Source: an uncultured Sutterella sp. (lineage in GTDB: Bacteria; Pseudomonadota; Gammaproteobacteria; Burkholderiales; Burkholderiaceae_F). From it: DNA of 64,000 bases. The position numbers and the translations under genes are program-made. Shown piece by piece: positions 1 to 64,000 of the stretch. Position 1 is the stretch's first letter; every line of letters starts with the position of its first letter. Below the pieces are notes generated by a model. It made no database searches. It had not been told where the DNA came from and was given only the letters and a program-made list of their open reading frames with translations. Where the stretch lies: assembly GCA_944392755.1 (NCBI GenBank), contig CALXXT010000012.1:25264-89263 (forward strand), written 5' to 3'.

Positions 1-557
1 GTCTCATCCTCAGTCTGGCGCAGCTTTCCCGCTCGCCGATTCTGCATTATCCGGCGAAGATCTACGTGGACTTCATCCGCGGCACGCCGCTCCTCATTCA
101 GATCTTCATCATCTACTTCGCGCTCCCGAACATCATCGGCCACCGCATCGACCCCTTCGTTGCGGCAGTGACGGCCTGCTCCCTCAATTCGGGTGCCTAC
201 GTGGCGGAAATTTTCCGCGGCGGCATTCAGTCGATTTCCCAGGGGCAGGTTCGCGCGGGACTTTCCCTCGGCATGACGCACGCTCAGACGATGCGCTACG
301 TGGTGCTGCCGCAGGCCTTCAAGCGCATCATTCCGCCGCTCGGCAACGAGTTCATCACGATGCTGAAGGACTCCTCGCTCGTCTCGGTGATCGGTTTTGA
401 GGAACTCACGCGCTCGGGCCAGCTCATCATCGCGGAAACCTACGCGACGATTGAAATCTGGTCCTGCGTCGCGATCATTTATCTTGTCCTCACGCTGTCG
501 ATCTCGCGCTTCGTTTCCTGGATGGAAAAGCGCACGAAGATGAGCGACGAACGCTGA
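1..557 (+). CDS. Amino-acid ABC transporter permease, HisM/GlnP type (5' partial)
   Basis: The gene runs in from the left edge, in the frame beginning at base 3, and stops at 555-557. The visible protein has the conserved stretch [12 protein letters not shown], then [17 protein letters not shown] and [13 protein letters not shown]. The last two form the EAA loop through which polar amino-acid ABC permeases dock on their ATPase. A transmembrane segment and a charged tail ([10 protein letters not shown]) follow. In this family the permease works with a periplasmic binding protein and a GlnQ-like ATPase, which would lie outside the window. An in-frame GTG at 66 is internal, because family-like sequence (KIYVDFIRG) continues upstream of it. 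The substrate cannot be told from this fragment. Confidence 0.9.
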
Positions 558-582
558 CCAGCGTAACTCAACTCAGATTCAT

Positions 583-620
583 AAAAAAACGGCCCGCTCG
601 GCTTGCATGCGAGCGGGCCG
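583..620 (-). terminator. Intrinsic terminator reading on the minus strand
   Basis: An 11-bp perfect stem (CGGCCCGCTCG at 590-600, complement at 610-620) closes a 9-base loop. Seven A residues at 583-589 give a U7 tail only for minus-strand transcripts. The plus-strand exit (ATGTCTAAAA) is not U-rich, so it is a weak end for the permease gene. No minus-strand gene lies to its right. Confidence 0.6.
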
Positions 621-708
621 ATGTCTAAAATTCCAAGCTTTCACGGCTCGAGTCTCAACGCTCGTGTCCGCTTGTTCCAGAAAAATTTTCTTTTCATTAG
701 GAAAACCA

Positions 709-975
709 ATGTCCGTTGAATACAAGAAGTCCGAGATTGTTGCCAAGTTCCAGCGCGCCGAAGGCGACACGGGTTCCCCTGAAGTTCAGGTGGCCCTTCT
801 GACGGCCCGCATCAACCACCTTACGGAGCACTTCAAGGTTCACGCCAAGGATCATCACTCCCGCCGCGGCCTGCTTCGCATGGTGTCCCGCCGCCGCAAG
901 CTTCTCGACTATCTGAAGCGCACGGATCTCAATGCCTACCGCAAGCTGATCGACGCGCTCAATCTGCGCAAGTAA
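709..975 (+). CDS. rpsO: 30S ribosomal protein S15
   Basis: The 88-residue product matches S15 throughout: [14 protein letters not shown], the [17 protein letters not shown] signature, and [12 protein letters not shown] with a basic [11 protein letters not shown] segment that contacts 16S rRNA. S15 binds 16S rRNA early in assembly of the 30S platform. The ATG at 709 was chosen because it gives the family N-terminus and has an AGGAAA ribosome-binding site about 6 bases upstream; in-frame codons before it are not conserved. pnp follows, the classical rpsO-pnp pair. In E. coli S15 represses its own translation through leader RNA structure; whether this leader folds similarly was not judged. Confidence 0.97.
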
Positions 976-994
976 TCGCGAAGAATTCATTCCC

Positions 995-1030
995 GGACAA
1001 CGGCCTGCCGAAATCGACAGGCCGTCGTCC
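995..1030 (+). terminator. rpsO-pnp intercistronic hairpin
   Basis: GGACAACGGCCTG (995-1007) pairs with 1018-1030 with one mismatch around a 10-base loop, 20 bases after the rpsO stop. There is no U-tract. In E. coli this intergenic region holds a terminator and an RNase III site that controls pnp, so an attenuation or processing role is plausible. Confidence 0.5.
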
Positions 1031-1227
1031 TATGTAAAACCCGCCGTTTCCGTTCCGCCCGCCCGAGATTCGCTCCCGCACAGCGCGTTGCGATCCGAAG
1101 CCTTTTGAAAATCCTCGAGAGCCTTCCGACCGCAGCGTGCGTTGTCGAAGATTTGCAGACAGCGGCGAACCCCGCGCGAAGCGAGCATCAGAAAGAAACG
1201 GCACTTTTCCCTAAAGGAAACTGCTCC

Positions 1228-3345
1228 ATGTCGATGTTCAACAAGATCACGAAGAGCTTCCGTTTCGGCGACCACGACGTCACGCTCGAAACGGGGGAAA
1301 TTGCCCGTCAGGCCTCCGGCGCCTGCATCTGCCGCATGGACGACACGGTCGTTCTCGCCACGGTCGTCGCGAAGAAGGAGCCGAAGCCCGGCCAGGACTT
1401 CTTCCCGCTCACGGTCGACTACATCGAAAAGACCTATGCCGCGGGCAAGATCCCGGGCGGCTTCTTCAAGCGTGAAGGGCGTCCCTCCGAGAAGGAAACG
1501 CTCACCTCGCGTCTCATCGACCGCCCGATCCGTCCGCTCTTCCCGGACGGCTTCTACAACGAAGTTCAGGTCATCATTCACGTTCTCTCGGCCGACCCCG
1601 CCGTGGATCCTGACATTCCGGCGATGATCGGCGCCTCGGCCGCGCTCGCCATTTCCGGCATTCCCTTCCGCGGACCGATCGGCGCCTGCCGCGTCGGCTA
1701 CATCGACAACCGCTTCATTCTCAACCCGACCACCGAACAGCTCAAGCACTCGCGTCTCGACCTCGTCGTGGCCGGCACGGAGCGCGCCGTCCTCATGGTT
1801 GAATCTGAAGCCGACGTCCTCCCCGAACAGACGATGCTTGAAGCCGTGATGTTCGGCCACCGCGAAATGCAGGTCGTCATCAAGGCGATCAACGAACTCG
1901 TCGCCGAAGGCGGCAAGCCCGCCTGGGACTGGCAGCCGCCCGCTCCGAATGAAGCGCTCATCGCCCGCATCGTCGAACTCGCCGACGCCGGACTTCACGA
2001 AGCCTATGCGATCCGCTCGAAGCAGGCCCGCATGGAGAAGCTTCGCGCGGTCTACGACAGCGTCGACGCCCAGCTCGCCGCGGATGCGGCCGCTGCCGGC
2101 ACGGAGCCTGCCGACACGAACGAGGTGCACAACATCCTCTTCGAACTTGAACGGAAGCTCGTGCGCTCGAACATTTTGAACGGCGAACCCCGCATCGACG
2201 GCCGCGACACGCGCACGGTCCGTCCGATCGAAATCCGTCAGGGCGTGCTCCCGCGCACCCACGGCTCGGCCCTCTTCACCCGCGGCGAAACGCAGGCCCT
2301 CGTCACGACGACGCTCGGCACGAAGCAGGACGAACAGATCATCGACGGCCTCTGCGAAGAAACGCACGAGCGCTTCCTCCTGCACTACAACATGCCCCCG
2401 TTCGCTACGGGTGAAACGGGCCGCGTCGGCTCGCCGAAGCGCCGTGAAATCGGCCACGGCCGTCTTGCCAAGCGCGCTCTGAAGGCGGTGCTCCCGTCGG
2501 CCGAGGAATTCCAGTACACGATCCGCGTCGTCTCCGAAATCACGGAATCGAACGGCTCGAGCTCGATGGCCTCCGTCTGCGGCGGCTGCCTCTCGATGCT
2601 TGACGCGGGCGTTCCGCTGAAGGACTACGTCGCAGGCGTCGCGATGGGCCTCATCAAGGAAGGCAACAAGTTCGCCGTCCTTACGGACATCCTCGGCGAC
2701 GAAGACCACCTCGGCGACATGGACTTCAAGGTCGCGGGCACCGAAAACGGCGTCACGGCGCTCCAGATGGACATCAAGATCGAAGGCATCACGGCCGAAA
2801 TCATGCAGGCCGCCCTCGCTCAGGCGCATGAAGGCCGTCAGCACATCCTCGGCCGCATGCACGAGATGGCCGGCGGCGGCGCCAAGGAACTCTCCGACTA
2901 CGCCCCGCGCATGGTTTCCTTCAAGATCAATCCGGAAAAGATCCGCGACGTGATCGGCAAGGGCGGCAGCGTCATCCGCGCGCTCACGGAAGAAACCGGC
3001 ACGACGATCAATGTTGAGGACGACGGCACGGTCACGATCGCGAGCCCGGACATGGCCCGCGTTGACGAAGCCCGCCGCCGCATCGAGCTCATCACGGCTG
3101 AAGTCGAAGTCGGCCAAATTTACGAAGGCACGGTGACGCGCCTCCTCGAGTTCGGCGCGATCGTCCAGCTTCTGCCCGGCAAGGACGGGCTGCTCCACAT
3201 CAGCCAGATCGCCAAGGAACGCGTCAACAACGTCTCCGACTACCTCAAGGAAGGTCAAAAGGTGCGCGTGAAGGTGATTGAGGCCGATGAAAAGGGCCGC
3301 GTCCGTCTTTCGATGAAGGCGCTTCTGCGCGAAGAGCTCCCGTAA
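1228..3345 (+). CDS. pnp: Polyribonucleotide nucleotidyltransferase (PNPase)
   Basis: The 705-residue protein matches PNPase in length (E. coli 711). It has two RNase PH-like domains; the second contains [20 protein letters not shown] and the catalytic-core segment [22 protein letters not shown] domain follows ([19 protein letters not shown]), then an S1 domain ([20 protein letters not shown]). PNPase degrades RNA 3' to 5' phosphorolytically and joins RNase E in the degradosome. Start ATG 1228 ([11 protein letters not shown]) follows a GGAAA motif; the open frame extends upstream without similarity. It is probably co-transcribed with rpsO. A GC-rich hairpin follows at 3363-3395. Confidence 0.98.
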
Positions 3346-3362
3346 GGAGAAGCTCGTTCGAA

Positions 3363-3395
3363 GCGCGCCGGCGGATTTGTGACCTGCCGGCGCGC
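3363..3395 (+). terminator. GC-rich hairpin after pnp
   Basis: GCGCGCCGGC at 3363-3372 pairs perfectly with 3386-3395. The exit, CGCTTCTTCGG, is only pyrimidine-rich, so termination would be weak. It may instead protect the pnp 3' end. Confidence 0.45.
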
Positions 3396-3504
3396 CGCTT
3401 CTTCGGCAGGTCTGAGGGCGGCGCTACGCCCTGAAAGCCGTTAAAATGCCGGAGGTTTGAAAATCGGCCGCCCGTGCGGCCGAACTTTTCAGGAGATGAT
3501 CCGC

Positions 3505-4257
3505 GTGCGGGAAAAAATCGTTGTCGCCAACTGGAAGATGAACGGCTCGCTCAAGCACTGCCGCGAATGGGCCGCAGGCTTTGCCGAGCTCCCCAAACCC
3601 CAGCAGGCGCGCACCGTCGTTTGCGCCCCCTTCGTGTATCTCACGGAGATTGGCCGCCTCATGATGCCGATCGGCATCGAAATCGGGGCCGAGGACGTCA
3701 ACGAGAATCCATCGGGCGCCTACACGGGCGAGATTTCCGCGGGAATGCTCGCCGACGTCGGCTGCCGCTGGTGCATCGTCGGTCATTCGGAGCGCCGTCA
3801 GCTCTTCGGAGAAACGGACAACCGCGTTGCGATGAAGGCGCTTGCCGCCGTGAAGGCGGGGCTGCGTCCGATCGTCTGCGTTGGTGAAACGCTCGCCGAA
3901 CGCGAATCGGGCGCGACCGAACGCGTCATTCTCCGGCAGCTGACAGCCGTCCTCTCCGTGCTTTCGCCGAAGGATCTCGGCGCCATCGCCTATGAGCCCG
4001 TATGGGCCATCGGCACCGGCAAGAGCGCCACGCCGAACGTCGCGCAGGCCGTGCACTCAGCGATCCGCCAGCGCGTTGCGCAGGTGAATGCGGAAGCCGC
4101 GCAAACGCTTCCGATTCTGTACGGCGGCAGCGTCAAGCCCGAAAGCGCCGCGTCGCTCTTCGCTCAGGCCGACATCGACGGGGGTCTGGTCGGCGGAGCT
4201 GCACTCGACCCCGTCAGCTTCCACGCCATTGTCATGGCCGCGGATGCCCTCCGTTAA
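3505..4257 (+). CDS. tpiA: Triosephosphate isomerase
   Basis: The 250-residue TIM barrel interconverts dihydroxyacetone phosphate and glyceraldehyde 3-phosphate. It shows the N-terminal VVANWKMNGS with the catalytic Asn and Lys, the His-containing CIVGHSERRQLFGE, the catalytic Glu in YEPVWAIGTG, and the phosphate-binding YGGSVKP and GGLVGGAAL. The GTG at 3505 was preferred: AGGAG at 3491-3495 is 9 bases from it, whereas it directly abuts the alternative ATG at 3496. The resulting N-terminus (MREKIVVANWKMN) fits the family. secG follows after 44 bases, as in many proteobacteria. Confidence 0.96.
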   Translation: MREKIVVANWKMNGSLKHCREWAAGFAELPKPQQARTVVCAPFVYLTEIGRLMMPIGIEIGAEDVNENPSGAYTGEISAGMLADVGCRWCIVGHSERRQLFGETDNRVAMKALAAVKAGLRPIVCVGETLAERESGATERVILRQLTAVLSVLSPKDLGAIAYEPVWAIGTGKSATPNVAQAVHSAIRQRVAQVNAEAAQTLPILYGGSVKPESAASLFAQADIDGGLVGGAALDPVSFHAIVMAADALR

Positions 4258-4301
4258 CTTATACTTGAAAAATTACCCTTCTCATCTAGGGATTCTCAAC
4301 C

Positions 4302-4670
4302 ATGCATTTCCTGCTTAGCATCGCTCTCGTTCTGCAGATCATCTCTGCAGTCGTCGTGATCGTTCTCGTGCTGATGCAGCACGGCAAGGGGGCCGATCTT
4401 GGCGCGGCCTTCGGCAGCGGCGCCTCGGGCTCCGTCTTCGGCGCGACGGGCAGCGCCAACTTCCTTTCCCGCTCGACGGCCATCGCCGCGACGGTGTTCT
4501 TCTGCTCGACCATTGCGCTGACGCTCGCTTCGGGAGCGTTCAACGACCGTGGTTCGAAGCCCGCCGGCGGCGTGCTTTCGACGGTCGAACAGACCACGAC
4601 GACGGGCCAGACGACGCCCGACGAAAAAAAAGTTGAAAAAAATTCCCCCATCGACCAAATTCCGGAGTAG
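4302..4670 (+). CDS. secG: Preprotein translocase subunit SecG
   Basis: This 122-residue protein has the SecG layout: two transmembrane helices (about residues 2-23 and 53-75) flanking the conserved loop [32 protein letters not shown]. The hydrophilic tail, rich in Thr and Lys, is typical of betaproteobacterial SecG. SecG assists SecYE during protein export. Its position after tpiA and before a tRNA-Leu(GAG) gene is the standard betaproteobacterial order, but the complex I (nuo) operon expected after the tRNA is absent. Confidence 0.95.
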
Positions 4671-4679
4671 AATATGCCT

Positions 4680-4730
4680 CCTCTGCTGATGAGTTCCTCA
4701 ACTCACTAAACAATCAGCAGAGGAAAATTT
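4680..4730 (+). terminator. Compound hairpin between secG and the tRNA genes
   Basis: CCTCTGCTGAT (4680-4690) pairs perfectly with 4713-4723. An inner GAGTT/AACTC stem (4691-4695 and 4700-4704) stacks on it. The exit AAAATTT is weakly U-rich, so this is a probable secG terminator or a processing site. Confidence 0.5.
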
Positions 4731-4738
4731 GCAAGGCC

Positions 4739-4823
4739 GCGGTCGTGGCGGAACTGGTAGACGCACTACTTTGAGGGGGTAGCGGGGCAACCCGTATGAG
4801 TTCGACTCTCATCGACCGCACCA
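4739..4823 (+). tRNA. tRNA-Leu (anticodon GAG), copy 1
   Basis: The 85-nt class II tRNA has acceptor GCGGTCG pairing with CGACCGC, discriminator A and an encoded CCA. The anticodon loop TTGAGGG carries GAG between CTACT and GGTAG. A variable arm is present, and the T-loop TTCGACT sits between TGAG and CTCA. Confidence 0.95.
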
Positions 4824-4830
4824 CATTTGC

Positions 4831-4908
4831 TGGGGTATCGCCAAGTCCGGTTAAGGCAGCGGATTCTGAATCCGCCATTCGTAGGTTCGAATCCTACTAC
4901 CCCTGCCA
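4831..4908 (+). tRNA. tRNA-Gln (anticodon CTG), copy 1
   Basis: The 78-nt tRNA has anticodon loop TTCTGAA between GCGGA and TCCGC, giving CTG (reads CAG). The T-arm GTAGG-TTCGAAT-CCTAC and the encoded CCA are clear. Acceptor TGGGGTA faces TACCCCT, so position 1-72 is U·U, followed by discriminator G. Confidence 0.94.
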
Positions 4909-4944
4909 AGCGGTTGGTCTTGCAATACAATTTGGAAAGTTTTC

Positions 4945-5029
4945 GCGGTCGTGGCGAAACTGGTAGACGCACTACTTTGAGGGGGTAGCGGGGCAACCCA
5001 TATGAGTTCGACTCTCATCGACCGCACCA
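4945..5029 (+). tRNA. tRNA-Leu (anticodon GAG), copy 2
   Basis: A second 85-nt tRNA-Leu(GAG) differs from copy 1 only at a D-arm base (GGCGAAAC versus GGCGGAAC) and a variable-arm base (CCCATATG versus CCCGTATG). Acceptor, anticodon arm, T-arm and CCA are intact. Confidence 0.95.
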
Positions 5030-5037
5030 CAATTCGC

Positions 5038-5115
5038 TGGGGTATCGCCAAGTCCGGTTAAGGCAGCGGATTCTGAATCCGCCATTCGTAGGTTCGAATC
5101 CTACTACCCCTGCCA
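5038..5115 (+). tRNA. tRNA-Gln (anticodon CTG), copy 2
   Basis: The sequence is identical to the first tRNA-Gln, including the U·U at 1-72 and the encoded CCA. The U-tailed terminator at 5122 follows within 7 bases, so the four tRNAs probably form one transcription unit. Confidence 0.94.
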
Positions 5116-5121
5116 GAATTG

Positions 5122-5157
5122 AAAAGGCTGAGTTTCTAACGGACTCAGCCTTTTTTC
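5122..5157 (+). terminator. Intrinsic terminator of the tRNA cluster (bidirectional)
   Basis: AAAAGGCTGAGT (5122-5133) pairs perfectly with 5143-5154 around a 9-base loop. The final T residues and two more form a T-tract before CTTG. The A-rich left flank also allows termination of minus-strand transcripts of the binding-protein gene. Confidence 0.9.
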
Positions 5158-5168
5158 TTGAGATGAAG

Positions 5169-5189
5169 GCCGTCCCGAAGAGGGACGGC
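5169..5189 (-). terminator. Hairpin after the binding-protein gene
   Basis: GCCGTCCC/GGGACGGC with a 5-base loop lies 18 bases beyond the stop of the minus-strand ABC binding-protein gene. There is no U-tract. It probably works with the adjacent bidirectional terminator. Confidence 0.4.
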
Positions 5190-5207
5190 GCATCGCTTAG
5201 ACGAACG

Positions 5208-6155
5208 TCACTTGAGCGCAGAGGGAAGGATGAGCGACTTCACGTCGACCTTCTTGTCCATCATCCCGTTCTCGACGAGAAACTCCTGATCCTTCGCGAG
5301 ACTCTGGATGTCCGCATCGGTGAGCGTGTCGTAGAAGTTCGACCACGCGTAGAGCTTCTTCGCATCGTCAACGGTTACGCCCTGCTCCTTCGCGCCGATC
5401 TGAAGGGCTTCCTCCTGATGCTCCTGAATCCACTTCAGAGCTGCACGGTTGACTGCGACGACCTTTTCGTAGGCCTCAGGGTAATCAACAGCAAAGGCGC
5501 GGCGGACAGTCATGACGAGATTGGGCTCGACCAGACCCTCGCAGGTCGTGATCGTCTTCGCACCCGCTTCGTTCGCCTTGATGATGAGGTTGGCGGCGAT
5601 GAGAGCTGCATCAACCTTGCCTGCGACGACCGCCGTCATGGCAGCCCCCGGATCCATGTTGATGAATTGAACGTCGTTGATCGTCATGCCTTCCTTCAAA
5701 AGTGCGGCGACGAGGAGCTGATGAAGAACCGTGCCCTTCGGCCCTGCGACCTTCTTGCCTTTGAGATCCTTAACGGCGAAGTTCGTGCCCGGACGACCGA
5801 CCATCGCGAAGATTTCCTTCGGATGCGCAACCCCTGTCGCCACGGCGATGGGATTCCCGGCTCCCGCCGCCATGAGAAGGCTCGCCGTATTCATGACGGC
5901 GGAGAAATCAAGATCGCCCGAAGCCATGGCCTGGCCTTGAAGGGCTCCCGAATTGATGACGCGCCACTCGATCTTGACGCCGTCCTTCTCAAAAGCCTTC
6001 TCAAGCATGCCCCTTTCCTTCATCACAATGTTCTGAAGATTGAAGGGAGCCTTCACGTAGGTGATTGAGATCGACTTCGGCATGTCGGCGGCGAACGCGG
6101 CTGCGCAGGCCGACACGGCGACGGCGGCCATCAGAGTCTTGATGCTGAAATGCAT
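5208..6155 (-). CDS. NitT/TauT-type ABC transporter substrate-binding protein
   Basis: The 315-residue exported protein starts at ATG 6155 with a signal peptide (MHFSIKTLMAAVAVSACAAA, cleavage probably before ADMP). The mature part follows the NMT1/SsuA pattern: SGALQGQAMASGDLDFSAV, then DLKGKKVAGPKGTVLHQLL and AAMTAVVAGKVDAALIAANLI. Such proteins deliver sulfonates, nitrate, taurine, pyrimidine precursors or similar small anions; the ligand cannot be assigned. Its likely partner is the fused permease-ATPase at 8519-10051 on the same strand, but two unrelated genes lie between them. An upstream GGAG supports the start. Longer in-frame starts add no signal-like sequence. Confidence 0.9.
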   Translation of the reverse strand: MHFSIKTLMAAVAVSACAAAFAADMPKSISITYVKAPFNLQNIVMKERGMLEKAFEKDGVKIEWRVINSGALQGQAMASGDLDFSAVMNTASLLMAAGAGNPIAVATGVAHPKEIFAMVGRPGTNFAVKDLKGKKVAGPKGTVLHQLLVAALLKEGMTINDVQFINMDPGAAMTAVVAGKVDAALIAANLIIKANEAGAKTITTCEGLVEPNLVMTVRRAFAVDYPEAYEKVVAVNRAALKWIQEHQEEALQIGAKEQGVTVDDAKKLYAWSNFYDTLTDADIQSLAKDQEFLVENGMMDKKVDVKSLILPSALK

Positions 6156-6573
6156 GTTGGGATGCTCCAAAATTTCCGCCGCGCTCGAAATAGGCGCGGC
6201 ATGCCGCCATTTTAAGTAGGCGGTCTGCCCGAAGACATACGCCAAAAGAAGTGGATCGCCGCCTCTTGCCGAACCTCAGCAGGTCTGCCGGGACTGACGC
6301 AGCTTTCGTCTAAACGCACGTCGATCCGTCGGCCGATGTTCTGGCGCTTGGCGTGAAGATTCAGGCGCAGCGCTGCGCAATTTCCGCTTCGCTCTACACA
6401 TTCCGCCCTCGCGCTTAAGCCGCTCGGCATCATGGCGAGATGAGTCTTCGGCGTTCGGCCGCCGAGCGAGGCCCAGCTAGGGCGGAATCTAATCCGCGCA
6501 TTCGATAAAGACGATGCGCTCTGGCCAGAAAGCGAGACTGCGCACGGCTTACCTCAGAATATGCGCCTCTGCC
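6156..6573. other. Non-coding interval, 418 bases
   Basis: No convincing gene is seen. The right part is downstream of the GIY-YIG gene and the left part is the promoter side of the binding-protein gene. A 73-codon minus-strand frame (6212-6433) lacks recognisable features. No clear intrinsic terminator or consensus promoter was found. Confidence 0.5.
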
Positions 6574-7398
6574 TCAGTTGCGGTTGAGCTCGAGCTCGGT
6601 ATGAAGCGTCCGCTTCCACCAGCCTTCGCGCTCAAGAACGTCGACGTCCGCGGCGTGACTCCCGAGCGTTTCCAGAATGCTGAATTCAAAGTTGGCACGC
6701 CCATATTCTCTGTTCTTGCGCAGGAGCCGCATAAGTTCAACGTTTCCTCCGTGTCCGCCAGTCGCCACGTAGCACTGCCAGCGCTGCCAGATGCCGTCCG
6801 CACCGTAGGCCGAACCCACATACCGCCGCATCGTCTTTGTGTCCGTAATCAAATAGACGCCTTTTTGGCTCGACAAAGGTCCGATCCAGTCCGTACGGCC
6901 GTTTCTGGCGAACGCTTCAAGCTTGCGCAGCGTAACGCCCTGCACCCAAGCAGATCCCGGGAAGGCCTCGCCGCCGTACCGCTCGGGAAGAATCTTCGTG
7001 ACGCGCAGCTCGCCAGCCACCGTCGGATATCTGACACAGTACATTTTCGAAAGGCCGGGGTCGCTCACGACGACGCGGCCGCAGTAGCGCTGCAGTTCCG
7101 GTATGTCTTCACTCCCATAAGCGTCCGATTTCGGCACGCCCGTGTCGGAAACGATTCGCCGCACGCCCGTGAGCAGGTAGTCTCCCGTCGGAAGCTTCAT
7201 GAGGCAGAGCGCCGTCTGACCCACGCGGAAAAAGCCGCGCTCGCCTCTCCAGGCGAGCCAGCGCGTATTGGCGGCATCGGGATCCTCTACGTAGTCGTCG
7301 ATGGGATCCACCTCGCCGTTCCACATGTTGAACTTAGCCTTGACCGTGGCCTCGAGCGGAAGACGGAGAAGATCGTTCAGAAGAATGTCATCCGGCAT
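6574..7398 (-). CDS. GIY-YIG nuclease family protein with N-terminal domain
   Basis: The 274-residue protein has two parts. Residues 1 to about 165 form a domain I do not recognise, with strand-rich segments such as FFRVGQTALCLMKLPTGDYL. Residues 178-274 form a GIY-YIG domain: GVY at 180-182, YVG at 193-195, the helix Arg206 in GIWQRW, GGHGGN, and the metal-binding Glu in LEREGWW (256 or 258). Catalytic residues therefore look intact. ATG 7398 is preceded by AGGAAC and lies inside the 3' end of the upstream gene (11-base overlap), indicating translational coupling. GIY-YIG enzymes cleave DNA in repair, restriction or mobile-element contexts; the substrate here is unknown. Confidence 0.82.
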   Translation of the reverse strand: MPDDILLNDLLRLPLEATVKAKFNMWNGEVDPIDDYVEDPDAANTRWLAWRGERGFFRVGQTALCLMKLPTGDYLLTGVRRIVSDTGVPKSDAYGSEDIPELQRYCGRVVVSDPGLSKMYCVRYPTVAGELRVTKILPERYGGEAFPGSAWVQGVTLRKLEAFARNGRTDWIGPLSSQKGVYLITDTKTMRRYVGSAYGADGIWQRWQCYVATGGHGGNVELMRLLRKNREYGRANFEFSILETLGSHAADVDVLEREGWWKRTLHTELELNRN

Positions 7399-8434
7399 CT
7401 TCAGGTTCCTTTCTCTTTTTTGCGATGGTGATTCTGTCGAGAAATTCAGGCGGATCATCCGGATTGAAGATCCGGCCGACAAGTACGGCCTTCCCCGACA
7501 CTTTGTCGCCGACGTGAAGTTCTTGAAGCCCGCCCTCGACAACTCGGGGATTCACATAGACAACCATCGGAATCCAATCTTCCGAATCATCGGATTCGAG
7601 CTCCGCTTCCGAGAGAGGAATCGTGATTCGCAGCAGCATTTCCCCAAAGCACTCAACCTTTTCAAGGGTTGCGATGGTGCCGATAAACTCGCCGGCAGAA
7701 CTTACGCTCCGGGATTGCGTCCAGTCCGTGAGCAAGCGCCGATCCACGGTTACGAAGAAACCTGCCGGATCGGCATCCGGATGCATCGCCAGAAATTCTG
7801 ACTTCAGCGATTCGTACGTTTCGCCGCTTCTGACTTCGGTAAAGTCCTCAATATCCACCTTTTGAAGGCTGACTGCCGCGGCAACCACTTCCATCATTCC
7901 AGCGGCGGGTAAAGTGCCTGCACGAGCAGTCATGTGACCGACGACATAGGGAAGGAGACACTCGAGCTTGGTTTCCCGAAACGGACTTCGCGGCAAAGGC
8001 GTAAAGCGCATCTCGCCCCAAATCGGCGTGCCCTCTCCGTGAACGCGGCATGCCTCGGCCTGAAACTCCCAAACCACTCCAGGCAGAAATGGAATGCCGC
8101 AGGTCGTGCTCCGAATCAAAGAAGTCCCCGCTTTTCGGAATTTACGGTAAGTCATCCGAACCAGTTGAGCGCAGCTGAAGTCGGAGCCGGTAGCCTTCGC
8201 CGAAACCCGAACGTTGTGGAACCAACCTCCCCAATCTTCCTTCTCGACGGCAAACCCAAAATGCTTCTCCCCCTCGAAGGCGTCATCGAATCCAAGAATC
8301 GCCGAAACCGTGTCGGGAGACGGAATCATGGCGGCATCATCATCAGCAGCAGCCGAATCTTCATCCGCGGCTTCTGCGTCGAACGTTTGAACACGCAGAA
8401 CCGGCATGCCTTCATCATCAACCTCGTGCTTCAT
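7388..8434 (-). CDS. Hypothetical protein coupled to the GIY-YIG gene
   Basis: The 348-residue soluble protein is not recognised. It begins with an acidic Ala/Asp/Glu-rich stretch (residues 12-35) and has several Trp/Gly-rich patches (KEDWGGWFHNVRV, GVVWEFQAEA). It ends with a segment resembling an OB-like barrel (LHVGDKVSGKAVLVGRI). There is no signal peptide or membrane helix. ATG 8434 follows a CAGGAG site. Its stop overlaps the start of the nuclease gene by 11 bases, so the two are expressed together and may act as a pair. The cassette sits between the ATPase/permease and binding protein of an ABC transporter, suggesting insertion. The OB-fold suggestion is inference only. Confidence 0.7.
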   Translation of the reverse strand: MKHEVDDEGMPVLRVQTFDAEAADEDSAAADDDAAMIPSPDTVSAILGFDDAFEGEKHFGFAVEKEDWGGWFHNVRVSAKATGSDFSCAQLVRMTYRKFRKAGTSLIRSTTCGIPFLPGVVWEFQAEACRVHGEGTPIWGEMRFTPLPRSPFRETKLECLLPYVVGHMTARAGTLPAAGMMEVVAAAVSLQKVDIEDFTEVRSGETYESLKSEFLAMHPDADPAGFFVTVDRRLLTDWTQSRSVSSAGEFIGTIATLEKVECFGEMLLRITIPLSEAELESDDSEDWIPMVVYVNPRVVEGGLQELHVGDKVSGKAVLVGRIFNPDDPPEFLDRITIAKKRKEPEDAG

Positions 8435-8518
8435 TCGCGCTCCTGAGGAAACTAGAGACAGAATCGAACATACAACAGATGAACGTCAAAACTTGACGCC
8501 TCTTTGAATCGGATCCAG

Positions 8519-10051
8519 TCAACGCGCGAGAAGCCGCGCAAGGATCGCCTCCTCGGCCTCGACGACGCCGGCATCCCGAAGATGACGCGGGCGGGACATC
8601 GCAAGGGGATAGCGCTCGGCGGCACGCCCTGCTTCAAGAATGAGCACCTCATCGGCCATGCGCACCGCTTCACGCACGTCGTGCGTAATCATGAGCACCG
8701 TCATGCGGGCGCGAGCGAGAATTCTCAGGCTTTCCGTCTGCAGCTCCTCTCGCGTCAACGCATCGAGCGCGCCGAAGGGTTCGTCCATGAGGAGGACCTC
8801 AGGCTCGCGGGCAAGCGCGCGGGCAAATCCGACGCGCTGCTTCTGCCCGCCCGAGAGCGCGTCCGGATAATCTCCCTCTCGATCAAGAAGTCCGACCAGT
8901 TGAAGCACCTCCGCCGTCTTCGCGCGCCGACGCGTCTCGGTTTCGCGCAGCAGCGCAAGCTCGACGTTTTCCCGGACGGTCTTCCATGGAAGCAAGTTCG
9001 GTTCCTGGAAAACCATGCCGATGCTCGGGCGCTTTTTCCCCGTGAAGGAAATCTCGCCCGCAGCTTTGGGCTGGAGTCCGGCCACCGCTTTGAGCAGCGT
9101 CGTCTTTCCGCAGCCCGAGCGCCCGAGAATGGCCGTAAGGCGCCCCGGCGGCACTTCAAGCGAGAAGTTCGTCAAGGGCTCGCGCCCATTCGGATAACGA
9201 ACGGCGAGTCCGCGAATCGAAATTCCGGGAAGATCGGGAACTCCAAGAAAGGAAGCACTCGCTTCGCTTGGCAGCTCGAGCGGCTCACGCTTTGGCCGGC
9301 GCATGAGGATCCGCTCGGCTGAGCGGCGAAAGAGCGCGTCGCACCCCGTGCCGAGGAGTGCGATCGAGAGAATGCCCACCATGACGACGTCGGTTCGGGC
9401 CAAAGCCGAGGCGTCTTCAATAAGGTAGCCGAGACCGGAAGCCGCCGCGATGAGCTCGCTGCCAACCAAGGCTCGCCATGCATAACCGAACCCGAGACGA
9501 AGTCCTGTCAGAACCTCAGGAAGAGAGCCGGGAAAAAGAATGTGGCGATTCACTTCGCTTTGCGAAAGCCCGAGCACCTGCGCCAGCTCGCGGTAGTGCG
9601 CGAGGACGCGCTTCAATGACGAAAGACTCGAGAGGTAGATAGGGAAAAAGCTCGCCAGAACAACAATGGCAAGCTTGGGCGCCTCATCGATTCCAAGCCA
9701 CAAAATGAGAAGCGGAATGAGCGAAAGCGGCGGCACGACCCGGAGCGCTTCCAGAAGGGGATCGAGCGTGCGCTCAAGGAGCGGACTGCGGCAAAGCCAA
9801 AACGCCAGAGCGAGCGCGCAGAGCGAAGAGATGAGGAAGCCGGCCGCAACGCGCGCCATGGAGCTCGCCGCATGCCTCGCGAGTTCCCCCGTGCAGAGAA
9901 GTTCAACGGCGCGGCGCGCCACCTGATCCGGGCCGGGAAGCAGGAGCGGCGGGAAGAATCCCGCCTCGCTCACCCAAAACCAGAGGAGCAGGATCAAGAC
10001 GGGAAGAATGAAGGACAACGCGTATTTGGACAGTCGATGCATACCGGCCAT
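8519..10051 (-). CDS. ABC transporter permease-ATPase fusion (SsuC-SsuB/TauC-TauB type)
   Basis: One 510-residue polypeptide joins two normally separate subunits. Residues 8-250 are a six-helix permease with the EAA-like segment RELAQVLGLSQSEVNRHILFPG. After a linker (about 250-275), residues 276-510 are an ATPase: Walker A GRSGCGKTT (310-318), Q-loop FQEPNLLPW, signature LSGGQ (399-403), Walker B LLMDEP (420-425) and the switch His in THD. No frameshift is needed, so the fusion looks genuine. ATG 10051 or ATG 10042 could be the start; neither has a strong ribosome-binding site. It probably works with the binding protein at 5208-6155. The substrate is unknown (small anion or sulfonate class). 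Confidence 0.88.
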   Translation of the reverse strand: MAGMHRLSKYALSFILPVLILLLWFWVSEAGFFPPLLLPGPDQVARRAVELLCTGELARHAASSMARVAAGFLISSLCALALAFWLCRSPLLERTLDPLLEALRVVPPLSLIPLLILWLGIDEAPKLAIVVLASFFPIYLSSLSSLKRVLAHYRELAQVLGLSQSEVNRHILFPGSLPEVLTGLRLGFGYAWRALVGSELIAAASGLGYLIEDASALARTDVVMVGILSIALLGTGCDALFRRSAERILMRRPKREPLELPSEASASFLGVPDLPGISIRGLAVRYPNGREPLTNFSLEVPPGRLTAILGRSGCGKTTLLKAVAGLQPKAAGEISFTGKKRPSIGMVFQEPNLLPWKTVRENVELALLRETETRRRAKTAEVLQLVGLLDREGDYPDALSGGQKQRVGFARALAREPEVLLMDEPFGALDALTREELQTESLRILARARMTVLMITHDVREAVRMADEVLILEAGRAAERYPLAMSRPRHLRDAGVVEAEEAILARLLAR

Positions 10052-10072
10052 TTCCACTTGGGCAAATGCGCC

Positions 10073-10096
10073 GCGAGCGGCCTCACGGCCGCTCGC
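10073..10096 (-). terminator. Hairpin between antiporter and ABC fusion genes
   Basis: GCGAGCGGCC/GGCCGCTCGC is a perfect 10-bp stem with a 4-base loop, downstream of the antiporter stop on the minus strand. There is no U-tract on either strand, so termination is uncertain. Confidence 0.4.
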
Positions 10097-10158
10097 GCAA
10101 ACAGGATTCTCGGCGCTCAGCGCGGAAAACGCGCCCTCTCCTCGCGCCGTCCCTCGGC

Positions 10159-11577
10159 TTAAACCCCGAGGAAAATGAGATCCATGATGAGGAAGGTGGG
10201 AACCAAGATGCCGACCGACCAAATCATGTAGCCGAAAAAGCTCGGCATCTTGACCCCACGCTCGTGGCAGATCGAAACCGTCATGAAGTTGGGCGCGTTG
10301 CCGATGTAGGAGATCGCCCCGCAGAAAACGGCACCCATCGAAATGGCCATCAGCGTTCGGGCCTCTTCGGTCATGAGCACCGCAGGATCGCCCCCGGCGA
10401 GATTGAAGAAGGCGAGGTACGTGGGCGCGTTGTCGAGGAATGCCGAAAGGGAGCCCGTCAGCCAGAAGAACATCGTGTTGTTGTACGTGCCGTCCGCGTG
10501 AGAAACGAGCGCGACAAGCGGCGCAAAGACGCCGTCGTGACCGGCACGAAGCATTTCGAGAACCGGCACGATGCAGACGAAGATGCCGAAGAAGAGCTTC
10601 GCGACTTCCAAGATCGGATCCCACGTGAAGTGGTTCAATTCGCGCGTCTCCTTCGTCGTGAGCGCGAGCGACGCGCCGGCAGCGCAAAGGAAGATCACGT
10701 CGCGCACGATGGATTCAAGTGCAAAGTGCACGCCGAGGAACACGTATTCGACGCCCGGACGCCAGAAGCCCGAAAGAAGCACCGCACCGATGATCACGGC
10801 AAGCAGCAGAATGTTGACGCCGCCGTCGATGCCGAAGGCCTTCTTTTCATCGGGCGCCTTGAAGCCGTCCTTCACGTCCTTGGCGTAGCAGACGCCGTCG
10901 ATCGCAAGGTAGACCGCGAGCAGAATCGCCAACGTGAAGAGCCAGGGCACGAGCAGATGCTCAGCCGTCCAGAAGAAGCTCACGCCCTTCAAGAACCCGA
11001 GGAAGAGAGGCGGGTCGCCCAGGGGAGTCAAGGCGCCGCCCACATTCGCCACAAGGAAAATGAAGAAGATGAACGTCTGCATCTTGCGGCGGCGATTGGC
11101 ATTCGCTTCGATGAGCGGACGGATGAGGAGCATCGCCGCGCCCGTCGTGCCCATGAAGTTCGCCAGCACGGCGCCAAGCGCCAGAAAGCCCGCGTTCACG
11201 ATCGGACGGCCAACGAAGGTGCCCCGAACGTGAATGCCGCCCGCGACGACAAAGAGCGCGCCGACGAAAATGATGAAGGGCACGTAGTCGGCAAGAAGCA
11301 CATGAATGACCGCGTCGATCCCGGTCGAGAAGCCGAGAAGCATGCAGAGCGGCACGGCGCAGCAAAGCGCCCAGAAGACCGACACCTTGCCGAAGTGGGC
11401 GTGCCAGAAGTGCGGCACGAAAAGCGGGCAGAGCGCAATGCAGAGCAGAATGCCCGCAAACGGAACAGCCCAGCCGAGGCCGAGCGTCGATCCATCGAGC
11501 GACGCGGCGCTCGCAAGCGCGGGTGCAAGCGCGAAGCCGGCTGCGGCGGCCGCGCGCAGAGGATTGGAAAGAGACAC
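10159..11577 (-). CDS. Sodium:proton antiporter, NhaD/CitMHS-like (ion transporter superfamily)
   Basis: The 472-residue membrane protein has about 11-12 hydrophobic segments. Conserved loops are NFMGTTGAAMLLIRPLIEAN, NVGGALTPLGDPPLFLG, LDNAPTYLAFFNLAGGD and ISYIGNAPNFM, typical of the NhaD-like sodium:proton antiporters of the ion transporter superfamily (annotated putative citrate transport in some databases). It would exchange sodium for protons at the inner membrane. GTG 11577 was chosen because AGGAG precedes it by 7 bases and it is followed by a signal-like hydrophobic start. It stands alone: pncB upstream has its own terminator. Transport of an organic anion remains possible. Confidence 0.8.
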   Translation of the reverse strand: MSLSNPLRAAAAAGFALAPALASAASLDGSTLGLGWAVPFAGILLCIALCPLFVPHFWHAHFGKVSVFWALCCAVPLCMLLGFSTGIDAVIHVLLADYVPFIIFVGALFVVAGGIHVRGTFVGRPIVNAGFLALGAVLANFMGTTGAAMLLIRPLIEANANRRRKMQTFIFFIFLVANVGGALTPLGDPPLFLGFLKGVSFFWTAEHLLVPWLFTLAILLAVYLAIDGVCYAKDVKDGFKAPDEKKAFGIDGGVNILLLAVIIGAVLLSGFWRPGVEYVFLGVHFALESIVRDVIFLCAAGASLALTTKETRELNHFTWDPILEVAKLFFGIFVCIVPVLEMLRAGHDGVFAPLVALVSHADGTYNNTMFFWLTGSLSAFLDNAPTYLAFFNLAGGDPAVLMTEEARTLMAISMGAVFCGAISYIGNAPNFMTVSICHERGVKMPSFFGYMIWSVGILVPTFLIMDLIFLGV

Positions 11578-11797
11578 TTGAAGGCTCCTTTGTTTTTTAT
11601 GGTCAGGCGCCGGAAGCCCGTCGCCCGCGGTATGTCGGCGGATGTGCGTCGCGAAGGCGTCGTCGCCTCTTGAGGGATCGACCGCTGATGCAGCCGAGGC
11701 TTTCCGGCTCCCGATCTCCAGGCGTCTTCGCGATGCGCACCTGTCGGCATGCCGCCCAAACGATTCGGGGCGGTTCGCCAATTTAGAAACATACCCC

Positions 11798-11833
11798 AAA
11801 AAAAGGCGTTCCGTGCGGCGGAACGCCCTCTTT
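11798..11833 (-). terminator. Intrinsic terminator of pncB
   Basis: A perfect 9-bp stem, GGCGTTCCG/CGGAACGCC (11805-11813 and 11819-11827), has a loop of 5 and an A7 flank at 11798-11804 that gives U7 on the minus strand. It lies 15 bases beyond the pncB stop. CTCTTTT on the other side makes it partly bidirectional. Confidence 0.88.
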
Positions 11834-11842
11834 TCGCAGAGT

Positions 11843-13051
11843 TCAAGTCCGATCGACGGCCGCACCGCCGCAAACGGGCTCTTCGATTCCGAAAACCTGA
11901 CGAAGGTACTTGAGGTAGCTCTCGTCCTCGCACATGCCCTTCTCCGGCGAATCGGAGATTTTCGCCACGGGCTGACCGTTGCAGGCCACCATCTTGATGA
12001 CGACGTTGAGCGGCTGCGGACCGCGGTCGTTCATGAGATTCGTGCCGATACCGAATCCCAAGCCTACGCGGCCGTGAAAGCGCCTGAAGAGTTCGAGGAT
12101 TCTCGGCACCGTGAGCGCATCTGAGAAAATGAGGTTCTTCGTATGCGGGTCGCACTTATTGCGCCGCCAATGCTCGATCATCAGCTCGCCCCAGCGGAAA
12201 GGATCGCCGGAATCGTGCCGAGCGCCATCGAAGAGCTTGCAGAAGTACATGTCGAAATCGCGCAGGAAGGGCTCGATTCCGTAGACGTCCGAAAGCGCGA
12301 TGCCCAGATCTCCGCGGTACTCCTGCGCCCAACGTTCGAAGGCAAAAACCTGACTGTCGCGAAGACGCGGGCCCAGCGCTTGACACGCCTGCAGGAATTC
12401 ATGCGCCATCGTGCCCATCGGGATCAAGCCGAATGCCTTGGCAAAAAGCACGTTCGACGTGCCGGCGAAGATGGGTCCGAGCCGCGTCCGCATGATGTCG
12501 ATCACGCGGCTCTGCCAGGCGCGTGAAAAACGCCGTCGCGTGCCGTAGTCCGAAATGTGAAGGTCCTCGCACCCAGGTTCGGTGAGAATCATGCGGATCT
12601 TCTCGTCGAGGCGGCGCAGCCCCTCCGCTTCCGGAAGGTCGGGCGCCGTGCGGCGGAAGTACACTTCGTTGACGATCGCGAGCACCGGAATCTCAAACGG
12701 GATCGTGTGGAGCCAGGGCCCGCGTATGCAGATCGAAATGCCGCTTTGCCGCGACGGGTCGCGCTCGACCGTGATGTACTTGCGCTTCAGGTGAAAAAGG
12801 CTCAGAAACTCGATGTAGTCGGGCTTCATGAAGCGAAGTCCCGCGAGATAAGCGAGCTCATCCTCGCGGAAGTAAAGCCCGCAGAGCGCGTCGATCTCCG
12901 CGTTGATTTCGTCAATGAAGGGCGTGAGATCGACGCCGGGCGTGCGGCATTTGAACCGATACTCGACCTCGGCCGCAGGAAACTGATGCAGAACGCACTG
13001 CTGCATCGTGAATTTGTAGAGATCGGTGTCGAGAAGCGACTCGATGATCAT
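11843..13051 (-). CDS. pncB: Nicotinate phosphoribosyltransferase
   Basis: The 402-residue enzyme (E. coli PncB 400) converts nicotinate and PRPP to nicotinate mononucleotide in NAD salvage. Evidence includes the N-terminus [52 protein letters not shown] (with the histidine that is phosphorylated in the family), SGDPFRWGE and the PRPP-site region [10 protein letters not shown]. The gene starts 13 bases after nagZ and ends at a clear terminator, so it is probably the last gene of the lepA-to-pncB run. The C-terminal [10 protein letters not shown] tail is variable in the family. Confidence 0.95.
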
Positions 13052-13064
13052 GTGGAAGCCTCAG

Positions 13065-14120
13065 TCAAAAGGGAAAAGCGCCGGCAAATCCCGCCCGCTC
13101 GAGCGTATCGCGTGCGGCGCGGTAAAGCGCCGTCAGCCTCAGTTCATCCAGAGAAAGCGCATCTCCAGGCTCAGGAAGCAGCCTTGCCAAGCGCTCGTTG
13201 AAAGCTTCGCCCCGGTGCCAGGAGAGCCCGGCAAGGAGCGACTCGCTCGCCGGCCGATCGTTGCAGAGAAGAACCATGTCGCAGCCTGAGGCGAGCGCCC
13301 TTTCGGCCCGCTCGGCCGGACTGCCGCCCGCAGCGCCCTTCATGGAAAGGTCGTCCGAGAAGACAAGTCCGGGATAGCCGATCTCTCCCCGCAGGCAGTC
13401 CTGAAGAAGCGCGGGGGCATAGGTTGCGACTTCTCCTTCAAAGGCTTCATAGGCGATGTGCGCCGTCATGATGGAGGGAAGTTCCAGAGCCAGCTCGCGG
13501 TAGGGCTTCATGTCGCGCGCCAACGCCTCGAAGCTGCGCTCGTCGACGGGAAGCTCCGAATGGCTGTCTGCACTCGCCCAGCCATGCCCGGGAAAATGCT
13601 TCCCGCAGGCGGCCATCCCCGCCTCGGCCAGACCGCGCATGAATGCCCGCGCGTTTGCCGTCACGCTCTCGGGATCGCGCCCAAGTGCGCGGCTTCCGAT
13701 GATCTCCGAGCGTCCGTAGTCCAGGTCGAGCACCGGAGCGAACGTAAGGTCGACGCCGCATGAGCGCAGTTCAGCTGCGAGGACGTAGCCCGCCGCCCAA
13801 AAGGCGGCGCAGCGCGTCTCTGAAGGAAGTTCGGCAATGCGCGACATGGCGGGCATTTCAGCGAAGCCCTCGCGAAAGCGCTGCACGCGACCGCCCTCGT
13901 GATCCACCGCAATGGGAATGCCGGGCCGCACGCCGTGAATCGCCCCGCAAAGCGCGGCGAGCTGCGCAGGATTGCTGTAGTTGCGTGAAAAAAGAATCGC
14001 CATGCCGGTCAACGGATGTCTGAGACGGGCTATGTCACCCTCATCGAGCGTGGGTCCGCTCACATCGACCACGACGGGACCGAGCGTACCGGCAATGCGA
14101 AGTTTTTCCTGAGAAATCAT
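13065..14120 (-). CDS. nagZ: Beta-N-acetylhexosaminidase (peptidoglycan recycling)
   Basis: The 351-residue GH3 enzyme releases N-acetylglucosamine from anhydromuropeptides in the cytosol during cell-wall recycling. Diagnostic segments are VDHEGGRVQRFREGF, TFAPVLDLDYGRSEIIGSRALGRDP, KHFPGHGWASADSHSELP (with the catalytic His of the flexible loop) and FSDDLSMKGA (with the Asp nucleophile). There is no signal peptide, as expected. ATG 14120 (MISQEK) was chosen; the open frame extends 27 codons upstream without similarity. In related betaproteobacteria nagZ follows recO-pdxJ-acpS; here it directly follows recO. Confidence 0.94.
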   Translation of the reverse strand: MISQEKLRIAGTLGPVVVDVSGPTLDEGDIARLRHPLTGMAILFSRNYSNPAQLAALCGAIHGVRPGIPIAVDHEGGRVQRFREGFAEMPAMSRIAELPSETRCAAFWAAGYVLAAELRSCGVDLTFAPVLDLDYGRSEIIGSRALGRDPESVTANARAFMRGLAEAGMAACGKHFPGHGWASADSHSELPVDERSFEALARDMKPYRELALELPSIMTAHIAYEAFEGEVATYAPALLQDCLRGEIGYPGLVFSDDLSMKGAAGGSPAERAERALASGCDMVLLCNDRPASESLLAGLSWHRGEAFNERLARLLPEPGDALSLDELRLTALYRAARDTLERAGFAGAFPF

Positions 14121-14197
14121 GCTGTAGGGCCTCCAACGCGACCTTTCGGCATCCGCTCCGCCCGATGGGCGCCGTAAGGCTCGAGCGCCTCTTCGGC

Positions 14198-15067
14198 TCA
14201 AAGCCGATTCAATTCGGCCAAAACCCGCCGCGATCGAAGCGGCTTCGAGCCCAAGTGCCGATTGATCATTTCACGGAGAATATCACGCGCGGTGCGAAGC
14301 GGCCGAACGCTTGAAAAATCGAGCCGCAAAAGCGCCTCGACGTCTTCGGGAGCGTAAACGGGCTCGACCCCTTCGGACGATGCGTGCGCAAGCCCGACGA
14401 GGGTTCCGTCGCGCACGACCCAGCCCGCAGGGTCAGGCGCCCCCGTCGTCGCAGGAGGCCACCACCCCGAGAGCCGAAGAAGTTCCGCTTCAAATCGCCT
14501 CAACGCGCGCTGCCGATCGGCCGACGCCTCCGCCGAAAGCCCTGCCAGCGCCATCACGTAGGCGGGGAGCAGTCCCTCAATCGGATCTTCCCGCACGGTA
14601 AGGCGCAAAAGAAGTTCGTTCACGTAAAAGCCCGAGAGAAGCGCTTCTCCGGCAGGCGGCGTCAGGTCGCCCATCCACTCGGCTCTGGCAAGCACCTTGG
14701 CTTCGTTTCTCCCGAACCAAGAGAGACGAAGCGGATGAAAGGGCGTGAGCAGTCCCCGCATCTGCGACGATGGGCGCTGAGCTCCGCGTGCAATCAGAAA
14801 GATGCGGCCGAAGCGCGCCGTGACGGCATCAACGAGGAGGCTCGTTTCACTCCAGGGCCGAGCATGAAGAACAAATCCGAGTTCGTCCGATACGCGCTTC
14901 GGTTCCACGCCCCTGCGCCGAGCGTCGGGCAAAAGCTCCATCGCGTGCAGGATGCGCTCGGCGGCAGCCGCACGTGAAATGACGCCCGCGATCGTGCGCC
15001 CGCCCGGACGGCCGCGTTCGGCTTCCGCTTGGGGCTCAACCCTTTCCAATTCTCCATGCGTCGTCAT
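14198..15067 (-). CDS. recO: DNA repair protein RecO
   Basis: The 289-residue product carries the RecO OB-fold start GFVLHARPWSETSLLVDAVTARFGRIFLIARGAQRP and the central GFYVNELLLRL segment with an alpha-helical C-terminal half. RecO helps load RecA on SSB-coated gaps with RecF and RecR. The first about 45 residues (to VSDEL) are not conserved, so a start nearer MELLPDARRRG is possible; ATG 15067 lacks a good ribosome-binding site. It is 16 bases downstream of era, as in other proteobacteria. The zinc cysteines found in some RecO proteins are absent, which is common in this group. Confidence 0.9.
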   Translation of the reverse strand: MTTHGELERVEPQAEAERGRPGGRTIAGVISRAAAAERILHAMELLPDARRRGVEPKRVSDELGFVLHARPWSETSLLVDAVTARFGRIFLIARGAQRPSSQMRGLLTPFHPLRLSWFGRNEAKVLARAEWMGDLTPPAGEALLSGFYVNELLLRLTVREDPIEGLLPAYVMALAGLSAEASADRQRALRRFEAELLRLSGWWPPATTGAPDPAGWVVRDGTLVGLAHASSEGVEPVYAPEDVEALLRLDFSSVRPLRTARDILREMINRHLGSKPLRSRRVLAELNRL

Positions 15068-15083
15068 CGGCGAATGACCGCAC

Positions 15084-16082
15084 TCAGTCGTAGCCGAGGG
15101 TCTTGAGCGCCTTCACGTCGTCCGACCATCCGCGGCGCACGCGCACCCAGACTTCAAGGTGAAGACGGCGGCCGAGCATCTCCGCAATGTCGGCACGCGC
15201 AAGACGCGAAATTTCCCGCAGCTTCGCACCGCCCTCCCCAATGACGATCGGCTTGTGGCTCTCGCGCTCCACGATGAGCGTGGCGACGATCGAAGCCTCT
15301 TCGTCCGTTTCCTCCCAACGGTCGATCGTCACGGCCGTACCGTAGGGCAGCTCGTCGCCCAAAAGCCGGAAAGCCTTCTCGCGGATGATTTCAGCGGCGA
15401 GAAACCTTGGAGAGCGGTCGGTGTAGAGATCCGGGTCGAAATAGGGAACGCTCTCGGGGAGGAGCTTTTCGACCTCCTCGAGAAGGTCGTCCAGCTGCCG
15501 ATGCTTTTCGGCGGAAACGGGCACGATCGCCGCAAAGGGATAGCGCTGCATCGACTCGGCCATCATCGGCAGAAGCGCGTCGCGGCTCTTCACGGCGTCC
15601 GTCTTGCTCAGGGCGAGAATGACGTTCTTCGCGTCCTTCGGAAGAAGCTTCAGCACCTCCAAGTCGCCCGGGCGCCATCCGCCCGCTTCGACGAGCAGCA
15701 CGACAGCGTCCACTTCACCCAGAGTTGAACGCACGGAACGGTTCATTCGACGAGTGAGCTGAGTCTTCACCTTCGTCTGAAACCCCGGCGTATCGACAAA
15801 GATGAACTGAGCCCTGGGCTTCGTGAGGACGCCGAGCACGCGGTTTCGGGTTGTCTGAGGCTTCTTCGACGTAATCGAGACCTTCTCGCCGATGAGCGAA
15901 TTGATGAGCGTCGACTTGCCAACGTTCGGGCGACCGATCACTGCCACGTACCCGCATCGAAAGCCTTCGGGCACGGCAGGAGCCGAGCCGCGGCCCGCAG
16001 CCCGCAGCATCGCCTCGACTTCTTCTGCAGTTTGCCGCGCAGCTTCACCCGGCTCGACAAGGTTCTTCTTCTCTTCGCTCAT
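15084..16082 (-). CDS. era: GTPase Era
   Basis: The 332-residue Era has a GTPase domain with G1 GRPNVGKST (about 50-58), G3 DTPGF and G4 SKTD, then a KH RNA-binding domain around VIGEGGAKLREISRLARADI. Era binds the 3' end of 16S rRNA and assists 30S maturation. A roughly 40-residue acidic N-terminal extension precedes the usual FRCGYVAVIG start. ATG 16082 follows GGGAG, and longer Era N-termini are known in betaproteobacteria. It lies 3 bases after rnc and is likely co-transcribed and translationally coupled. Confidence 0.96.
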   Translation of the reverse strand: MSEEKKNLVEPGEAARQTAEEVEAMLRAAGRGSAPAVPEGFRCGYVAVIGRPNVGKSTLINSLIGEKVSITSKKPQTTRNRVLGVLTKPRAQFIFVDTPGFQTKVKTQLTRRMNRSVRSTLGEVDAVVLLVEAGGWRPGDLEVLKLLPKDAKNVILALSKTDAVKSRDALLPMMAESMQRYPFAAIVPVSAEKHRQLDDLLEEVEKLLPESVPYFDPDLYTDRSPRFLAAEIIREKAFRLLGDELPYGTAVTIDRWEETDEEASIVATLIVERESHKPIVIGEGGAKLREISRLARADIAEMLGRRLHLEVWVRVRRGWSDDVKALKTLGYD

Positions 16083-16085
16083 CGC

Positions 16086-16787
16086 TCAACTCTCCCTTCG
16101 ATCCGATCCAATGCGCTCGAGCGCACGATCGTAAGCCAGCTTGGCCGCGATCTGCTCGGCAGCTCGACGCGAGCCGGCCTGCCCCGTTGTTGTGATGCCG
16201 AGCTCGGGAATGCGGCAGCCGCAATCGAACGTGCGGTCGTGTGCGGGACCGCTCGACCCCACGAGAAAATACTCCGGCCGTGCATATCTCTCGCCCTGGA
16301 GCAGCTCCTGGAGCATTGTCTTCGGATCCTTGCTGAGCGTCTCAGGGGTAAGCGCCGCAAGCTCCTCATGGTAGACGCCGAGGATGACGCGCTCGGCGGC
16401 CTCAAAGCCTCCGTCGCAGAAAACGGCGCCGAAAATCGCCTCCATGGCATCGGCAAGAATCGAGGGCCTCTCGGCTCCGCCCGAGCGCTTCTCCCCTTCT
16501 CCCATGAGAAGGAAATCGGCCAGCTCCATCCGGCGGGCAATGCCTGCAAGCATCTTCTCGCAGACAAGGTTTGAACGCACGCGCGAGAGCTGCCCTTCCG
16601 TGAAGTGGTCCTCGCGCTTGAAGAGCGCGTTGCCGATCACGCAGTCGAGCACCGAATCGCCCAGAAACTCAAGCCGCTCGTTGTGCTCAGAGGCGAAGCT
16701 GCGATGAGTGACGGCACGGCGCAGGAGCTTCGGATTCCTGAACACATAGCCGAAGCGCTTTTGAAGTTCCTCCAAAGCGGAATTCAT
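16086..16787 (-). CDS. rnc: Ribonuclease III
   Basis: The 233-residue RNase III has the signature NERLEFLGDSVLDC with catalytic acidic residues, the second metal-binding cluster in ADAMEAIFGAVFCDGG, and a C-terminal double-stranded RNA-binding domain (DPKTMLQELLQGERYARPEY). It processes rRNA precursors and double-stranded RNA. ATG 16787 has a strong GGAGGAAGG site. The gene order lepB-rnc-era is the widespread one. Confidence 0.96.
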   Translation of the reverse strand: MNSALEELQKRFGYVFRNPKLLRRAVTHRSFASEHNERLEFLGDSVLDCVIGNALFKREDHFTEGQLSRVRSNLVCEKMLAGIARRMELADFLLMGEGEKRSGGAERPSILADAMEAIFGAVFCDGGFEAAERVILGVYHEELAALTPETLSKDPKTMLQELLQGERYARPEYFLVGSSGPAHDRTFDCGCRIPELGITTTGQAGSRRAAEQIAAKLAYDRALERIGSDRRES

Positions 16788-16799
16788 CCCTTCCTCCTC

Positions 16800-17690
16800 T
16801 TATCGGAAGGACCCGATGCGGGTCATGTCCGAGAAGTTCGCCCAGATGAAAATGGCTTTGCCGACGAGATTTTCGTCGGGGATGAAGCCCCAGTAGCGGC
16901 TGTCCTCGCTGTTGTCGCGGTTGTCTCCAAGGCCGAAGTAGTGACCGGGAGGCACCTTGCAGATGAAACCCCGCTCGTTGTAGCTGCAGCTCGGCTCCTT
17001 CTTCAAGATGCCCTGCGGCGGAACCCAGCTCGGACGGCGCGGATCAACCGCAATGAGGTGGTTCACGTCGTCGAGCGCTTCGTCGCGTTCGTTCAGCGTG
17101 ATCAGCGTGTTCTCGTCGACCCAGTCCCGCGGATTCGTCTGCTTTTGCTCGACTCCGTTCACGTAAAGCACCTTGTCGCGGTATTCGATCGTGTCTCCCG
17201 GAACGGCAACGATGCGCTTGATGAAGTCGACCGATGTGTCCATCGGGTAGCGGAAAACGACGACGTCGCCGCGCTCGGGCGATCCCGTCGGAATCACCTT
17301 CCAGTTGAGCACCGGCAGCCGAACGCCGTAGTCGAACTTGTTGACAAGAATGAAATCGCCGATATGGAGCGTCGGCAGCATCGAGCCCGACGGAATGCGG
17401 AAGGGCTCGAAGAGGAAGCTCCTCAAGAGAAAAACGATGAGAATCACCGGAAAGAGCCCGGCCGTGTATTCCAACCACCAAGGCTGACGAGTGAGCTCGG
17501 CCTCGAGAGCTTCGCGCGTCTCGCGCACGGCGGAGTCGCCGCGCTCGAGTGCATCGCGGTTCTCGGCATCGAAGCGAGCGAGGGCGGCTTGAGCGCGGCG
17601 CGCGCGCTCGGGAGCGAACCGACGACGGTCGGCGATCCAAAAGAGCCCCGTTGCCACCGTGAGGATGAAGAGGATCAATGCAAAATTCAT
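16800..17690 (-). CDS. lepB: Signal peptidase I
   Basis: The 296-residue membrane protease has an N-terminal helix (about 2-20), a second helix near residues 78-95, and the catalytic-serine motif PSGSMLPTLHIGDF. The catalytic Lys lies in DFIKRIVAVPGD, and box E is GHYFGLGDNRDNSEDSRYWG. It cleaves signal peptides on the outer face of the inner membrane. The topology matches E. coli LepB. It lies 14 bases after lepA, the classical lepA-lepB pair. Confidence 0.97.
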   Translation of the reverse strand: MNFALILFILTVATGLFWIADRRRFAPERARRAQAALARFDAENRDALERGDSAVRETREALEAELTRQPWWLEYTAGLFPVILIVFLLRSFLFEPFRIPSGSMLPTLHIGDFILVNKFDYGVRLPVLNWKVIPTGSPERGDVVVFRYPMDTSVDFIKRIVAVPGDTIEYRDKVLYVNGVEQKQTNPRDWVDENTLITLNERDEALDDVNHLIAVDPRRPSWVPPQGILKKEPSCSYNERGFICKVPPGHYFGLGDNRDNSEDSRYWGFIPDENLVGKAIFIWANFSDMTRIGSFR

Positions 17691-17704
17691 GTGGGCGTCC
17701 CCGA

Positions 17705-19501
<1,797 letters not shown>

Positions 19502-19837
19502 CGTCGAATGTATGGGTTGGCGTCGAAAGGTTCATCTGCGCTTCGGCGGCGCGGCTCCCGCGCACGTGCGCTCTTGTTGGAACCGAAGTCGACGCCGTTG
19601 GCGCCGCCGCAGCGTCCGGTTCGAGGAGCGCGATCTCTGTCTTCGCGCTCCCGGGAGAACCGGTGCATGCATCTCCCGCAGGAGACGAAAAGCTTCAAAA
19701 ACGAGGAGCAACGCGCGTTGTGGGGCGTTCGTCCTCGGAACCCGTCATTTTAACAAAGCGGATCGGCCGCCCTCATCGGACAGCCGATCCTTTGGCGAGC
19801 GGGCTAGCGAGACCCGCGGATTTTTATGTGCAGTGAC
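19502..19837. other. Non-coding interval with hairpin after the flavoprotein gene
   Basis: A GGATCGGC/GCCGATCC stem (19760-19767 and 19783-19790) lies 45 bases beyond the flavoprotein stop. Its minus-strand exit (GCTTTGTTAAAA) is modestly U-rich, so it is a probable terminator. The rest should hold the lepA promoter; no consensus was recognised. Confidence 0.5.
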
Positions 19838-21742
19838 TTACTTTGAAGTCGCCGCTCCGATTCCGGCAATGCGGCCGAAGGAAAGCGCATCTGGAATCGC
19901 ATTGGCGCCGACGCGGTTCTTGCCATGCAGACCGCCCGTCACTTCACCAGCAGCCCAGAGACCGGGAATGGGCTTGCCGTCCTTGCCGATCACCTGAGCC
20001 TTTTCATTGATCTGTATGCCGCCCATCGTATGGTGGACGGAGGGCGAGCGATGAACCGCATAGTAGGGACCTTCATCCAGCGTCACGTCCTCCATGAAGG
20101 CGGCACGCCCGAACTGCGGGTCTTTCTGCGTGCGGCACATTTCGCGCCACGCTTCCACCGTCTTCTTCAGCTCGGCGGGATCGCAGCCGATGAAGGGAGC
20201 GAGTCCTTCGATCGTGTCGGATTTCGCGATCTTGCCCTGCTTAATGAGGTCGGCGACGAGGAGACCGTACTTGTTGAGGCCCTTGTCGTCGATCTGCGCA
20301 TTCGCTTCAGTCGTGATCCAGAAAAAGTCTCCCTGCGGCTGCGCGAGAATCGCCTTCACGAGATTGTCGCGGCGCTCGAGCTCGTTGACGAACCGCTTCC
20401 CTTCACGGTTCACGTACATGCTCGTTGCCTGGCCGACCAGAGTCGAAGTGACGCCCGTTTCCGGGTCGCCGATGAGCAGCTGGATGTACTCCATGCCGAC
20501 CAGATTGGCGCCCACCTTCTCAGCCATCCGGATGCCGTCTCCGGTAATGGCCGGCGAATTCGTCGTCGGGAACTTTTCATCGAGAATGCCGTTCCAGAGC
20601 TTGTCATATTTCATGCGCATTTCGACATTCGCGCCGAAGCCTCCCGAAGCGATGACCACGCCCTTCGTCGCGTCGATCTCGATCGTATTGCCGTCCGCAT
20701 CCACGGCCTTGACGCCGGCGACGCGCGAGCCGTTGATCATGAGTTCGTTCGCGCGGGTCTGCATGAGGTATTCGACCGGATAGTGCTTGTCTCGGATCGT
20801 TGCCTCATAAGTCTGGATGAATCCGAAGCCGGACTTGAAGTTAGCCGCATCGTGCGAACGCGGCCAAAGCGCACCCACGTACTGAGACGAATAGTCGTGC
20901 CACTTGAAGCCCATCTCGGCAAGATGCTTCGCGGTGACGGGCGCGAGCTTGCAGAGTTCGTAGACGAGATTGATGTCCGCCGCATAGTCGCCCGCCTTGA
21001 AGGTCTGAATCGCGTGGTATTCGGGCGAATCGAAGACGCCCTTCGCTCCGGACTTCTCGTAGGCGGCAAACTGATCGCGAACCTTGTCGAGAAGCGCCTT
21101 GTGTGCTTCATTCTTCGGCGTTTCAGCAACCATAGCGCGAACCATGGCCTTTTGCGCTTCAGTCATCACATGCCGGCCTTCGAGTTCCGGATCGGCAAAG
21201 TTGTAGCCGCCCCCGGCGCGCATCGTGTTGCCGCCGAGCGAGGCCGTCTTCTCGATGACGATGACGGTGGCGCTGTTCTCTGCCGCGCCTACAGCGGCGG
21301 AGAGACCCGCCCCGCCCCCGCCGATCACGACGACGTCTGCCTTTTTGCGGATCACCTTCCCGGAAGTTTTCTTTACGGGAGCGAGGAGCGCCGCAAGATC
21401 AAGATCGGCCTGTTTTGCGCAATCCTGCGCTGCGGCGAGAATCGCCTTCGACGTAAAGGTTGCCCCTGTGAGCGAGTCGATCCCGAGCGGCTGGTGCCTC
21501 ACGAGCTCCGACGGAAGAATACGGATGGCCGAGTCGGCGATCCCGATCGTTTCCTTGTTTTCTCCCACTTCGAGCTTGGAGATCTTTCCCGCGTCGTCCA
21601 CCGTCATCGTCACGCTCACGGGACCGTTGTGTCCCTGCGCCGTTGCCGTATAAGTGCCGGGCTTGGCCGCCAATGCGCTTCCCGCAGCGAGTCCGAACGC
21701 GGCGCACACGGCAGCGGAGATCAACTTGGCATGAACTTTCAT
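19838..21742 (-). CDS. Exported FMN-binding/FAD-dependent reductase (flavocytochrome c-like, no heme)
   Basis: The 634-residue protein has a signal peptide (about 1-25, ending ALAA), then an FMN_bind domain (about 28-105) with the flavinylation motif SLTGATFTS. A FAD-binding fumarate-reductase-like domain follows from about 133 (VVVIGGGGAGLSAAVGA), with REGKRFVNELERRD (acid-base Arg), VHHTMGGI and HGKNRVGANAIPDAL. No CxxCH heme motif is present. The position holding a substrate-binding His in fumarate reductases (YIQxH) reads EYIQLLIG, so fumarate is an unlikely substrate; urocanate or another enoate is possible. It would act as a periplasmic terminal reductase in anaerobic respiration. It is divergent from a MocR-type regulator across 129 bases. 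Confidence 0.85.
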   Translation of the reverse strand: MKVHAKLISAAVCAAFGLAAGSALAAKPGTYTATAQGHNGPVSVTMTVDDAGKISKLEVGENKETIGIADSAIRILPSELVRHQPLGIDSLTGATFTSKAILAAAQDCAKQADLDLAALLAPVKKTSGKVIRKKADVVVIGGGGAGLSAAVGAAENSATVIVIEKTASLGGNTMRAGGGYNFADPELEGRHVMTEAQKAMVRAMVAETPKNEAHKALLDKVRDQFAAYEKSGAKGVFDSPEYHAIQTFKAGDYAADINLVYELCKLAPVTAKHLAEMGFKWHDYSSQYVGALWPRSHDAANFKSGFGFIQTYEATIRDKHYPVEYLMQTRANELMINGSRVAGVKAVDADGNTIEIDATKGVVIASGGFGANVEMRMKYDKLWNGILDEKFPTTNSPAITGDGIRMAEKVGANLVGMEYIQLLIGDPETGVTSTLVGQATSMYVNREGKRFVNELERRDNLVKAILAQPQGDFFWITTEANAQIDDKGLNKYGLLVADLIKQGKIAKSDTIEGLAPFIGCDPAELKKTVEAWREMCRTQKDPQFGRAAFMEDVTLDEGPYYAVHRSPSVHHTMGGIQINEKAQVIGKDGKPIPGLWAAGEVTGGLHGKNRVGANAIPDALSFGRIAGIGAATSK

Positions 21743-21871
21743 ATTTCCTCCTTCGGGTTGAAAGCCTTCGAGCTCATCCTAATCGGAGGCGCAACCTATA
21801 AAAAAGGTCCAGAATTTATAGAAAATAAGTGCCAGATTCCCCGATTTGCCCGTCTCGTCGGATTGCACCTT

Positions 21872-23284
21872 ATGTCGAAAAAAATCAACAGGACCGAACG
21901 GCTTGCCATAGAACTCGTCAAACGCCTGCGTTCTGGCATCTACAGCGACGGCCGGCTCCCCTCGCAGCGCCGCTTGGCGGAATATTTCGGCGTCTCCCGC
22001 AATACGGTCGTCAATGCGCTCGCTCGACTTGAGGCGGACGGTTGGATCGCGACGTGCGAGCGGCGGCGCGCTTCCCTCACGCCGCCTGACTTCGCCTTCG
22101 CCCGCAGACTGAGCGCCTTTCTCTCGGGAAGCGATTTTCGCCCTCCTCTCATGAACGACGCCTTCGGTCGTCAAGACTCCCAAACGCAAGATCCGACTGA
22201 ATCCATTGACCTGGCGCGGCTCTGCCACGAACACTGGGACGACCATATTCAGTTCGACATTGAGAACGCGGCGGTGCAACGGGCCATGGCACGCATCCGC
22301 CGCGGCGAAAGCGACATTTACCGCACGACGGGCGTCGAGCAGCTCAAGGCCGCCATATGCCGGTATCTGAGGCGCTTCGAGATTGCGGCCGGACCCCATC
22401 AGATCGCGATCATCTCGCGCAGACTCCAGGCTTATCGTGCCGTTTCTGAAGTTCTCCTTGGCCCGAAAATCGAAATGTGGGCTCCTGAACTGTCGCTCGT
22501 GCGCTTTTACGGAGTGGCAGAGCGTCATGCGGCCAAAAGACGGTACCTCGAGATGGATGTCGATGGCCGGATTAATTTCGACGCGATGCTTTTTTCGAAG
22601 CGGCCCAAGGTCGTTTTTCTCGAACCAACGCGGCAAAAGCCGACCGGATCCAGCCTGTCGATCGAAGAGCGGCGTCAGCTCGTCGACGAAGCTCGGCGGT
22701 CAAGGACCTTCATTTTCGAAGATGCCTACTGCGAGCTTCTTTACGAAAATCACCTGCCCTTCATGGCGTCCTTTGATCCAAAGCTTGAATCCGTCATCCA
22801 TCTTGGAGCCATCCCGACCTGGCTCACTCCGATCGGCGGATTCTCATTCATCCTCGCTCACGAGCGGATCATTGAGCTCTTGAGAGCCTCAGCGCGACGA
22901 GACTACCTCAACCCGGAATTCCTCACGCAGCTGACGGCCCTCGAACTCCTCGAATCGGACGGGCTCGACGAGATGCTCTGGCGATTCCACGCATTTCACC
23001 GCCGCAGACTGCGATTCGTCGCCGAAATCCTCGCCCGCGATACGGGCGAATACGCACGTCCTGTACTTCCCGGGAGCTTCGGCTGCGTCTGGCTTCATTT
23101 CGACGCTGCGGACATCGGCGCGCTCTACCGCGCACGGCGAGGCATCGACTTTCAGCCCGGATGGTTCTACGGAGAGTCCGCTCGGAGCTGCCGGCATGTG
23201 CTCATACGCTACACCATGCCCGAAGCGGTCTTTGAAGAGGGCATGGCGCGCTTCGGCGCACTCTGCCGCTCAGTGCTTGGATAA
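21872..23284 (+). CDS. MocR-type (GntR/aminotransferase-fold) regulator lacking the PLP lysine
   Basis: The 470-residue protein joins a GntR winged helix (residues 8-65: LPSQRRLAEYFGVSRNTVVNALARLEADGW) to an aminotransferase class I-like domain (about 125-470). The latter keeps the substrate/cofactor loop EPTRQKPTG (251-259) and EDAY (283-286). Where family members have GSFSKTLAPGLRLGY with the Schiff-base Lys, this protein has GAIPTWLTPIGGFSF (312-326), so Ser-Lys is Pro315-Thr316. Covalent PLP binding is therefore unlikely. ATG 21872 gives a normal MocR N-terminus. It is transcribed divergently from the flavoprotein gene, its probable target. Confidence 0.88.
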   Translation: MSKKINRTERLAIELVKRLRSGIYSDGRLPSQRRLAEYFGVSRNTVVNALARLEADGWIATCERRRASLTPPDFAFARRLSAFLSGSDFRPPLMNDAFGRQDSQTQDPTESIDLARLCHEHWDDHIQFDIENAAVQRAMARIRRGESDIYRTTGVEQLKAAICRYLRRFEIAAGPHQIAIISRRLQAYRAVSEVLLGPKIEMWAPELSLVRFYGVAERHAAKRRYLEMDVDGRINFDAMLFSKRPKVVFLEPTRQKPTGSSLSIEERRQLVDEARRSRTFIFEDAYCELLYENHLPFMASFDPKLESVIHLGAIPTWLTPIGGFSFILAHERIIELLRASARRDYLNPEFLTQLTALELLESDGLDEMLWRFHAFHRRRLRFVAEILARDTGEYARPVLPGSFGCVWLHFDAADIGALYRARRGIDFQPGWFYGESARSCRHVLIRYTMPEAVFEEGMARFGALCRSVLG

Positions 23285-23386
23285 AACACGAGCAAACGCA
23301 ACGGCGAGGTTCGATTCACGCACGTTCGAACAACGGTCCTTTTGAAGGCAAGCGCGCCTCCCCAAAAATTCGGAAAGGCGCGCCGA

Positions 23387-23411
23387 GGGCGGCCGCAGCC
23401 GCCCGATTTTT
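23387..23411 (+). terminator. Terminator between the MocR gene and fabF
   Basis: GGGCGGC/GCCGCCC (23387-23393 and 23398-23404) with loop CGCA is followed by GATTTTT, about 100 bases after the regulator stop. The AAAAATTCGG further left may help terminate fabF transcripts from the other side. Confidence 0.75.
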
Positions 23412-23429
23412 GCTCGGAAGGCTCCTGAA

Positions 23430-24665
<1,236 letters not shown>

Positions 24666-24875
24666 ATGTTGCTCCTTTGCAGCCGGCTCCGAAATGGACA
24701 AACCGGCATGAGAGTGGAGAGCGAGGCCCTCCGTCCGATTGATCTTGCGGCGAAAGCGGATGCGGATCCAGCTTCCGTCCGGGTGCTCCATCTTGCGGCC
24801 CGAATGGGGCCGGCGCAGGGGATCCGCCAATCGGACTAGCGCCGAGTCGGGATCTTTCCGCAAGCCCTGATACAC

Positions 24876-24908
24876 CAATGGGATCCGCCGCAAGAGCGAA
24901 TCCCATTG
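24876..24908 (-). terminator. acpP-fabF intercistronic hairpin
   Basis: CAATGGGAT/ATCCCATTG is a perfect 9-bp stem around a 15-base loop in the 317-base gap between acpP and fabF. There is no U-tract. It could set the high acpP to fabF expression ratio by attenuation or 3'-end protection. The remainder of the gap shows no gene. Confidence 0.45.
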
Positions 24909-24982
24909 TTAAGCGCCTCAATCCGCAAGGGGCCGAGGCGCCCCGCTCGTCCGAACCGAGCTCGGTCGGACGGCTTTCAACA

Positions 24983-25222
24983 TTACTTGTTGACGGCAGC
25001 CTTGACGAAGTCGATGGCCTGCTGAACCGTACGGAGGTTTTCCTGTTCCGTATCCGGGATTTCGATGCCGAAGGCATCTTCGAGGGCGAGCGACATTTCA
25101 ACCGTCGTGAGGCTGTCGGCGCCAAGATCTTCGATGAAGGAAGATTCGTTCTTGATGTCTTCTTCCTTGATGCCAAGCTGTTCAGCGATGATCTTCTTGA
25201 CCTTGAGTTCGATTTCGTCCAT
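24983..25222 (-). CDS. acpP: Acyl carrier protein
   Basis: The 79-residue acidic protein carries the phosphopantetheine site [10 protein letters not shown] with Ser37 and the usual four-helix pattern ([16 protein letters not shown] at the start). It carries growing acyl chains in fatty-acid synthesis. ATG 25222 gives the conserved [10 protein letters not shown] start; upstream codons are unlike the family. The expected holo-ACP synthase gene (acpS) is not in this window, although its usual place after recO is visible. Confidence 0.98.
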
Positions 25223-25336
25223 TTTGCAAACTCCGCAATGGGTTGAGTTTCTTATTTTGTAAAACACCCCGTTGCCAAAGGAGCATTAGGGTTGAAGCGC
25301 GTGCGGACAACTTCGCCGCACGATCACACGGATGAA

Positions 25337-25360
25337 CGTCGGCGCCTTTGGGCGCCGACG
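25337..25360 (-). terminator. fabG-acpP intercistronic hairpin
   Basis: CGTCGGCGCC/GGCGCCGACG is a perfect 10-bp stem with a 4-base loop in the 199-base fabG-acpP gap. There is no U-tract, so it looks more like a processing or stability element than a terminator. Confidence 0.45.
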
Positions 25361-25421
25361 GGGTCTGACTCCGTAGATCCGAGAGATTTTATCAGACGCC
25401 TAGCCGCTTTTCGACTGCGGA

Positions 25422-26189
25422 TCACCCCATAAACATGCCGCCGTTCACGTGCAGCGTTGTGCCCGTCAAATAGGCTCCGGCGTCGGACGCGAGAAAAACG
25501 CAGGCATTGGCGATGTCATCCGTTTGGCCGAGTCGGCCGAGAGGAATGTTCGCGAGGAGCGCCGTCTTCTGCTCGTCCTTCAGGACCTTCGTCATGTCCG
25601 TGTCGATGAAGCCCGGGGCAATGCAGTTCACGGTGATGCCGCGGGAGCCCACCTCGCGCGCGAGCGCCTTCGACATGCCGATGACGCCCGCCTTGGCGGC
25701 CGCATAGTTGACCTGACCGGCGTTGCCCATCGCGCCCACCACGGACGAGATCGTGATGATTCGGCCGAAGCGGGCCTTCATCATCGGACGCATCACGGCG
25801 CGCATCAATCGGAAGGCGGCCGTGAGGTCGGTGTCGATCACTTCATCCCACTGCTCGTCCTTCATGCGCATCAGGAGCGTGTCGCGCGTAATGCCGGCGT
25901 TGTTGACGAGGATGTCGATTCGGCCTTCGCTCTCCACGATTCCGGACACCGCAGCCGCGCAGGCTTCGCCGTCGCAGACATTGAGCGCAATGCCGCGGCC
26001 GCAGCCCCCGAGCGCATTGATGCGTTCGGTGATGCGCTGCGCGCCCTCTTCGCTTGTCGCCGTGCCGATCACGCACGCGCCCGCACGCACGAAGGCTTCA
26101 AGGATCGCCGCGCCGATGCCGCGGCTCGCGCCCGTAATAAGCGCCGTGCGCCCGGCAAGCGCGTCGGCGGCAAAGATCATCTTTTCCAT
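25422..26189 (-). CDS. fabG: 3-oxoacyl-ACP reductase
   Basis: The 255-residue short-chain dehydrogenase has the NADPH motif TGASRGIGAAI, the NNAG motif (VNNAGITRD), the catalytic Ser, Tyr and Lys (ISSVVGAMGNAGQVNYAAAKAGVIG), and the FabG C-terminus YLTGTTLHVNGGMFMG. It reduces 3-oxoacyl-ACP. ATG 26189 (MEKMIF) follows GAGGAG; a second ATG sits three codons in. It begins 4 bases after the fabD stop, so the two are almost certainly co-translated. Confidence 0.97.
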   Translation of the reverse strand: MEKMIFAADALAGRTALITGASRGIGAAILEAFVRAGACVIGTATSEEGAQRITERINALGGCGRGIALNVCDGEACAAAVSGIVESEGRIDILVNNAGITRDTLLMRMKDEQWDEVIDTDLTAAFRLMRAVMRPMMKARFGRIITISSVVGAMGNAGQVNYAAAKAGVIGMSKALAREVGSRGITVNCIAPGFIDTDMTKVLKDEQKTALLANIPLGRLGQTDDIANACVFLASDAGAYLTGTTLHVNGGMFMG

Positions 26190-26193
26190 AGAT

Positions 26194-27141
26194 TTACTCC
26201 TCTTTGATCTCTTTAAGTTCGGCGAGCGCCGCTTCGAGCTGTTCGGCCGTCGCAATGCCGAGCACGCGGATTTCCGGCGCAATGCGGCGGATGAGGCCCG
26301 CGAGCACCTTGCCCGGTCCGCATTCGACGATGTGCGTGACGCCTTCGCGCTTCATGCGCTCGATCGTCTTCACCCACTGCACGGGCGAGCAGGCTTGACG
26401 CGAGAGCGAATCGCGAATGCCGTCCGGGGTCGCGTGCGCGTTTGCGTCGACGTTCGCGATGACCGGCACCTTCGGAATGGTGATCTTCACCGTGCAAAGC
26501 TTCTCGGCAAGCTTTTCGGCGGCCGGCTTCAAGAGACTCGAATGGAAGGGCGCCGAAACCGGAAGCATCACGGCTCGACGGCATCCTTTTGCCTTTGCGG
26601 CTTCCACGGCGCGCTCAAGCGCAGCCTTTTCACCTGCGATGACCACCTGTCCGGGCGAGTTGAAGTTCACGGCTTCAACGACCCCGCCCTCAGACGCAGC
26701 TTCACGGCACGCTGCCAGAACATCGGCATCCGAGAGCCCGATGATGGCCGCCATGCCGCCCACGCCGACAGGAACGGCGCTCTGCATGGCTTCGGCACGA
26801 AAACGCACGAGCTTGACGCCGTCCTCGAGCGAGAATGCCCCTGCGGCGCAAAGCGCCGAGTACTCTCCGAGCGAATGGCCCGCCATCACTGCTGGAACGG
26901 GACCGCCCGCAGCACGCCAGGCGTTCCAAAAAGCGACCGAGGTCGCCAGCAGCACCGGCTGCGTGTTGACCGTAAGCCCGAGCGTTTCCGCCGGCCCCTC
27001 GGCGATGAGCGCCTGCAGGTCCTGTCCGAGCGCGGCCGAAGCCCGCTTCATCGTGTCTTCAACGGCCGCGTTGCCTGCGTAGCCCGCAAGCATGCCGACC
27101 GACTGGCTTCCCTGTCCGGGAAAAACAAATGCAATGCGCAT
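26194..27141 (-). CDS. fabD: Malonyl-CoA:ACP transacylase
   Basis: The 315-residue enzyme begins MRIAFVFPGQGSQSVGM, has the nucleophile Ser in AGHSLGEYSAL, the conserved Arg near FRAEAMQ, and the catalytic His in SAPFHSSLL. It loads malonate onto ACP. ATG 27141 gives the family start. The gene lies 46 bases after fabH and 4 bases before fabG in the normal fabH-fabD-fabG order. Confidence 0.97.
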   Translation of the reverse strand: MRIAFVFPGQGSQSVGMLAGYAGNAAVEDTMKRASAALGQDLQALIAEGPAETLGLTVNTQPVLLATSVAFWNAWRAAGGPVPAVMAGHSLGEYSALCAAGAFSLEDGVKLVRFRAEAMQSAVPVGVGGMAAIIGLSDADVLAACREAASEGGVVEAVNFNSPGQVVIAGEKAALERAVEAAKAKGCRRAVMLPVSAPFHSSLLKPAAEKLAEKLCTVKITIPKVPVIANVDANAHATPDGIRDSLSRQACSPVQWVKTIERMKREGVTHIVECGPGKVLAGLIRRIAPEIRVLGIATAEQLEAALAELKEIKEE

Positions 27142-27187
27142 AGCGATTCTTTGGTTGTATTCGATTAAGAAAGAGGTGATGGTGAGT

Positions 27188-28168
27188 CTACCAACGAACG
27201 AGGGCTGAGCCCCAGGCCATGCCCGCACCGACGGCTTGCAAAAGCACGAGACCGCCCTTCTGGATCATGCCCGCCTCGACGGCGGCATTGAGTGCGAGGG
27301 GCACCGAAGCGGCCGATGTATTCCCGTGCTCCGCAACGGTCTTCACCATTCGTTCGTCGGGAATTCCAAGCTTCTTCGCCACCATCGTCATGATGCGCAG
27401 GTTGGCCTGATGCGGCACGAAGAGCGCGACATCCTCCGTGCGCACGCATGCGAGCCCGGCAACTTCCCGCGCCGAATCGACGAGACCTTCGACCGCGAGC
27501 TTGAAAACCTGTCGGCCATCCATCCGCACGAAGGGATCGCCGGCAAGATGCCCATGGTCCATATGAGCGGTGAGGCCGAGAACCTTTTCGTTCTGACGGC
27601 CGTCGGCATACATGCGGGCGGCAAGAATGCCCGGATCGGCGGAGGTTTCCAGAACGACCGCGCCCGCACCGTCGCCGAAGAGGACGCACGTCGAACGGTC
27701 GTCGAAATCGATCACTCGGCTCATGACTTCGGAACCCACGACAACGGCTCGGCGGTAGGGACCGGCGCGAAGCATGGCGTCCGCGGCATTAAGCGCGTAG
27801 ATGAAGCCCGCACAGACGGCCTGCACGTCGAAAGCCGCGCAGCCGGCAGCGCCAAGCTCGGCCTGCACGCGTGCGGCCGTCGACGGGAACACCATGTCAG
27901 GAGTCGTCGTCGCGACGATGAGGAGGTCAATGGACTCCGCGGAAACTCCCGCCCGATCCAGCGCCTGCCGGGCCGCCTTCAAAGCGAGCGATGTCGTCGT
28001 TTCACCCTTCTCAGGATCGGCGAAGCGACGCTCGGCGATGCCGGTGCGCGTTCTGATCCATTCGTCGTTCGTTTCAATGCCCTTCTGCGCGAGCTCACGG
28101 GCCAGATCGTCGTTCGTGACGCGCCGCTCAGGAAGCGCTGCGCCCGTCGCGAGGATTCGAGAATACAT
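27188..28168 (-). CDS. fabH: 3-oxoacyl-ACP synthase III (KAS III)
   Basis: The 326-residue enzyme starts fatty-acid synthesis by condensing acetyl-CoA with malonyl-ACP. It has the active-site Cys in FDVQAVCAGFIYAL, His in VPHQANLRI, Asn in EHGNTSAASVPLAL and the C-terminal GAGMAWGSALVRW. ATG 28168 follows AAGGATC. plsX, which in this bacterial group normally lies immediately upstream between rpmF and fabH, is missing; the 348-base space holds only a terminator and no plsX-like frame. Confidence 0.97.
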   Translation of the reverse strand: MYSRILATGAALPERRVTNDDLARELAQKGIETNDEWIRTRTGIAERRFADPEKGETTTSLALKAARQALDRAGVSAESIDLLIVATTTPDMVFPSTAARVQAELGAAGCAAFDVQAVCAGFIYALNAADAMLRAGPYRRAVVVGSEVMSRVIDFDDRSTCVLFGDGAGAVVLETSADPGILAARMYADGRQNEKVLGLTAHMDHGHLAGDPFVRMDGRQVFKLAVEGLVDSAREVAGLACVRTEDVALFVPHQANLRIMTMVAKKLGIPDERMVKTVAEHGNTSAASVPLALNAAVEAGMIQKGGLVLLQAVGAGMAWGSALVRW

Positions 28169-28280
28169 GGATGTATGATCCTTACTTGTTGATGGCGCCC
28201 ACATATTACAACGGTCGTTCCGTAAAAACCCGCGTGGAAAATGCGAATTTGGCCCCATCGGACCCTAGGAGGGCAGATAA

Positions 28281-28315
28281 AAAAAAGGGGAACCATTTCA
28301 GGTTCCCCTCTTTTT
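28281..28315 (-). terminator. Bidirectional intrinsic terminator after rpmF
   Basis: GGGGAACC/GGTTCCCC (28287-28294 and 28301-28308) with a 6-base loop is flanked by an A-run on the left and CTTTTT after T-C on the right. It would end rpmF transcripts and separates rpmF from fabH, so fabH needs its own promoter. The rest of 28169-28516 shows no convincing gene. Confidence 0.9.
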
Positions 28316-28516
28316 CTTCCGCTGTGCTCTTCGTCTCAGCTTCACGCTCAAGAACTCGATTCGACCGGCTGAGGTTCGTTCACTTACCGTCGCCGTGGGG
28401 CTCGCGCAACAGCAGCATCGCTGCTCGTCTTGGCTCGTCCCGGACCTTCGGCCTTTTCGGATTCGACTTCTCTGGGCGTTCAAGCGTCTTGCTGAAGGAA
28501 CGCCAGCATCAGGCAA

Positions 28517-28699
28517 TTATTCGTCGGCCTTCGTCTGGATGACCTTCTTGCCGCGATAGAAGCCGGTCGGGCTGATGTGGTGACGGCGAACGATTTCACC
28601 CGTCGTCGGTTCGACCGCGGTCGGCGGATTGGTCAGAAAATCGTGAGCGCGACGATTGCCGCGGCGAGCGGGCGACTTCTTATTCTGCTGAACAGCCAT
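28517..28699 (-). CDS. rpmF: 50S ribosomal protein L32
   Basis: The 60-residue basic protein shows the L32 pattern [21 protein letters not shown], then the C-terminal [15 protein letters not shown]. The zinc-binding cysteines of some L32 forms are absent, as is normal for this lineage. It is a 50S subunit component. It is usually followed by plsX-fabH; here it is followed by a terminator and then fabH. Its upstream neighbour is a tRNA array rather than the DUF177 gene (yceD) often found there. Confidence 0.96.
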
Positions 28700-28926
28700 G
28701 GTTAAAACCCCACGCAAAGAACGAGTTCTGTTATCGGAACGCCGCGGCGAGCACTCGTGCAACTGCGCGCGCGGTCATGATCTAACTTGCCGGTTTTGCC
28801 CGGCAGTGAATTGGAGATTTTAGCAAAACGCCGATTTTTTCTCAGCTGATTGCGTCAATTTCTTCGACGAATCACAAGAAAAAAGGGACGACGCTTCGGC
28901 CTTCCCCCATTCAACTCAACAAGTTT

Positions 28927-29002
28927 TGGAGCGGGAGACGAGTCTCGAACTCGCGACCTCAACCTTGGCAAGGTTGCGCTCTACCAACTGAGCTACTCCC
29001 GC
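28927..29002 (-). tRNA. tRNA-Gly (anticodon GCC)
   Basis: The 76-nt tRNA on the minus strand has acceptor GCGGGAG pairing with CTCCCGC, anticodon loop with GCC between AACCT and AGGTT, T-loop TTCGAGA and an encoded CCA. It is the last of six minus-strand tRNAs. Confidence 0.96.
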
Positions 29003-29038
29003 ACGCCTCGACGACGCGCGGACTTGAAGAAAAGTCCG

Positions 29039-29114
29039 TGGAGCGGGAGACGAGTCTCGAACTCGCGACCTCAACCTTGGCAAGGTTGCGCTCTACCAAC
29101 TGAGCTACTCCCGC
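29039..29114 (-). tRNA. tRNA-Gly (anticodon GCC)
   Basis: A copy identical in sequence to the neighbouring tRNA-Gly, with encoded CCA. It is the first gene after the strong promoter at 29138-29165. Confidence 0.96.
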
Positions 29115-29137
29115 ATCGCGTGGTGCGAAGAATCCGA

Positions 29138-29165
29138 ATTATACCGAAGCGGCATTGAATGTCAA
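29138..29165 (-). promoter_or_regulatory. Near-consensus sigma-70 promoter for the tRNA-Gly pair
   Basis: Reading the minus strand, TTGACA (29165-29160) and TATAAT (29143-29138) are exact consensus hexamers separated by 16 bases. The -10 hexamer lies 23 bases upstream of the tRNA at 29114. Confidence 0.85.
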
Positions 29166-29188
29166 CCGTCTTCTTTGAAATTCGAGCA

Positions 29189-29277
29189 TGGTCCCGGGAA
29201 CGGGAGTCGAACCCGTACGCCTAAAGATCGGCGGCGGATTTTAAGTCCGCTACGTCTACCAGTTCCGTCATCCCGGG
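29189..29277 (-). tRNA. tRNA-Leu (anticodon TAA)
   Basis: The 89-nt class II tRNA has acceptor CCCGGGA/TCCCGGG, T8, anticodon loop CTTAAAA (TAA) between GCGGA and TCCGC, a long variable arm, T-stem ACGGG/CCCGT, discriminator A and CCA. Position 1 is C rather than the usual G. Confidence 0.94.
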
Positions 29278-29294
29278 ACCGATCCGCATTCGCA

Positions 29295-29324
29295 GAAAAA
29301 AGGGGGAAACCTTCGCTTCCCCCT
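29295..29324 (-). terminator. Intrinsic terminator inside the tRNA array
   Basis: AGGGGGAA/TTCCCCCT (29301-29308 and 29317-29324) with an 8-base loop has an A-run on its left that gives a U-tract on the minus strand. It ends the Gly-Cys-Gly unit, so tRNA-Leu(TAA) needs another promoter or readthrough. Confidence 0.85.
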
Positions 29325-29340
29325 ATTCTCTTTGGAATTC

Positions 29341-29416
29341 TGGAGCGGGAGACGAGTCTCGAACTCGCGACCTCAACCTTGGCAAGGTTGCGCTCTACCA
29401 ACTGAGCTACTCCCGC
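29341..29416 (-). tRNA. tRNA-Gly (anticodon GCC)
   Basis: A third copy with the same 76-nt sequence and encoded CCA, 8 bases after tRNA-Cys in transcription order and followed by the terminator at 29295-29324. Confidence 0.96.
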
Positions 29417-29424
29417 GTTCTCTG

Positions 29425-29498
29425 TGGAGGCGCGAGGCGGAATCGAACCGCCGTAAACGGATTTGCAATCCGGTGCATGGCCACTTTGCTATCGCGCC
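29425..29498 (-). tRNA. tRNA-Cys (anticodon GCA)
   Basis: The 74-nt tRNA has acceptor GGCGCGA/TCGCGCC, anticodon loop with GCA between CGGAT and ATCCG, T-loop TTCGATT, discriminator T and encoded CCA. It lies between two tRNA-Gly genes. Confidence 0.95.
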
Positions 29499-29511
29499 GC
29501 CTTTTCATCAG

Positions 29512-29587
29512 TGGAGCGGGAGACGAGTCTCGAACTCGCGACCTCAACCTTGGCAAGGTTGCGCTCTACCAACTGAGCTACTCCCGC
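29512..29587 (-). tRNA. tRNA-Gly (anticodon GCC)
   Basis: The fourth copy with the same 76-nt sequence and encoded CCA. It is the first gene of the Gly-Cys-Gly unit, just downstream of the promoter at 29601-29628. Confidence 0.96.
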
Positions 29588-29600
29588 ACTGAGAAGACGA

Positions 29601-29628
29601 ATTCTACCGAAATCTGTCCTCATGTCAA
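29601..29628 (-). promoter_or_regulatory. Near-consensus sigma-70 promoter for tRNA Gly-Cys-Gly
   Basis: On the minus strand TTGACA (29628-29623) and TAGAAT (29606-29601) are separated by 16 bases. The -10 hexamer lies 13 bases upstream of the first tRNA. Confidence 0.85.
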
Positions 29629-29660
29629 GTCCAGAGCTGGAAATTTTGCTTTTCTTCTGA

Positions 29661-29695
29661 AAAAAAGGACGCAGCTCCCAGCGGAGCCGCGTCCT
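29661..29695 (-). terminator. Intrinsic terminator of dcuA
   Basis: GGACGC-A-GCTCC pairs with GGAGC-C-GCGTCC (29668-29679 and 29684-29695) around a 4-base loop, with A7 on the left giving U7 on the minus strand. It lies about 60 bases after the dcuA stop. Confidence 0.88.
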
Positions 29696-29756
29696 GTCGA
29701 TCAGGCCAAGTCGGGACAAGACGCCCCGACTGTTCCTTCCTAGCGTCTTCTATCTA

Positions 29757-31091
29757 TCAGAAGAGAGCGCAAGCGAGGAAGCCGAGCGCCACGCTGAAGA
29801 CGATGGCGATCAAGCCGGGAAGGAAGAAGGCGTGGTTGAAGACCCACTTGCCGATGCGCGTCGAACCCGTGTCGTCCATCTGGACGGCGCCGAGCAGCGT
29901 CGGATAGGTCGGGAGCACGAAGAGCGCGCTCACCGCGGCGAAGGTCGCCACCAGCATGTAGGAGTCGCCCGGATTCGCCGAGGTAATGCCGAGAGCAGCA
30001 ACCACAGCCGGCGTGATGGCCTTAGCGGTAGCAGCCTGCGAGTAAAGGAGCATCGCGGCGAAGAAGAAGACGACCGCAAGCAGCGCCGGGTAGTTCGACA
30101 CCGTGCCCGCAGCGAATTCCTTGATCTCGTTCGCATGACCCGAAACGAACGTGTCGCCGAGCCAGGCCACGCCAAGAACGCAGACGATGGCAACCATGCC
30201 GCTCTTGAAAACGCTCGAATCCGCGATCTTGCCGAGTTCGATCTTGCAGAAGACCGTAATCAGCATGCCGACGAGGAGCATGAGACTCATGATCGCAGCG
30301 TCGCGGCCGACGATTACATTCTTGATGAGGCCAACGGCAGGCGAAATCGCCGAAGCGTAGAGAACAACGGCCAACACGCCCACGAGGAAGATGCCGACCG
30401 AGCGCTTCGCATAGGGCTTGAGCTCGCTCGTCGAGGCGCCCGTCACGGCCTTCACGAGGCCCTTGGCGAGGCGATCCTTGTAAACCGGGTCGCTGTCAAG
30501 GTCCATGTTCGAAATGAGGCTCATCACGAAAGCGGTCAGCATGCAGCCCGCAAAGGTCGTGACAATCCAGATGCCGAGCAGCGCGGGGTAGCTCCAGCCG
30601 AGGGGTTCGAGAACGCCCGACATGTAGATCACGGCCGCCGAAACAGGCGAAGCCGTAATGGCGATCTGCGAAGACACCACAGCGATCGAGAGCGGCACGC
30701 AGGGGCGGATCTTCTGTTCCTTGGCAACTTCCACAATGACCGGAATCATCGAGAAGGCCGTGTGACCCGTGCCAGCGAAGATCGTCAGCATGTACGTCAC
30801 GATCGGTGCGAGATAGTTGATGTGCTTCGGATTGCTGCGAAGAATGCGCTCTGCAATCTTGACGAGGTAGTCAAGGCCGCCGGCAAGCTGCATGGCGGAA
30901 ATCGCAGAAATCACCGAGGCAATGATGAGGATCACGTCCCAGGGAATGTTGCCCGGCTTCATCCCGAGGAAAAGTCCGAGCACGAGGACGCCGGCGCCGC
31001 CGGCATAGCCGATGCCGATGCCGCCGAGACGGACGCCCAGAAAGATCGCGCCAAGCAGCACGATAATCTGAAGGATAACCATGATATCCAT
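29757..31091 (-). CDS. dcuA: Anaerobic C4-dicarboxylate transporter DcuA
   Basis: The 444-residue inner-membrane carrier resembles DcuA more than DcuB: FLGVRLGGIGIGYAGG, KPGNIPWDVI, AISAMQLAGGLDYLV, LTIFAGTGH, PLSIAVVSSQIAITASPVSAAV, GVAWLGDTFVSG, LLYSQAATAKA and PTYPTLLGAVQMDDTG. DcuA exchanges aspartate, fumarate or malate for succinate. ATG 31091 (MDIMVILQI) was chosen over an upstream in-frame ATG without conserved sequence. It follows aspA by about 250 bases, the classical aspA-dcuA pair, and ends at a strong terminator. Confidence 0.95.
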   Translation of the reverse strand: MDIMVILQIIVLLGAIFLGVRLGGIGIGYAGGAGVLVLGLFLGMKPGNIPWDVILIIASVISAISAMQLAGGLDYLVKIAERILRSNPKHINYLAPIVTYMLTIFAGTGHTAFSMIPVIVEVAKEQKIRPCVPLSIAVVSSQIAITASPVSAAVIYMSGVLEPLGWSYPALLGIWIVTTFAGCMLTAFVMSLISNMDLDSDPVYKDRLAKGLVKAVTGASTSELKPYAKRSVGIFLVGVLAVVLYASAISPAVGLIKNVIVGRDAAIMSLMLLVGMLITVFCKIELGKIADSSVFKSGMVAIVCVLGVAWLGDTFVSGHANEIKEFAAGTVSNYPALLAVVFFFAAMLLYSQAATAKAITPAVVAALGITSANPGDSYMLVATFAAVSALFVLPTYPTLLGAVQMDDTGSTRIGKWVFNHAFFLPGLIAIVFSVALGFLACALF

Positions 31092-31243
31092 GTCAAACTC
31101 CGATGGATTGAGATGCTTTAAAGACCGCGGCTCCACTCGGGGCGGGCGCCTCGAGTCTTCAAAACGTGTGTTTTCCGACTTATGTCTATTCGCCGGAGGA
31201 AGATTGTTGCGGTTCTATATCCGGAGTGTTTGAGGGTGACTCC

Positions 31244-31282
31244 TCCGTCCCGCGTGGTCCCCTTAGGGACCGACGGGACGGA
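31244..31282 (-). other. Long hairpin between aspA and dcuA
   Basis: TCCGTCCCG (31244-31252) pairs with 31274-31282, and an inner GGTCCC/GGGACC stem stacks inside. There is no U-tract on either strand. It probably affects mRNA processing or the aspA to dcuA expression ratio. Confidence 0.5.
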
Positions 31283-31345
31283 ACCTTCGGTAAACCCGCC
31301 CCGTGAGGGGCAGATTCTACCGAAGCATTAGTTCGAAAGCATGAG

Positions 31346-32743
31346 TTACTGCTCGAACTTCGGGTTAATCAGGTTCTCGTACGTGAAGATTTCATCCCAC
31401 TGTTCCTGGGTGATCATCTTCTTCTCTTCGACGAGAAGCTGATGGAGCGACTTCCCGGTGAGGAAGCCTTCACGCGCGATGTTGGCGCAGGGCTTGTAGC
31501 CGAAGTGCGGCTTAAGGAGCGTGATGATGCCGAGAGAGCCCATCACGAGATCCTTCGTATGTTCGGCATTGACGACAATGCCGTCGACACACTTTTCACG
31601 CAGCGCGTTGCAGGCGTTCGTGAGCACCTTCATCTGCATGTAGAGCGCAAAGGAAATCACCGGTTCCATGACGTTCAGCTCGAGCTGGCCGGCCGAAGCG
31701 GCGAGCATGACCGTCGTGTCGAGACCGATCGCGAGGAAAGACGCCTGATTCGTCACTTCCGGGATGACCGGATTGACCTTGCCCGGCATGATCGAGGAGC
31801 CCGGCTGGAGCTGCGGCAGGACGAGCTCGGACAGACCCGTGCGCGGACCCGACGCGAGGAGACGCAGGTCGTTGCAGACCTTCGTCAGCTTGACGGCGAG
31901 GCTCTTGCAGGCGGCAGAGAGACCGACATAGGCGCCGCAGTCCGAAGTCGCCGCGATGAGATCTTCGCTGTTGACGAAGTCGATGCCCGTAAGCTCGGCG
32001 AGCTTCTTCACGGCGAGCGCCGGATAGTCCGGATGGGCCGTCACGCAGGTGCCGATCGCGGTCGCGCCGAGATTGACAACCTTCAGATGCGCCTGAGCTT
32101 CCTTGATCACCTTGATTTCGTCGGCGATCGTGAAGCCCCAGCCATGGAATTCCTGGCCGAAGGACATCGGAACGGCATCCTGCAGGTGGGTGCGGCCCAT
32201 CTTCAGAACGTTCTTCGTCTCTTCCGCCTTCTTGTAGAAGGAGCCGACGAGCGCTTCAACAGCCTTCAAAAGCTCGTTCGAACGCAGGAGGAGCGAGAGG
32301 TGCAGGGCGGTCGGATAGGTGTCGTTCGTCGACTGGCCGAAGTTGGCATGGTCGTTCGGCGAAACCTTCTTGTCGCCCTTCTCAAGGCCGAGATGTTCGC
32401 AGGCGAGGTTGCTGATCACCTCGTTGCAGTTCATGTTCGTCGACGTGCCGGCTCCGCCCTGAAGCCAGTCCGTCACGAACTGATCGCGGTACTTGCCCTC
32501 AATCAGCTGGTCGCAGGCCCAAACGAGCGCGTCGGCAACGTCGGCCGGAATCGTGCCCAATTCCTTGTTGGCGAGCGCCGCAGCCTTCTTCACGTAGCCG
32601 AAGGCGATCGGGAAGAAAGGTTCCTGCGACATCGGCATTTCCGTGATGTTGAAGTTCTGCTTGCCGCGCATCGTCTGCACGCCATAGTAGTCTTCATCCG
32701 GAATTTCCAACGGACCCAAAAAGTCGCTTTCGATACGGGACAT
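31346..32743 (-). CDS. aspA: Aspartate ammonia-lyase
   Basis: The 465-residue fumarase/aspartase superfamily enzyme deaminates aspartate to fumarate. It shows DYYGVQTMRGKQNF, GGAGTSTNMNCNEVISN, the superfamily signature GSSIMPGKVNPVIPEV with the catalytic Ser loop, and RTHLQDAVPMSFGQE. The length fits AspA (E. coli 478). It lies between frdB and dcuA, consistent with aspartate-driven fumarate respiration. Upstream spacing of 165 bases contains hairpins, so differential stability from frdAB is possible. Confidence 0.95.
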   Translation of the reverse strand: MSRIESDFLGPLEIPDEDYYGVQTMRGKQNFNITEMPMSQEPFFPIAFGYVKKAAALANKELGTIPADVADALVWACDQLIEGKYRDQFVTDWLQGGAGTSTNMNCNEVISNLACEHLGLEKGDKKVSPNDHANFGQSTNDTYPTALHLSLLLRSNELLKAVEALVGSFYKKAEETKNVLKMGRTHLQDAVPMSFGQEFHGWGFTIADEIKVIKEAQAHLKVVNLGATAIGTCVTAHPDYPALAVKKLAELTGIDFVNSEDLIAATSDCGAYVGLSAACKSLAVKLTKVCNDLRLLASGPRTGLSELVLPQLQPGSSIMPGKVNPVIPEVTNQASFLAIGLDTTVMLAASAGQLELNVMEPVISFALYMQMKVLTNACNALREKCVDGIVVNAEHTKDLVMGSLGIITLLKPHFGYKPCANIAREGFLTGKSLHQLLVEEKKMITQEQWDEIFTYENLINPKFEQ

Positions 32744-32864
32744 TTTCTATCCTCCTCGTATTTATGGAATTTTCCCCAAAAAGGGCTGGTTTTAAAGGTT
32801 GTGAGCCACTTGCCTGCCGCCCTACGGCAGCAGGAAACGCTCAGGTTCAAATGGTTGCTGGGAG

Positions 32865-32892
32865 TCCGAAGGGAGCCGACGCCCCCTTCGGA
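32865..32892 (-). other. Hairpin between frdB and aspA
   Basis: TCCGAAGGG/CCCTTCGGA is a perfect 9-bp stem with a 10-base loop, 16 bases beyond the frdB stop. A smaller CTGCCG/CGGCAG hairpin follows at 32814-32830. Neither has a U-tract, so they are probable processing or stability elements. Confidence 0.45.
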
Positions 32893-32908
32893 ACGGAAGG
32901 TTCAACGG

Positions 32909-33733
32909 TTACTGACGAACCGGCACGATCGGAATCGCGCGCTTCTCGGAAGGACGAACCTTGTCGAAGTTGCTGATGCCCTGTTCGGCCATCTTGCGGC
33001 GGATAAAGGCAATCTGCGTCTTCAGGGGCAGATCCTTCGGGCAGAAGTCATGGCAGGCGAGGAGCGACATGCAGCCGAACACGCCCGATTCGTCGCCCAC
33101 CACTTCGTAGTAGTCGGCGTCGTTGCGCGTGTCGCGCGGGTCGAGACGGAAGCGGGCGATCTTGTTGATGCCCACGGCGCCGACAAAGTCCGGGCGCAGA
33201 CGCACCGTACCACAGCCAGCGATGCAGCATCCGCATTCGACGCAGCGGTCGAGCACGTAGATGTCTTCCGCGAGCTGCGGATCCATCGGCTCTTCGGTCT
33301 TGCGAAGGTCGATTTCCTCTTCCTTCATGTGAACCCAAGTCTGCATGCGCTCGGACATGTTGCGCATCCACTTGCCGGTATTGACCGAGAGGTCGCCGAT
33401 GAGCTCGAACGCAGGCAGGGGCGCCAGCGTGAACTCATCCGGAAGATCACGCGTCAGCGTGCGGCAGGCCAGACCCGGCTTTCCGTTGATCATCATGGCG
33501 CACGAGCCGCAAATGCCCGCACGGCAGACAAAGTCGAACTGCAGCGTCGGATCCTGCTTGTCGCGGATTTCATTGAGCGCGATGAAGAGCGTCATCGAGT
33601 CGCCTTCTTCGAGCTCATAGGTCTGCATGTGCGGAACCGATTCCGGATCGCGCGGGTTGTAGCGCAGGATGCTGATCTTGAGCATGCGGTGCTTCGCAGC
33701 CGGCGCCGTCGTCTTCTGAACTTCTTGAGTCAT
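32909..33733 (-). CDS. frdB: Fumarate reductase iron-sulfur subunit (Wolinella type)
   Basis: The 274-residue subunit has the [2Fe-2S] cysteines CRAGICGSC with the distal Cys in GLACRT. The [4Fe-4S] motif is CVECGCCIAGC and the further cluster cysteines are CMSLLACHDFCPKDLPL. The arrangement and sequence (DFVGAVGINKIARF, DDESGVFGC-like region) resemble the FrdB of epsilonproteobacterial menaquinol:fumarate reductases more than enterobacterial FrdB. It passes electrons from the quinol site to FrdA. It begins 15 bases after frdA. No gene for the di-heme cytochrome b anchor (FrdC) is adjacent. Confidence 0.95.
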   Translation of the reverse strand: MTQEVQKTTAPAAKHRMLKISILRYNPRDPESVPHMQTYELEEGDSMTLFIALNEIRDKQDPTLQFDFVCRAGICGSCAMMINGKPGLACRTLTRDLPDEFTLAPLPAFELIGDLSVNTGKWMRNMSERMQTWVHMKEEEIDLRKTEEPMDPQLAEDIYVLDRCVECGCCIAGCGTVRLRPDFVGAVGINKIARFRLDPRDTRNDADYYEVVGDESGVFGCMSLLACHDFCPKDLPLKTQIAFIRRKMAEQGISNFDKVRPSEKRAIPIVPVRQ

Positions 33734-33748
33734 TTCATGCAGCTCCTA

Positions 33749-35734
33749 TTAATCGGTCAGGGGTTCGCCGATGCGTTCGTTGCGGCCGCGCAGGCGCTTC
33801 GGGAGCAGATCCTGGTACGGCATGATCGCATTCTGAATGGCCCAGCGGTCGGCGCCCTCAGCTTCCATGCGGGCGCGGATCTGGTCCACTTCGGCCTGAC
33901 GCTTGGCCGATTCCGGATTTTCGATGTAGTTCTTGACGCCGTACCCGCGGAAGCCCGGCGGAAGTTCCATGCGGCTGATGTCGAGATCCTCGTAGCTGAG
34001 GGTCGGCAGCGTATCGCCTTCCTTCCAGACGGCAAGCGTGCGGTTGAGCCACTTGACGTCGTCACGCTGCGAGTAGTCTTCGCGGTAGTGAGCGCCGCGG
34101 GATTCCGTGCGGGCGAGAGCGCCGCAAGCAACCGTAAGCGCAACACGAAGCATCATCTGCGTGCGGTAGGCGTAGACCAGTTCGGGGTTGACGCCCGCGA
34201 CGTCCTTCACGGAGATGTTGAAGGAACGCTTGTAGAGGTCTTCGAGCTCGGAGACCGCGCTTTCCATGTCTTCGCCGCGGCGGAAGATGCCGATCTTCGT
34301 CGTCATGATGTCCTGCATGCGGGTGCGCAGGGCCACGGCGTCTTCGGTGCCGCCGTTCGTCTTGAAGTGGTTGAGCTGAGCTTCCGTCTTCGCGACTGCG
34401 TCGTAAATGGCCGACGTCGGGATATCGATGGCGTTCTCAGGCTTTTCGCAGAAGTCGGCGATGTATTCGCCGACGATCATGCCGGCGACGACCGTTTCCG
34501 CGACGGAGTTGCCGCCGAGACGATTAAAGCCGTGCATGTCCCAGCAGGCCGCTTCGCCGGCAGCAAAAAGGCCCTTCAGGGTCGGGCTTTCGCCAGACGG
34601 CTTCGTGCGCACGCCGCCCATCGTGTAGTGCTGGGCCGGACGCACCGGGATCCATTCCTTCGTCGGGTCGACGCCGAGGAAGTAATGGCAGATTTCATAG
34701 ACTTCACGCAGCTTGTGCTTGATGTGATGCTCGCCGAGAAGCGTGATGTCGAGCCAAAGATGTTCGCCCCAGCGGCTCTTGACGCCCTTGCCCTGAGCAA
34801 TGCGCTCTTCCATGCGGCGGGACACCACGTCGCGGCTCGCCAGTTCCTTCTTTTCCGGTTCGACGTCCGGCATGAAGCGGTATCCGTCGGCGTCGCGAAG
34901 CAGACCGCCGTCGCCGCGGCAGCCTTCCGTCACCAGGATGCCTGCCGGGAAGATGCCGGTCGGGTGGAACTGGATGGCTTCCATGTTCGAAAGCGTCGCC
35001 ACGCCCGTAGAAAGCGCGAGATCGTAGCCGGTGCCGTCGCAGATCACGGCGTTCGTCGTGACGCGGTAGATGCGGCCCGCACCGCCCGTGGCGATGGCCG
35101 TCGCCTTCGAGACGTAAGCCATGAGTTCGCCCGAGATGAGGTCGCGGACGACGGCGCCGTAGCAACGCTTGCCGTCATGAATGAGCGAAAGCGCTTCGAC
35201 GCGTTCAATCACCGGAACCTTCTCGGCGATGATGCGGTCGCTCACGGTGTTGAGCATCGCGTGGCCCGTGCAGTCCGAAACGTAGCACGTACGCCACTTC
35301 TTCGTGCCGCCGAAGTCGCGCTGCGCGACGAGGCCCGCGGCCTCCTTGCGTTCGGTAATCGTGACCTTTTCGCCGTTGATGATCACCTGACGGTCGCCCG
35401 GGGTGATGCGGCTCCAGGGGCAGCCCCAGGCCGCGAGTTCGCGCACGGCCTTCGGCGACGTGTTCACGAACATGCGCACGACTTCCTGGTCCGCGCCCCA
35501 GTCCGAACCGCGGACCGTATCGGCAAAGTGGATGTCCTCGTTGTCGCCGGCGCCCTTGATGACGTTGCCGAGCGAGGCCTGCATGCCACCCTGCGCGGCC
35601 TTCGAGTGGCTGCGCTTCGGCGGCACGAGCGAGAGAACGATCGAATCATGCCCGCGGCGCTTCGCCGCGACGGCCATGCGAAGCCCCGCAAGGCCGCCGC
35701 CGATCACCAGCACGTCGGTGTAGATAACTTTCAT
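33749..35734 (-). CDS. frdA: Fumarate reductase flavoprotein subunit (Wolinella type)
   Basis: The 661-residue subunit has the FAD motif [12 protein letters not shown], the flavinylated His in [18 protein letters not shown], the active-site region [32 protein letters not shown] with the catalytic Arg, HYTMGGVRT and [13 protein letters not shown]. There is no Tat signal, so it is cytoplasmic. Length and sequence are closest to the epsilonproteobacterial FrdA type. It would catalyse fumarate reduction as the terminal step of anaerobic respiration. ATG 35734 has an AGGAGCAACCT leader. No frdC-like membrane protein is encoded in the 888 bases upstream. Confidence 0.96.
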
Positions 35735-36622
35735 AGGTTGCTCCTGAAACTCGCCCCTTTCGAGGCGGGAAGACGGCGGAAACTTGTTCCTGGCGTCATG
35801 GCCAAAGGCTTCTTAGGCAACTCCGGCCTCCCTTTAATTCTCCGGTCCTCATGCTGGCAAGCGGCCTCTGCCATTGAGCTTCCGACGACTCGGCCGAGGA
35901 AACCGCCGAACCGCCGGGACTTGAACCCCTGTCAGCACTGCCCCTTTCGCGGAGGTCGTCCGCAAGGCGGGCCAAGGCTTGCCGCCGCCGTTCAGAGAAC
36001 CGAAGTTCGTTCCGAACCGCTGCGGCGCTCCTTCCGGAAAACCGTGCCTTCGCGTTCGGCCGCGCGGTCCCTTCTCCTGCGGGATGCACGCCTCACGGCA
36101 CGGCGGACGCCGCCGCCGGCGTCCGTTTTGCCGCTCATTCTTCTCTCGCGCGTGCGTGCGGGCAAGGTTTGTTCGGCCCGTTTTCGATCCAAGTCAAAAG
36201 TTTGAGCTAAAAATCGCGTTTTGATACGCGTAAATACTTAGCTCTATGGGTGGTTTTTCTCCTTCTTTCGAACGAATTTCCACAGGTTTCTACGAAATTC
36301 TCTGTAATTTGGGAGCATTTTTTCGGGAGAACCCTATCCAGCGGAGCCCTCGACATCCACCCTGCCACGGCCGCCCCCAAAATCCGGACTTTCAGCAGGC
36401 ATTGGCCCGCATCTCCAAAAATCATGAAATTTCCCTGAAAATCAAGCAAATTAACTTCAAAGCGAACCCAAATCTCTTAGGATGTTTGACTCATTCGACG
36501 AATTAAGCGTTTTCGCTTACTGTATATGTATTTTCACGTATTTAATTTGCAGGGATGATTTCTTCTATAGATAAAGGCTATTCGATAGAATATGGGACGT
36601 CATCCGCTGCTCAGCATTCGCC
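35735..36622. other. Long non-coding interval between frdA and recG
   Basis: This 888-base divergent region has no convincing gene. The left half is GC-rich like the coding neighbours, but its small frames lack hydrophobic helices. The right half (about 36190-36600) is strikingly AT-rich (for example TACTGTATATGTATTTTCACG). It should hold the frd and recG promoters. No TTGAT-N4-ATCAA FNR site was recognised. Confidence 0.6.
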
Positions 36623-38722
36623 ATGGCCGCATCGAGAACCGAACCCCGCTCCTTCCCGCGTCCTTCCGGTCCCATCCGGTCCAGCAGAATAGGACCGCTT
36701 GAGGAGCGTCTGGCTCGGCTTGGCCTCGTTTCGGACTGGGATTTTCTCCTCCACCTGCCCATCCGCTATGAGGATGAGACGCGCATCACGCCGATCGCCG
36801 AGCTTCAGGCCGGGATCCCAGCGCAAATTCAGGGGACGGTGCGTTCGGCGGACATGATTCACACCGCGCGGGGCGAGCAGTTTTCCGCCTGGGTTCAGGA
36901 TGAGAGCGGGAGCCTCACGGCGCGCTTCATCTACTTCTACCCGAGCGTCAAGCAGCAGTTTTTGCCCGGCCGCGTCGTGCGTCTCTACGGGGAGCCTCGC
37001 CGCGCTTACGCGGGGGGCCTTGAGATGATCCACCCCAAAGTTCGAGCCCCGGTTTCGGACGTTCGCGATCTCCCGCACGCGCTCACGCCAGTCTACGGCC
37101 TCGGCGAAGGCGTGCAGCAGCACTGGATGCGCAAGCAGATCGCCAAGCGCCTTCTTGACCTCAACGGCGTCGCCGAGCTTGTCCCCGAGGCTTGGTTGAA
37201 GAAGCTCAATCTTCCCACCCTGCGGGCCGCGCTCGAGTACCTCCATCAGCCGCCTCCCGAAGCGGATGCCGGAGTGCTGGCCGAACACGACGGCCCCTAT
37301 TGGGCGCGCATCAAGTTCGATGAACTTCTCGCGCAGCAGACGGCGCTCCGCGAAATGCGCAAGCTTGCCGCAGGCGCATCGGCACCGGCCCTCTTGCCCA
37401 ATTCCTCGCGAAGCCTCACGTCGCGCTTTCTCGAGCGGCTTCCCTTTCCACTCACGGGCGCACAGGAGCGCGTCTGGCGCGAACTTGCCGCCGACCTTGA
37501 AAAAACACGCCCGATGCGCCGCCTCGTGCAGGGCGACGTGGGAAGCGGCAAGACGGTTGTCGCCGCGCTTGCGGCCCTGCGCGCCGTTGAGGCGGGGCGA
37601 CAGGCGGCGATCATGGCGCCCACGGAAATCCTTGCCGAACAGCACTTTGAAAATCTGAAGCGCTGGCTCGAGCCTCTCGACGTGCGCATGATCCGTCTCT
37701 CGGGAAGCTTGAAGGCGGCCGAGAAGCGCGCGGCGCTCGAGGCGATCGCCTCGGGTGAAGCCGAAGTAGCCGTCGGCACCCATGCGCTCATTCAGGAGTC
37801 GGTGCGCTTCAAGGACCTTGGACTCGCCGTCATCGACGAGCAGCACCGCTTCGGCGTCGCGCAGCGGCTCAAGCTGCGGCGCGCCGAGAGCGACGGCGAA
37901 GCGCCGCACCTCCTCATGATGTCGGCGACGCCGATTCCGCGAACGCTTGCGATGAGCTACCTCGCCGACCTCGACGTCTCCGTCATCGACGAAATGCCGC
38001 CGGGCCGCACGCCCGTCGAAACGAAGCTCGTGCGCATCGACAGGCGGAGCGACGTGCTCGCCGTCGTGCGCGGATGCGCAGAATCGGGTCGTCAGGTCTA
38101 CTGGGTCTGCCCTCTCATTGAAGAGAGCGAAGCGCTTGACCTCACCCCTGCGGTCGACTGCAGGACGGCGCTTGAAGCCGCGCTCCCCGGCCTGCGCATC
38201 GGGCTCCTCCACGGCGCGCTCGCCCCCGAAGCCAAGCGGCTCGTGATGGAATCCTTCGAAGCGGGCGAAATCGACGTTCTTGTCTCGACCACGGTCATTG
38301 AAGTGGGCGTCGACGTTCCAAACGCCACCCTCATGGTGATCGAGCACGCCGAGCGCTTCGGCCTCGCGCAGCTCCACCAGCTGCGGGGCCGCGTCGGGCG
38401 CGGCGGCGGACGGAGTGCCTGCATCCTCCTCTACGACCCGAAGCTCTCCGAGACGGGCAAGGCGCGCCTGCGCGTCATCCGTGAGTCGGCGGACGGCTTT
38501 GAAATCGCACGGCGCGATCTCGAAATTCGAGGCCCCGGCGAATTCCTCGGCGAGCGCCAGTCCGGGCTTCCGCTCCTGCGCTTCGCTGACCTTGAGCGCG
38601 ACGGGGCGCTCCTTGAGGCCGCCCGCGAAGCTGCGGCCGAGATGCTGCGCGCGGATCCCGAATCGGCCCGGCGGCTTGCCTCCCGCTGGTATGCATCCGC
38701 CTCAAACCTTCTTTGCGCATGA
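36623..38722 (+). CDS. recG: ATP-dependent DNA helicase RecG
   Basis: The 699-residue helicase has an N-terminal wedge/OB domain (about 50-160: IPAQIQGTVRSADM). The helicase core follows, with Walker A GDVGSGKT, DEQH box (IDEQHRFGV), motif III MSATPIPRTLA and motif VI QLRGRVGRGG. RecG remodels stalled forks and recombination intermediates. ATG 36623 gives a normal length (E. coli 693). oxyR follows after 27 bases, a common order in betaproteobacteria. Confidence 0.97.
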   Translation: MAASRTEPRSFPRPSGPIRSSRIGPLEERLARLGLVSDWDFLLHLPIRYEDETRITPIAELQAGIPAQIQGTVRSADMIHTARGEQFSAWVQDESGSLTARFIYFYPSVKQQFLPGRVVRLYGEPRRAYAGGLEMIHPKVRAPVSDVRDLPHALTPVYGLGEGVQQHWMRKQIAKRLLDLNGVAELVPEAWLKKLNLPTLRAALEYLHQPPPEADAGVLAEHDGPYWARIKFDELLAQQTALREMRKLAAGASAPALLPNSSRSLTSRFLERLPFPLTGAQERVWRELAADLEKTRPMRRLVQGDVGSGKTVVAALAALRAVEAGRQAAIMAPTEILAEQHFENLKRWLEPLDVRMIRLSGSLKAAEKRAALEAIASGEAEVAVGTHALIQESVRFKDLGLAVIDEQHRFGVAQRLKLRRAESDGEAPHLLMMSATPIPRTLAMSYLADLDVSVIDEMPPGRTPVETKLVRIDRRSDVLAVVRGCAESGRQVYWVCPLIEESEALDLTPAVDCRTALEAALPGLRIGLLHGALAPEAKRLVMESFEAGEIDVLVSTTVIEVGVDVPNATLMVIEHAERFGLAQLHQLRGRVGRGGGRSACILLYDPKLSETGKARLRVIRESADGFEIARRDLEIRGPGEFLGERQSGLPLLRFADLERDGALLEAAREAAAEMLRADPESARRLASRWYASASNLLCA

Positions 38723-38749
38723 ATTTTTGAAAAAGAAGCGAATTAGACC

Positions 38750-39694
38750 ATGACCCTCACCGAACTGAAATACGTCATTGCCGTTGCCCGAGAGCACCAC
38801 TTCGGACGCGCCGCCGAAAGCTGCGGCGTGAGCCAGCCGTCGCTCTCCGTCGCGATACGCAAGCTTGAGGAAGAGCTCGGCGTATCGATTTTCGAGCGTC
38901 GAAGTTCCGAGATCGCACTCACGCCGGTCGGCGAAAAAATCGTCGAGCAGGCGCAGCGCGTCATGGAGGAGAGCCGCCGCATCGCCGACATTGCGCACGA
39001 GGGACAAGATCCCCTCTCGGGTCCGATCAAGCTCGGCGTCATCTACACGATCGGGCCGTATCTCCTACCCGAACTGATCCGAGAGCTTTCGAGCGATCAG
39101 CCGAACATGCCGGTCTATCTTGAAGAGAACTTCACGTCGGAACTCCTTGAACGGCTGAAGACGGGTCAGCTTGATCTGGCCATCATGGCCGACACGATCG
39201 CCGACACGGGCTTCATGACGCTCGAGCTCTACAGCGAGGAGTTCGTCGTGGCGGTCCCCTCTCACCATCCCTGGGTGAACCGCAACTACGTGAACAGTTC
39301 GGAGCTGAAGGACCAAACGATGCTCCTTCTCGGCGCAGGCCACTGCTTCCGCGACCAGATCCTCGGCGTCTGCCCAGACCTCATGCGCTTTCAGGCGCAA
39401 GCGAGCGACGTGCAGCGCACAGTCGAAGGCTCGAGTCTGCAGACGATCTGCCACATGGTCGCGCAGGGGCTCGGCATCACGGTCCTGCCGGCTTCCGCGA
39501 TTCCCTACCTCTCCGGCTTCTCGAAGAGCCTTAAGATCATTCCCTTCAAGGCGCCCGTGCCGACCCGACGCGTACTTCTCGTCTGGCGCAAGAGTTATCC
39601 GCGCATGCAGGCCGTAGAAGCCGTGCAGGCTGCCGTTAATAAACTGCGCCTGAACGGCTGCCTGCCGCTTGACGAAAAACCCCGCATGCGCTGA
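38750..39694 (+). CDS. oxyR: Hydrogen peroxide-sensing regulator OxyR
   Basis: The 314-residue LysR-type regulator has a winged helix (MTLTELKYVIAVAREHHFGRAAESCGVSQPSLS) and an effector domain containing GHCFRDQILGVC. The two cysteines fall at residues 199 and 208, exactly the positions and spacing of the redox disulfide pair in E. coli OxyR. The family activates peroxide-defence genes. It is downstream of recG and may be co-transcribed. An OxyR in an otherwise anaerobic-looking genome suggests exposure to oxidative stress at a host surface. Confidence 0.95.
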   Translation: MTLTELKYVIAVAREHHFGRAAESCGVSQPSLSVAIRKLEEELGVSIFERRSSEIALTPVGEKIVEQAQRVMEESRRIADIAHEGQDPLSGPIKLGVIYTIGPYLLPELIRELSSDQPNMPVYLEENFTSELLERLKTGQLDLAIMADTIADTGFMTLELYSEEFVVAVPSHHPWVNRNYVNSSELKDQTMLLLGAGHCFRDQILGVCPDLMRFQAQASDVQRTVEGSSLQTICHMVAQGLGITVLPASAIPYLSGFSKSLKIIPFKAPVPTRRVLLVWRKSYPRMQAVEAVQAAVNKLRLNGCLPLDEKPRMR

Positions 39695-39723
39695 GATCAA
39701 CGCCAACGAACGGATTCACTCCC

Positions 39724-40875
39724 ATGCCACGCCGCACAGACACCACCCGCCGATTGGGCGACTTCGTTCAGGAAGCCCGCCATCGTTTCGGCACCACGTC
39801 CTTTGCCGACCGCATCGACATCCTCATTCGAATTCTTCTGATGGTGGTTGTCGCCGTCGGGTGCTACCTCATCATCGAGCCCTTTCTCACCGCGATTCTG
39901 ATCGCTGCCGTGCTCGCCGTCGTCACCTGGCCCGTTTTCGAGAAGATACGGCCGGGCGCGCACCGCACGGCAACCCCCGCGGCGATCCTCATGGTGGTCG
40001 GCATCATCGTCGTCTTCCTCATCCCGCTCTCCTTCGCGCTCATCGCGATCACGCAGCAGCTCCCGAAGCTCACGAACCTCATCGGCGGCTACGTGAAGAA
40101 TCCGATGCCCCTCATTGACGCCACGACGGACATTCCATACGTGGGGGCCTGGCTGCACGCTCAGCTCATCGACGCGATCGACCCGGCCGCCTTCTCGCAC
40201 ACGGTGCAGCGCATGATCGAACCCGTCTCGACCTGGGTTCTCAACGCCGCGGTGAACATCGGAGGCGGCCTCGTGCAGCTCGCGCTCGTCACCTTCATCG
40301 TCTTTTTCTTCTACCGCGACGGTCCCTGGTTCACGGACCGCATCAAGGCGCTTCTCGAGCGCGTGAGCGGCGGCATCGCGCAGGAAATCACGGGGATTCT
40401 CGTCAACACGACGCGCTCGGTCGTCTTCGGACTCGTCGGCACGGCCATCGGTCAGGGACTCGTCGCCGGAATCGGCTTTTGGATTGCAGACGTGCCGGGC
40501 ATTCTCGTCTTGAGTTCGGCCGTCTGCCTTCTCTCCGTCGTGCCGATCGGGCCTCCCCTCATTTGGCTGCCTGCCGCAGCCTGGGTCTACAGCCAGGGCA
40601 ACATCGGCATGGCCGTCTTCCTCGTTCTTTGGGGCACGCTCGCCGTCTCGAGCGTCGACAACTTTCTGAAGCCGCTCCTGATCTCAAGAGGTTCGTCGTT
40701 GCCGATTTCGCTCATTTTCCTCGGCGTTTTCGGCGGAGTGATCGCCTTCGGCTTCCTCGGCGTCATTCTCGGGCCGCTCCTCCTCGCGATCGGCTGCGCG
40801 CTCTTCCAAGCGTGGCTGCGCCGGCCGGCCGAATCGCTGAAAAACGCGCCGCCCGCCAAAGGCGAAAAAGCGTAA
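39724..40875 (+). CDS. AI-2E family transporter (PerM/YdiK-like)
   Basis: The 383-residue inner-membrane protein has about eight hydrophobic segments with the AI-2E family features: an early helix pair (IRILLMVVVAVGCYLIIEPFLTAILIAAVLAVVTW), the loop FIVFFFYRDGPWF, and the C-terminal PIGPPLIWLPAAAW and FGGVIAFGFLGVILGPLLLAI. Members have been proposed to export AI-2 or act in ion homeostasis; the function here cannot be fixed. It is 29 bases downstream of oxyR and ends at a shared terminator with orn. Confidence 0.88.
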   Translation: MPRRTDTTRRLGDFVQEARHRFGTTSFADRIDILIRILLMVVVAVGCYLIIEPFLTAILIAAVLAVVTWPVFEKIRPGAHRTATPAAILMVVGIIVVFLIPLSFALIAITQQLPKLTNLIGGYVKNPMPLIDATTDIPYVGAWLHAQLIDAIDPAAFSHTVQRMIEPVSTWVLNAAVNIGGGLVQLALVTFIVFFFYRDGPWFTDRIKALLERVSGGIAQEITGILVNTTRSVVFGLVGTAIGQGLVAGIGFWIADVPGILVLSSAVCLLSVVPIGPPLIWLPAAAWVYSQGNIGMAVFLVLWGTLAVSSVDNFLKPLLISRGSSLPISLIFLGVFGGVIAFGFLGVILGPLLLAIGCALFQAWLRRPAESLKNAPPAKGEKA

Positions 40876-40889
40876 CCCGAGGAAAAAAC

Positions 40890-40915
40890 GAAGGCCCGCT
40901 CTCAAGCGGGCCTTC
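40890..40915 (+). terminator. Convergent terminator between AI-2E gene and orn
   Basis: GAAGGCCCGCT/AGCGGGCCTTC (40890-40900 and 40905-40915) with loop CTCA. A-rich sequence on the left gives a U-tract for minus-strand orn transcripts; the right flank CTGCTTTG is weakly U-rich. Confidence 0.8.
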
Positions 40916-40947
40916 TGCTTTGAGGGAGCGCAACGCAGGGCGGATCC

Positions 40948-41514
40948 TCAAATCTTCATCACGTCGCGCCGGTAGTAGCGCAGCTCCTCGATGCTTTCTC
41001 GGATGTCGGAGAGCGCCTGGTGCTTCGTCGTCGACTTTCCGACCCAGGCCTTCTCGGGCGCCCAGCGCCGCACGAGCTCCTTGATCGTCGACACGTCGAT
41101 CGAACGGTAGTGGAACCAGCGCTCCATGCGCGGCATCCATCGCGCCATGAAGCGGCGGTCCTGCCCAATCGTGTTGCCGCACATGGGGCTCTTGCCTTCG
41201 GGAACATAGCGGCGGAAAACTTCAATGAAGATGTCGCACGCCTCCTCTTCCGTGACGGTGCTTTCCTCGACGCGGCGCACGAGCCCCGAGCGCGTGTGGG
41301 TTTCGGTATTCCAGGCGTCCATCCCGTCCATCACGGACTTCGGCTGATGAACGGCGACGACGGGACCTTCGTGAAGAATGTTGAGATTCTTGTCCGTGAT
41401 GATCGCGGCGACCTCGATCACGCGATTCACCTCGGGCTGCAGACCTGTCATCTCCATGTCGATCCAGATCAAGTTGTCGTCGGCATAAGACGGATCGCGA
41501 TCCGATTCGGCCAT
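40948..41514 (-). CDS. orn: Oligoribonuclease
   Basis: The 188-residue DEDDh exonuclease has the acidic motif WIDMEMTGLQPEVNRVIE, the central CGNTIGQDRRFMARWMP, and the C-terminal HQALSDIRESIEELRYYR with catalytic His and Asp. It degrades 2-5-mer RNAs and pGpG. ATG 41514 (MAESDRD) has GGGAG upstream; the frame is open for 432 further codons antisense to feoB, which are not coding. It is convergent with the AI-2E gene and divergent from feoA. Confidence 0.96.
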   Translation of the reverse strand: MAESDRDPSYADDNLIWIDMEMTGLQPEVNRVIEVAAIITDKNLNILHEGPVVAVHQPKSVMDGMDAWNTETHTRSGLVRRVEESTVTEEEACDIFIEVFRRYVPEGKSPMCGNTIGQDRRFMARWMPRMERWFHYRSIDVSTIKELVRRWAPEKAWVGKSTTKHQALSDIRESIEELRYYRRDVMKI

Positions 41515-41674
41515 AGCGCTTCTCCCGAAAATTGCAACTGTAGGAAGGGAGAGTTTAGCGGTCCGACGCCTTTTGCGCTTTTCCGAATCGCGCCCGCCGC
41601 GCCTCGCTACAATGCATTTCCACAAAACGGAGCCGAGCGCATTTTCCTCTCGGCCCGCCGACCATACGCAAATC

Positions 41675-41932
41675 ATGACCCCTACCCCATCCCCGAGCCC
41701 GGATCTCATGCCCCTCAGCGGCATCGAAAAGGGCGGTCGAGCCGTCGTCGAGCGCTTTAATCTCCCCGAAGCCCTCACGCGCCGTCTGCAGATCCTCGGC
41801 CTCACGCTCAAAACCGAAGTCGAAGTGGTCGGCCGCAAGGGCCGCGGCGTCGACATTCTCAAGTGGCGCGGCGCGCGCTTCGCGCTCGGCGCACCCATCA
41901 CGCAGTCGATTTTCGTGAGGAGAAAGCCGTGA
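41675..41932 (+). CDS. feoA: Ferrous iron transport protein A
   Basis: The 85-residue SH3-like protein has the FeoA pattern: MPLSGIEKGGRAVVERF, then RRLQILGLTLKTEVEVVGRKGRG and GARFALGAPITQSIFV. FeoA supports FeoB-mediated Fe(II) uptake. ATG 41675 or ATG 41708 (MPLSGIEKGG) could be used; neither has a strong ribosome-binding site. Its TGA overlaps the GTG of feoB (GTGA), implying translational coupling. A TACAAT at about 41611 may be a -10 element. No Fur-box-like dyad was recognised upstream. Confidence 0.9.
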   Translation: MTPTPSPSPDLMPLSGIEKGGRAVVERFNLPEALTRRLQILGLTLKTEVEVVGRKGRGVDILKWRGARFALGAPITQSIFVRRKP

Positions 41933-43992
41933 CACCGGAGCATGAACTCACCATTGCCTTCATCGGCAACCCGAACTGCGGCAAAACGACGCTCTTCAAC
42001 GCCTACACGGGCGCGAACCTCAAGGTCGCGAACTGGCCCGGCGTTACGGTCGAAAAGGTCGAAGGGGAAATCCGCGACCCGCATGACCCGCAGAAGAAAG
42101 TCCGGCTCATCGATCTCCCGGGCACCTACAGCCTTACCTCCTACACGATGGAGGAGCGGGTCTCTCGGCGATGCATTCTGAAGGGTGAAGTCGACGTCGT
42201 CATCAATGTGGTCGACGCTTCCGCCCTCGAGCACAGCCTCTACCTCACGCTGCAGCTTCTTGAACTCGGCAAGCCCGTCGTCCTCGCCCTCAACATGATG
42301 GACGTCGTCGAAAAGCGCGGCATGGACATCGACTGCCGCCGCCTCGAGCAACTGCTCGGCATTCCGGTGCTCCCCGTTTCCGCCCGCCGCCGTGCGGGAC
42401 TCGACGTTCTGCTCCATGCGGCCGTTCATTACAGCGGCAGGATCGAACCCGACCGCGAGGTTTACGGCCTCGGCTCCATGCCCGCCTTCGACATCCAGGC
42501 GACGACGATGCGCTATTCGCCCGAGATCGAATCGCAGATCGAAGAAACGATGCGGCGCTTCCTCGAAGCGTACCCAAAGGGCCGCAACGTGCGCTGGCAC
42601 GCCATGAAGCTTCTTCAGGGAGACGACGCCGTTGAGGAGAACCACCCCGGAGTCCTTCCCGAGGGCTATACCGAAGAAAATGCACGGGACTTCGAAAACG
42701 AGGTGATCCGTGAGAAATTCCAGCGCATCGAAGGCATCATCGATCAAGTGGTGCTCCAAAAGAGCCGTCAGGACCGGCTCACGGACCGCGTCGACGCTGT
42801 CCTCACGCACCCCGTCTGGGGAATTCCCGTCTTCCTCATCGTCATGGCGGCAGTCTTTGCCCTCACCTTTACGCTCGGCGACTGGCTGAAGGGCTTCATT
42901 GAACTCGGCATCGCCGTCCTCTCGGAAAAATCGGCTGAACTTCTATCGAGCTTCGGCGCCTCCGAAGCGGTCGCGTCCCTTCTTCTCGACGGCGCCTTGG
43001 GCGGCGTCGGCACGATCGTCTCGTTCCTGCCCAACATATTCTTTCTCTTTCTCTCGCTCGCTTTTCTTGAAGACAGCGGCTACATGGCGCGCGTCGCCTA
43101 CGTGATGGACGGCATCATGAGCCGGCTCGGCCTCTCGGGGCGCGCCTTCATTCCGATGCTCCTCGGATTCGGATGCACGGTTCCCGCCATCATGGCCTCA
43201 CGGGCGCTCGAAAACCGACGCGACCGCTTCAAGGTGATGCTCGTGACGCCCTTCATGAGCTGCAGCGCGCGTCTGACGATCTACATTCTCTTCGCGGAGA
43301 TGTTCTTCGGCTCGAACGCGGGAATCGCCGCGTATTCGATGTACATCATCGGCATTCTCGTCGCGATCTCGATCCTTGCGGGCATCAAGGCGTTCGAAAA
43401 GATCGACGCCGAAAACTGGCTCCTCATCGAATTGCCCGACTACAAGATGCCCGATGCGCGAACGGTAGCCATCTATGTCTGGGAGAAGATCAAGGACTAC
43501 CTGGGCAAGGCGGGCACCACGATCTTCGCGGCCACGATCGTCATCTGGGCGCTTCTCAACTTCGGTCCGAACGGCTGGACGAGCGATATGAGCCAAAGCT
43601 TCGGCGCCTCGCTCGGCCGCGCGCTCGTGCCGCTCTTCGAGCCCGCCGGGCTCGGCTTCTGGCAGATTTCGCTCGCGCTCATCGCGGGCATTTCCGCCAA
43701 AGAGGTCGTCGTCTCAAGCTGCGCCATTCTTTTCGGGGTGCTCGACGCCGAATCGGCGAGCGGGATGTCGGCCTTCGCGGAGAATCTCCGCGCCATCGGC
43801 TTCGGACCGCTCAACGCGTTCTGCCTCATGGTCTTCTGCCTCCTCTACACCCCCTGCGCGGCTACGCTCGCGACCATCCGCCGCGAGTCGGGCAGCTGGA
43901 CCTGGACGGGCTTCACGGCCTTCGTGCAGCTTGCGGCGGCGTGGCTAGTCTCCTGCGCCATCTGGCAGACCGCGCGTCTTTTTGTAGGCTGA
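41929..43992 (+). CDS. feoB: Ferrous iron transporter FeoB
   Basis: The 687-residue protein has an N-terminal G domain (G1 GNPNCGKTT at 13-21, G3 DLPGTYSL, G4 NMMD), a GDI helical region, and a membrane domain with the Gate motifs (SFLPNIFFLFLSLAFLEDSGYMARVAYVMD and FGCTVPAIMASRALE). It transports Fe(II) across the inner membrane under anoxic conditions. GTG 41929 was chosen: GAGG precedes it and it overlaps the feoA stop; an ATG 22 codons upstream lies within feoA. A Cys-rich small membrane protein follows after 3 bases. Confidence 0.97.
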   Translation: MTPEHELTIAFIGNPNCGKTTLFNAYTGANLKVANWPGVTVEKVEGEIRDPHDPQKKVRLIDLPGTYSLTSYTMEERVSRRCILKGEVDVVINVVDASALEHSLYLTLQLLELGKPVVLALNMMDVVEKRGMDIDCRRLEQLLGIPVLPVSARRRAGLDVLLHAAVHYSGRIEPDREVYGLGSMPAFDIQATTMRYSPEIESQIEETMRRFLEAYPKGRNVRWHAMKLLQGDDAVEENHPGVLPEGYTEENARDFENEVIREKFQRIEGIIDQVVLQKSRQDRLTDRVDAVLTHPVWGIPVFLIVMAAVFALTFTLGDWLKGFIELGIAVLSEKSAELLSSFGASEAVASLLLDGALGGVGTIVSFLPNIFFLFLSLAFLEDSGYMARVAYVMDGIMSRLGLSGRAFIPMLLGFGCTVPAIMASRALENRRDRFKVMLVTPFMSCSARLTIYILFAEMFFGSNAGIAAYSMYIIGILVAISILAGIKAFEKIDAENWLLIELPDYKMPDARTVAIYVWEKIKDYLGKAGTTIFAATIVIWALLNFGPNGWTSDMSQSFGASLGRALVPLFEPAGLGFWQISLALIAGISAKEVVVSSCAILFGVLDAESASGMSAFAENLRAIGFGPLNAFCLMVFCLLYTPCAATLATIRRESGSWTWTGFTAFVQLAAAWLVSCAIWQTARLFVG

Positions 43993-43995
43993 GTC

Positions 43996-44178
43996 ATGTC
44001 CGCAGCCGACCTCATCGTTCTCCTTCTCGTCGGCGCGGCGCTGGCCGCCGCGTGGGCGCTGCGCGGCGGCTTCGGCTGTTCGGGTCAATGCTCAGGGTGC
44101 AGGCGGTCGTGCTCGAAACCCAATCCGCCGTCGAAACGCATCGTGCGGATCATTCCGAGAAGCCGCGTCGGCCGATGA
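43996..44178 (+). CDS. FeoB-associated Cys-rich membrane protein
   Basis: This 60-residue protein has one N-terminal helix (LIVLLLVGAALAAAWAL) followed by a Cys cluster CSGQCSGCRRSC and a basic tail. It matches the small FeoB-associated Cys-rich proteins that occupy the FeoC position in many feo operons. It starts 3 bases after feoB. It may carry a metal or an iron-sulfur cluster that tunes FeoB, but this is inference. Confidence 0.85.
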   Translation: MSAADLIVLLLVGAALAAAWALRGGFGCSGQCSGCRRSCSKPNPPSKRIVRIIPRSRVGR

Positions 44179-44260
44179 GCATTCCTGCCTGCGGGCATGC
44201 GCCCCGTCGCTTAGAATTTCCGTTCCCACCACCGAGCTGAACATAGCCAATCCAACGTCG

Positions 44261-45643
44261 ATGCACGTCACGCCGAGCACTCTCGAGCACGTCCTCATCA
44301 TCGCCGCAACGGGCTTCGTCCTTGTCGAGAGCCTCCTTGCGGCCTTTCACACGCACGCCGCCGAACGCGCGGGCGAGTCCGTGCCGGAGCGCTTTGAGCG
44401 CAAGCTCTCGGACGCCGCTCACCTCAAGGCCGCTCAATTTACAAGCGAACTCACCCAGGCAAACCTCATCCGCGTTTACCTCTCCGCCTTTTTCGCCATC
44501 CTCATGACATTCGGGGGAGGATTGACGCTTCTAGCGAGCTTCGCCTCGAGCCTCACTCAGCGCCCCGCCGTCGCAGAGTGGCTTCTGCTCGCTTTCGTGA
44601 CGGCGCTGCTCGCCTTCATCGACTTTCCGTTCCACTGGTACGAAAACTTCCGCGTGCGCGAACGATACGGCTACATGCGGGAGGAGCGCAGCGCCTGGAT
44701 CGCCAAGAACGCGAAGGCAACCTTCGCAGGCTGGCTCATTGAACTTCCCCTCATTGCGCTCCTTCTGGCCCTTTTTGAGTCGGCGGGCGACGACTGGTGG
44801 ATCGCCGCCTGGGCGGTTTGGATCGCCTGGCTTCTCTGGCGATGGAAATTCACGGCCATGAAGGGACTTTTCTGGGGACGGCGCGCCAAACGAATTGACG
44901 ATCCGGAGCTGCGCCGGTTGGTGGCGGAACTTCTCGCCGACCAAGGCTTCGAGATGCTCGACCTTTGCATCATGACGAAGCCGGCTTCCTGGAAGCACTC
45001 GCATGTGGTGCTCGCCGGGTTCGGACGTGAACGACGCGTCGTCGTCTTCGCGCATGCCGCAAGCAAGCTCAATCACCGCGAAATCCTCGGCCTCATTGCC
45101 CACGACATCGGACACCTGAAGCACTTCCACGCCTGGGTGCGCATTTTTGTATACGCAGCTGCGGGCTGGCTCGTATGCCGGTTCGCCGGTTGGGGATCCG
45201 AGCACTCGGCCTTCTTCGAGGGGTTCGGCCTCTCCCCCTGGGTCTCCTACTACCTTGACGGATCCCACGCCGGATTCGTCGCAGCGGTCGCCATCGTTGC
45301 CTTTCCGGTGCTCTTCTATCCGCTACAGCCCATCGTGAACGGCTTTGCGAGGGCCATGCAGTACGACGCGGACACCTACGCGGCGAAGCTCGTCGGCGCC
45401 GATGCCGTCATGGAGGCGCTTGTGAAGCTGCACCGGGACTACGCGACGACGCTCACCCCTTCGCGCCTTTATTCCCTCTTTCACTACTCGCGCCCGCACG
45501 CCGGCATGCGCGTCGCACGTTTGCTTTCGCTCGTCGAAAGCGGCCGCGTGCCGCTCCACATTTCCAAAGAGGGCGAGAAGACTGCCGCCGAGCAGTCGGA
45601 AGTCACAACACTCCGAGGAATCAACTACCCATGGCCAAGCTGA
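44261..45643 (+). CDS. M48 (Ste24-like) membrane metalloprotease homologue with altered active site
   Basis: The 460-residue protein has the Ste24 layout: several helices (about 12-30, 70-125, 155-195 and 295-360), the GYMREERSAWIAKN loop, and SHVVLAGFGRERRVVVF. The metal site deviates: the usual HExxH reads HDIGH (281-285), and the Glu zinc ligand of the ExxxD segment is Gln367 in AMQYDAD (365-371). Both substitutions suggest lost or greatly reduced proteolysis. Active family members cleave membrane-protein or prenylated substrates. Its 3' end overlaps rsgA by 13 bases. No frameshift or stop is seen, so the gene appears maintained. Confidence 0.86.
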   Translation: MHVTPSTLEHVLIIAATGFVLVESLLAAFHTHAAERAGESVPERFERKLSDAAHLKAAQFTSELTQANLIRVYLSAFFAILMTFGGGLTLLASFASSLTQRPAVAEWLLLAFVTALLAFIDFPFHWYENFRVRERYGYMREERSAWIAKNAKATFAGWLIELPLIALLLALFESAGDDWWIAAWAVWIAWLLWRWKFTAMKGLFWGRRAKRIDDPELRRLVAELLADQGFEMLDLCIMTKPASWKHSHVVLAGFGRERRVVVFAHAASKLNHREILGLIAHDIGHLKHFHAWVRIFVYAAAGWLVCRFAGWGSEHSAFFEGFGLSPWVSYYLDGSHAGFVAAVAIVAFPVLFYPLQPIVNGFARAMQYDADTYAAKLVGADAVMEALVKLHRDYATTLTPSRLYSLFHYSRPHAGMRVARLLSLVESGRVPLHISKEGEKTAAEQSEVTTLRGINYPWPS

Positions 45644-46566
45644 AGCACCCTCGAGAATCCGATAGGAAGCCCGCCCTGCGAGGATTGGTGGTGGGGGCTC
45701 ACGGCCGACACTTTCACGTCGAGCTTGCCTCCGGCGAACGCATCGAAGCGCATCGACGCGGCAAGAAGGGCGACGTCGTCGTCGGCGACGTCGTCGGATG
45801 CACGAATCCGACATCCGGCGTCGCCGCCATCGAAACGATCGAACCCCGTCGATCGCTCCTCTACCGATCGGACGAATGGCGGGTGAAGGCGCTTGCCGCC
45901 AACATCGACCAAACGGCAATCGTCTTCGCCGCGCGGCCCACCTTCAATCCGTGGTTCATCTGGCGCGCGCTCCTCGCTGCGCACGAAGCGGGCATCGAAG
46001 CCTTTGTCGTACGCAACAAAACCGACCTTGAGGATCCGGAGGGACGTGCCGCGGCCCAATGCCGGCTTCTGGCATCGATCGGTCACGACGTCGTTGAAAT
46101 TTCGGCCGAGGCCTCCCCCGACGATGCGCGCAAGAACCTTCTCTCGCGCATGGAGGGCCGCTCTACGCTTCTCGTCGGCCAATCGGGCATGGGCAAGTCG
46201 ACGATTCTCAACCTGCTCATTCCCCATGCGGCCGCGCACACGCAGGCCTTCTCGGAAGCGCTCGACCTCGGACGACAGACGACGACCGCCTCGCGCTGGT
46301 ACCACACCGAGGAGGACGGATGGTCGGGCGCCATCGTCGACACTCCCGGCTTTCAGGAGTTCGGCCTCGCGCATCTCACCCTCGACGACGCGCTCGCCGC
46401 GATGCCTGACATTGCGGCATACGCCTCAGGGTGCCGGTTCTTCAACTGCCGGCACCTGCACGAACCGGGATGCTCGGTGAAGTCTGCGCTCGAATCGGGG
46501 AAGATCGATCCCGCACGCTACGCCTTCTACGAACGGCTTGCCGAGGAAATCGACCGTCGGTCGTAA
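45631..46566 (+). CDS. rsgA: Ribosome small-subunit-dependent GTPase A
   Basis: The 311-residue circularly permuted GTPase has an N-terminal OB domain, then G4 (RNKTD) before G1 (GQSGMGKST) and G3 (DTPGFQEF). The C-terminal zinc motif is CRFFNCRHLHEPGC. RsgA promotes late 30S maturation. ATG 45631 lies within the end of the M48 gene, so translation is likely coupled. The M48-rsgA neighbourhood next to orn is common in betaproteobacteria; here the feo genes separate orn from it. Confidence 0.95.
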   Translation: MAKLKHPRESDRKPALRGLVVGAHGRHFHVELASGERIEAHRRGKKGDVVVGDVVGCTNPTSGVAAIETIEPRRSLLYRSDEWRVKALAANIDQTAIVFAARPTFNPWFIWRALLAAHEAGIEAFVVRNKTDLEDPEGRAAAQCRLLASIGHDVVEISAEASPDDARKNLLSRMEGRSTLLVGQSGMGKSTILNLLIPHAAAHTQAFSEALDLGRQTTTASRWYHTEEDGWSGAIVDTPGFQEFGLAHLTLDDALAAMPDIAAYASGCRFFNCRHLHEPGCSVKSALESGKIDPARYAFYERLAEEIDRRS

Positions 46567-46730
46567 GCCTTCTGCAAAAATCCTGAACCCGCCCTCCAAA
46601 TTCCGCAGTGGAAGCCGCCGCGAACACCTATACTAGGAAGTTCAAGCATAAAAATTCGACTTCCTCGTTCAGGCACAGCCTCGGTTCGCCTGACGAAGGC
46701 ATTGAAAGACCTCGACGGAGTCCCGCCCTC

Positions 46731-48215
46731 ATGTTCTCGAATCCTACAGCGGTCACCTTCATCGGCTACCTGATCATCATGGTGGCCGTCGGCTTTTTCG
46801 CCTACTACTACACCCGCAGCTACTCGGACTACATCCTCGGAGGACGCAGCCTTGGCGGCATCGTCACCGCACTCTCGGTGGGCGCTTCCGACATGAGCGG
46901 CTGGCTCCTCATGGGGCTCCCGGGCGCCGTGTTTCTCTCCGGCATTTCGGAAAGCTGGATCGCCATCGGCCTCATCATTGGTTCCTGGCTCAACTGGCGC
47001 TTCGTCGCCGCGCGGCTGCGGCTCTACACCGAAAAGGCGCACAACGCGCTCACGCTGCCCGACTACTTCACGCACCGCTTCGAGGACGACAAAAACCTCC
47101 TGCGCATTGCGGCCGCAGTCGTAATTCTTCTCTTCTTCACGATTTACTGCGCTTCGGGCGTGGTGGCGGGCGCGCGCCTCTTTGAGAACGCCTTCGGCAT
47201 GCCCTACGGCCAGGCGGTGATCATCGGCGCCGCGGTGACGATCTGCTACGTCTTCGTCGGGGGCTTCCTCGCCGTGAGCTGGACGGACACGATCCAGGCC
47301 GCGATCATGTGCATCGCCCTCATCGTGACGCCGGTCGCCGTCGCGATCGACTGCGGAGGTCTCGGCGCCACGGTCGACCGCGTCGCCTCGATCGACCCCA
47401 AGATGGTCAACATGATCTCGGGACAGACTTGGGCGGGCATCGCCTCCTGTGTCTTCTGGGGGCTCGGCTACTTCGGGCAGCCCCACATCCTCGTGCGCTT
47501 CATGGCCGCCAAATCGATCAAGGTCATCCCGAATGCGCGCCGCGTCGCGACCCTGTGGATGCTCTTCTGCCTCGCAGGCGCCGTCGGCGTAGGCTTCTTC
47601 GGCGCGGCCTATTTCGCGCAGCACCCCGAACAAGCGGCGCTTGTCAACGAGAACCATGAGCGCGTCTTCATCGTACTCTCGTCGCTCCTCTTCAACCCCT
47701 GGATTGCGGGCTTCCTCATGTCGGCCATTCTCGCGGCCGTCATGTCTACCCTTTCCTGCCAGCTGCTCGTCTGCTCCTCAACCCTCACGGAAGACTTCTA
47801 CCGCCAGTTCATCCGCCCGAAGGCGAGCCATCGCGAACTCATTTGGGTCGGCCGAAGCATGGTGCTGGCGATTTCGGTTCTGTCCGTCTGGATGGCAAGC
47901 GACCCCGACAGTCTCGTGCTCTCGCTCGTCTCCTATGCCTGGGGCGGTTTCGGCGCAGCCTTCGGCCCGGTCATCCTCATCTCGGTCTGGTGGAAGCGCA
48001 TGACGCGCAACGGCGCCCTCGCCGGCATGATCGTCGGCGCCGTGACGGTGCTCGTCTGGAACCACTACGCATGGTTCAACCTCTACGAAATTTTGCCGGG
48101 CTTCGTCTTCGCCTCGATCGCGATCTTCGTCGTGAGCCTTCTCGACAAGACGCCGCCGAAGACCGTCACCGACACGTTCGAAGCGGTCGAAGCGCAAATG
48201 CAGCGCGCCTCCTGA
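46731..48215 (+). CDS. putP: Sodium/proline symporter
   Basis: The 494-residue sodium:solute symporter (E. coli PutP 502) has about 13 helices and PutP-like segments: SDYILGGRSLGGIVTALSVGASDMSGWLLMGLPG, PDYFTHRFEDD, GGFLAVSWTDTIQAAIM, FGQPHILVRFMAA, SAILAAVMSTLSCQLLVCSS and LVLSLVSYAWGGFGAAFGP. It imports proline with sodium. ATG 46731 was chosen; the frame is open 41 codons upstream without helices. It ends at a strong terminator and appears monocistronic. Confidence 0.94.
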   Translation: MFSNPTAVTFIGYLIIMVAVGFFAYYYTRSYSDYILGGRSLGGIVTALSVGASDMSGWLLMGLPGAVFLSGISESWIAIGLIIGSWLNWRFVAARLRLYTEKAHNALTLPDYFTHRFEDDKNLLRIAAAVVILLFFTIYCASGVVAGARLFENAFGMPYGQAVIIGAAVTICYVFVGGFLAVSWTDTIQAAIMCIALIVTPVAVAIDCGGLGATVDRVASIDPKMVNMISGQTWAGIASCVFWGLGYFGQPHILVRFMAAKSIKVIPNARRVATLWMLFCLAGAVGVGFFGAAYFAQHPEQAALVNENHERVFIVLSSLLFNPWIAGFLMSAILAAVMSTLSCQLLVCSSTLTEDFYRQFIRPKASHRELIWVGRSMVLAISVLSVWMASDPDSLVLSLVSYAWGGFGAAFGPVILISVWWKRMTRNGALAGMIVGAVTVLVWNHYAWFNLYEILPGFVFASIAIFVVSLLDKTPPKTVTDTFEAVEAQMQRAS

Positions 48216-48240
48216 GGCCCTGCCGCTCGACCACTTCAGG

Positions 48241-48275
48241 ACGCAGCCGGTCGACACGACCGGCTGCGTTTTTAT
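48241..48275 (+). terminator. Intrinsic terminator of putP
   Basis: A perfect 13-bp stem ACGCAGCCGGTCG/CGACCGGCTGCGT with a 3-base loop is followed by TTTTAT, 25 bases after the putP stop. Confidence 0.95.
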
Positions 48276-48371
48276 CGCCCATTGCCGAACGGCCGCTTTC
48301 GACCATTGCGGTTACAATGCGGCTCCATCCTTTGACGGGGCTTCCGGCCCCTTGCTTCACGGAATAGATTC

Positions 48372-49631
48372 ATGTCGCACATCGCCACGCTTGCACGTCG
48401 CCTCAAGAAGATTCTTCCCATGCTGCAGCGGGGCGTTCATCCGGTCGACCGCATGCGTGCGCTTGAAGAGTTCAGCCGTCTCTTCATGGAGTACTGCGGC
48501 GTCGACTTTGATGAAACGCTTGACGCGGTTTTGAACGAAATCGCCGACGAAGCATCGCCCGATTCCTTCCAGAGCATAGAAAATACCGTCACGACCGCGA
48601 TCGACGAAATGCCCGTCGAGCTGCAGAACGAGAAGGGGAATCCCGTCACGCTCTACTCGATCGGCTTTCTCGCGAGCGGACTGCAGAATTCGCCCTTGCG
48701 CACCTCGACGCTGTCGGAGGAAGCGGCCGAGGAGCTCCGCGAGATCCTCTACAAGCATTACTTCAACCGCAAGGCCTGCCGCCTGCAGATCTTCGAAGCA
48801 ACGGCTCCGCTCAATCATGCCGTCGTTGCCGACGTTCCGCCCTCCGTCGATTTCCTGAGCGACCTCATCCGTGACGGCCGGCCATTCGTGCCTGCAAGCG
48901 CCATTCCGGACGGTGAAACCTTCCTCTGGCCCGACGAAGAAGAGGAGAAATCCGTCATCGCTGCGCATTTCCGGCTCATCTTCATCGCGGTGGAACGCAC
49001 CTCAAAGACGCTCCCGCTCCTGAAATCCCCCTACACGGGGCTTGGATTCTCCTGCGAAGTCAATTCCCAAAAGCCCGTCTGGGCCCCCGACCGCACGCTG
49101 GCATCCCCCTACGGAGCAGAGATGAACCCCTGGCTGCAGCGCTTCGGCACGGAGTTCCGCTATACCTTCACGGAGCCCTACCTCCTCAACGACACCGTGC
49201 GTCAGCTCGATTATGTGGTTGGCATGAAGCGCGTGCTCCTCATGTATTCGCGCGTCATGCTCGACGAAAAAATCGAAGCGAATCAAGTGGTCACGAGCTT
49301 CGGCATTTTTTCCGACCCGCTTCGCGGATATTCGGAGCTTCGGGTGGGCTTTGCGCGCTCGGACGCCTGCGAGAACCTTGTCGCCGGGGTGCCGCTCCCG
49401 CTGCCCTCAACGGATGCGGACGCCGCCGGAGAAGAGCTCATCAACTTCGTGCAGGGGCTTCTCTACATGCACGGACTGCGTACGCCGGATCCGGCTGCCT
49501 ACAAGCACGGCCCCTTCGTCGCTGAGCCTGAATCCTGCGCCCGGCTTTACAACACGGTGACGGGCGTGCAGAAGCCCGTCGCGACCAAGAGTCTTCATCC
49601 GACGGAAGCGGCGGCTCTCCGCTACAACTGA
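48372..49631 (+). CDS. Conserved-looking hypothetical protein (419 residues)
   Basis: This soluble 419-residue protein is not recognised with confidence. It has no signal peptide or membrane helix, is acidic in the middle (WPDEEEEKS near residue 193), and contains patterned segments such as FGIFSDPLRGYSELRVGFARSD and LINFVQGLLYMHGL. The second half loosely recalls the uncharacterised Burkholderiales DUF2863 family, but that is a weak impression. Codon use looks like neighbouring genes, supporting a real gene. It has its own terminator-separated unit between putP and the minus-strand unknown gene. Confidence 0.75.
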   Translation: MSHIATLARRLKKILPMLQRGVHPVDRMRALEEFSRLFMEYCGVDFDETLDAVLNEIADEASPDSFQSIENTVTTAIDEMPVELQNEKGNPVTLYSIGFLASGLQNSPLRTSTLSEEAAEELREILYKHYFNRKACRLQIFEATAPLNHAVVADVPPSVDFLSDLIRDGRPFVPASAIPDGETFLWPDEEEEKSVIAAHFRLIFIAVERTSKTLPLLKSPYTGLGFSCEVNSQKPVWAPDRTLASPYGAEMNPWLQRFGTEFRYTFTEPYLLNDTVRQLDYVVGMKRVLLMYSRVMLDEKIEANQVVTSFGIFSDPLRGYSELRVGFARSDACENLVAGVPLPLPSTDADAAGEELINFVQGLLYMHGLRTPDPAAYKHGPFVAEPESCARLYNTVTGVQKPVATKSLHPTEAAALRYN

Positions 49632-49642
49632 GAGCGCCGACG

Positions 49643-49681
49643 AAAAAGCCGCCCGATTCCCTGAGTGAGAATCCGGGCGGC
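49643..49681 (-). terminator. Terminator of the secreted unknown gene
   Basis: GCCGCCC-GATT pairs with AATC-C-GGGCGGC (49648-49658 and 49670-49681, one bulge). A5 on the left gives a U-tract on the minus strand. It lies between two convergent genes and may also slow plus-strand transcripts. Confidence 0.82.
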
Positions 49682-49704
49682 CGCGCTTGCAAGCGGGATG
49701 AGAA

Positions 49705-50406
49705 TTACTTCTTCGCAGCGGCGTTCGACTGCTCGCCTTCGGTCTTTTCTTCGCGCACCGGAATGTTCTCGTGTTTTTCACCGTAGAGAAGATCCGGTCG
49801 AACTTCGCGGATGATCGCTTCTTCGGGGGCGCCCGCCGACTGCATCGAACAGAAAACCATCGTCTGATCGTTGTAGGGCGCAACGTGGAAGGCACGCTCC
49901 ATCTGGCCGAATTCAGGCATCGTGTAGCTCGGATCGCGGTGATAGGGCTTCCAGCCTTCCTTCTGACCGTTCATGCGCATCATGCGGTTCGCGTGAGCGG
50001 ACATGTGGTTCATGTCGACCGCTTCCCAGTCGAGATTGAAGGCATCGACCACCTTCTTCCAAGGTTCCTTGATGAGGAAACCCCAGAAGTGCGTGTGCAT
50101 GTCGGGCACGCCGAAGTAGCGGATGATTTCATCGTTGAAGATGTAGCCCGTGACCGTAAGACCGTTTTCCTTGAAGGGCTTGTCGAACTGCACGACCTCG
50201 AGCGGGAGCTTCTCGACCTTGAGGTAGGCCATGTCGCCTTCATGAATTTTGTACTTTTCGGGAATGTTCTTGTCTTGGGCAACGGCCTTGAAGAAGGAAG
50301 CCGAGCAGGCGGGAAGCGCCGAGAGCGCGGTTTCGCCGGCTGCCTGCGCCGGAAGCGCCGCAGCGGCGCAGAGGGCGGCGGCGGCCGCCAGAAGCGTCTT
50401 AGTCAC
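49705..50406 (-). CDS. Exported hypothetical protein
   Basis: The 233-residue protein begins at GTG 50406, 7 bases after AAGGAG, with a signal peptide (VTKTLLAAAAALCAAAALPAQAAG, cleavage near AQA). The mature domain has paired Cys (ACSASFF and FCSMQSAG) and Trp/His-rich patches (DMHTHFWGFLIKEPW, DMNHMSAHANRMMRMNG, GWKPYHRDPSY). It ends in a charged low-complexity tail (REEKTEGEQSNAAAKK). I do not recognise the family. His, Met and Cys richness could indicate metal or heme binding in the periplasm, but this is inference. It has its own terminators on both sides. Confidence 0.75.
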   Translation of the reverse strand: MTKTLLAAAAALCAAAALPAQAAGETALSALPACSASFFKAVAQDKNIPEKYKIHEGDMAYLKVEKLPLEVVQFDKPFKENGLTVTGYIFNDEIIRYFGVPDMHTHFWGFLIKEPWKKVVDAFNLDWEAVDMNHMSAHANRMMRMNGQKEGWKPYHRDPSYTMPEFGQMERAFHVAPYNDQTMVFCSMQSAGAPEEAIIREVRPDLLYGEKHENIPVREEKTEGEQSNAAAKK

Positions 50407-50469
50407 GAGATTGCTCCTTGGATGGGAGGAAAACTGCGGCGTATTCTCCCGCCCGCGGCTTTCGCGCCG

Positions 50470-50506
50470 CTTAAGAAAAGAGCGCCGCCCGAAACCGGAC
50501 GGCGCC
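50470..50506 (-). terminator. Intrinsic terminator of clpB
   Basis: GCGCCGTCC pairs with GGGCGGCGC (one G·U) around a 6-base loop on the minus strand, followed by TCTTTTCTTAA. It lies about 37 bases beyond the clpB stop. Confidence 0.85.
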
Positions 50507-50542
50507 CTGCGGTCGGTCAACGCTCAAGCGGATGGCCGAGTC

Positions 50543-53140
<2,598 letters not shown>

Positions 53141-53204
53141 AGTCTTTCAATCTCCTTCGGGGGCGGGCCGCCTGATGCGGCCGAAGCACCCCGCCATGTT
53201 TCCT

Positions 53205-53233
53205 ATATGGGGACGGTGCGCAAAGGATTCAAT
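53205..53233 (-). promoter_or_regulatory. Sigma-32-like heat-shock promoter of clpB
   Basis: On the minus strand ATTGAAT (53233-53227) and CCCCATAT (53212-53205) are separated by 14 bases, close to the enterobacterial heat-shock consensus CTTGAAA-N13/15-CCCCATNT. The -10 lies about 65 bases upstream of the clpB ATG. Confidence 0.75.
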
Positions 53234-53830
53234 GCGAAAAGGCAACAAATTGCTTCTGCGGGAAGCGGACCGCTCAACCGCAGTCAGCGTCGACGCGCGG
53301 CGAACGTCTCTGCCCAAGTCGGACGCACATCGATCGTCCATCTTGTCGAATGCTTCGCCGCGTGGCTCAAAGGTCAGACGATGGAGAGCGAATCCGAACG
53401 CGCGGAGGAACGCACGGCCTTCATCGGCGAATCCTTCCTCCGCACCAAGGCGTACCCTGTCTTCCGGACGATTTGTCCGCAACCCCGATCCGACAACTGG
53501 AATCTTCCCGTCTGAAAAAAGCGGGCGGCGTCCGAAGCGCCGCTCGCGGCAACCTTCCAGTCCCGCACCGAGCACCAATTTGATAAAGCCGGCGCCAAGC
53601 GCCCTTTCGGCGAAGTGAAGACATGCTTCGACAGGAGCAAGGGGGTGGATTCCGCGCGCATTCCGTCCGCATCATCCGGATGCGGCTCCGGGAAGGCGTG
53701 CGGTCAGCCCGGGACTCATCCGTCGGCGGCGCCAGAAGAGCGCAGCCCGGCGCGACCCGCCGCTAGAATGAACGGGCTGCGGACGGGACTGCGCTCTCTC
53801 CGCCGACCTTTGATTCTTGAGGAAGTCATC
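53234..53830. other. Non-coding interval between clpB and phoH
   Basis: Apart from the clpB promoter and the minus-strand terminator at 53514-53547 no gene is supported. A plus-strand frame of 102 codons (53207-53515) overlaps the clpB promoter and has no recognisable features. No consensus phoH promoter was identified. Confidence 0.5.
53514..53547 (-). terminator. Orphan intrinsic terminator on the minus strand
   Basis: GCGAGCGGCG pairs with CGCCGCCCGC (one G·U) around a 7-base loop on the minus strand and is followed by U6. No minus-strand gene lies within 2 kb to the right, so either a small RNA or antisense transcript ends here, or it limits antisense readthrough toward clpB. Confidence 0.6.
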
Positions 53831-55633
53831 ATGCCTTTGCCGAAAGCACCTTCGCGCCCTGCCGACATTCTTGAAGACTACGGTCCTCAGGCCGTGCCCG
53901 AAGCAAAGCGCTCGCCCGCGAAGGCCGCCGCGGCGGCGCCGGCGACGGAAAAGCCGAAGAGGGCAAAGTCTTCCGCCTCAAAAGCAAAGAGCCCGGCGCC
54001 TGAAAAGACGACCACGGCAAAGCGCGCGACGAAGGCGGCGGCGAAGAAGCCTGCCGCACAGTCCGCCGCGCTTATGACCGCCGCGCCCTCTCCGGAAGCG
54101 CCCGCCCCCGAGAAGGCGGGCCCCGCCGTGAAGACCAAGGCCGCACCCCAAAAGGCCGCGGCTTCGAAAACGAAGAAGGGTTCCGCAACGGCGCGAGCCG
54201 CGAAGGGCCGCGTGCGGGCGTCCGAACGCCGCGGCCGCGCCGTGACGCCGGATCTTCCCAAGATCTTCGTCCTCGACACCAACGTGCTCATGCACGATCC
54301 GCTCTCGCTTTTTCGATTTGCCGAGCACGACGTCTTCCTTCCGATGACGACTCTGGAGGAGCTCGACAACCACAAGAAGGGCCTCACGGACGTCGCTCGG
54401 AACGCTCGAACCGTCAGCCGCACGATCGACCAGCTCCTCGAAGCGAACGGGGGACGGCTCGAAGAGGGGCTGCCGCTTTCTCTTCTCGGAAACACCGAGG
54501 CTTCCGGGCGGCTGTGGTTTGAAACGCAGGCGATTTCGGGCGACCTTCCCGAAGCGCTTCCCTCCTTCAAGGGCGACAACCGCATCCTCGCGACCGTCAA
54601 GGGCCTTGCCGCGCGCTTCCCAAAGCGCGCAGCCGTGCTGGTCACGAAGGACATCAACATGCGGATCAAGGCTGCCGCGCTCGGAATCCCCGCCGAAGAC
54701 TACTTCAGCGACAAGGTGCTCGACGACACGGACATGATCTACTCGGGCCGCCTTACGCTCGAAGCGGACTTCTGGTCGAAGGCGTCCTCATCGCTCAAAA
54801 GCTGGCAGGAAGATGGATCGACCTATTACCGGTTTGAATCGGACGATCCCGCTAGATTCACGATGAACGCCTGCCTCACGATCGAGGGGGACCCTGACTT
54901 CATGGGCATGGTGACGGCGAAGGACGGCCCCTTCACGACGATCCGCCTCATGAAGGACTACCGCACGACGGCTCGCCAGAAGGTCTGGGGCATTCACGCA
55001 CGCAACGCCGAACAGAACATGGCGCTCAATCTCCTCCTCAACCCTGAAATCGACTTTCTCACGATTCTTGGTCAGGCAGGGACGGGAAAGACGCTTCTTA
55101 CGCTTGCCGCCGCCCTGGCGCAGACGATCGACGAGCGGCGCTTCACGGAAATCATCGTGACGCGTGCGACTGTATCGGTGGGCGAAGACATCGGATTCCT
55201 GCCCGGCACCGAAGAGGAAAAGATGGCCCCCTGGATGGGCGCGCTCGAAGACAACCTGGAAGTTCTCCACCGCTCGGACTCGGGCGGCGATTGGGGACGC
55301 CAGGCGACGCTCGACATCATCAAGAGCCGCATCCGCGTGAAGTCGATGAGCTTCATGCGCGGGCGCACGTTCCTCGAGAAGTTCGTCATCATCGACGAAG
55401 CGCAGAATCTTTCCCCGAAGCAGATGAAGACCCTCATCACCCGTGCGGGTCCCGGCACGAAGATCGTCTGCCTCGGCAACATCTCGCAGATCGACACACC
55501 CTATCTCACGGAAGGGAGTTCCGGCCTCACTTACGTGGTCGAACGCTTCATGGGCTGGCCCCACGCGGCGACGATCACGCTGACGCGAGGCGAGCGCTCG
55601 CGGCTCGCGGAGTTTGCCGCCGAAGCCCTCTGA
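53831..55633 (+). CDS. PIN-PhoH family ATPase/RNase with Lys/Ala-rich tail
   Basis: The 600-residue protein has three parts. Residues 25-137 are a low-complexity Lys/Ala/Pro tail like histone H1. Residues about 142-280 are a PIN domain (KIFVLDTNVLMHDPLSLF, TTLEELDNHKKG, LVTKDINMRIKA). Residues about 390-600 are a PhoH-like ATPase with Walker A GQAGTGKTLL, Walker B VIIDEAQNLS and GNISQIDTPYL. PIN-PhoH proteins act as ATP-dependent RNA-unwinding nucleases in studied bacteria. ATG 53831 follows TTGAGGAAG. The basic tail may bind nucleic acid; this is inference. It stands alone. Confidence 0.92.
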   Translation: MPLPKAPSRPADILEDYGPQAVPEAKRSPAKAAAAAPATEKPKRAKSSASKAKSPAPEKTTTAKRATKAAAKKPAAQSAALMTAAPSPEAPAPEKAGPAVKTKAAPQKAAASKTKKGSATARAAKGRVRASERRGRAVTPDLPKIFVLDTNVLMHDPLSLFRFAEHDVFLPMTTLEELDNHKKGLTDVARNARTVSRTIDQLLEANGGRLEEGLPLSLLGNTEASGRLWFETQAISGDLPEALPSFKGDNRILATVKGLAARFPKRAAVLVTKDINMRIKAAALGIPAEDYFSDKVLDDTDMIYSGRLTLEADFWSKASSSLKSWQEDGSTYYRFESDDPARFTMNACLTIEGDPDFMGMVTAKDGPFTTIRLMKDYRTTARQKVWGIHARNAEQNMALNLLLNPEIDFLTILGQAGTGKTLLTLAAALAQTIDERRFTEIIVTRATVSVGEDIGFLPGTEEEKMAPWMGALEDNLEVLHRSDSGGDWGRQATLDIIKSRIRVKSMSFMRGRTFLEKFVIIDEAQNLSPKQMKTLITRAGPGTKIVCLGNISQIDTPYLTEGSSGLTYVVERFMGWPHAATITLTRGERSRLAEFAAEAL

Positions 55634-55672
55634 GCCATTCAGCTCTTTCCTGCAGACTTCCTCTTCGCAGGC

Positions 55673-55706
55673 GAACATCGGTCGACGCATCCGTCGACCG
55701 ATGTTC
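55673..55706. terminator. Perfect 15-bp hairpin between convergent genes
   Basis: The stem is 55673-55687 (GAACATCGGTCGACG) with its complement at 55692-55706 and loop CATC. It lies between phoH and the convergent P-type ATPase gene. There is no long U-tract, but it could end both transcripts. Confidence 0.6.
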
Positions 55707-55780
55707 TCATGCGCGCTTGAATGCGCTTCGGCAGATCGCCCTGACGACCGCCTCGCTCAAGTTTGCGGAGGGCTCATCCC

Positions 55781-57667
55781 TCAGAGTTCCTTCACGAACA
55801 TCGCTCGGATGGAATTGAGAATCGCGAGCACCATCACGCCCACATCGGCGAAGATCGCCATCCACATGTTGGCGAGACCCACTGCACCGAGCACGAGACA
55901 GATCGCCTTCACGCCGATGGCGAACACAATGTTTTCGCGCACGATCGTCATGCACTTGCGGGCGATGCGCACGGCCTTCGCGACCTTCGTCGGATCGTCG
56001 TCCATGAGCACCACGTCCGCCGCTTCGATCGCAGCGTCCGATCCCATCGCGCCCATGGCGATGCCGACGTCGGCACGCGCAAGGACAGGCGCATCATTGA
56101 TGCCGTCACCCACAAAGGCGAGCTTTTCGCCCTCAGGCTTCTTCTCGAGCATCGCTTCAACCTCGTTCACCTTATCGGCAGGAAGAAGCCCCGCGCGCAC
56201 GCGATCGATGCCAAGTTCGGCCGCCACGGCCTCGGCCGTCTTCGGCGCGTCGCCCGTCAGCATCACGGTTTCCTTCACGCCTGCAGCCTTGAGCGCGGCG
56301 ATCGCCTCTTTCGATTCAGGCTTCACGACGTCGGAAATGACGATGTGGCCAACATAGGCGCCGTCGACCGCAACGTGCACGATCGTCCCGACCGAGCGGC
56401 AAGAAACAGGCTCGACTCCGATTTCGCGCATGAGCTTCTCGTTGCCGGCCGCCACAACGCGCCCTTCCACGCAGGCTAGAACGCCGCGTCCGGAAAGTTC
56501 CCGAATGTCCGTGACGGCGCTTCGGTCAATCGCCTTCCCATAGGCGCGCTGCAGACTGAGGCTGATCGGGTGCGTCGAGGCGCTCTCCGCGTGCGCGGCG
56601 TAGTGCAGGATCTCTTCGTCGGGAATCGTCCCATGGTGAATTCCGACGATTTCGAAGACGCCCTTCGTCAGGGTGCCCGTCTTGTCGAAGACGACGTAGG
56701 CGGCGTTGGCGAGCGTCTCCATGTAGTTCGCGCCCTTGATGAGAACGCCTTCTCTGCTCGCGCCGCCCAAGCCCGCGAAGAAGCTGAGCGGGACGCTGAT
56801 GACAAGAGCGCACGGGCAGCTGATGACCAGAAAGATGAGCGCACGGTAGATCCACGTGTCCCATCCCGGTGCCGCACCCGCCGCCAACGCATACGCGGGC
56901 GGAAGCAAAGCCAGCGCCAAGGCGCCGAAGAAAACCAGCGGCGTGTACCAGCGGGCGAACTTCGAGATGAATTCTTCGCTCTTGGCCTTGCGGGAACTTG
57001 CGTTCTCGACGAGGTCGAGAACCTTCGACGCGGTGGAGTCGCCGAAGCCCTTCGTCGTGCGGATCTTGAGGACGCCCGTGAGGTTGATGCAGCCGCTCTC
57101 GACGGCCATTCCCGTCTCGACGTCGCGAGGCAGACTCTCGCCCGTCAGCGCGCTCGTATTGAGCGATGAGGAGCCTGAGGTCACAATCCCGTCCATCGGA
57201 ATCTTCTCGCCGGGACGGACGGTGACGACCGTGCCGATCGGCACTTCATCGGGATCCCGCTTCTCCAGATTCCCCTTCTCGTTCTCCACCCACGCATAGT
57301 CGGGACGAATGTTCATGAGGTCCGAAATGCTCCGACGGCTCTTCCCGACGGCATAGCTCTGAAAGAGCTCGCCCACTTGATAGAAGAGCATCACGGCGAC
57401 CGCTTCGAGGTAGTCTCCGCTCCCCTCGTAGAGCGCCAGCGCAATGGCACCCACGGTCGCGATCGCCATGAGGAAGTTTTCGTCGAAGATCCGGCGGTTC
57501 AGAATTCCTTTCCCCGCCTTTCTCAGAATGTCCCAGCCGACGATGAGATACGCGCACATGTAGCCCGCAAATCGGATCGCTCCCGTCGTGGGCACGAGCG
57601 CAAGGACGACCAACAACGCCGCCGCGGCGAGAATGCGCGCGAGCATCATCTTTTGCTTGTTCGTCAC
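55781..57667 (-). CDS. Zn/Cd/Pb-type P1B ATPase without an N-terminal HMA domain
   Basis: The protein (628 residues from GTG 57667) has the P-type core: actuator TGES, CPC in the transmembrane site (VISCPCALVIS), phosphorylation DKTGTLTKG, HP locus STHPIS, and GDGINDAPVLARADVGIAMG. The C-terminal helices have Lys in IGVKAICLV and Asp in FADVG, as in Zn/Cd/Pb exporters (ZntA type). Unlike ZntA it lacks an N-terminal HMA domain; a separate HMA protein is encoded just upstream. AAAGGA lies 9 bases before GTG 57667 but abuts the alternative TTG 57676. An operator-like element precedes it. Confidence 0.92.
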   Translation of the reverse strand: MTNKQKMMLARILAAAALLVVLALVPTTGAIRFAGYMCAYLIVGWDILRKAGKGILNRRIFDENFLMAIATVGAIALALYEGSGDYLEAVAVMLFYQVGELFQSYAVGKSRRSISDLMNIRPDYAWVENEKGNLEKRDPDEVPIGTVVTVRPGEKIPMDGIVTSGSSSLNTSALTGESLPRDVETGMAVESGCINLTGVLKIRTTKGFGDSTASKVLDLVENASSRKAKSEEFISKFARWYTPLVFFGALALALLPPAYALAAGAAPGWDTWIYRALIFLVISCPCALVISVPLSFFAGLGGASREGVLIKGANYMETLANAAYVVFDKTGTLTKGVFEIVGIHHGTIPDEEILHYAAHAESASTHPISLSLQRAYGKAIDRSAVTDIRELSGRGVLACVEGRVVAAGNEKLMREIGVEPVSCRSVGTIVHVAVDGAYVGHIVISDVVKPESKEAIAALKAAGVKETVMLTGDAPKTAEAVAAELGIDRVRAGLLPADKVNEVEAMLEKKPEGEKLAFVGDGINDAPVLARADVGIAMGAMGSDAAIEAADVVLMDDDPTKVAKAVRIARKCMTIVRENIVFAIGVKAICLVLGAVGLANMWMAIFADVGVMVLAILNSIRAMFVKEL

Positions 57668-57684
57668 GATCGCCAATCCTTTCG

Positions 57685-57705
57685 ATAATTAAACAATGTT
57701 TGAAT
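57685..57705 (-). promoter_or_regulatory. Operator-like element upstream of the P1B ATPase gene
   Basis: A 21-bp AT-rich element starts ATAATTAAAC and ends TTTGAAT. Its core AAACAATGTTT is an odd-centred palindrome. A near-identical copy (19 of 21 bases) lies upstream of the HMA gene at 58033-58053. It is a likely binding site for the adjacent ArsR-type repressor. Confidence 0.65.
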
Positions 57706-57781
57706 AAAAGGGCCTGAAAAAAAGCCGTCAATCGGCAGACCGCATCTTCAGGCCCTCTCGCCCCGTTCGCAGCGGCATGCT

Positions 57782-58000
57782 TCAAAATCTGACTTCGCAG
57801 TCGGGTTCCACACGCTGACAGGCACGACGAACTTCGGTCATGACGGCCTTCGGATCAGCGCCCTCATCAAACTCGACGATCATCTTCTGCGTCATGAAGT
57901 TGACGACGACCGTCTTCACGCCGGCAACGCCCGCAGCGGCAGCCTGCATTTCATTCGCGCAGTTGGCGCAGTCGACTTCAATCTCATAGGTCTTTTTCAT
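57782..58000 (-). CDS. Stand-alone HMA (heavy-metal-associated) domain protein
   Basis: The 72-residue ferredoxin-fold protein contains the metal motif DCANCANEM (CxxC) and the pattern VAGVKTVVVNFMTQKMIVEFD of soluble HMA domains. ATG 58000 follows GAGG. It is transcribed before the P1B ATPase gene, which lacks its own HMA domain, so it probably delivers or senses metal for that pump. About 105 bases with an operator copy separate the two genes, so each may be regulated separately. Confidence 0.92.
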   Translation of the reverse strand: MKKTYEIEVDCANCANEMQAAAAGVAGVKTVVVNFMTQKMIVEFDEGADPKAVMTEVRRACQRVEPDCEVRF

Positions 58001-58032
58001 GGTTTCCTCATTGAAAGGTTGATGTTGATTTA

Positions 58033-58057
58033 ATAATTAAACGATCTTTGAATCGTT
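58033..58057. promoter_or_regulatory. Operator-like element in the arsR/HMA divergent region
   Basis: 58033-58053 repeats the element upstream of the ATPase gene. It overlaps a perfect 6-6-6 palindrome, AACGAT-CTTTGA-ATCGTT (58040-58057), and a tandem TTGAATCG repeat. It lies between the divergent HMA and ArsR-type genes, a typical place for autorepression. Confidence 0.68.
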
Positions 58058-58104
58058 GAATCGAACTATAATTTGGCCGTTCGCTTCTGTCAACACCGCA
58101 CCCC

Positions 58105-58473
58105 ATGGCTGACTCCGCTCAACTTCCGCACACGCACGATGCCCGACTTGAAAAGGCGGCAGCCCGTCTTCCCGAAACGAACGACTTCCGAGAAGCGTCC
58201 GACATCTTCAAGCTTTTGGGCGATGCGAGGCGCCTCAAAATCTTCTGGCTTCTCTGCCACGGCGAAGAGTGCGTCATCAACATCGCGGCTCTGATGGGAA
58301 TGTCGAGCCCCTCTGTCGCGCATCACCTGAAGATTCTGAAGATGAGCGGCCTCATCGAAAGCCGCCGCGAGGGGAAAGAGGTCTTCTACCGCGCCGACAT
58401 GACGAAGACGCGCGTGGCGACGCTCCACTCCTTCGTCGAGAAGCTCATGCGGATCTGCTGCCTTCAAAACTGA
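58105..58473 (+). CDS. ArsR/SmtB-family metal-responsive repressor
   Basis: The 122-residue winged-helix protein has the ArsR core: FKLLGDARRLKIFWLLCHGEECVINIAALMGMSSPSVAHHLKILKMSGLIESRREGKEVFYR. A Cys before the recognition region (EECVIN) and a C-terminal CC (RICCLQN) could form a soft-metal site, as in CadC-like members. It is divergent from the HMA and P1B ATPase genes and presumably represses them through the repeated element. The inducing metal (Zn, Cd or Pb) cannot be told. Confidence 0.92.
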   Translation: MADSAQLPHTHDARLEKAAARLPETNDFREASDIFKLLGDARRLKIFWLLCHGEECVINIAALMGMSSPSVAHHLKILKMSGLIESRREGKEVFYRADMTKTRVATLHSFVEKLMRICCLQN

Positions 58474-58488
58474 ACCAATTCCTCTGCA

Positions 58489-58505
58489 CGGCGGCCTTGC
58501 CGCCG
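58489..58505 (+). other. Hairpin after the arsR-type gene
   Basis: A perfect 7-bp stem CGGCGGC/GCCGCCG with loop CTT lies 16 bases after the stop. There is no U-tract, so it is a weak terminator at best. Confidence 0.45.
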
Positions 58506-58645
58506 AGGTGAGCAGCGCGCATTTCCCACCTTTTCGACATCAAATCTTCACAAAGCCATCACGATATTGAAATACGGCGCTCTTAAAGTACCTCTCGGAT
58601 AAACGGCCAGAGTTTCGAGAGAGAGTCCGCAAGTCCTGCATTCAG

Positions 58646-58681
58646 AAGTCGAAAGCTTCCTTTTTTCGACTTTCGTTTTTT
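58646..58681 (+). terminator. Leader terminator upstream of the glpP-ugp operon
   Basis: AAGTCGAAA (58646-58654) pairs perfectly with TTTCGACTT (58664-58672) around a 9-base loop, followed by TCG and T6. An upstream CTCTCG/CGAGAG hairpin (58592-58597 and 58616-58621) precedes it. It lies 48 bases before the GlpP-family start and could be the antitermination site, or simply terminate arsR readthrough. Confidence 0.72.
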
Positions 58682-58728
58682 CGCCCTTCGGCGCCCCGGG
58701 CTTCGAAGGGCAGGCAAGGTCAACGCTC

Positions 58729-59340
58729 ATGCTCTCGAAAACCACACTCTCGGAACTGCTCGCGCGCCCCGTAATCGCCGTCGTCAGGCGCACGGAAGAA
58801 CTCGACGGCGCGCTTCGAAGCCCATCCAACATCATCGAGCTGCGCGCCAGCAGCCTCATGGAGCTCCCCTTCATCGTGCGTCGCTGCCGCGACGCGAAGA
58901 AGGCGCTCTTCCTTTATCCGGAACTCATCGAAGGACTTGGCCACTCGCCCGCCTCGATCGAGTTTCTCGCGCAGTACGCCCGTCCGACCGGCATCGTTTC
59001 CACCAAGAAGCAAATCCTCAACACCGCCGCTTCGCTCGGGCTCCTCACCGTCTTTCAAATCTTCATGATCGACACCCAGGCCTTCGGCACGGGCGTCCGC
59101 AACGCGCAGAAGCTCCGGTGCGACGCAATCGAGGTTATGCCGGGCGCGATCCCCAACATCGTGCGCGAAGTCTGCGCCCTCGTTGATAAACCCGTTCTTT
59201 GCGCCGGACTCGTCAAAACCGCCGAAGAAGTCTCGAAGCTTCTCGAGTCCGGGGCCGCAGGCGTCGCCACCAGCACGAGCACGCTTTGGTTCGATCCGCT
59301 GAACCAAAACCGGCGCACGCTCGGAGGAGAAAACGAATGA
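58729..59340 (+). CDS. GlpP-family glycerol-3-phosphate-responsive antiterminator
   Basis: The 203-residue protein matches the G3P_antiterm family: PVIAVVRRTEEL, then STKKQILNTAASLGLLTVFQIFMIDTQAF, IEVMPGAIPNIV and a C-terminal PVLCAGLVKTAEEVSKLLESGAAGVATSTSTLW. In Bacillus, GlpP binds glycerol 3-phosphate and prevents termination in leaders of glp genes. Here it heads an ugp-like operon (ATGA overlap with the ATPase gene) and has an intrinsic terminator 48 bases upstream, consistent with autogenous antitermination. This is inference. No PTS or glpF/glpK genes are nearby. Confidence 0.88.
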   Translation: MLSKTTLSELLARPVIAVVRRTEELDGALRSPSNIIELRASSLMELPFIVRRCRDAKKALFLYPELIEGLGHSPASIEFLAQYARPTGIVSTKKQILNTAASLGLLTVFQIFMIDTQAFGTGVRNAQKLRCDAIEVMPGAIPNIVREVCALVDKPVLCAGLVKTAEEVSKLLESGAAGVATSTSTLWFDPLNQNRRTLGGENE

Positions 59341-60527
59341 CCGCAGCGCTTCAACTCTTTGGCGTAAGCAAAAGCTACGGAACCACCTCCGTCCTTGAGT
59401 CCCTCGACTTGAACGTCGAGAAGGGAGAATTCATCTGCCTGCTCGGTCCCTCGGGCTGCGGGAAGACGACGCTCCTGCGGATGATCGCAGGGCTTCTTTT
59501 CCCGACGACGGGCGAAATCCGCATCGCCGGGCGCGACGTAACGTCAATGACGCCGTCGGAACGCAACATCGCGATGGTGTTTCAGTCCTACGCGCTCTAC
59601 CCGCACAAGACCGTGTGGGAGAACATCGCCTTTCCGCTTCGCATGCGAGCCCCGTGGACGACGCGCATTCCGATCTTCGGTCGCTTCACCGAAGCGCGCC
59701 GTGCGCTCGAGCGCCGGCTCGGCGACGAAGTGCCCGCAGTCGCCCGCTCGCTCGGTCTCGAGAAGCTTCTTGCACGCAAGCCCTATGAGCTCTCAGGCGG
59801 CCAGAAGCAGCGCGTCGCGCTTGGACGCGCCCTTATCCGCAATCCCGAACTCTTCCTTATGGACGAGCCTCTCTCGAACCTCGATGCGAAGCTTCGGACC
59901 GAGACGCGCCGCGAAATCGTGAATCTGCACGCCCGCACGGGTAAAACCTTCGTCTACGTGACGCACGACCAGGTCGAAGCAATGACGATGGCGCACCGCA
60001 TCGTGCTTCTCTATGCCGGGAAGGTGCAGCAGATCGGCTCGCCCCTCGAACTCTACGACGACCCGGAAAACCTCTTCACCGCTTCCTTCATCGGCACGCC
60101 CACCATCAATCAGCTCGAACTTACGGTTTGCGCGGACATGCTCCCGCTTCTTGAGGACGAACCCTGGAGGGGCCAGAACGCAAAGAAGCTCGCCGCAGTC
60201 CTCCCCGAAGGGAAATACACGATCGGAATCCGACCGGAAGCGCTTCTGCCCTCTACGGCGGGCGAACCGGGCGCCATTTCGGTCGAGGTCGACTACTGCG
60301 AGGAAATGGGCGCGGAAACCATCGTCTGGTGCCGCACCCGGCGCACGAAGAAGACGGCTTGCCTGAGGCTCCCGCGCACATCGCCCTTTGAGGCGAAGGC
60401 GATCTCGGGGGTTGAGCCCGATTGGTCGAAGGTGCTCGTCTTTGATGAATCGGGACGCCGCGTGCGCCTCAACGCCGAAGCGACGGCCGAACGCGTCTTC
60501 AACGTGGAAATGCGGAGCGAAGCATGA
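59337..60527 (+). CDS. ugpC: sn-Glycerol-3-phosphate ABC transporter ATPase (UgpC-like)
   Basis: The 396-residue CUT1-type ATPase has Walker A GPSGCGKTT (37-45), Q-loop VFQSYALYPHKT, LSGGQKQR, Walker B LFLMDEPLSNLDAKLR, the switch THDQ, and a C-terminal regulatory MalK-like domain (from about 245). Its start ATG overlaps the antiterminator stop (ATGA) and its stop overlaps the permease start (ATGA). It would power uptake of glycerol 3-phosphate or glycerophosphodiesters with the two permeases that follow. Substrate assignment rests on the neighbouring GlpP and GpdQ-like genes. Confidence 0.85.
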   Translation: MTAALQLFGVSKSYGTTSVLESLDLNVEKGEFICLLGPSGCGKTTLLRMIAGLLFPTTGEIRIAGRDVTSMTPSERNIAMVFQSYALYPHKTVWENIAFPLRMRAPWTTRIPIFGRFTEARRALERRLGDEVPAVARSLGLEKLLARKPYELSGGQKQRVALGRALIRNPELFLMDEPLSNLDAKLRTETRREIVNLHARTGKTFVYVTHDQVEAMTMAHRIVLLYAGKVQQIGSPLELYDDPENLFTASFIGTPTINQLELTVCADMLPLLEDEPWRGQNAKKLAAVLPEGKYTIGIRPEALLPSTAGEPGAISVEVDYCEEMGAETIVWCRTRRTKKTACLRLPRTSPFEAKAISGVEPDWSKVLVFDESGRRVRLNAEATAERVFNVEMRSEA

Positions 60528-61423
60528 AGCGCTTTTACGAAAGGCAGATTTGGATGGCGAATCCCTTCATGCTTTCTCCCGCTCTGGGATGTCTCCTTCT
60601 CTTCTTCGTCGTTCCGATGATCGCGACGCTTGCCGTGAGCTTCACCGACTGGCAGCTGGGCGGGAAGGGCGACGTTCACTTCATTGGATTGGCGAACTAT
60701 CTGGAACTCTGGCGAAGCCCCGACTTCATGAAGAGCGTGCGGAACACCTTCTTCATGACGGCAATCGTCGTCCCCACTTCCTTCGTTCTCTCGCTCGCGC
60801 TTGCGCTTGCCGTGCGCGCGAGCGGACGGTTTGCCCAACTATGGCAGACGATCTACTTCCTCCCGGTGACGGCTTCGCTCGTCGCCATGGCAGTCGTCTG
60901 GCAGTGGATCCTGCACCCCGAAGTGGGCTTCGTCGCCGTCATCCTCTCGCACTTCGGCGTGACGGAAAACGTCAATCTTTTGAACGATCCCGACTATGTG
61001 CTCTGGACGCTCTCCTTCATCACGGTTTGGCAGATGGCGGGCTACTTCATGGTGCTTTTCCTCACGGGACTCGTCCAGATTCCGACGGAGCTCTACGACG
61101 CCGCGAAGGTCGACGGCGCCCGCAGTCCGGCATCGCTCTTCGCAAACATCACCTGGCCGCTCCTCGGACCGACGTCCTTCTTCATTGTCATCCTCACGAT
61201 CATCAAGACCTTTCAGGTCTTCGACATCGTCAAGGTGCTGACGCGCGGCGGCCCCGAGAGAGCGAGCGAAATTCTCCTCTACACCATGTATCAGGAAGGG
61301 TTCTCCTTCTTCCGCATGGGCACGGCCGCAGCGATCGCCGCGCTCTACCTCGCCGTCATGCTCTTCCTCACGTGGCTGCAGACGCACTTCATCGGCCGGA
61401 GGGTTCACTATGGCTTCCAATAA
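60524..61423 (+). CDS. ugpA: ABC transporter permease (UgpA-like)
   Basis: The 299-residue inner-membrane permease has six hydrophobic segments and the EAA loop TELYDAAKVDGARSPASLFANITWPLLGP of CUT1 sugar and glycerophosphate transporters. It overlaps ugpC by 4 bases and the next gene by 14. With UgpE it forms the channel. Confidence 0.88.
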   Translation: MKRFYERQIWMANPFMLSPALGCLLLFFVVPMIATLAVSFTDWQLGGKGDVHFIGLANYLELWRSPDFMKSVRNTFFMTAIVVPTSFVLSLALALAVRASGRFAQLWQTIYFLPVTASLVAMAVVWQWILHPEVGFVAVILSHFGVTENVNLLNDPDYVLWTLSFITVWQMAGYFMVLFLTGLVQIPTELYDAAKVDGARSPASLFANITWPLLGPTSFFIVILTIIKTFQVFDIVKVLTRGGPERASEILLYTMYQEGFSFFRMGTAAAIAALYLAVMLFLTWLQTHFIGRRVHYGFQ

Positions 61424-62252
61424 GGCGCAGCTGCGCGCGCTCGCGCTTCACGTCGGCGTCAACCTTCTGCTCGCGCTCGGCGCATTCTTGATCCTCCTTC
61501 CGTTCATCTGGATGCTGAGCCTCTCGGTGAAGCCCGAGAACGAGATCTACGAAGCGGCGATCCGTTTCCTTCCCAGCGAATGGGACTTTGAGAACTACGT
61601 CGAAGCGTTCGAATTCGGAGAAGTCGGCACCTTCGTCAAAAACGGCCTCGCCGTCACGCTCACCATTCTCGCCATTCAAATGTTGACGGTGATTCCGGCC
61701 GCATACGTTCTCGCCCGCAAGCATTTCAAGCTTGAGAAGGTCTCCTTCGGGCTCGTTCTCACGGGACTCATCGTGCCGCAGCAGGCGGTGGTGATTCCGC
61801 TCGTGCTTGCGATGGCAAAGCTTGATCTTCTCAACACGTTCCCCGTCCTCGTGATTCCCTTCATGACGAGTGCGCTGGGAATCTTTCTTCTGCGGCAGAA
61901 CTTCAAAGCCGTTCCGCAGGAATTGATCGATGCGGCGCTCGTCGACGGCGCGTCCGAGCGCTACATCCTCTGGTTCATCCTCGTGCCGCTCGTCAAGCCT
62001 GCGCTTGCCGCCTTCGCCGTCTTTTCGATCGTGAGCCATTGGAACGACTTCTTCTGGCCCCTTCTCGTCGTGAACGACCTCTCGCTGGCGACGCCGCCCC
62101 TCGGAATCTCGATTTTTGCCTCCGACGAAGGCGGCAACGACGTGGGGCCGATGATGGCCTCGGCGACGATCATCGTGACGCCGCTCCTCGTCGCCTTCCT
62201 CTGCGCTCGGCGCTGGTTCATTCAGGGCATCACGCTTTCGGGGCTCAAATAG
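61410..62252 (+). CDS. ugpE: ABC transporter permease (UgpE-like)
   Basis: The 280-residue permease has six helices and the EAA loop QELIDAALVDGASERYILWFILVPLVKP. It resembles the second permease of CUT1 systems (MalG/UgpE type). It overlaps the UgpA-like gene by 14 bases and is followed after 2 bases by the phosphodiesterase gene. Confidence 0.88.
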   Translation: MASNKAQLRALALHVGVNLLLALGAFLILLPFIWMLSLSVKPENEIYEAAIRFLPSEWDFENYVEAFEFGEVGTFVKNGLAVTLTILAIQMLTVIPAAYVLARKHFKLEKVSFGLVLTGLIVPQQAVVIPLVLAMAKLDLLNTFPVLVIPFMTSALGIFLLRQNFKAVPQELIDAALVDGASERYILWFILVPLVKPALAAFAVFSIVSHWNDFFWPLLVVNDLSLATPPLGISIFASDEGGNDVGPMMASATIIVTPLLVAFLCARRWFIQGITLSGLK

Positions 62253-62254
62253 TC

Positions 62255-63073
62255 ATGCTGCAGTTCGTCCACATCACCGACCTCCACGCGGACGCTTCGG
62301 GAATGCATTTCGGGATCGACGCCTTTGAGCGGCTTGAGTTGGCGCTCAGCCACGCCGCCGGGCATGCGCCGCATGCAAACTTTGCCGTCCTGACGGGAGA
62401 CGTTGCCGAGCGGGGCGACGAAGCCTCCTACCGAAAGGTGCGCAGGATGCTCGAACGCCTCCCCTATCCCGCCTTTGTCCTCCCGGGGAACCACGATGAT
62501 CCTTCCGTCCTGAGCCGCGTCTTTGAAGAAACGCCCTCAGTAGACCTTGCGAATGCCTCGGGTGCCCGTCGGGTGCGGGAGCTCCGAGCGCCTGAATTCA
62601 ACGCGCTCTTTCTCGATACGCATGCAGGAGGAAAAGGAGAGGGCGCGATGAAGACCGGCGACCTTGATGCCGTTCGAGAGGCGCTCAGGAGCGAAAAGCA
62701 CCTGTTTCTCTTCATGCATCACCCGCCCTTTGCGAGCGGCATCTCCGCGATGGACGCGCTCGGTCTTTCGAACCCGGATGCGCTTCTGCGCATCTTCGAA
62801 GAGGCGCACCGCAAGCCCGCCGCCATCTTCTGCGGCCACCTGCACCGCACGATTGCGGGGGTTTGGGCAGGCGTGCCCGTCTTCGCCCTGCGCTCCGTCG
62901 TGCAGGAGGTCGACCCTTTTTCGCGCGATCCGAATCGCATCGTCTACTGCGCCGAAGCTCCCGAATACGCGCTCGTCGACGCGTCGATCGAAACGGGCGG
63001 GACGCTCACGATCCTTTCGCAGACGATTCGGTTCACCGAATCCGGAACATCGATTTCCGATTTACCCGATTAA
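62255..63073 (+). CDS. Metallophosphoesterase, GpdQ-like glycerophosphodiesterase
   Basis: The 272-residue cytoplasmic calcineurin-like enzyme has all dinuclear metal motifs: HITDLH (D9, H11), TGD (D49), GNHDD (N79, H80), HH (155-156 in FMHHPP) and GHLH (H195, H197). FMHHPP, the following MD, and IFCGHLHR closely resemble GpdQ, a glycerophosphodiesterase of 274 residues. It lies between ugpE and the binding-protein gene, where E. coli has the unrelated UgpQ nearby. It probably releases glycerol 3-phosphate from imported diesters. ATG 62255 gives the conserved start; longer in-frame extension overlaps ugpE. Confidence 0.85.
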   Translation: MLQFVHITDLHADASGMHFGIDAFERLELALSHAAGHAPHANFAVLTGDVAERGDEASYRKVRRMLERLPYPAFVLPGNHDDPSVLSRVFEETPSVDLANASGARRVRELRAPEFNALFLDTHAGGKGEGAMKTGDLDAVREALRSEKHLFLFMHHPPFASGISAMDALGLSNPDALLRIFEEAHRKPAAIFCGHLHRTIAGVWAGVPVFALRSVVQEVDPFSRDPNRIVYCAEAPEYALVDASIETGGTLTILSQTIRFTESGTSISDLPD

Positions 63074-63107
63074 CCCCACCATCTCACCATCAAGCGAGGT
63101 ACTTCAA

Positions 63108-64000
63108 ATGACCGTTCAACTTTCTCGACGTCAGTTCTCCAAGCTTTTCGGCGCACTCGCCCTCGGCGCGGCGCTTCCGACGAAGAGCTTCGCAGCCGAA
63201 GAAGAGATTGAATTCACGATCGCCCACACCTACGGCAAGATCTTCCGCCCGATTCACACGAAGATCATCAAGGAATTCAACAAGATCCACCCGAACATCC
63301 ACATCCGCCTCGAAGCGCCGATGTCCGACTACGAAGAGCTCACGCAGCGCACGCTCTCGGGAATTGCTCAAGGGAATGCGCCCGTACTCTCCTTCCAGGG
63401 CGTCAATCAATTCCGTCAGTACATCGAACTTGGCGCCGCCTACGACATCACGCCCTTCACTCAGGAGGATCCGCGCTGGGGCGCCGACTCCGACTACTAC
63501 CCCGAGATGATGAAGCTCTGCAACTTCGGCGGTAAGCAGTACGGCGTTCCATTCGCGATCTCCACTCCGATCATGTACGCCAACCACACGCTTCTCGCGA
63601 AGGCGGGCGTGGACCTCTCGAAGCCCTTCAACACCTGGTCCGACGTGATTGAGGCCGCGAAGAAGGTTCGCGCCTACGACCCGAAGTGTCAGGGAATCTA
63701 CGTCGACTACCAGGCAACGGGCAACTGGATCTGGCAGGCCTTCCTTTACTCCGAAGGCGGCTCGATGATGGACGAAGCCGAAACGCGCGTCGCCTTTGCC
63801 GACGAACCGGGCATCCGCGCGGCGAAGCTCCTGCGCGAATTCATCGACCTCGGCCTCATGGAGGATTCGACCGCGCTTCAGGGCCAGCAGTCCTTCATTT
63901 CGGGGCGCGCTGGCTTCTACGTCGCTTCGACCTCCTGGCTGAAGGGCGTTCAGGACAAGATCAAGTCCTTCGACGTGCGCACGCACCTCTTCCCGGTCGG
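63108..64000 (+). CDS. ugpB: Glycerol-3-phosphate-type ABC binding protein with Tat signal (3' partial)
   Basis: About 297 residues are visible before the window ends. The start MTVQLSRRQFSKLFGALAL is a twin-arginine signal (Arg7-Arg8, hydrophobic core, cleavage probably after SFA near residue 30). The mature part follows the extracellular solute-binding family 1 pattern: FNKIHPNIHIRLEAPMSDYEELTQRTL, VLSFQGVNQFRQYIELGAAYDI and GVPFAISTPIMYAN, then NTWSDVIEAAKKVRA. It should deliver substrate to the ugpA/E/C transporter. Tat export suggests it folds, perhaps with a ligand or metal, before crossing the membrane. The C-terminus is outside the window. Confidence 0.85.
   Translation, partial: MTVQLSRRQFSKLFGALALGAALPTKSFAAEEEIEFTIAHTYGKIFRPIHTKIIKEFNKIHPNIHIRLEAPMSDYEELTQRTLSGIAQGNAPVLSFQGVNQFRQYIELGAAYDITPFTQEDPRWGADSDYYPEMMKLCNFGGKQYGVPFAISTPIMYANHTLLAKAGVDLSKPFNTWSDVIEAAKKVRAYDPKCQGIYVDYQATGNWIWQAFLYSEGGSMMDEAETRVAFADEPGIRAAKLLREFIDLGLMEDSTALQGQQSFISGRAGFYVASTSWLKGVQDKIKSFDVRTHLFPV

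Follow-up and report, generated by a model that had tools for sequence, protein, structure and literature searches.

In the DNA analysed here, a 64,000-nucleotide stretch of a Sutterella genome which we call the window, a glpP-like gene heads an operon of ugp-like transporter genes. The gene order, PHO-box-like repeats followed at fixed spacing by a -10-like hexamer, and a twin-repeat motif at the 5′ end of the predicted transcript can all be read directly from the locus. We propose, with about even confidence, that this is an autogenous, GlpP-controlled operon behind a PhoB-type promoter, in which GlpP would bind a hairpin at the 5′ end of the leader and permit expression, forming a gate that combines low phosphate with the presence of substrate. 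The preliminary description of the locus, which centred on an intrinsic terminator in the glpP leader, gets the outline right and misplaces the emphasis: what recurs among the leaders is the PHO box together with the twin-repeat motif, rather than that terminator.

The operon includes the following genes:

58729..59340, forward strand: glpP-like gene, PF04309 glycerol-3-phosphate-responsive antiterminator family, 203 aa (profile and structure-relative matches)
59337..60527, forward strand: UgpC-like ABC ATPase, 396 aa (best NCBIfam model UgpC, 376 bits against a cut-off of 432)
60524..61423, forward strand: UgpA-like permease, 299 aa (best model UgpA, 123.8 bits, cut-off 335)
61410..62252, forward strand: UgpE-like permease, 280 aa (best model UgpE, 127.3 bits, cut-off 297)
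62225..63073, forward strand: calcineurin-like metallophosphoesterase, 282 aa (PF00149, E 6.3e-15; best model SpdA, 128 bits, cut-off 400)
63105..64000, forward strand: UgpB-like solute-binding protein, 3′ part missing (SBP_bac_8, 2e-25; UgpB, 35.6 bits, cut-off 411)

The GlpP-like protein matches PF04309 over the full profile (1-173 of 173; residues 15-187) with 163.7 bits (E 3.7e-48), above the curated cut-off of 27, and the closest solved structures, 3kts and 1vkf, are both titled glycerol uptake operon antiterminators. Its gene overlaps that of the UgpC-like protein, as previously described, since the ATG of the latter at 59337 falls inside the end of glpP (59340). Short overlaps also join the subsequent genes (UgpC-, UgpA- and UgpE-like and phosphoesterase), and the solute-binding protein gene is incomplete because the window ends where the contig ends. 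In E. coli, the ugpBAECQ operon encodes a phosphodiesterase and a transporter that takes up glycerol 3-phosphate and the corresponding diesters under phosphate control; it is not known to contain a GlpP. Although a Ugp model is the top NCBIfam match for each of the four transporter subunits of the window, every score falls far below its cut-off and the annotation is therefore limited to "Ugp-like", a best-match label. The metallophosphoesterase is probably a glycerophosphodiesterase, and the substrate transported is probably phosphate-containing lipid fragments.

Proteobacterial GlpPs of this kind are rare. Across the 67 genomes of the window's family (18 genera, with Duodenibacillus placed in the Sutterellaceae as in NCBI), glpP was found in six genomes from three genera (2/12, 3/10 and 1/9 genomes), always as an uninterrupted open frame. 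The order glpP-ugpC-ugpA-ugpE is conserved in all six, which bears out the earlier claim that a GlpP heads a Ugp-like operon in a proteobacterium; the phosphoesterase and binding protein genes come next, their order being swapped in L043. UgpA orthologues of at least 54% identity occur in exactly the same six genomes (next matches at most 39%), and the six GlpPs form a single clade (98/97). In a sample of the order, nine of 399 genomes exceed the PF04309 cut-off, five of them with the whole domain. The remaining four cover profile positions 125-170 only and were set aside as other barrels, as were the weak hits of the 76 genomes, among 85 with a match, that stay under the cut-off. In a class-level sample of 369 genomes, the one from which the window comes was alone in matching at E 1e-12. 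Among plasmid records, 35 carry a relative of GlpP, all at less than 60% identity, and neither of the two neighbourhoods inspected is a ugp operon. In L046, the nearest relative of the window, a gene with weak phage-integrase matches (5822-6844; 20.7 bits, below the Pfam cut-offs) immediately precedes the glpP leader, and together with the patchy distribution among genera this is a hint of operon transfer.

The leaders compared are those of the window, L046, L040, L041, L042 and L043. In the window the leader and start region carry the following features:

58534..58566, forward strand: three PHO-box-like half sites with 11-bp spacing (tcGACATcaaa tcTTCACaaag ccATCACgata), found as aligned repeats in all six glpP leaders
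58584..58589, forward strand: -10-like hexamer TAAAGT, with a predicted transcription start at about 58596 (sequence pattern)
58597..58636, forward strand: putative GlpP-binding hairpin, GGAU-AAA-CGG / loop CCAGAGUUUCGAGAGAGAGU / CCG-CAA-GUCC, with counterparts in all six leaders
58645..58681, forward strand: terminator-like hairpin with a T-rich tail and a perfect 9-bp core, 58646-58654/58664-58672 (repeat search and folding)
58683..58711, forward strand: GC-rich hairpin just 5′ of the ribosome-binding region, arms 58683-58696/58698-58711 (86% complementary)
58732..58740, forward strand: CTCTCGAAA, codons 2-4 of glpP, the perfect complement of TTTCGAGAG in the hairpin loop (58613-58621; repeat search)

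All six leaders show the sequence pattern expected of a Pho-type promoter, with 11-bp repeats correctly spaced from a -10 element. A hexamer of the form TA(A/C/G)A(G/C)T lies exactly 17 nt 3′ of the third PHO-like repeat in every one of them, and the repeats, scored against the E. coli PHO box consensus, exceed shuffled sequence with single-leader p values of 0.001-0.049. In L046 the top-scoring triple sits one repeat further downstream. When the same score was applied over 600 bases upstream of five pstS genes, L123 (p 0.003, a near-perfect match) and L124 (p 0.02) had such repeats, and L126 (p 0.06), L122 (0.72) and L125 (0.95) did not. In the window's own assembly (89.8% complete) no PstS and no clear PhoB orthologue was found, the best PhoB match reaching 184 bits; the other five glpP genomes have a PstS match, under its cut-off, and PhoB matches of 242-270 bits, all below the cut-off of 296. 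The switch suggested in the preliminary description places the promoter ahead of the terminator, and by sequence the predicted promoter does lie upstream of the hairpin in 6/6 leaders. Given the PHO box and -10 at this position, the leader is probably transcribed.

Directly 3′ of the predicted start, each of the six leaders could fold into a hairpin that exposes twin AGAG/GAGAG repeats in its loop. Both strands of the six loci (255,754 nt) together hold 13 matches to AGAG-N3-8-GAGAG, and the six leaders account for six of them, where 0.004 are expected per leader. The stems vary in sequence and still pair (CGGC/GCCG in L046, CGGA/UCCG in L042, GGCU/AGCC in L043). With the loop held open, stem energies compared with shuffled flanks gave p values of 0.012-0.27 for single leaders and 1.3e-4 for the six combined, the combined values being too small because the six leaders are related. 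The choice of loop borders, of twin-repeat patterns and of the start-region test described below was made with the leaders already in view. Free folding of 58602-58645 and 58596-58728 preferred a smaller inner hairpin, with 112 and 26 of 200 shuffles respectively folding as well; since the free leader of the window does not favour the stem as drawn, this stem would need protein.

A covariance model of the six leaders (R2) recovered its six training sites from the 67 family genomes (29.7-51.4 bits) and nothing convincing elsewhere in them, the best other sites scoring 25.6 bits and below. Four such extra sites were considered as GlpP targets and rejected: L147 is within a long open frame, L148 and L149 are among overlapping frames and L150 is in a gap before an open frame, with five neighbouring frames lacking a Pfam match and no glycerol gene recognised. 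An Rfam scan found no family in the leader region of the window, and in the loci of seven relatives the sole match was a C4 antisense RNA in L046, distant from the leader.

The terminator-like site is where the preliminary description had placed it: the inverted repeat 58646-58654/58664-58672 is complementary at 9/9 positions and is followed by TTCGTTTTTT to 58681, which leaves 47 bases before the glpP ATG at 58729. An exact rule (perfect Watson-Crick 9-bp stem, loop of 3-12, at least six T in the next ten bases) identified nine distinct sites, 58646 included, on both strands of the window (128 kb of strand), or about 0.02 expected in the 255-base gap. A looser rule was unremarkable (nine sites against a mean of 7.9 in shuffles, over 7 kb). 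The best d score in the window leader, for a hairpin overlapping this one, is a poor -26.4, a level reached by about 0.13 sites per 140 nt. In a folding test of 58644-58682, 195 of 200 shuffles gave less stable structures than the hairpin itself. The second hairpin described 5′ of the terminator-like site is also present, at 58482-58512; it is GC-rich, with 79% complementary arms and no T-run, and lies right after an ArsR-like gene (58105-58473) that is divergent to a heavy-metal P-type ATPase gene.

Among relatives that keep the operon, the terminator is largely not conserved, an outcome which the preliminary description had itself named as counting against its reading. L046 retains a 9-pair hairpin at the same position with the T-tract missing, and its leader has no other terminator candidate (d -62.3). 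In L040 (-18.3), L041 (-10.9), L042 (-17.1) and L043 (-9.0) the best d scores, all better than that of the window, belong to different hairpins in different places, with 0.04-0.07 such sites expected per 140 nt in each. Some terminator-like site is thus present in five of the six leaders (four of the five relatives). In L043 the 3′ arm of the element, AAGCCCAUC, also serves as 5′ arm for a second hairpin, which is followed by nine U's, and this is the geometry seen in Firmicutes. Among the six leaders a shared arm was seen in L043 only; in the window, for example, the element ends at 58636 and the terminator starts at 58645. Antitermination is accordingly plausible in L043; in the window and in L040-L042 it is possible, and in L046 it is doubtful.

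The leader might instead act at the level of translation, which we regard as an unlikely but serious alternative. The GAGA loop would pair with CUCU around the start and first codons of glpP and shut off translation, GlpP would open this structure, and the hairpins would be spacers. The loop UUUCGAGAG has perfect 9-nt complementarity to glpP codons 2-4, the minimum-energy fold pairs the loop with the start region in 5/5 leaders and partly in L043, and L046 keeps the element while the T-tract is missing. Compared with 131 other ORF starts, the pairing has a combined p of about 6e-4 in a test that is post hoc, but single-leader values are uneven (0.008, 0.235, 0.038, 0.031, 0.168 and 0.092), the comparison with shuffled downstream sequence is not significant (p 0.08 to 0.53 in five leaders) and the likeness of the pairings is partly explained by related coding sequence. 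When the loop was blocked in the fold model, the ribosome-binding region became more open in four of five leaders, although the effect is small (0.05-0.15) and reversed in L040. Antitermination, moreover, is the known action of GlpP.

It is distinctly less probable that GlpP acts on the leader by stabilising the mRNA or by promoting termination, as feedback repression, instead of antitermination. In favour of this reading, the element sits at the 5′ end of the RNA, and the loop sequence UUUCGA of the window can pair with UCGAAA of the 5′ arm of the terminator, in which case the free loop would be the antiterminator. This pairing is of 6 bp only, was noted by eye and concerns one species, and the geometry in Firmicutes and in L043 is that of antitermination. 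According to PMC7430163, GlpP does stabilise glpD mRNA in B. subtilis.

Twin-repeat sites also occur in Firmicutes. The loci compared come from the family to which the Anoxybacillus record L009 belongs, which we treat as Bacillaceae, and from a second Firmicute, G454 (L081-L083). The sites, GUC-AGGAGACAAGGAGA-GAC, GUGA-CGGAGAAACGGAGAC-UCAC or GGGGU-AGAGAUAAGGAGA-ACCCC, precede terminators and are located downstream of glpP in Bacillaceae-type loci or upstream of it in L081 and L082; no twin-repeat site was found upstream of the third glpP of G454 (L083). The second repeat or the 3′ arm sits on the 5′ arm of the terminator, glpD-type leaders included. A scan of 39 loci detected the strict Firmicute form, together with a terminator of this kind, in 26. 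Closing stems are short (combined p 4e-5 over 24 elements) and two elements have no stem at all. In a Peptoclostridium locus from the plasmid records (L139) a twin-repeat site and a terminator lie 3′ of glpP.

Seven of eight second-glpP regions are glpP-ugpC-ugpA-ugpE-binding protein operons, the eighth (L087) having a partial glpP match only, so this type of operon is not unique to Proteobacteria, and the combination of element and terminator in the leader is not peculiar to Gram-negatives. The seven leaders (L084-L086, L088-L091) carry TTAACA-type phosphate-box-like repeats (seen by eye), a twin-repeat site and a terminator before glpP. These operons share with those of the Sutterella family the gene order at the head, the terminator, the autogenous position and a twin-repeat site in a looser form: [AGT]GAG-N4-8-[AGT]GAGA occurs in 7/7 Bacillaceae-type and 6/6 family leaders (0.02-0.03 expected in each), whereas the strict family pattern AGAG-N3-8-GAGAG is found in none of the seven. 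They differ in that element and terminator share an arm and that a GDPD gene lies downstream (3/3 examined), where the family operons have a metallophosphoesterase. Their GlpPs are only 24-29% identical to the family GlpPs and form a separate clade. The Arg of the xQRxF motif is present in 12/12 aligned GlpPs (glpD-type, ugp-type and G454) and replaced by Gln in all six family GlpPs, whose ligand or RNA preference may therefore differ.

The likeness of the twin-repeat sites across phyla is probable from their sequences, and the covariance models support it weakly. On 23 Firmicute loci (168 kb), the top two R2 hits were the GlpP sites of L074 and L052 (E 0.14 and 0.87), and GlpP sites made up three of five hits in all; with filters off, on 14 of these loci, they were three of 25 (ranks 1, 3 and 9). 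A model of 18 Firmicute elements (R1, sequence only) gave no match in the six family loci. A model of four leaders (R3) found no Firmicute GlpP site, and among its 13 hits the left-out L042 and L043 came only third and twelfth, with E values of 3.2 and 7.9. A weight matrix of Firmicute cores was set aside: on the six leaders it gave p values of 0.03-0.16 singly and 0.0015 when combined, but in L042 it scored a site other than the element highest, and for L043 a wrong start had served as anchor.

The poor transfer of the covariance models, the weak and unconserved terminator and the substitution in the xQRxF motif speak for a reading without leader control, the operon being regulated by phosphate only, the twin repeats and hairpin incidental, and GlpP acting elsewhere or a relic. 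We consider this very unlikely. The twin motif occupies the same place in 6/6 leaders, glpP has kept its open frame in all six genomes, and these contain no second good element site, the next best having E values of 0.07 or worse in a search whose filters lose weak matches.

In the GlpP-controlled gate which we favour, phosphate starvation would switch on the PhoB-type promoter predicted at about 58534-58596. With the help of GlpP, itself the product of the first gene of the operon, the leading ~40 nt of the transcript would fold into a hairpin presenting two GAGA-type repeats in its loop as a landing site for this protein. The Ugp-like transporter and the phosphoesterase would import glycerophosphodiesters and release glycerol 3-phosphate, and ligand-bound GlpP on the hairpin would allow transcription (or, failing that, translation) to continue into glpP-ugpCAE and the following genes. 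The barrier in the window would most likely be the hairpin and T-tract at 58645-58681. Expression would then need both low phosphate and substrate inside the cell. We infer GlpP binding, the ligand, the direction of the effect and antitermination as the output; gating by glycerol 3-phosphate is suggested by analogy with the protein family. The autogenous antitermination switch originally suggested is supported by the position of GlpP at the operon head, by a terminator-like site in five of six leaders, and by two features that the preliminary description had not named, the upstream promoter-like PHO box with its -10 and the recurrent twin-GAGA hairpin; it is not supported by conservation of the terminator. 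A glycerol kinase above the NCBIfam cut-off occurs in just one of the six glpP genomes (G061), making control of a glycerol regulon unlikely in the other five. Together with the lack of another convincing element in the six genomes, this agrees with a GlpP that serves no operon but its own.

PMC9604022 and PMC7430163 describe leader terminators as the target of glycerol 3-phosphate-bound GlpP in B. subtilis. The protein of that system (glpD/glpFK/glpT) belongs to the same family and acts on catabolic glp genes, whereas in the window GlpP is encoded at the head of a transporter operon which it probably controls and which has a PHO box upstream. Element and terminator are moreover separate in the window, and five of the six genomes lack a kinase at the above threshold.

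PF04309 proteins also occur, in Proteobacteria too, in clusters with FGGY kinase and/or FAD oxidase genes as neighbours (G196, G220 and Enterococcus gilvus), which we call YgcP-like after E. coli YgcP. The GlpPs of G196 and G220 form a separate and very long branch relative to the six family proteins. In the Enterococcus cluster (L140), the same different hairpin end, GAGTGTGCCTTTTTTT, occurs at 5600-5830 and 7540-7670, before glycerol dehydrogenase and kinase genes, and is perhaps the target of the YgcP-like GlpP subtype.

In the accessible portions of the open-access literature we found no description of a GlpP-headed ugp operon or of GlpP control in Sutterellaceae, nor of the Bacillaceae-type glpP-ugp operons. 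A Paraburkholderia "glpP" grouped with glycerol transporter genes in PMC7186790 is probably a different gene.

A broader reading, which we offer tentatively and hold to be unlikely as a whole, is that Firmicutes and Betaproteobacteria share the twin-GAGA hairpin as a portable RNA for recognition by GlpP. In Sutterellaceae it would have been coupled to a PhoB promoter, its downstream platform shifting from a terminator (L043, window) to start-codon pairing (clearest in L046), within an autogenous gate for phosphate and glycerophosphate. For the question of how a single RNA-binding protein could act both in antitermination and on translation, the variable downstream parts of these leaders form a natural series.

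Elsewhere in the window there are two tRNA arrays, one at 28930-29587 on the reverse strand, with four tRNAs of identical scores, and one at 4739-5112 on the forward strand, in which a two-tRNA unit occurs twice.
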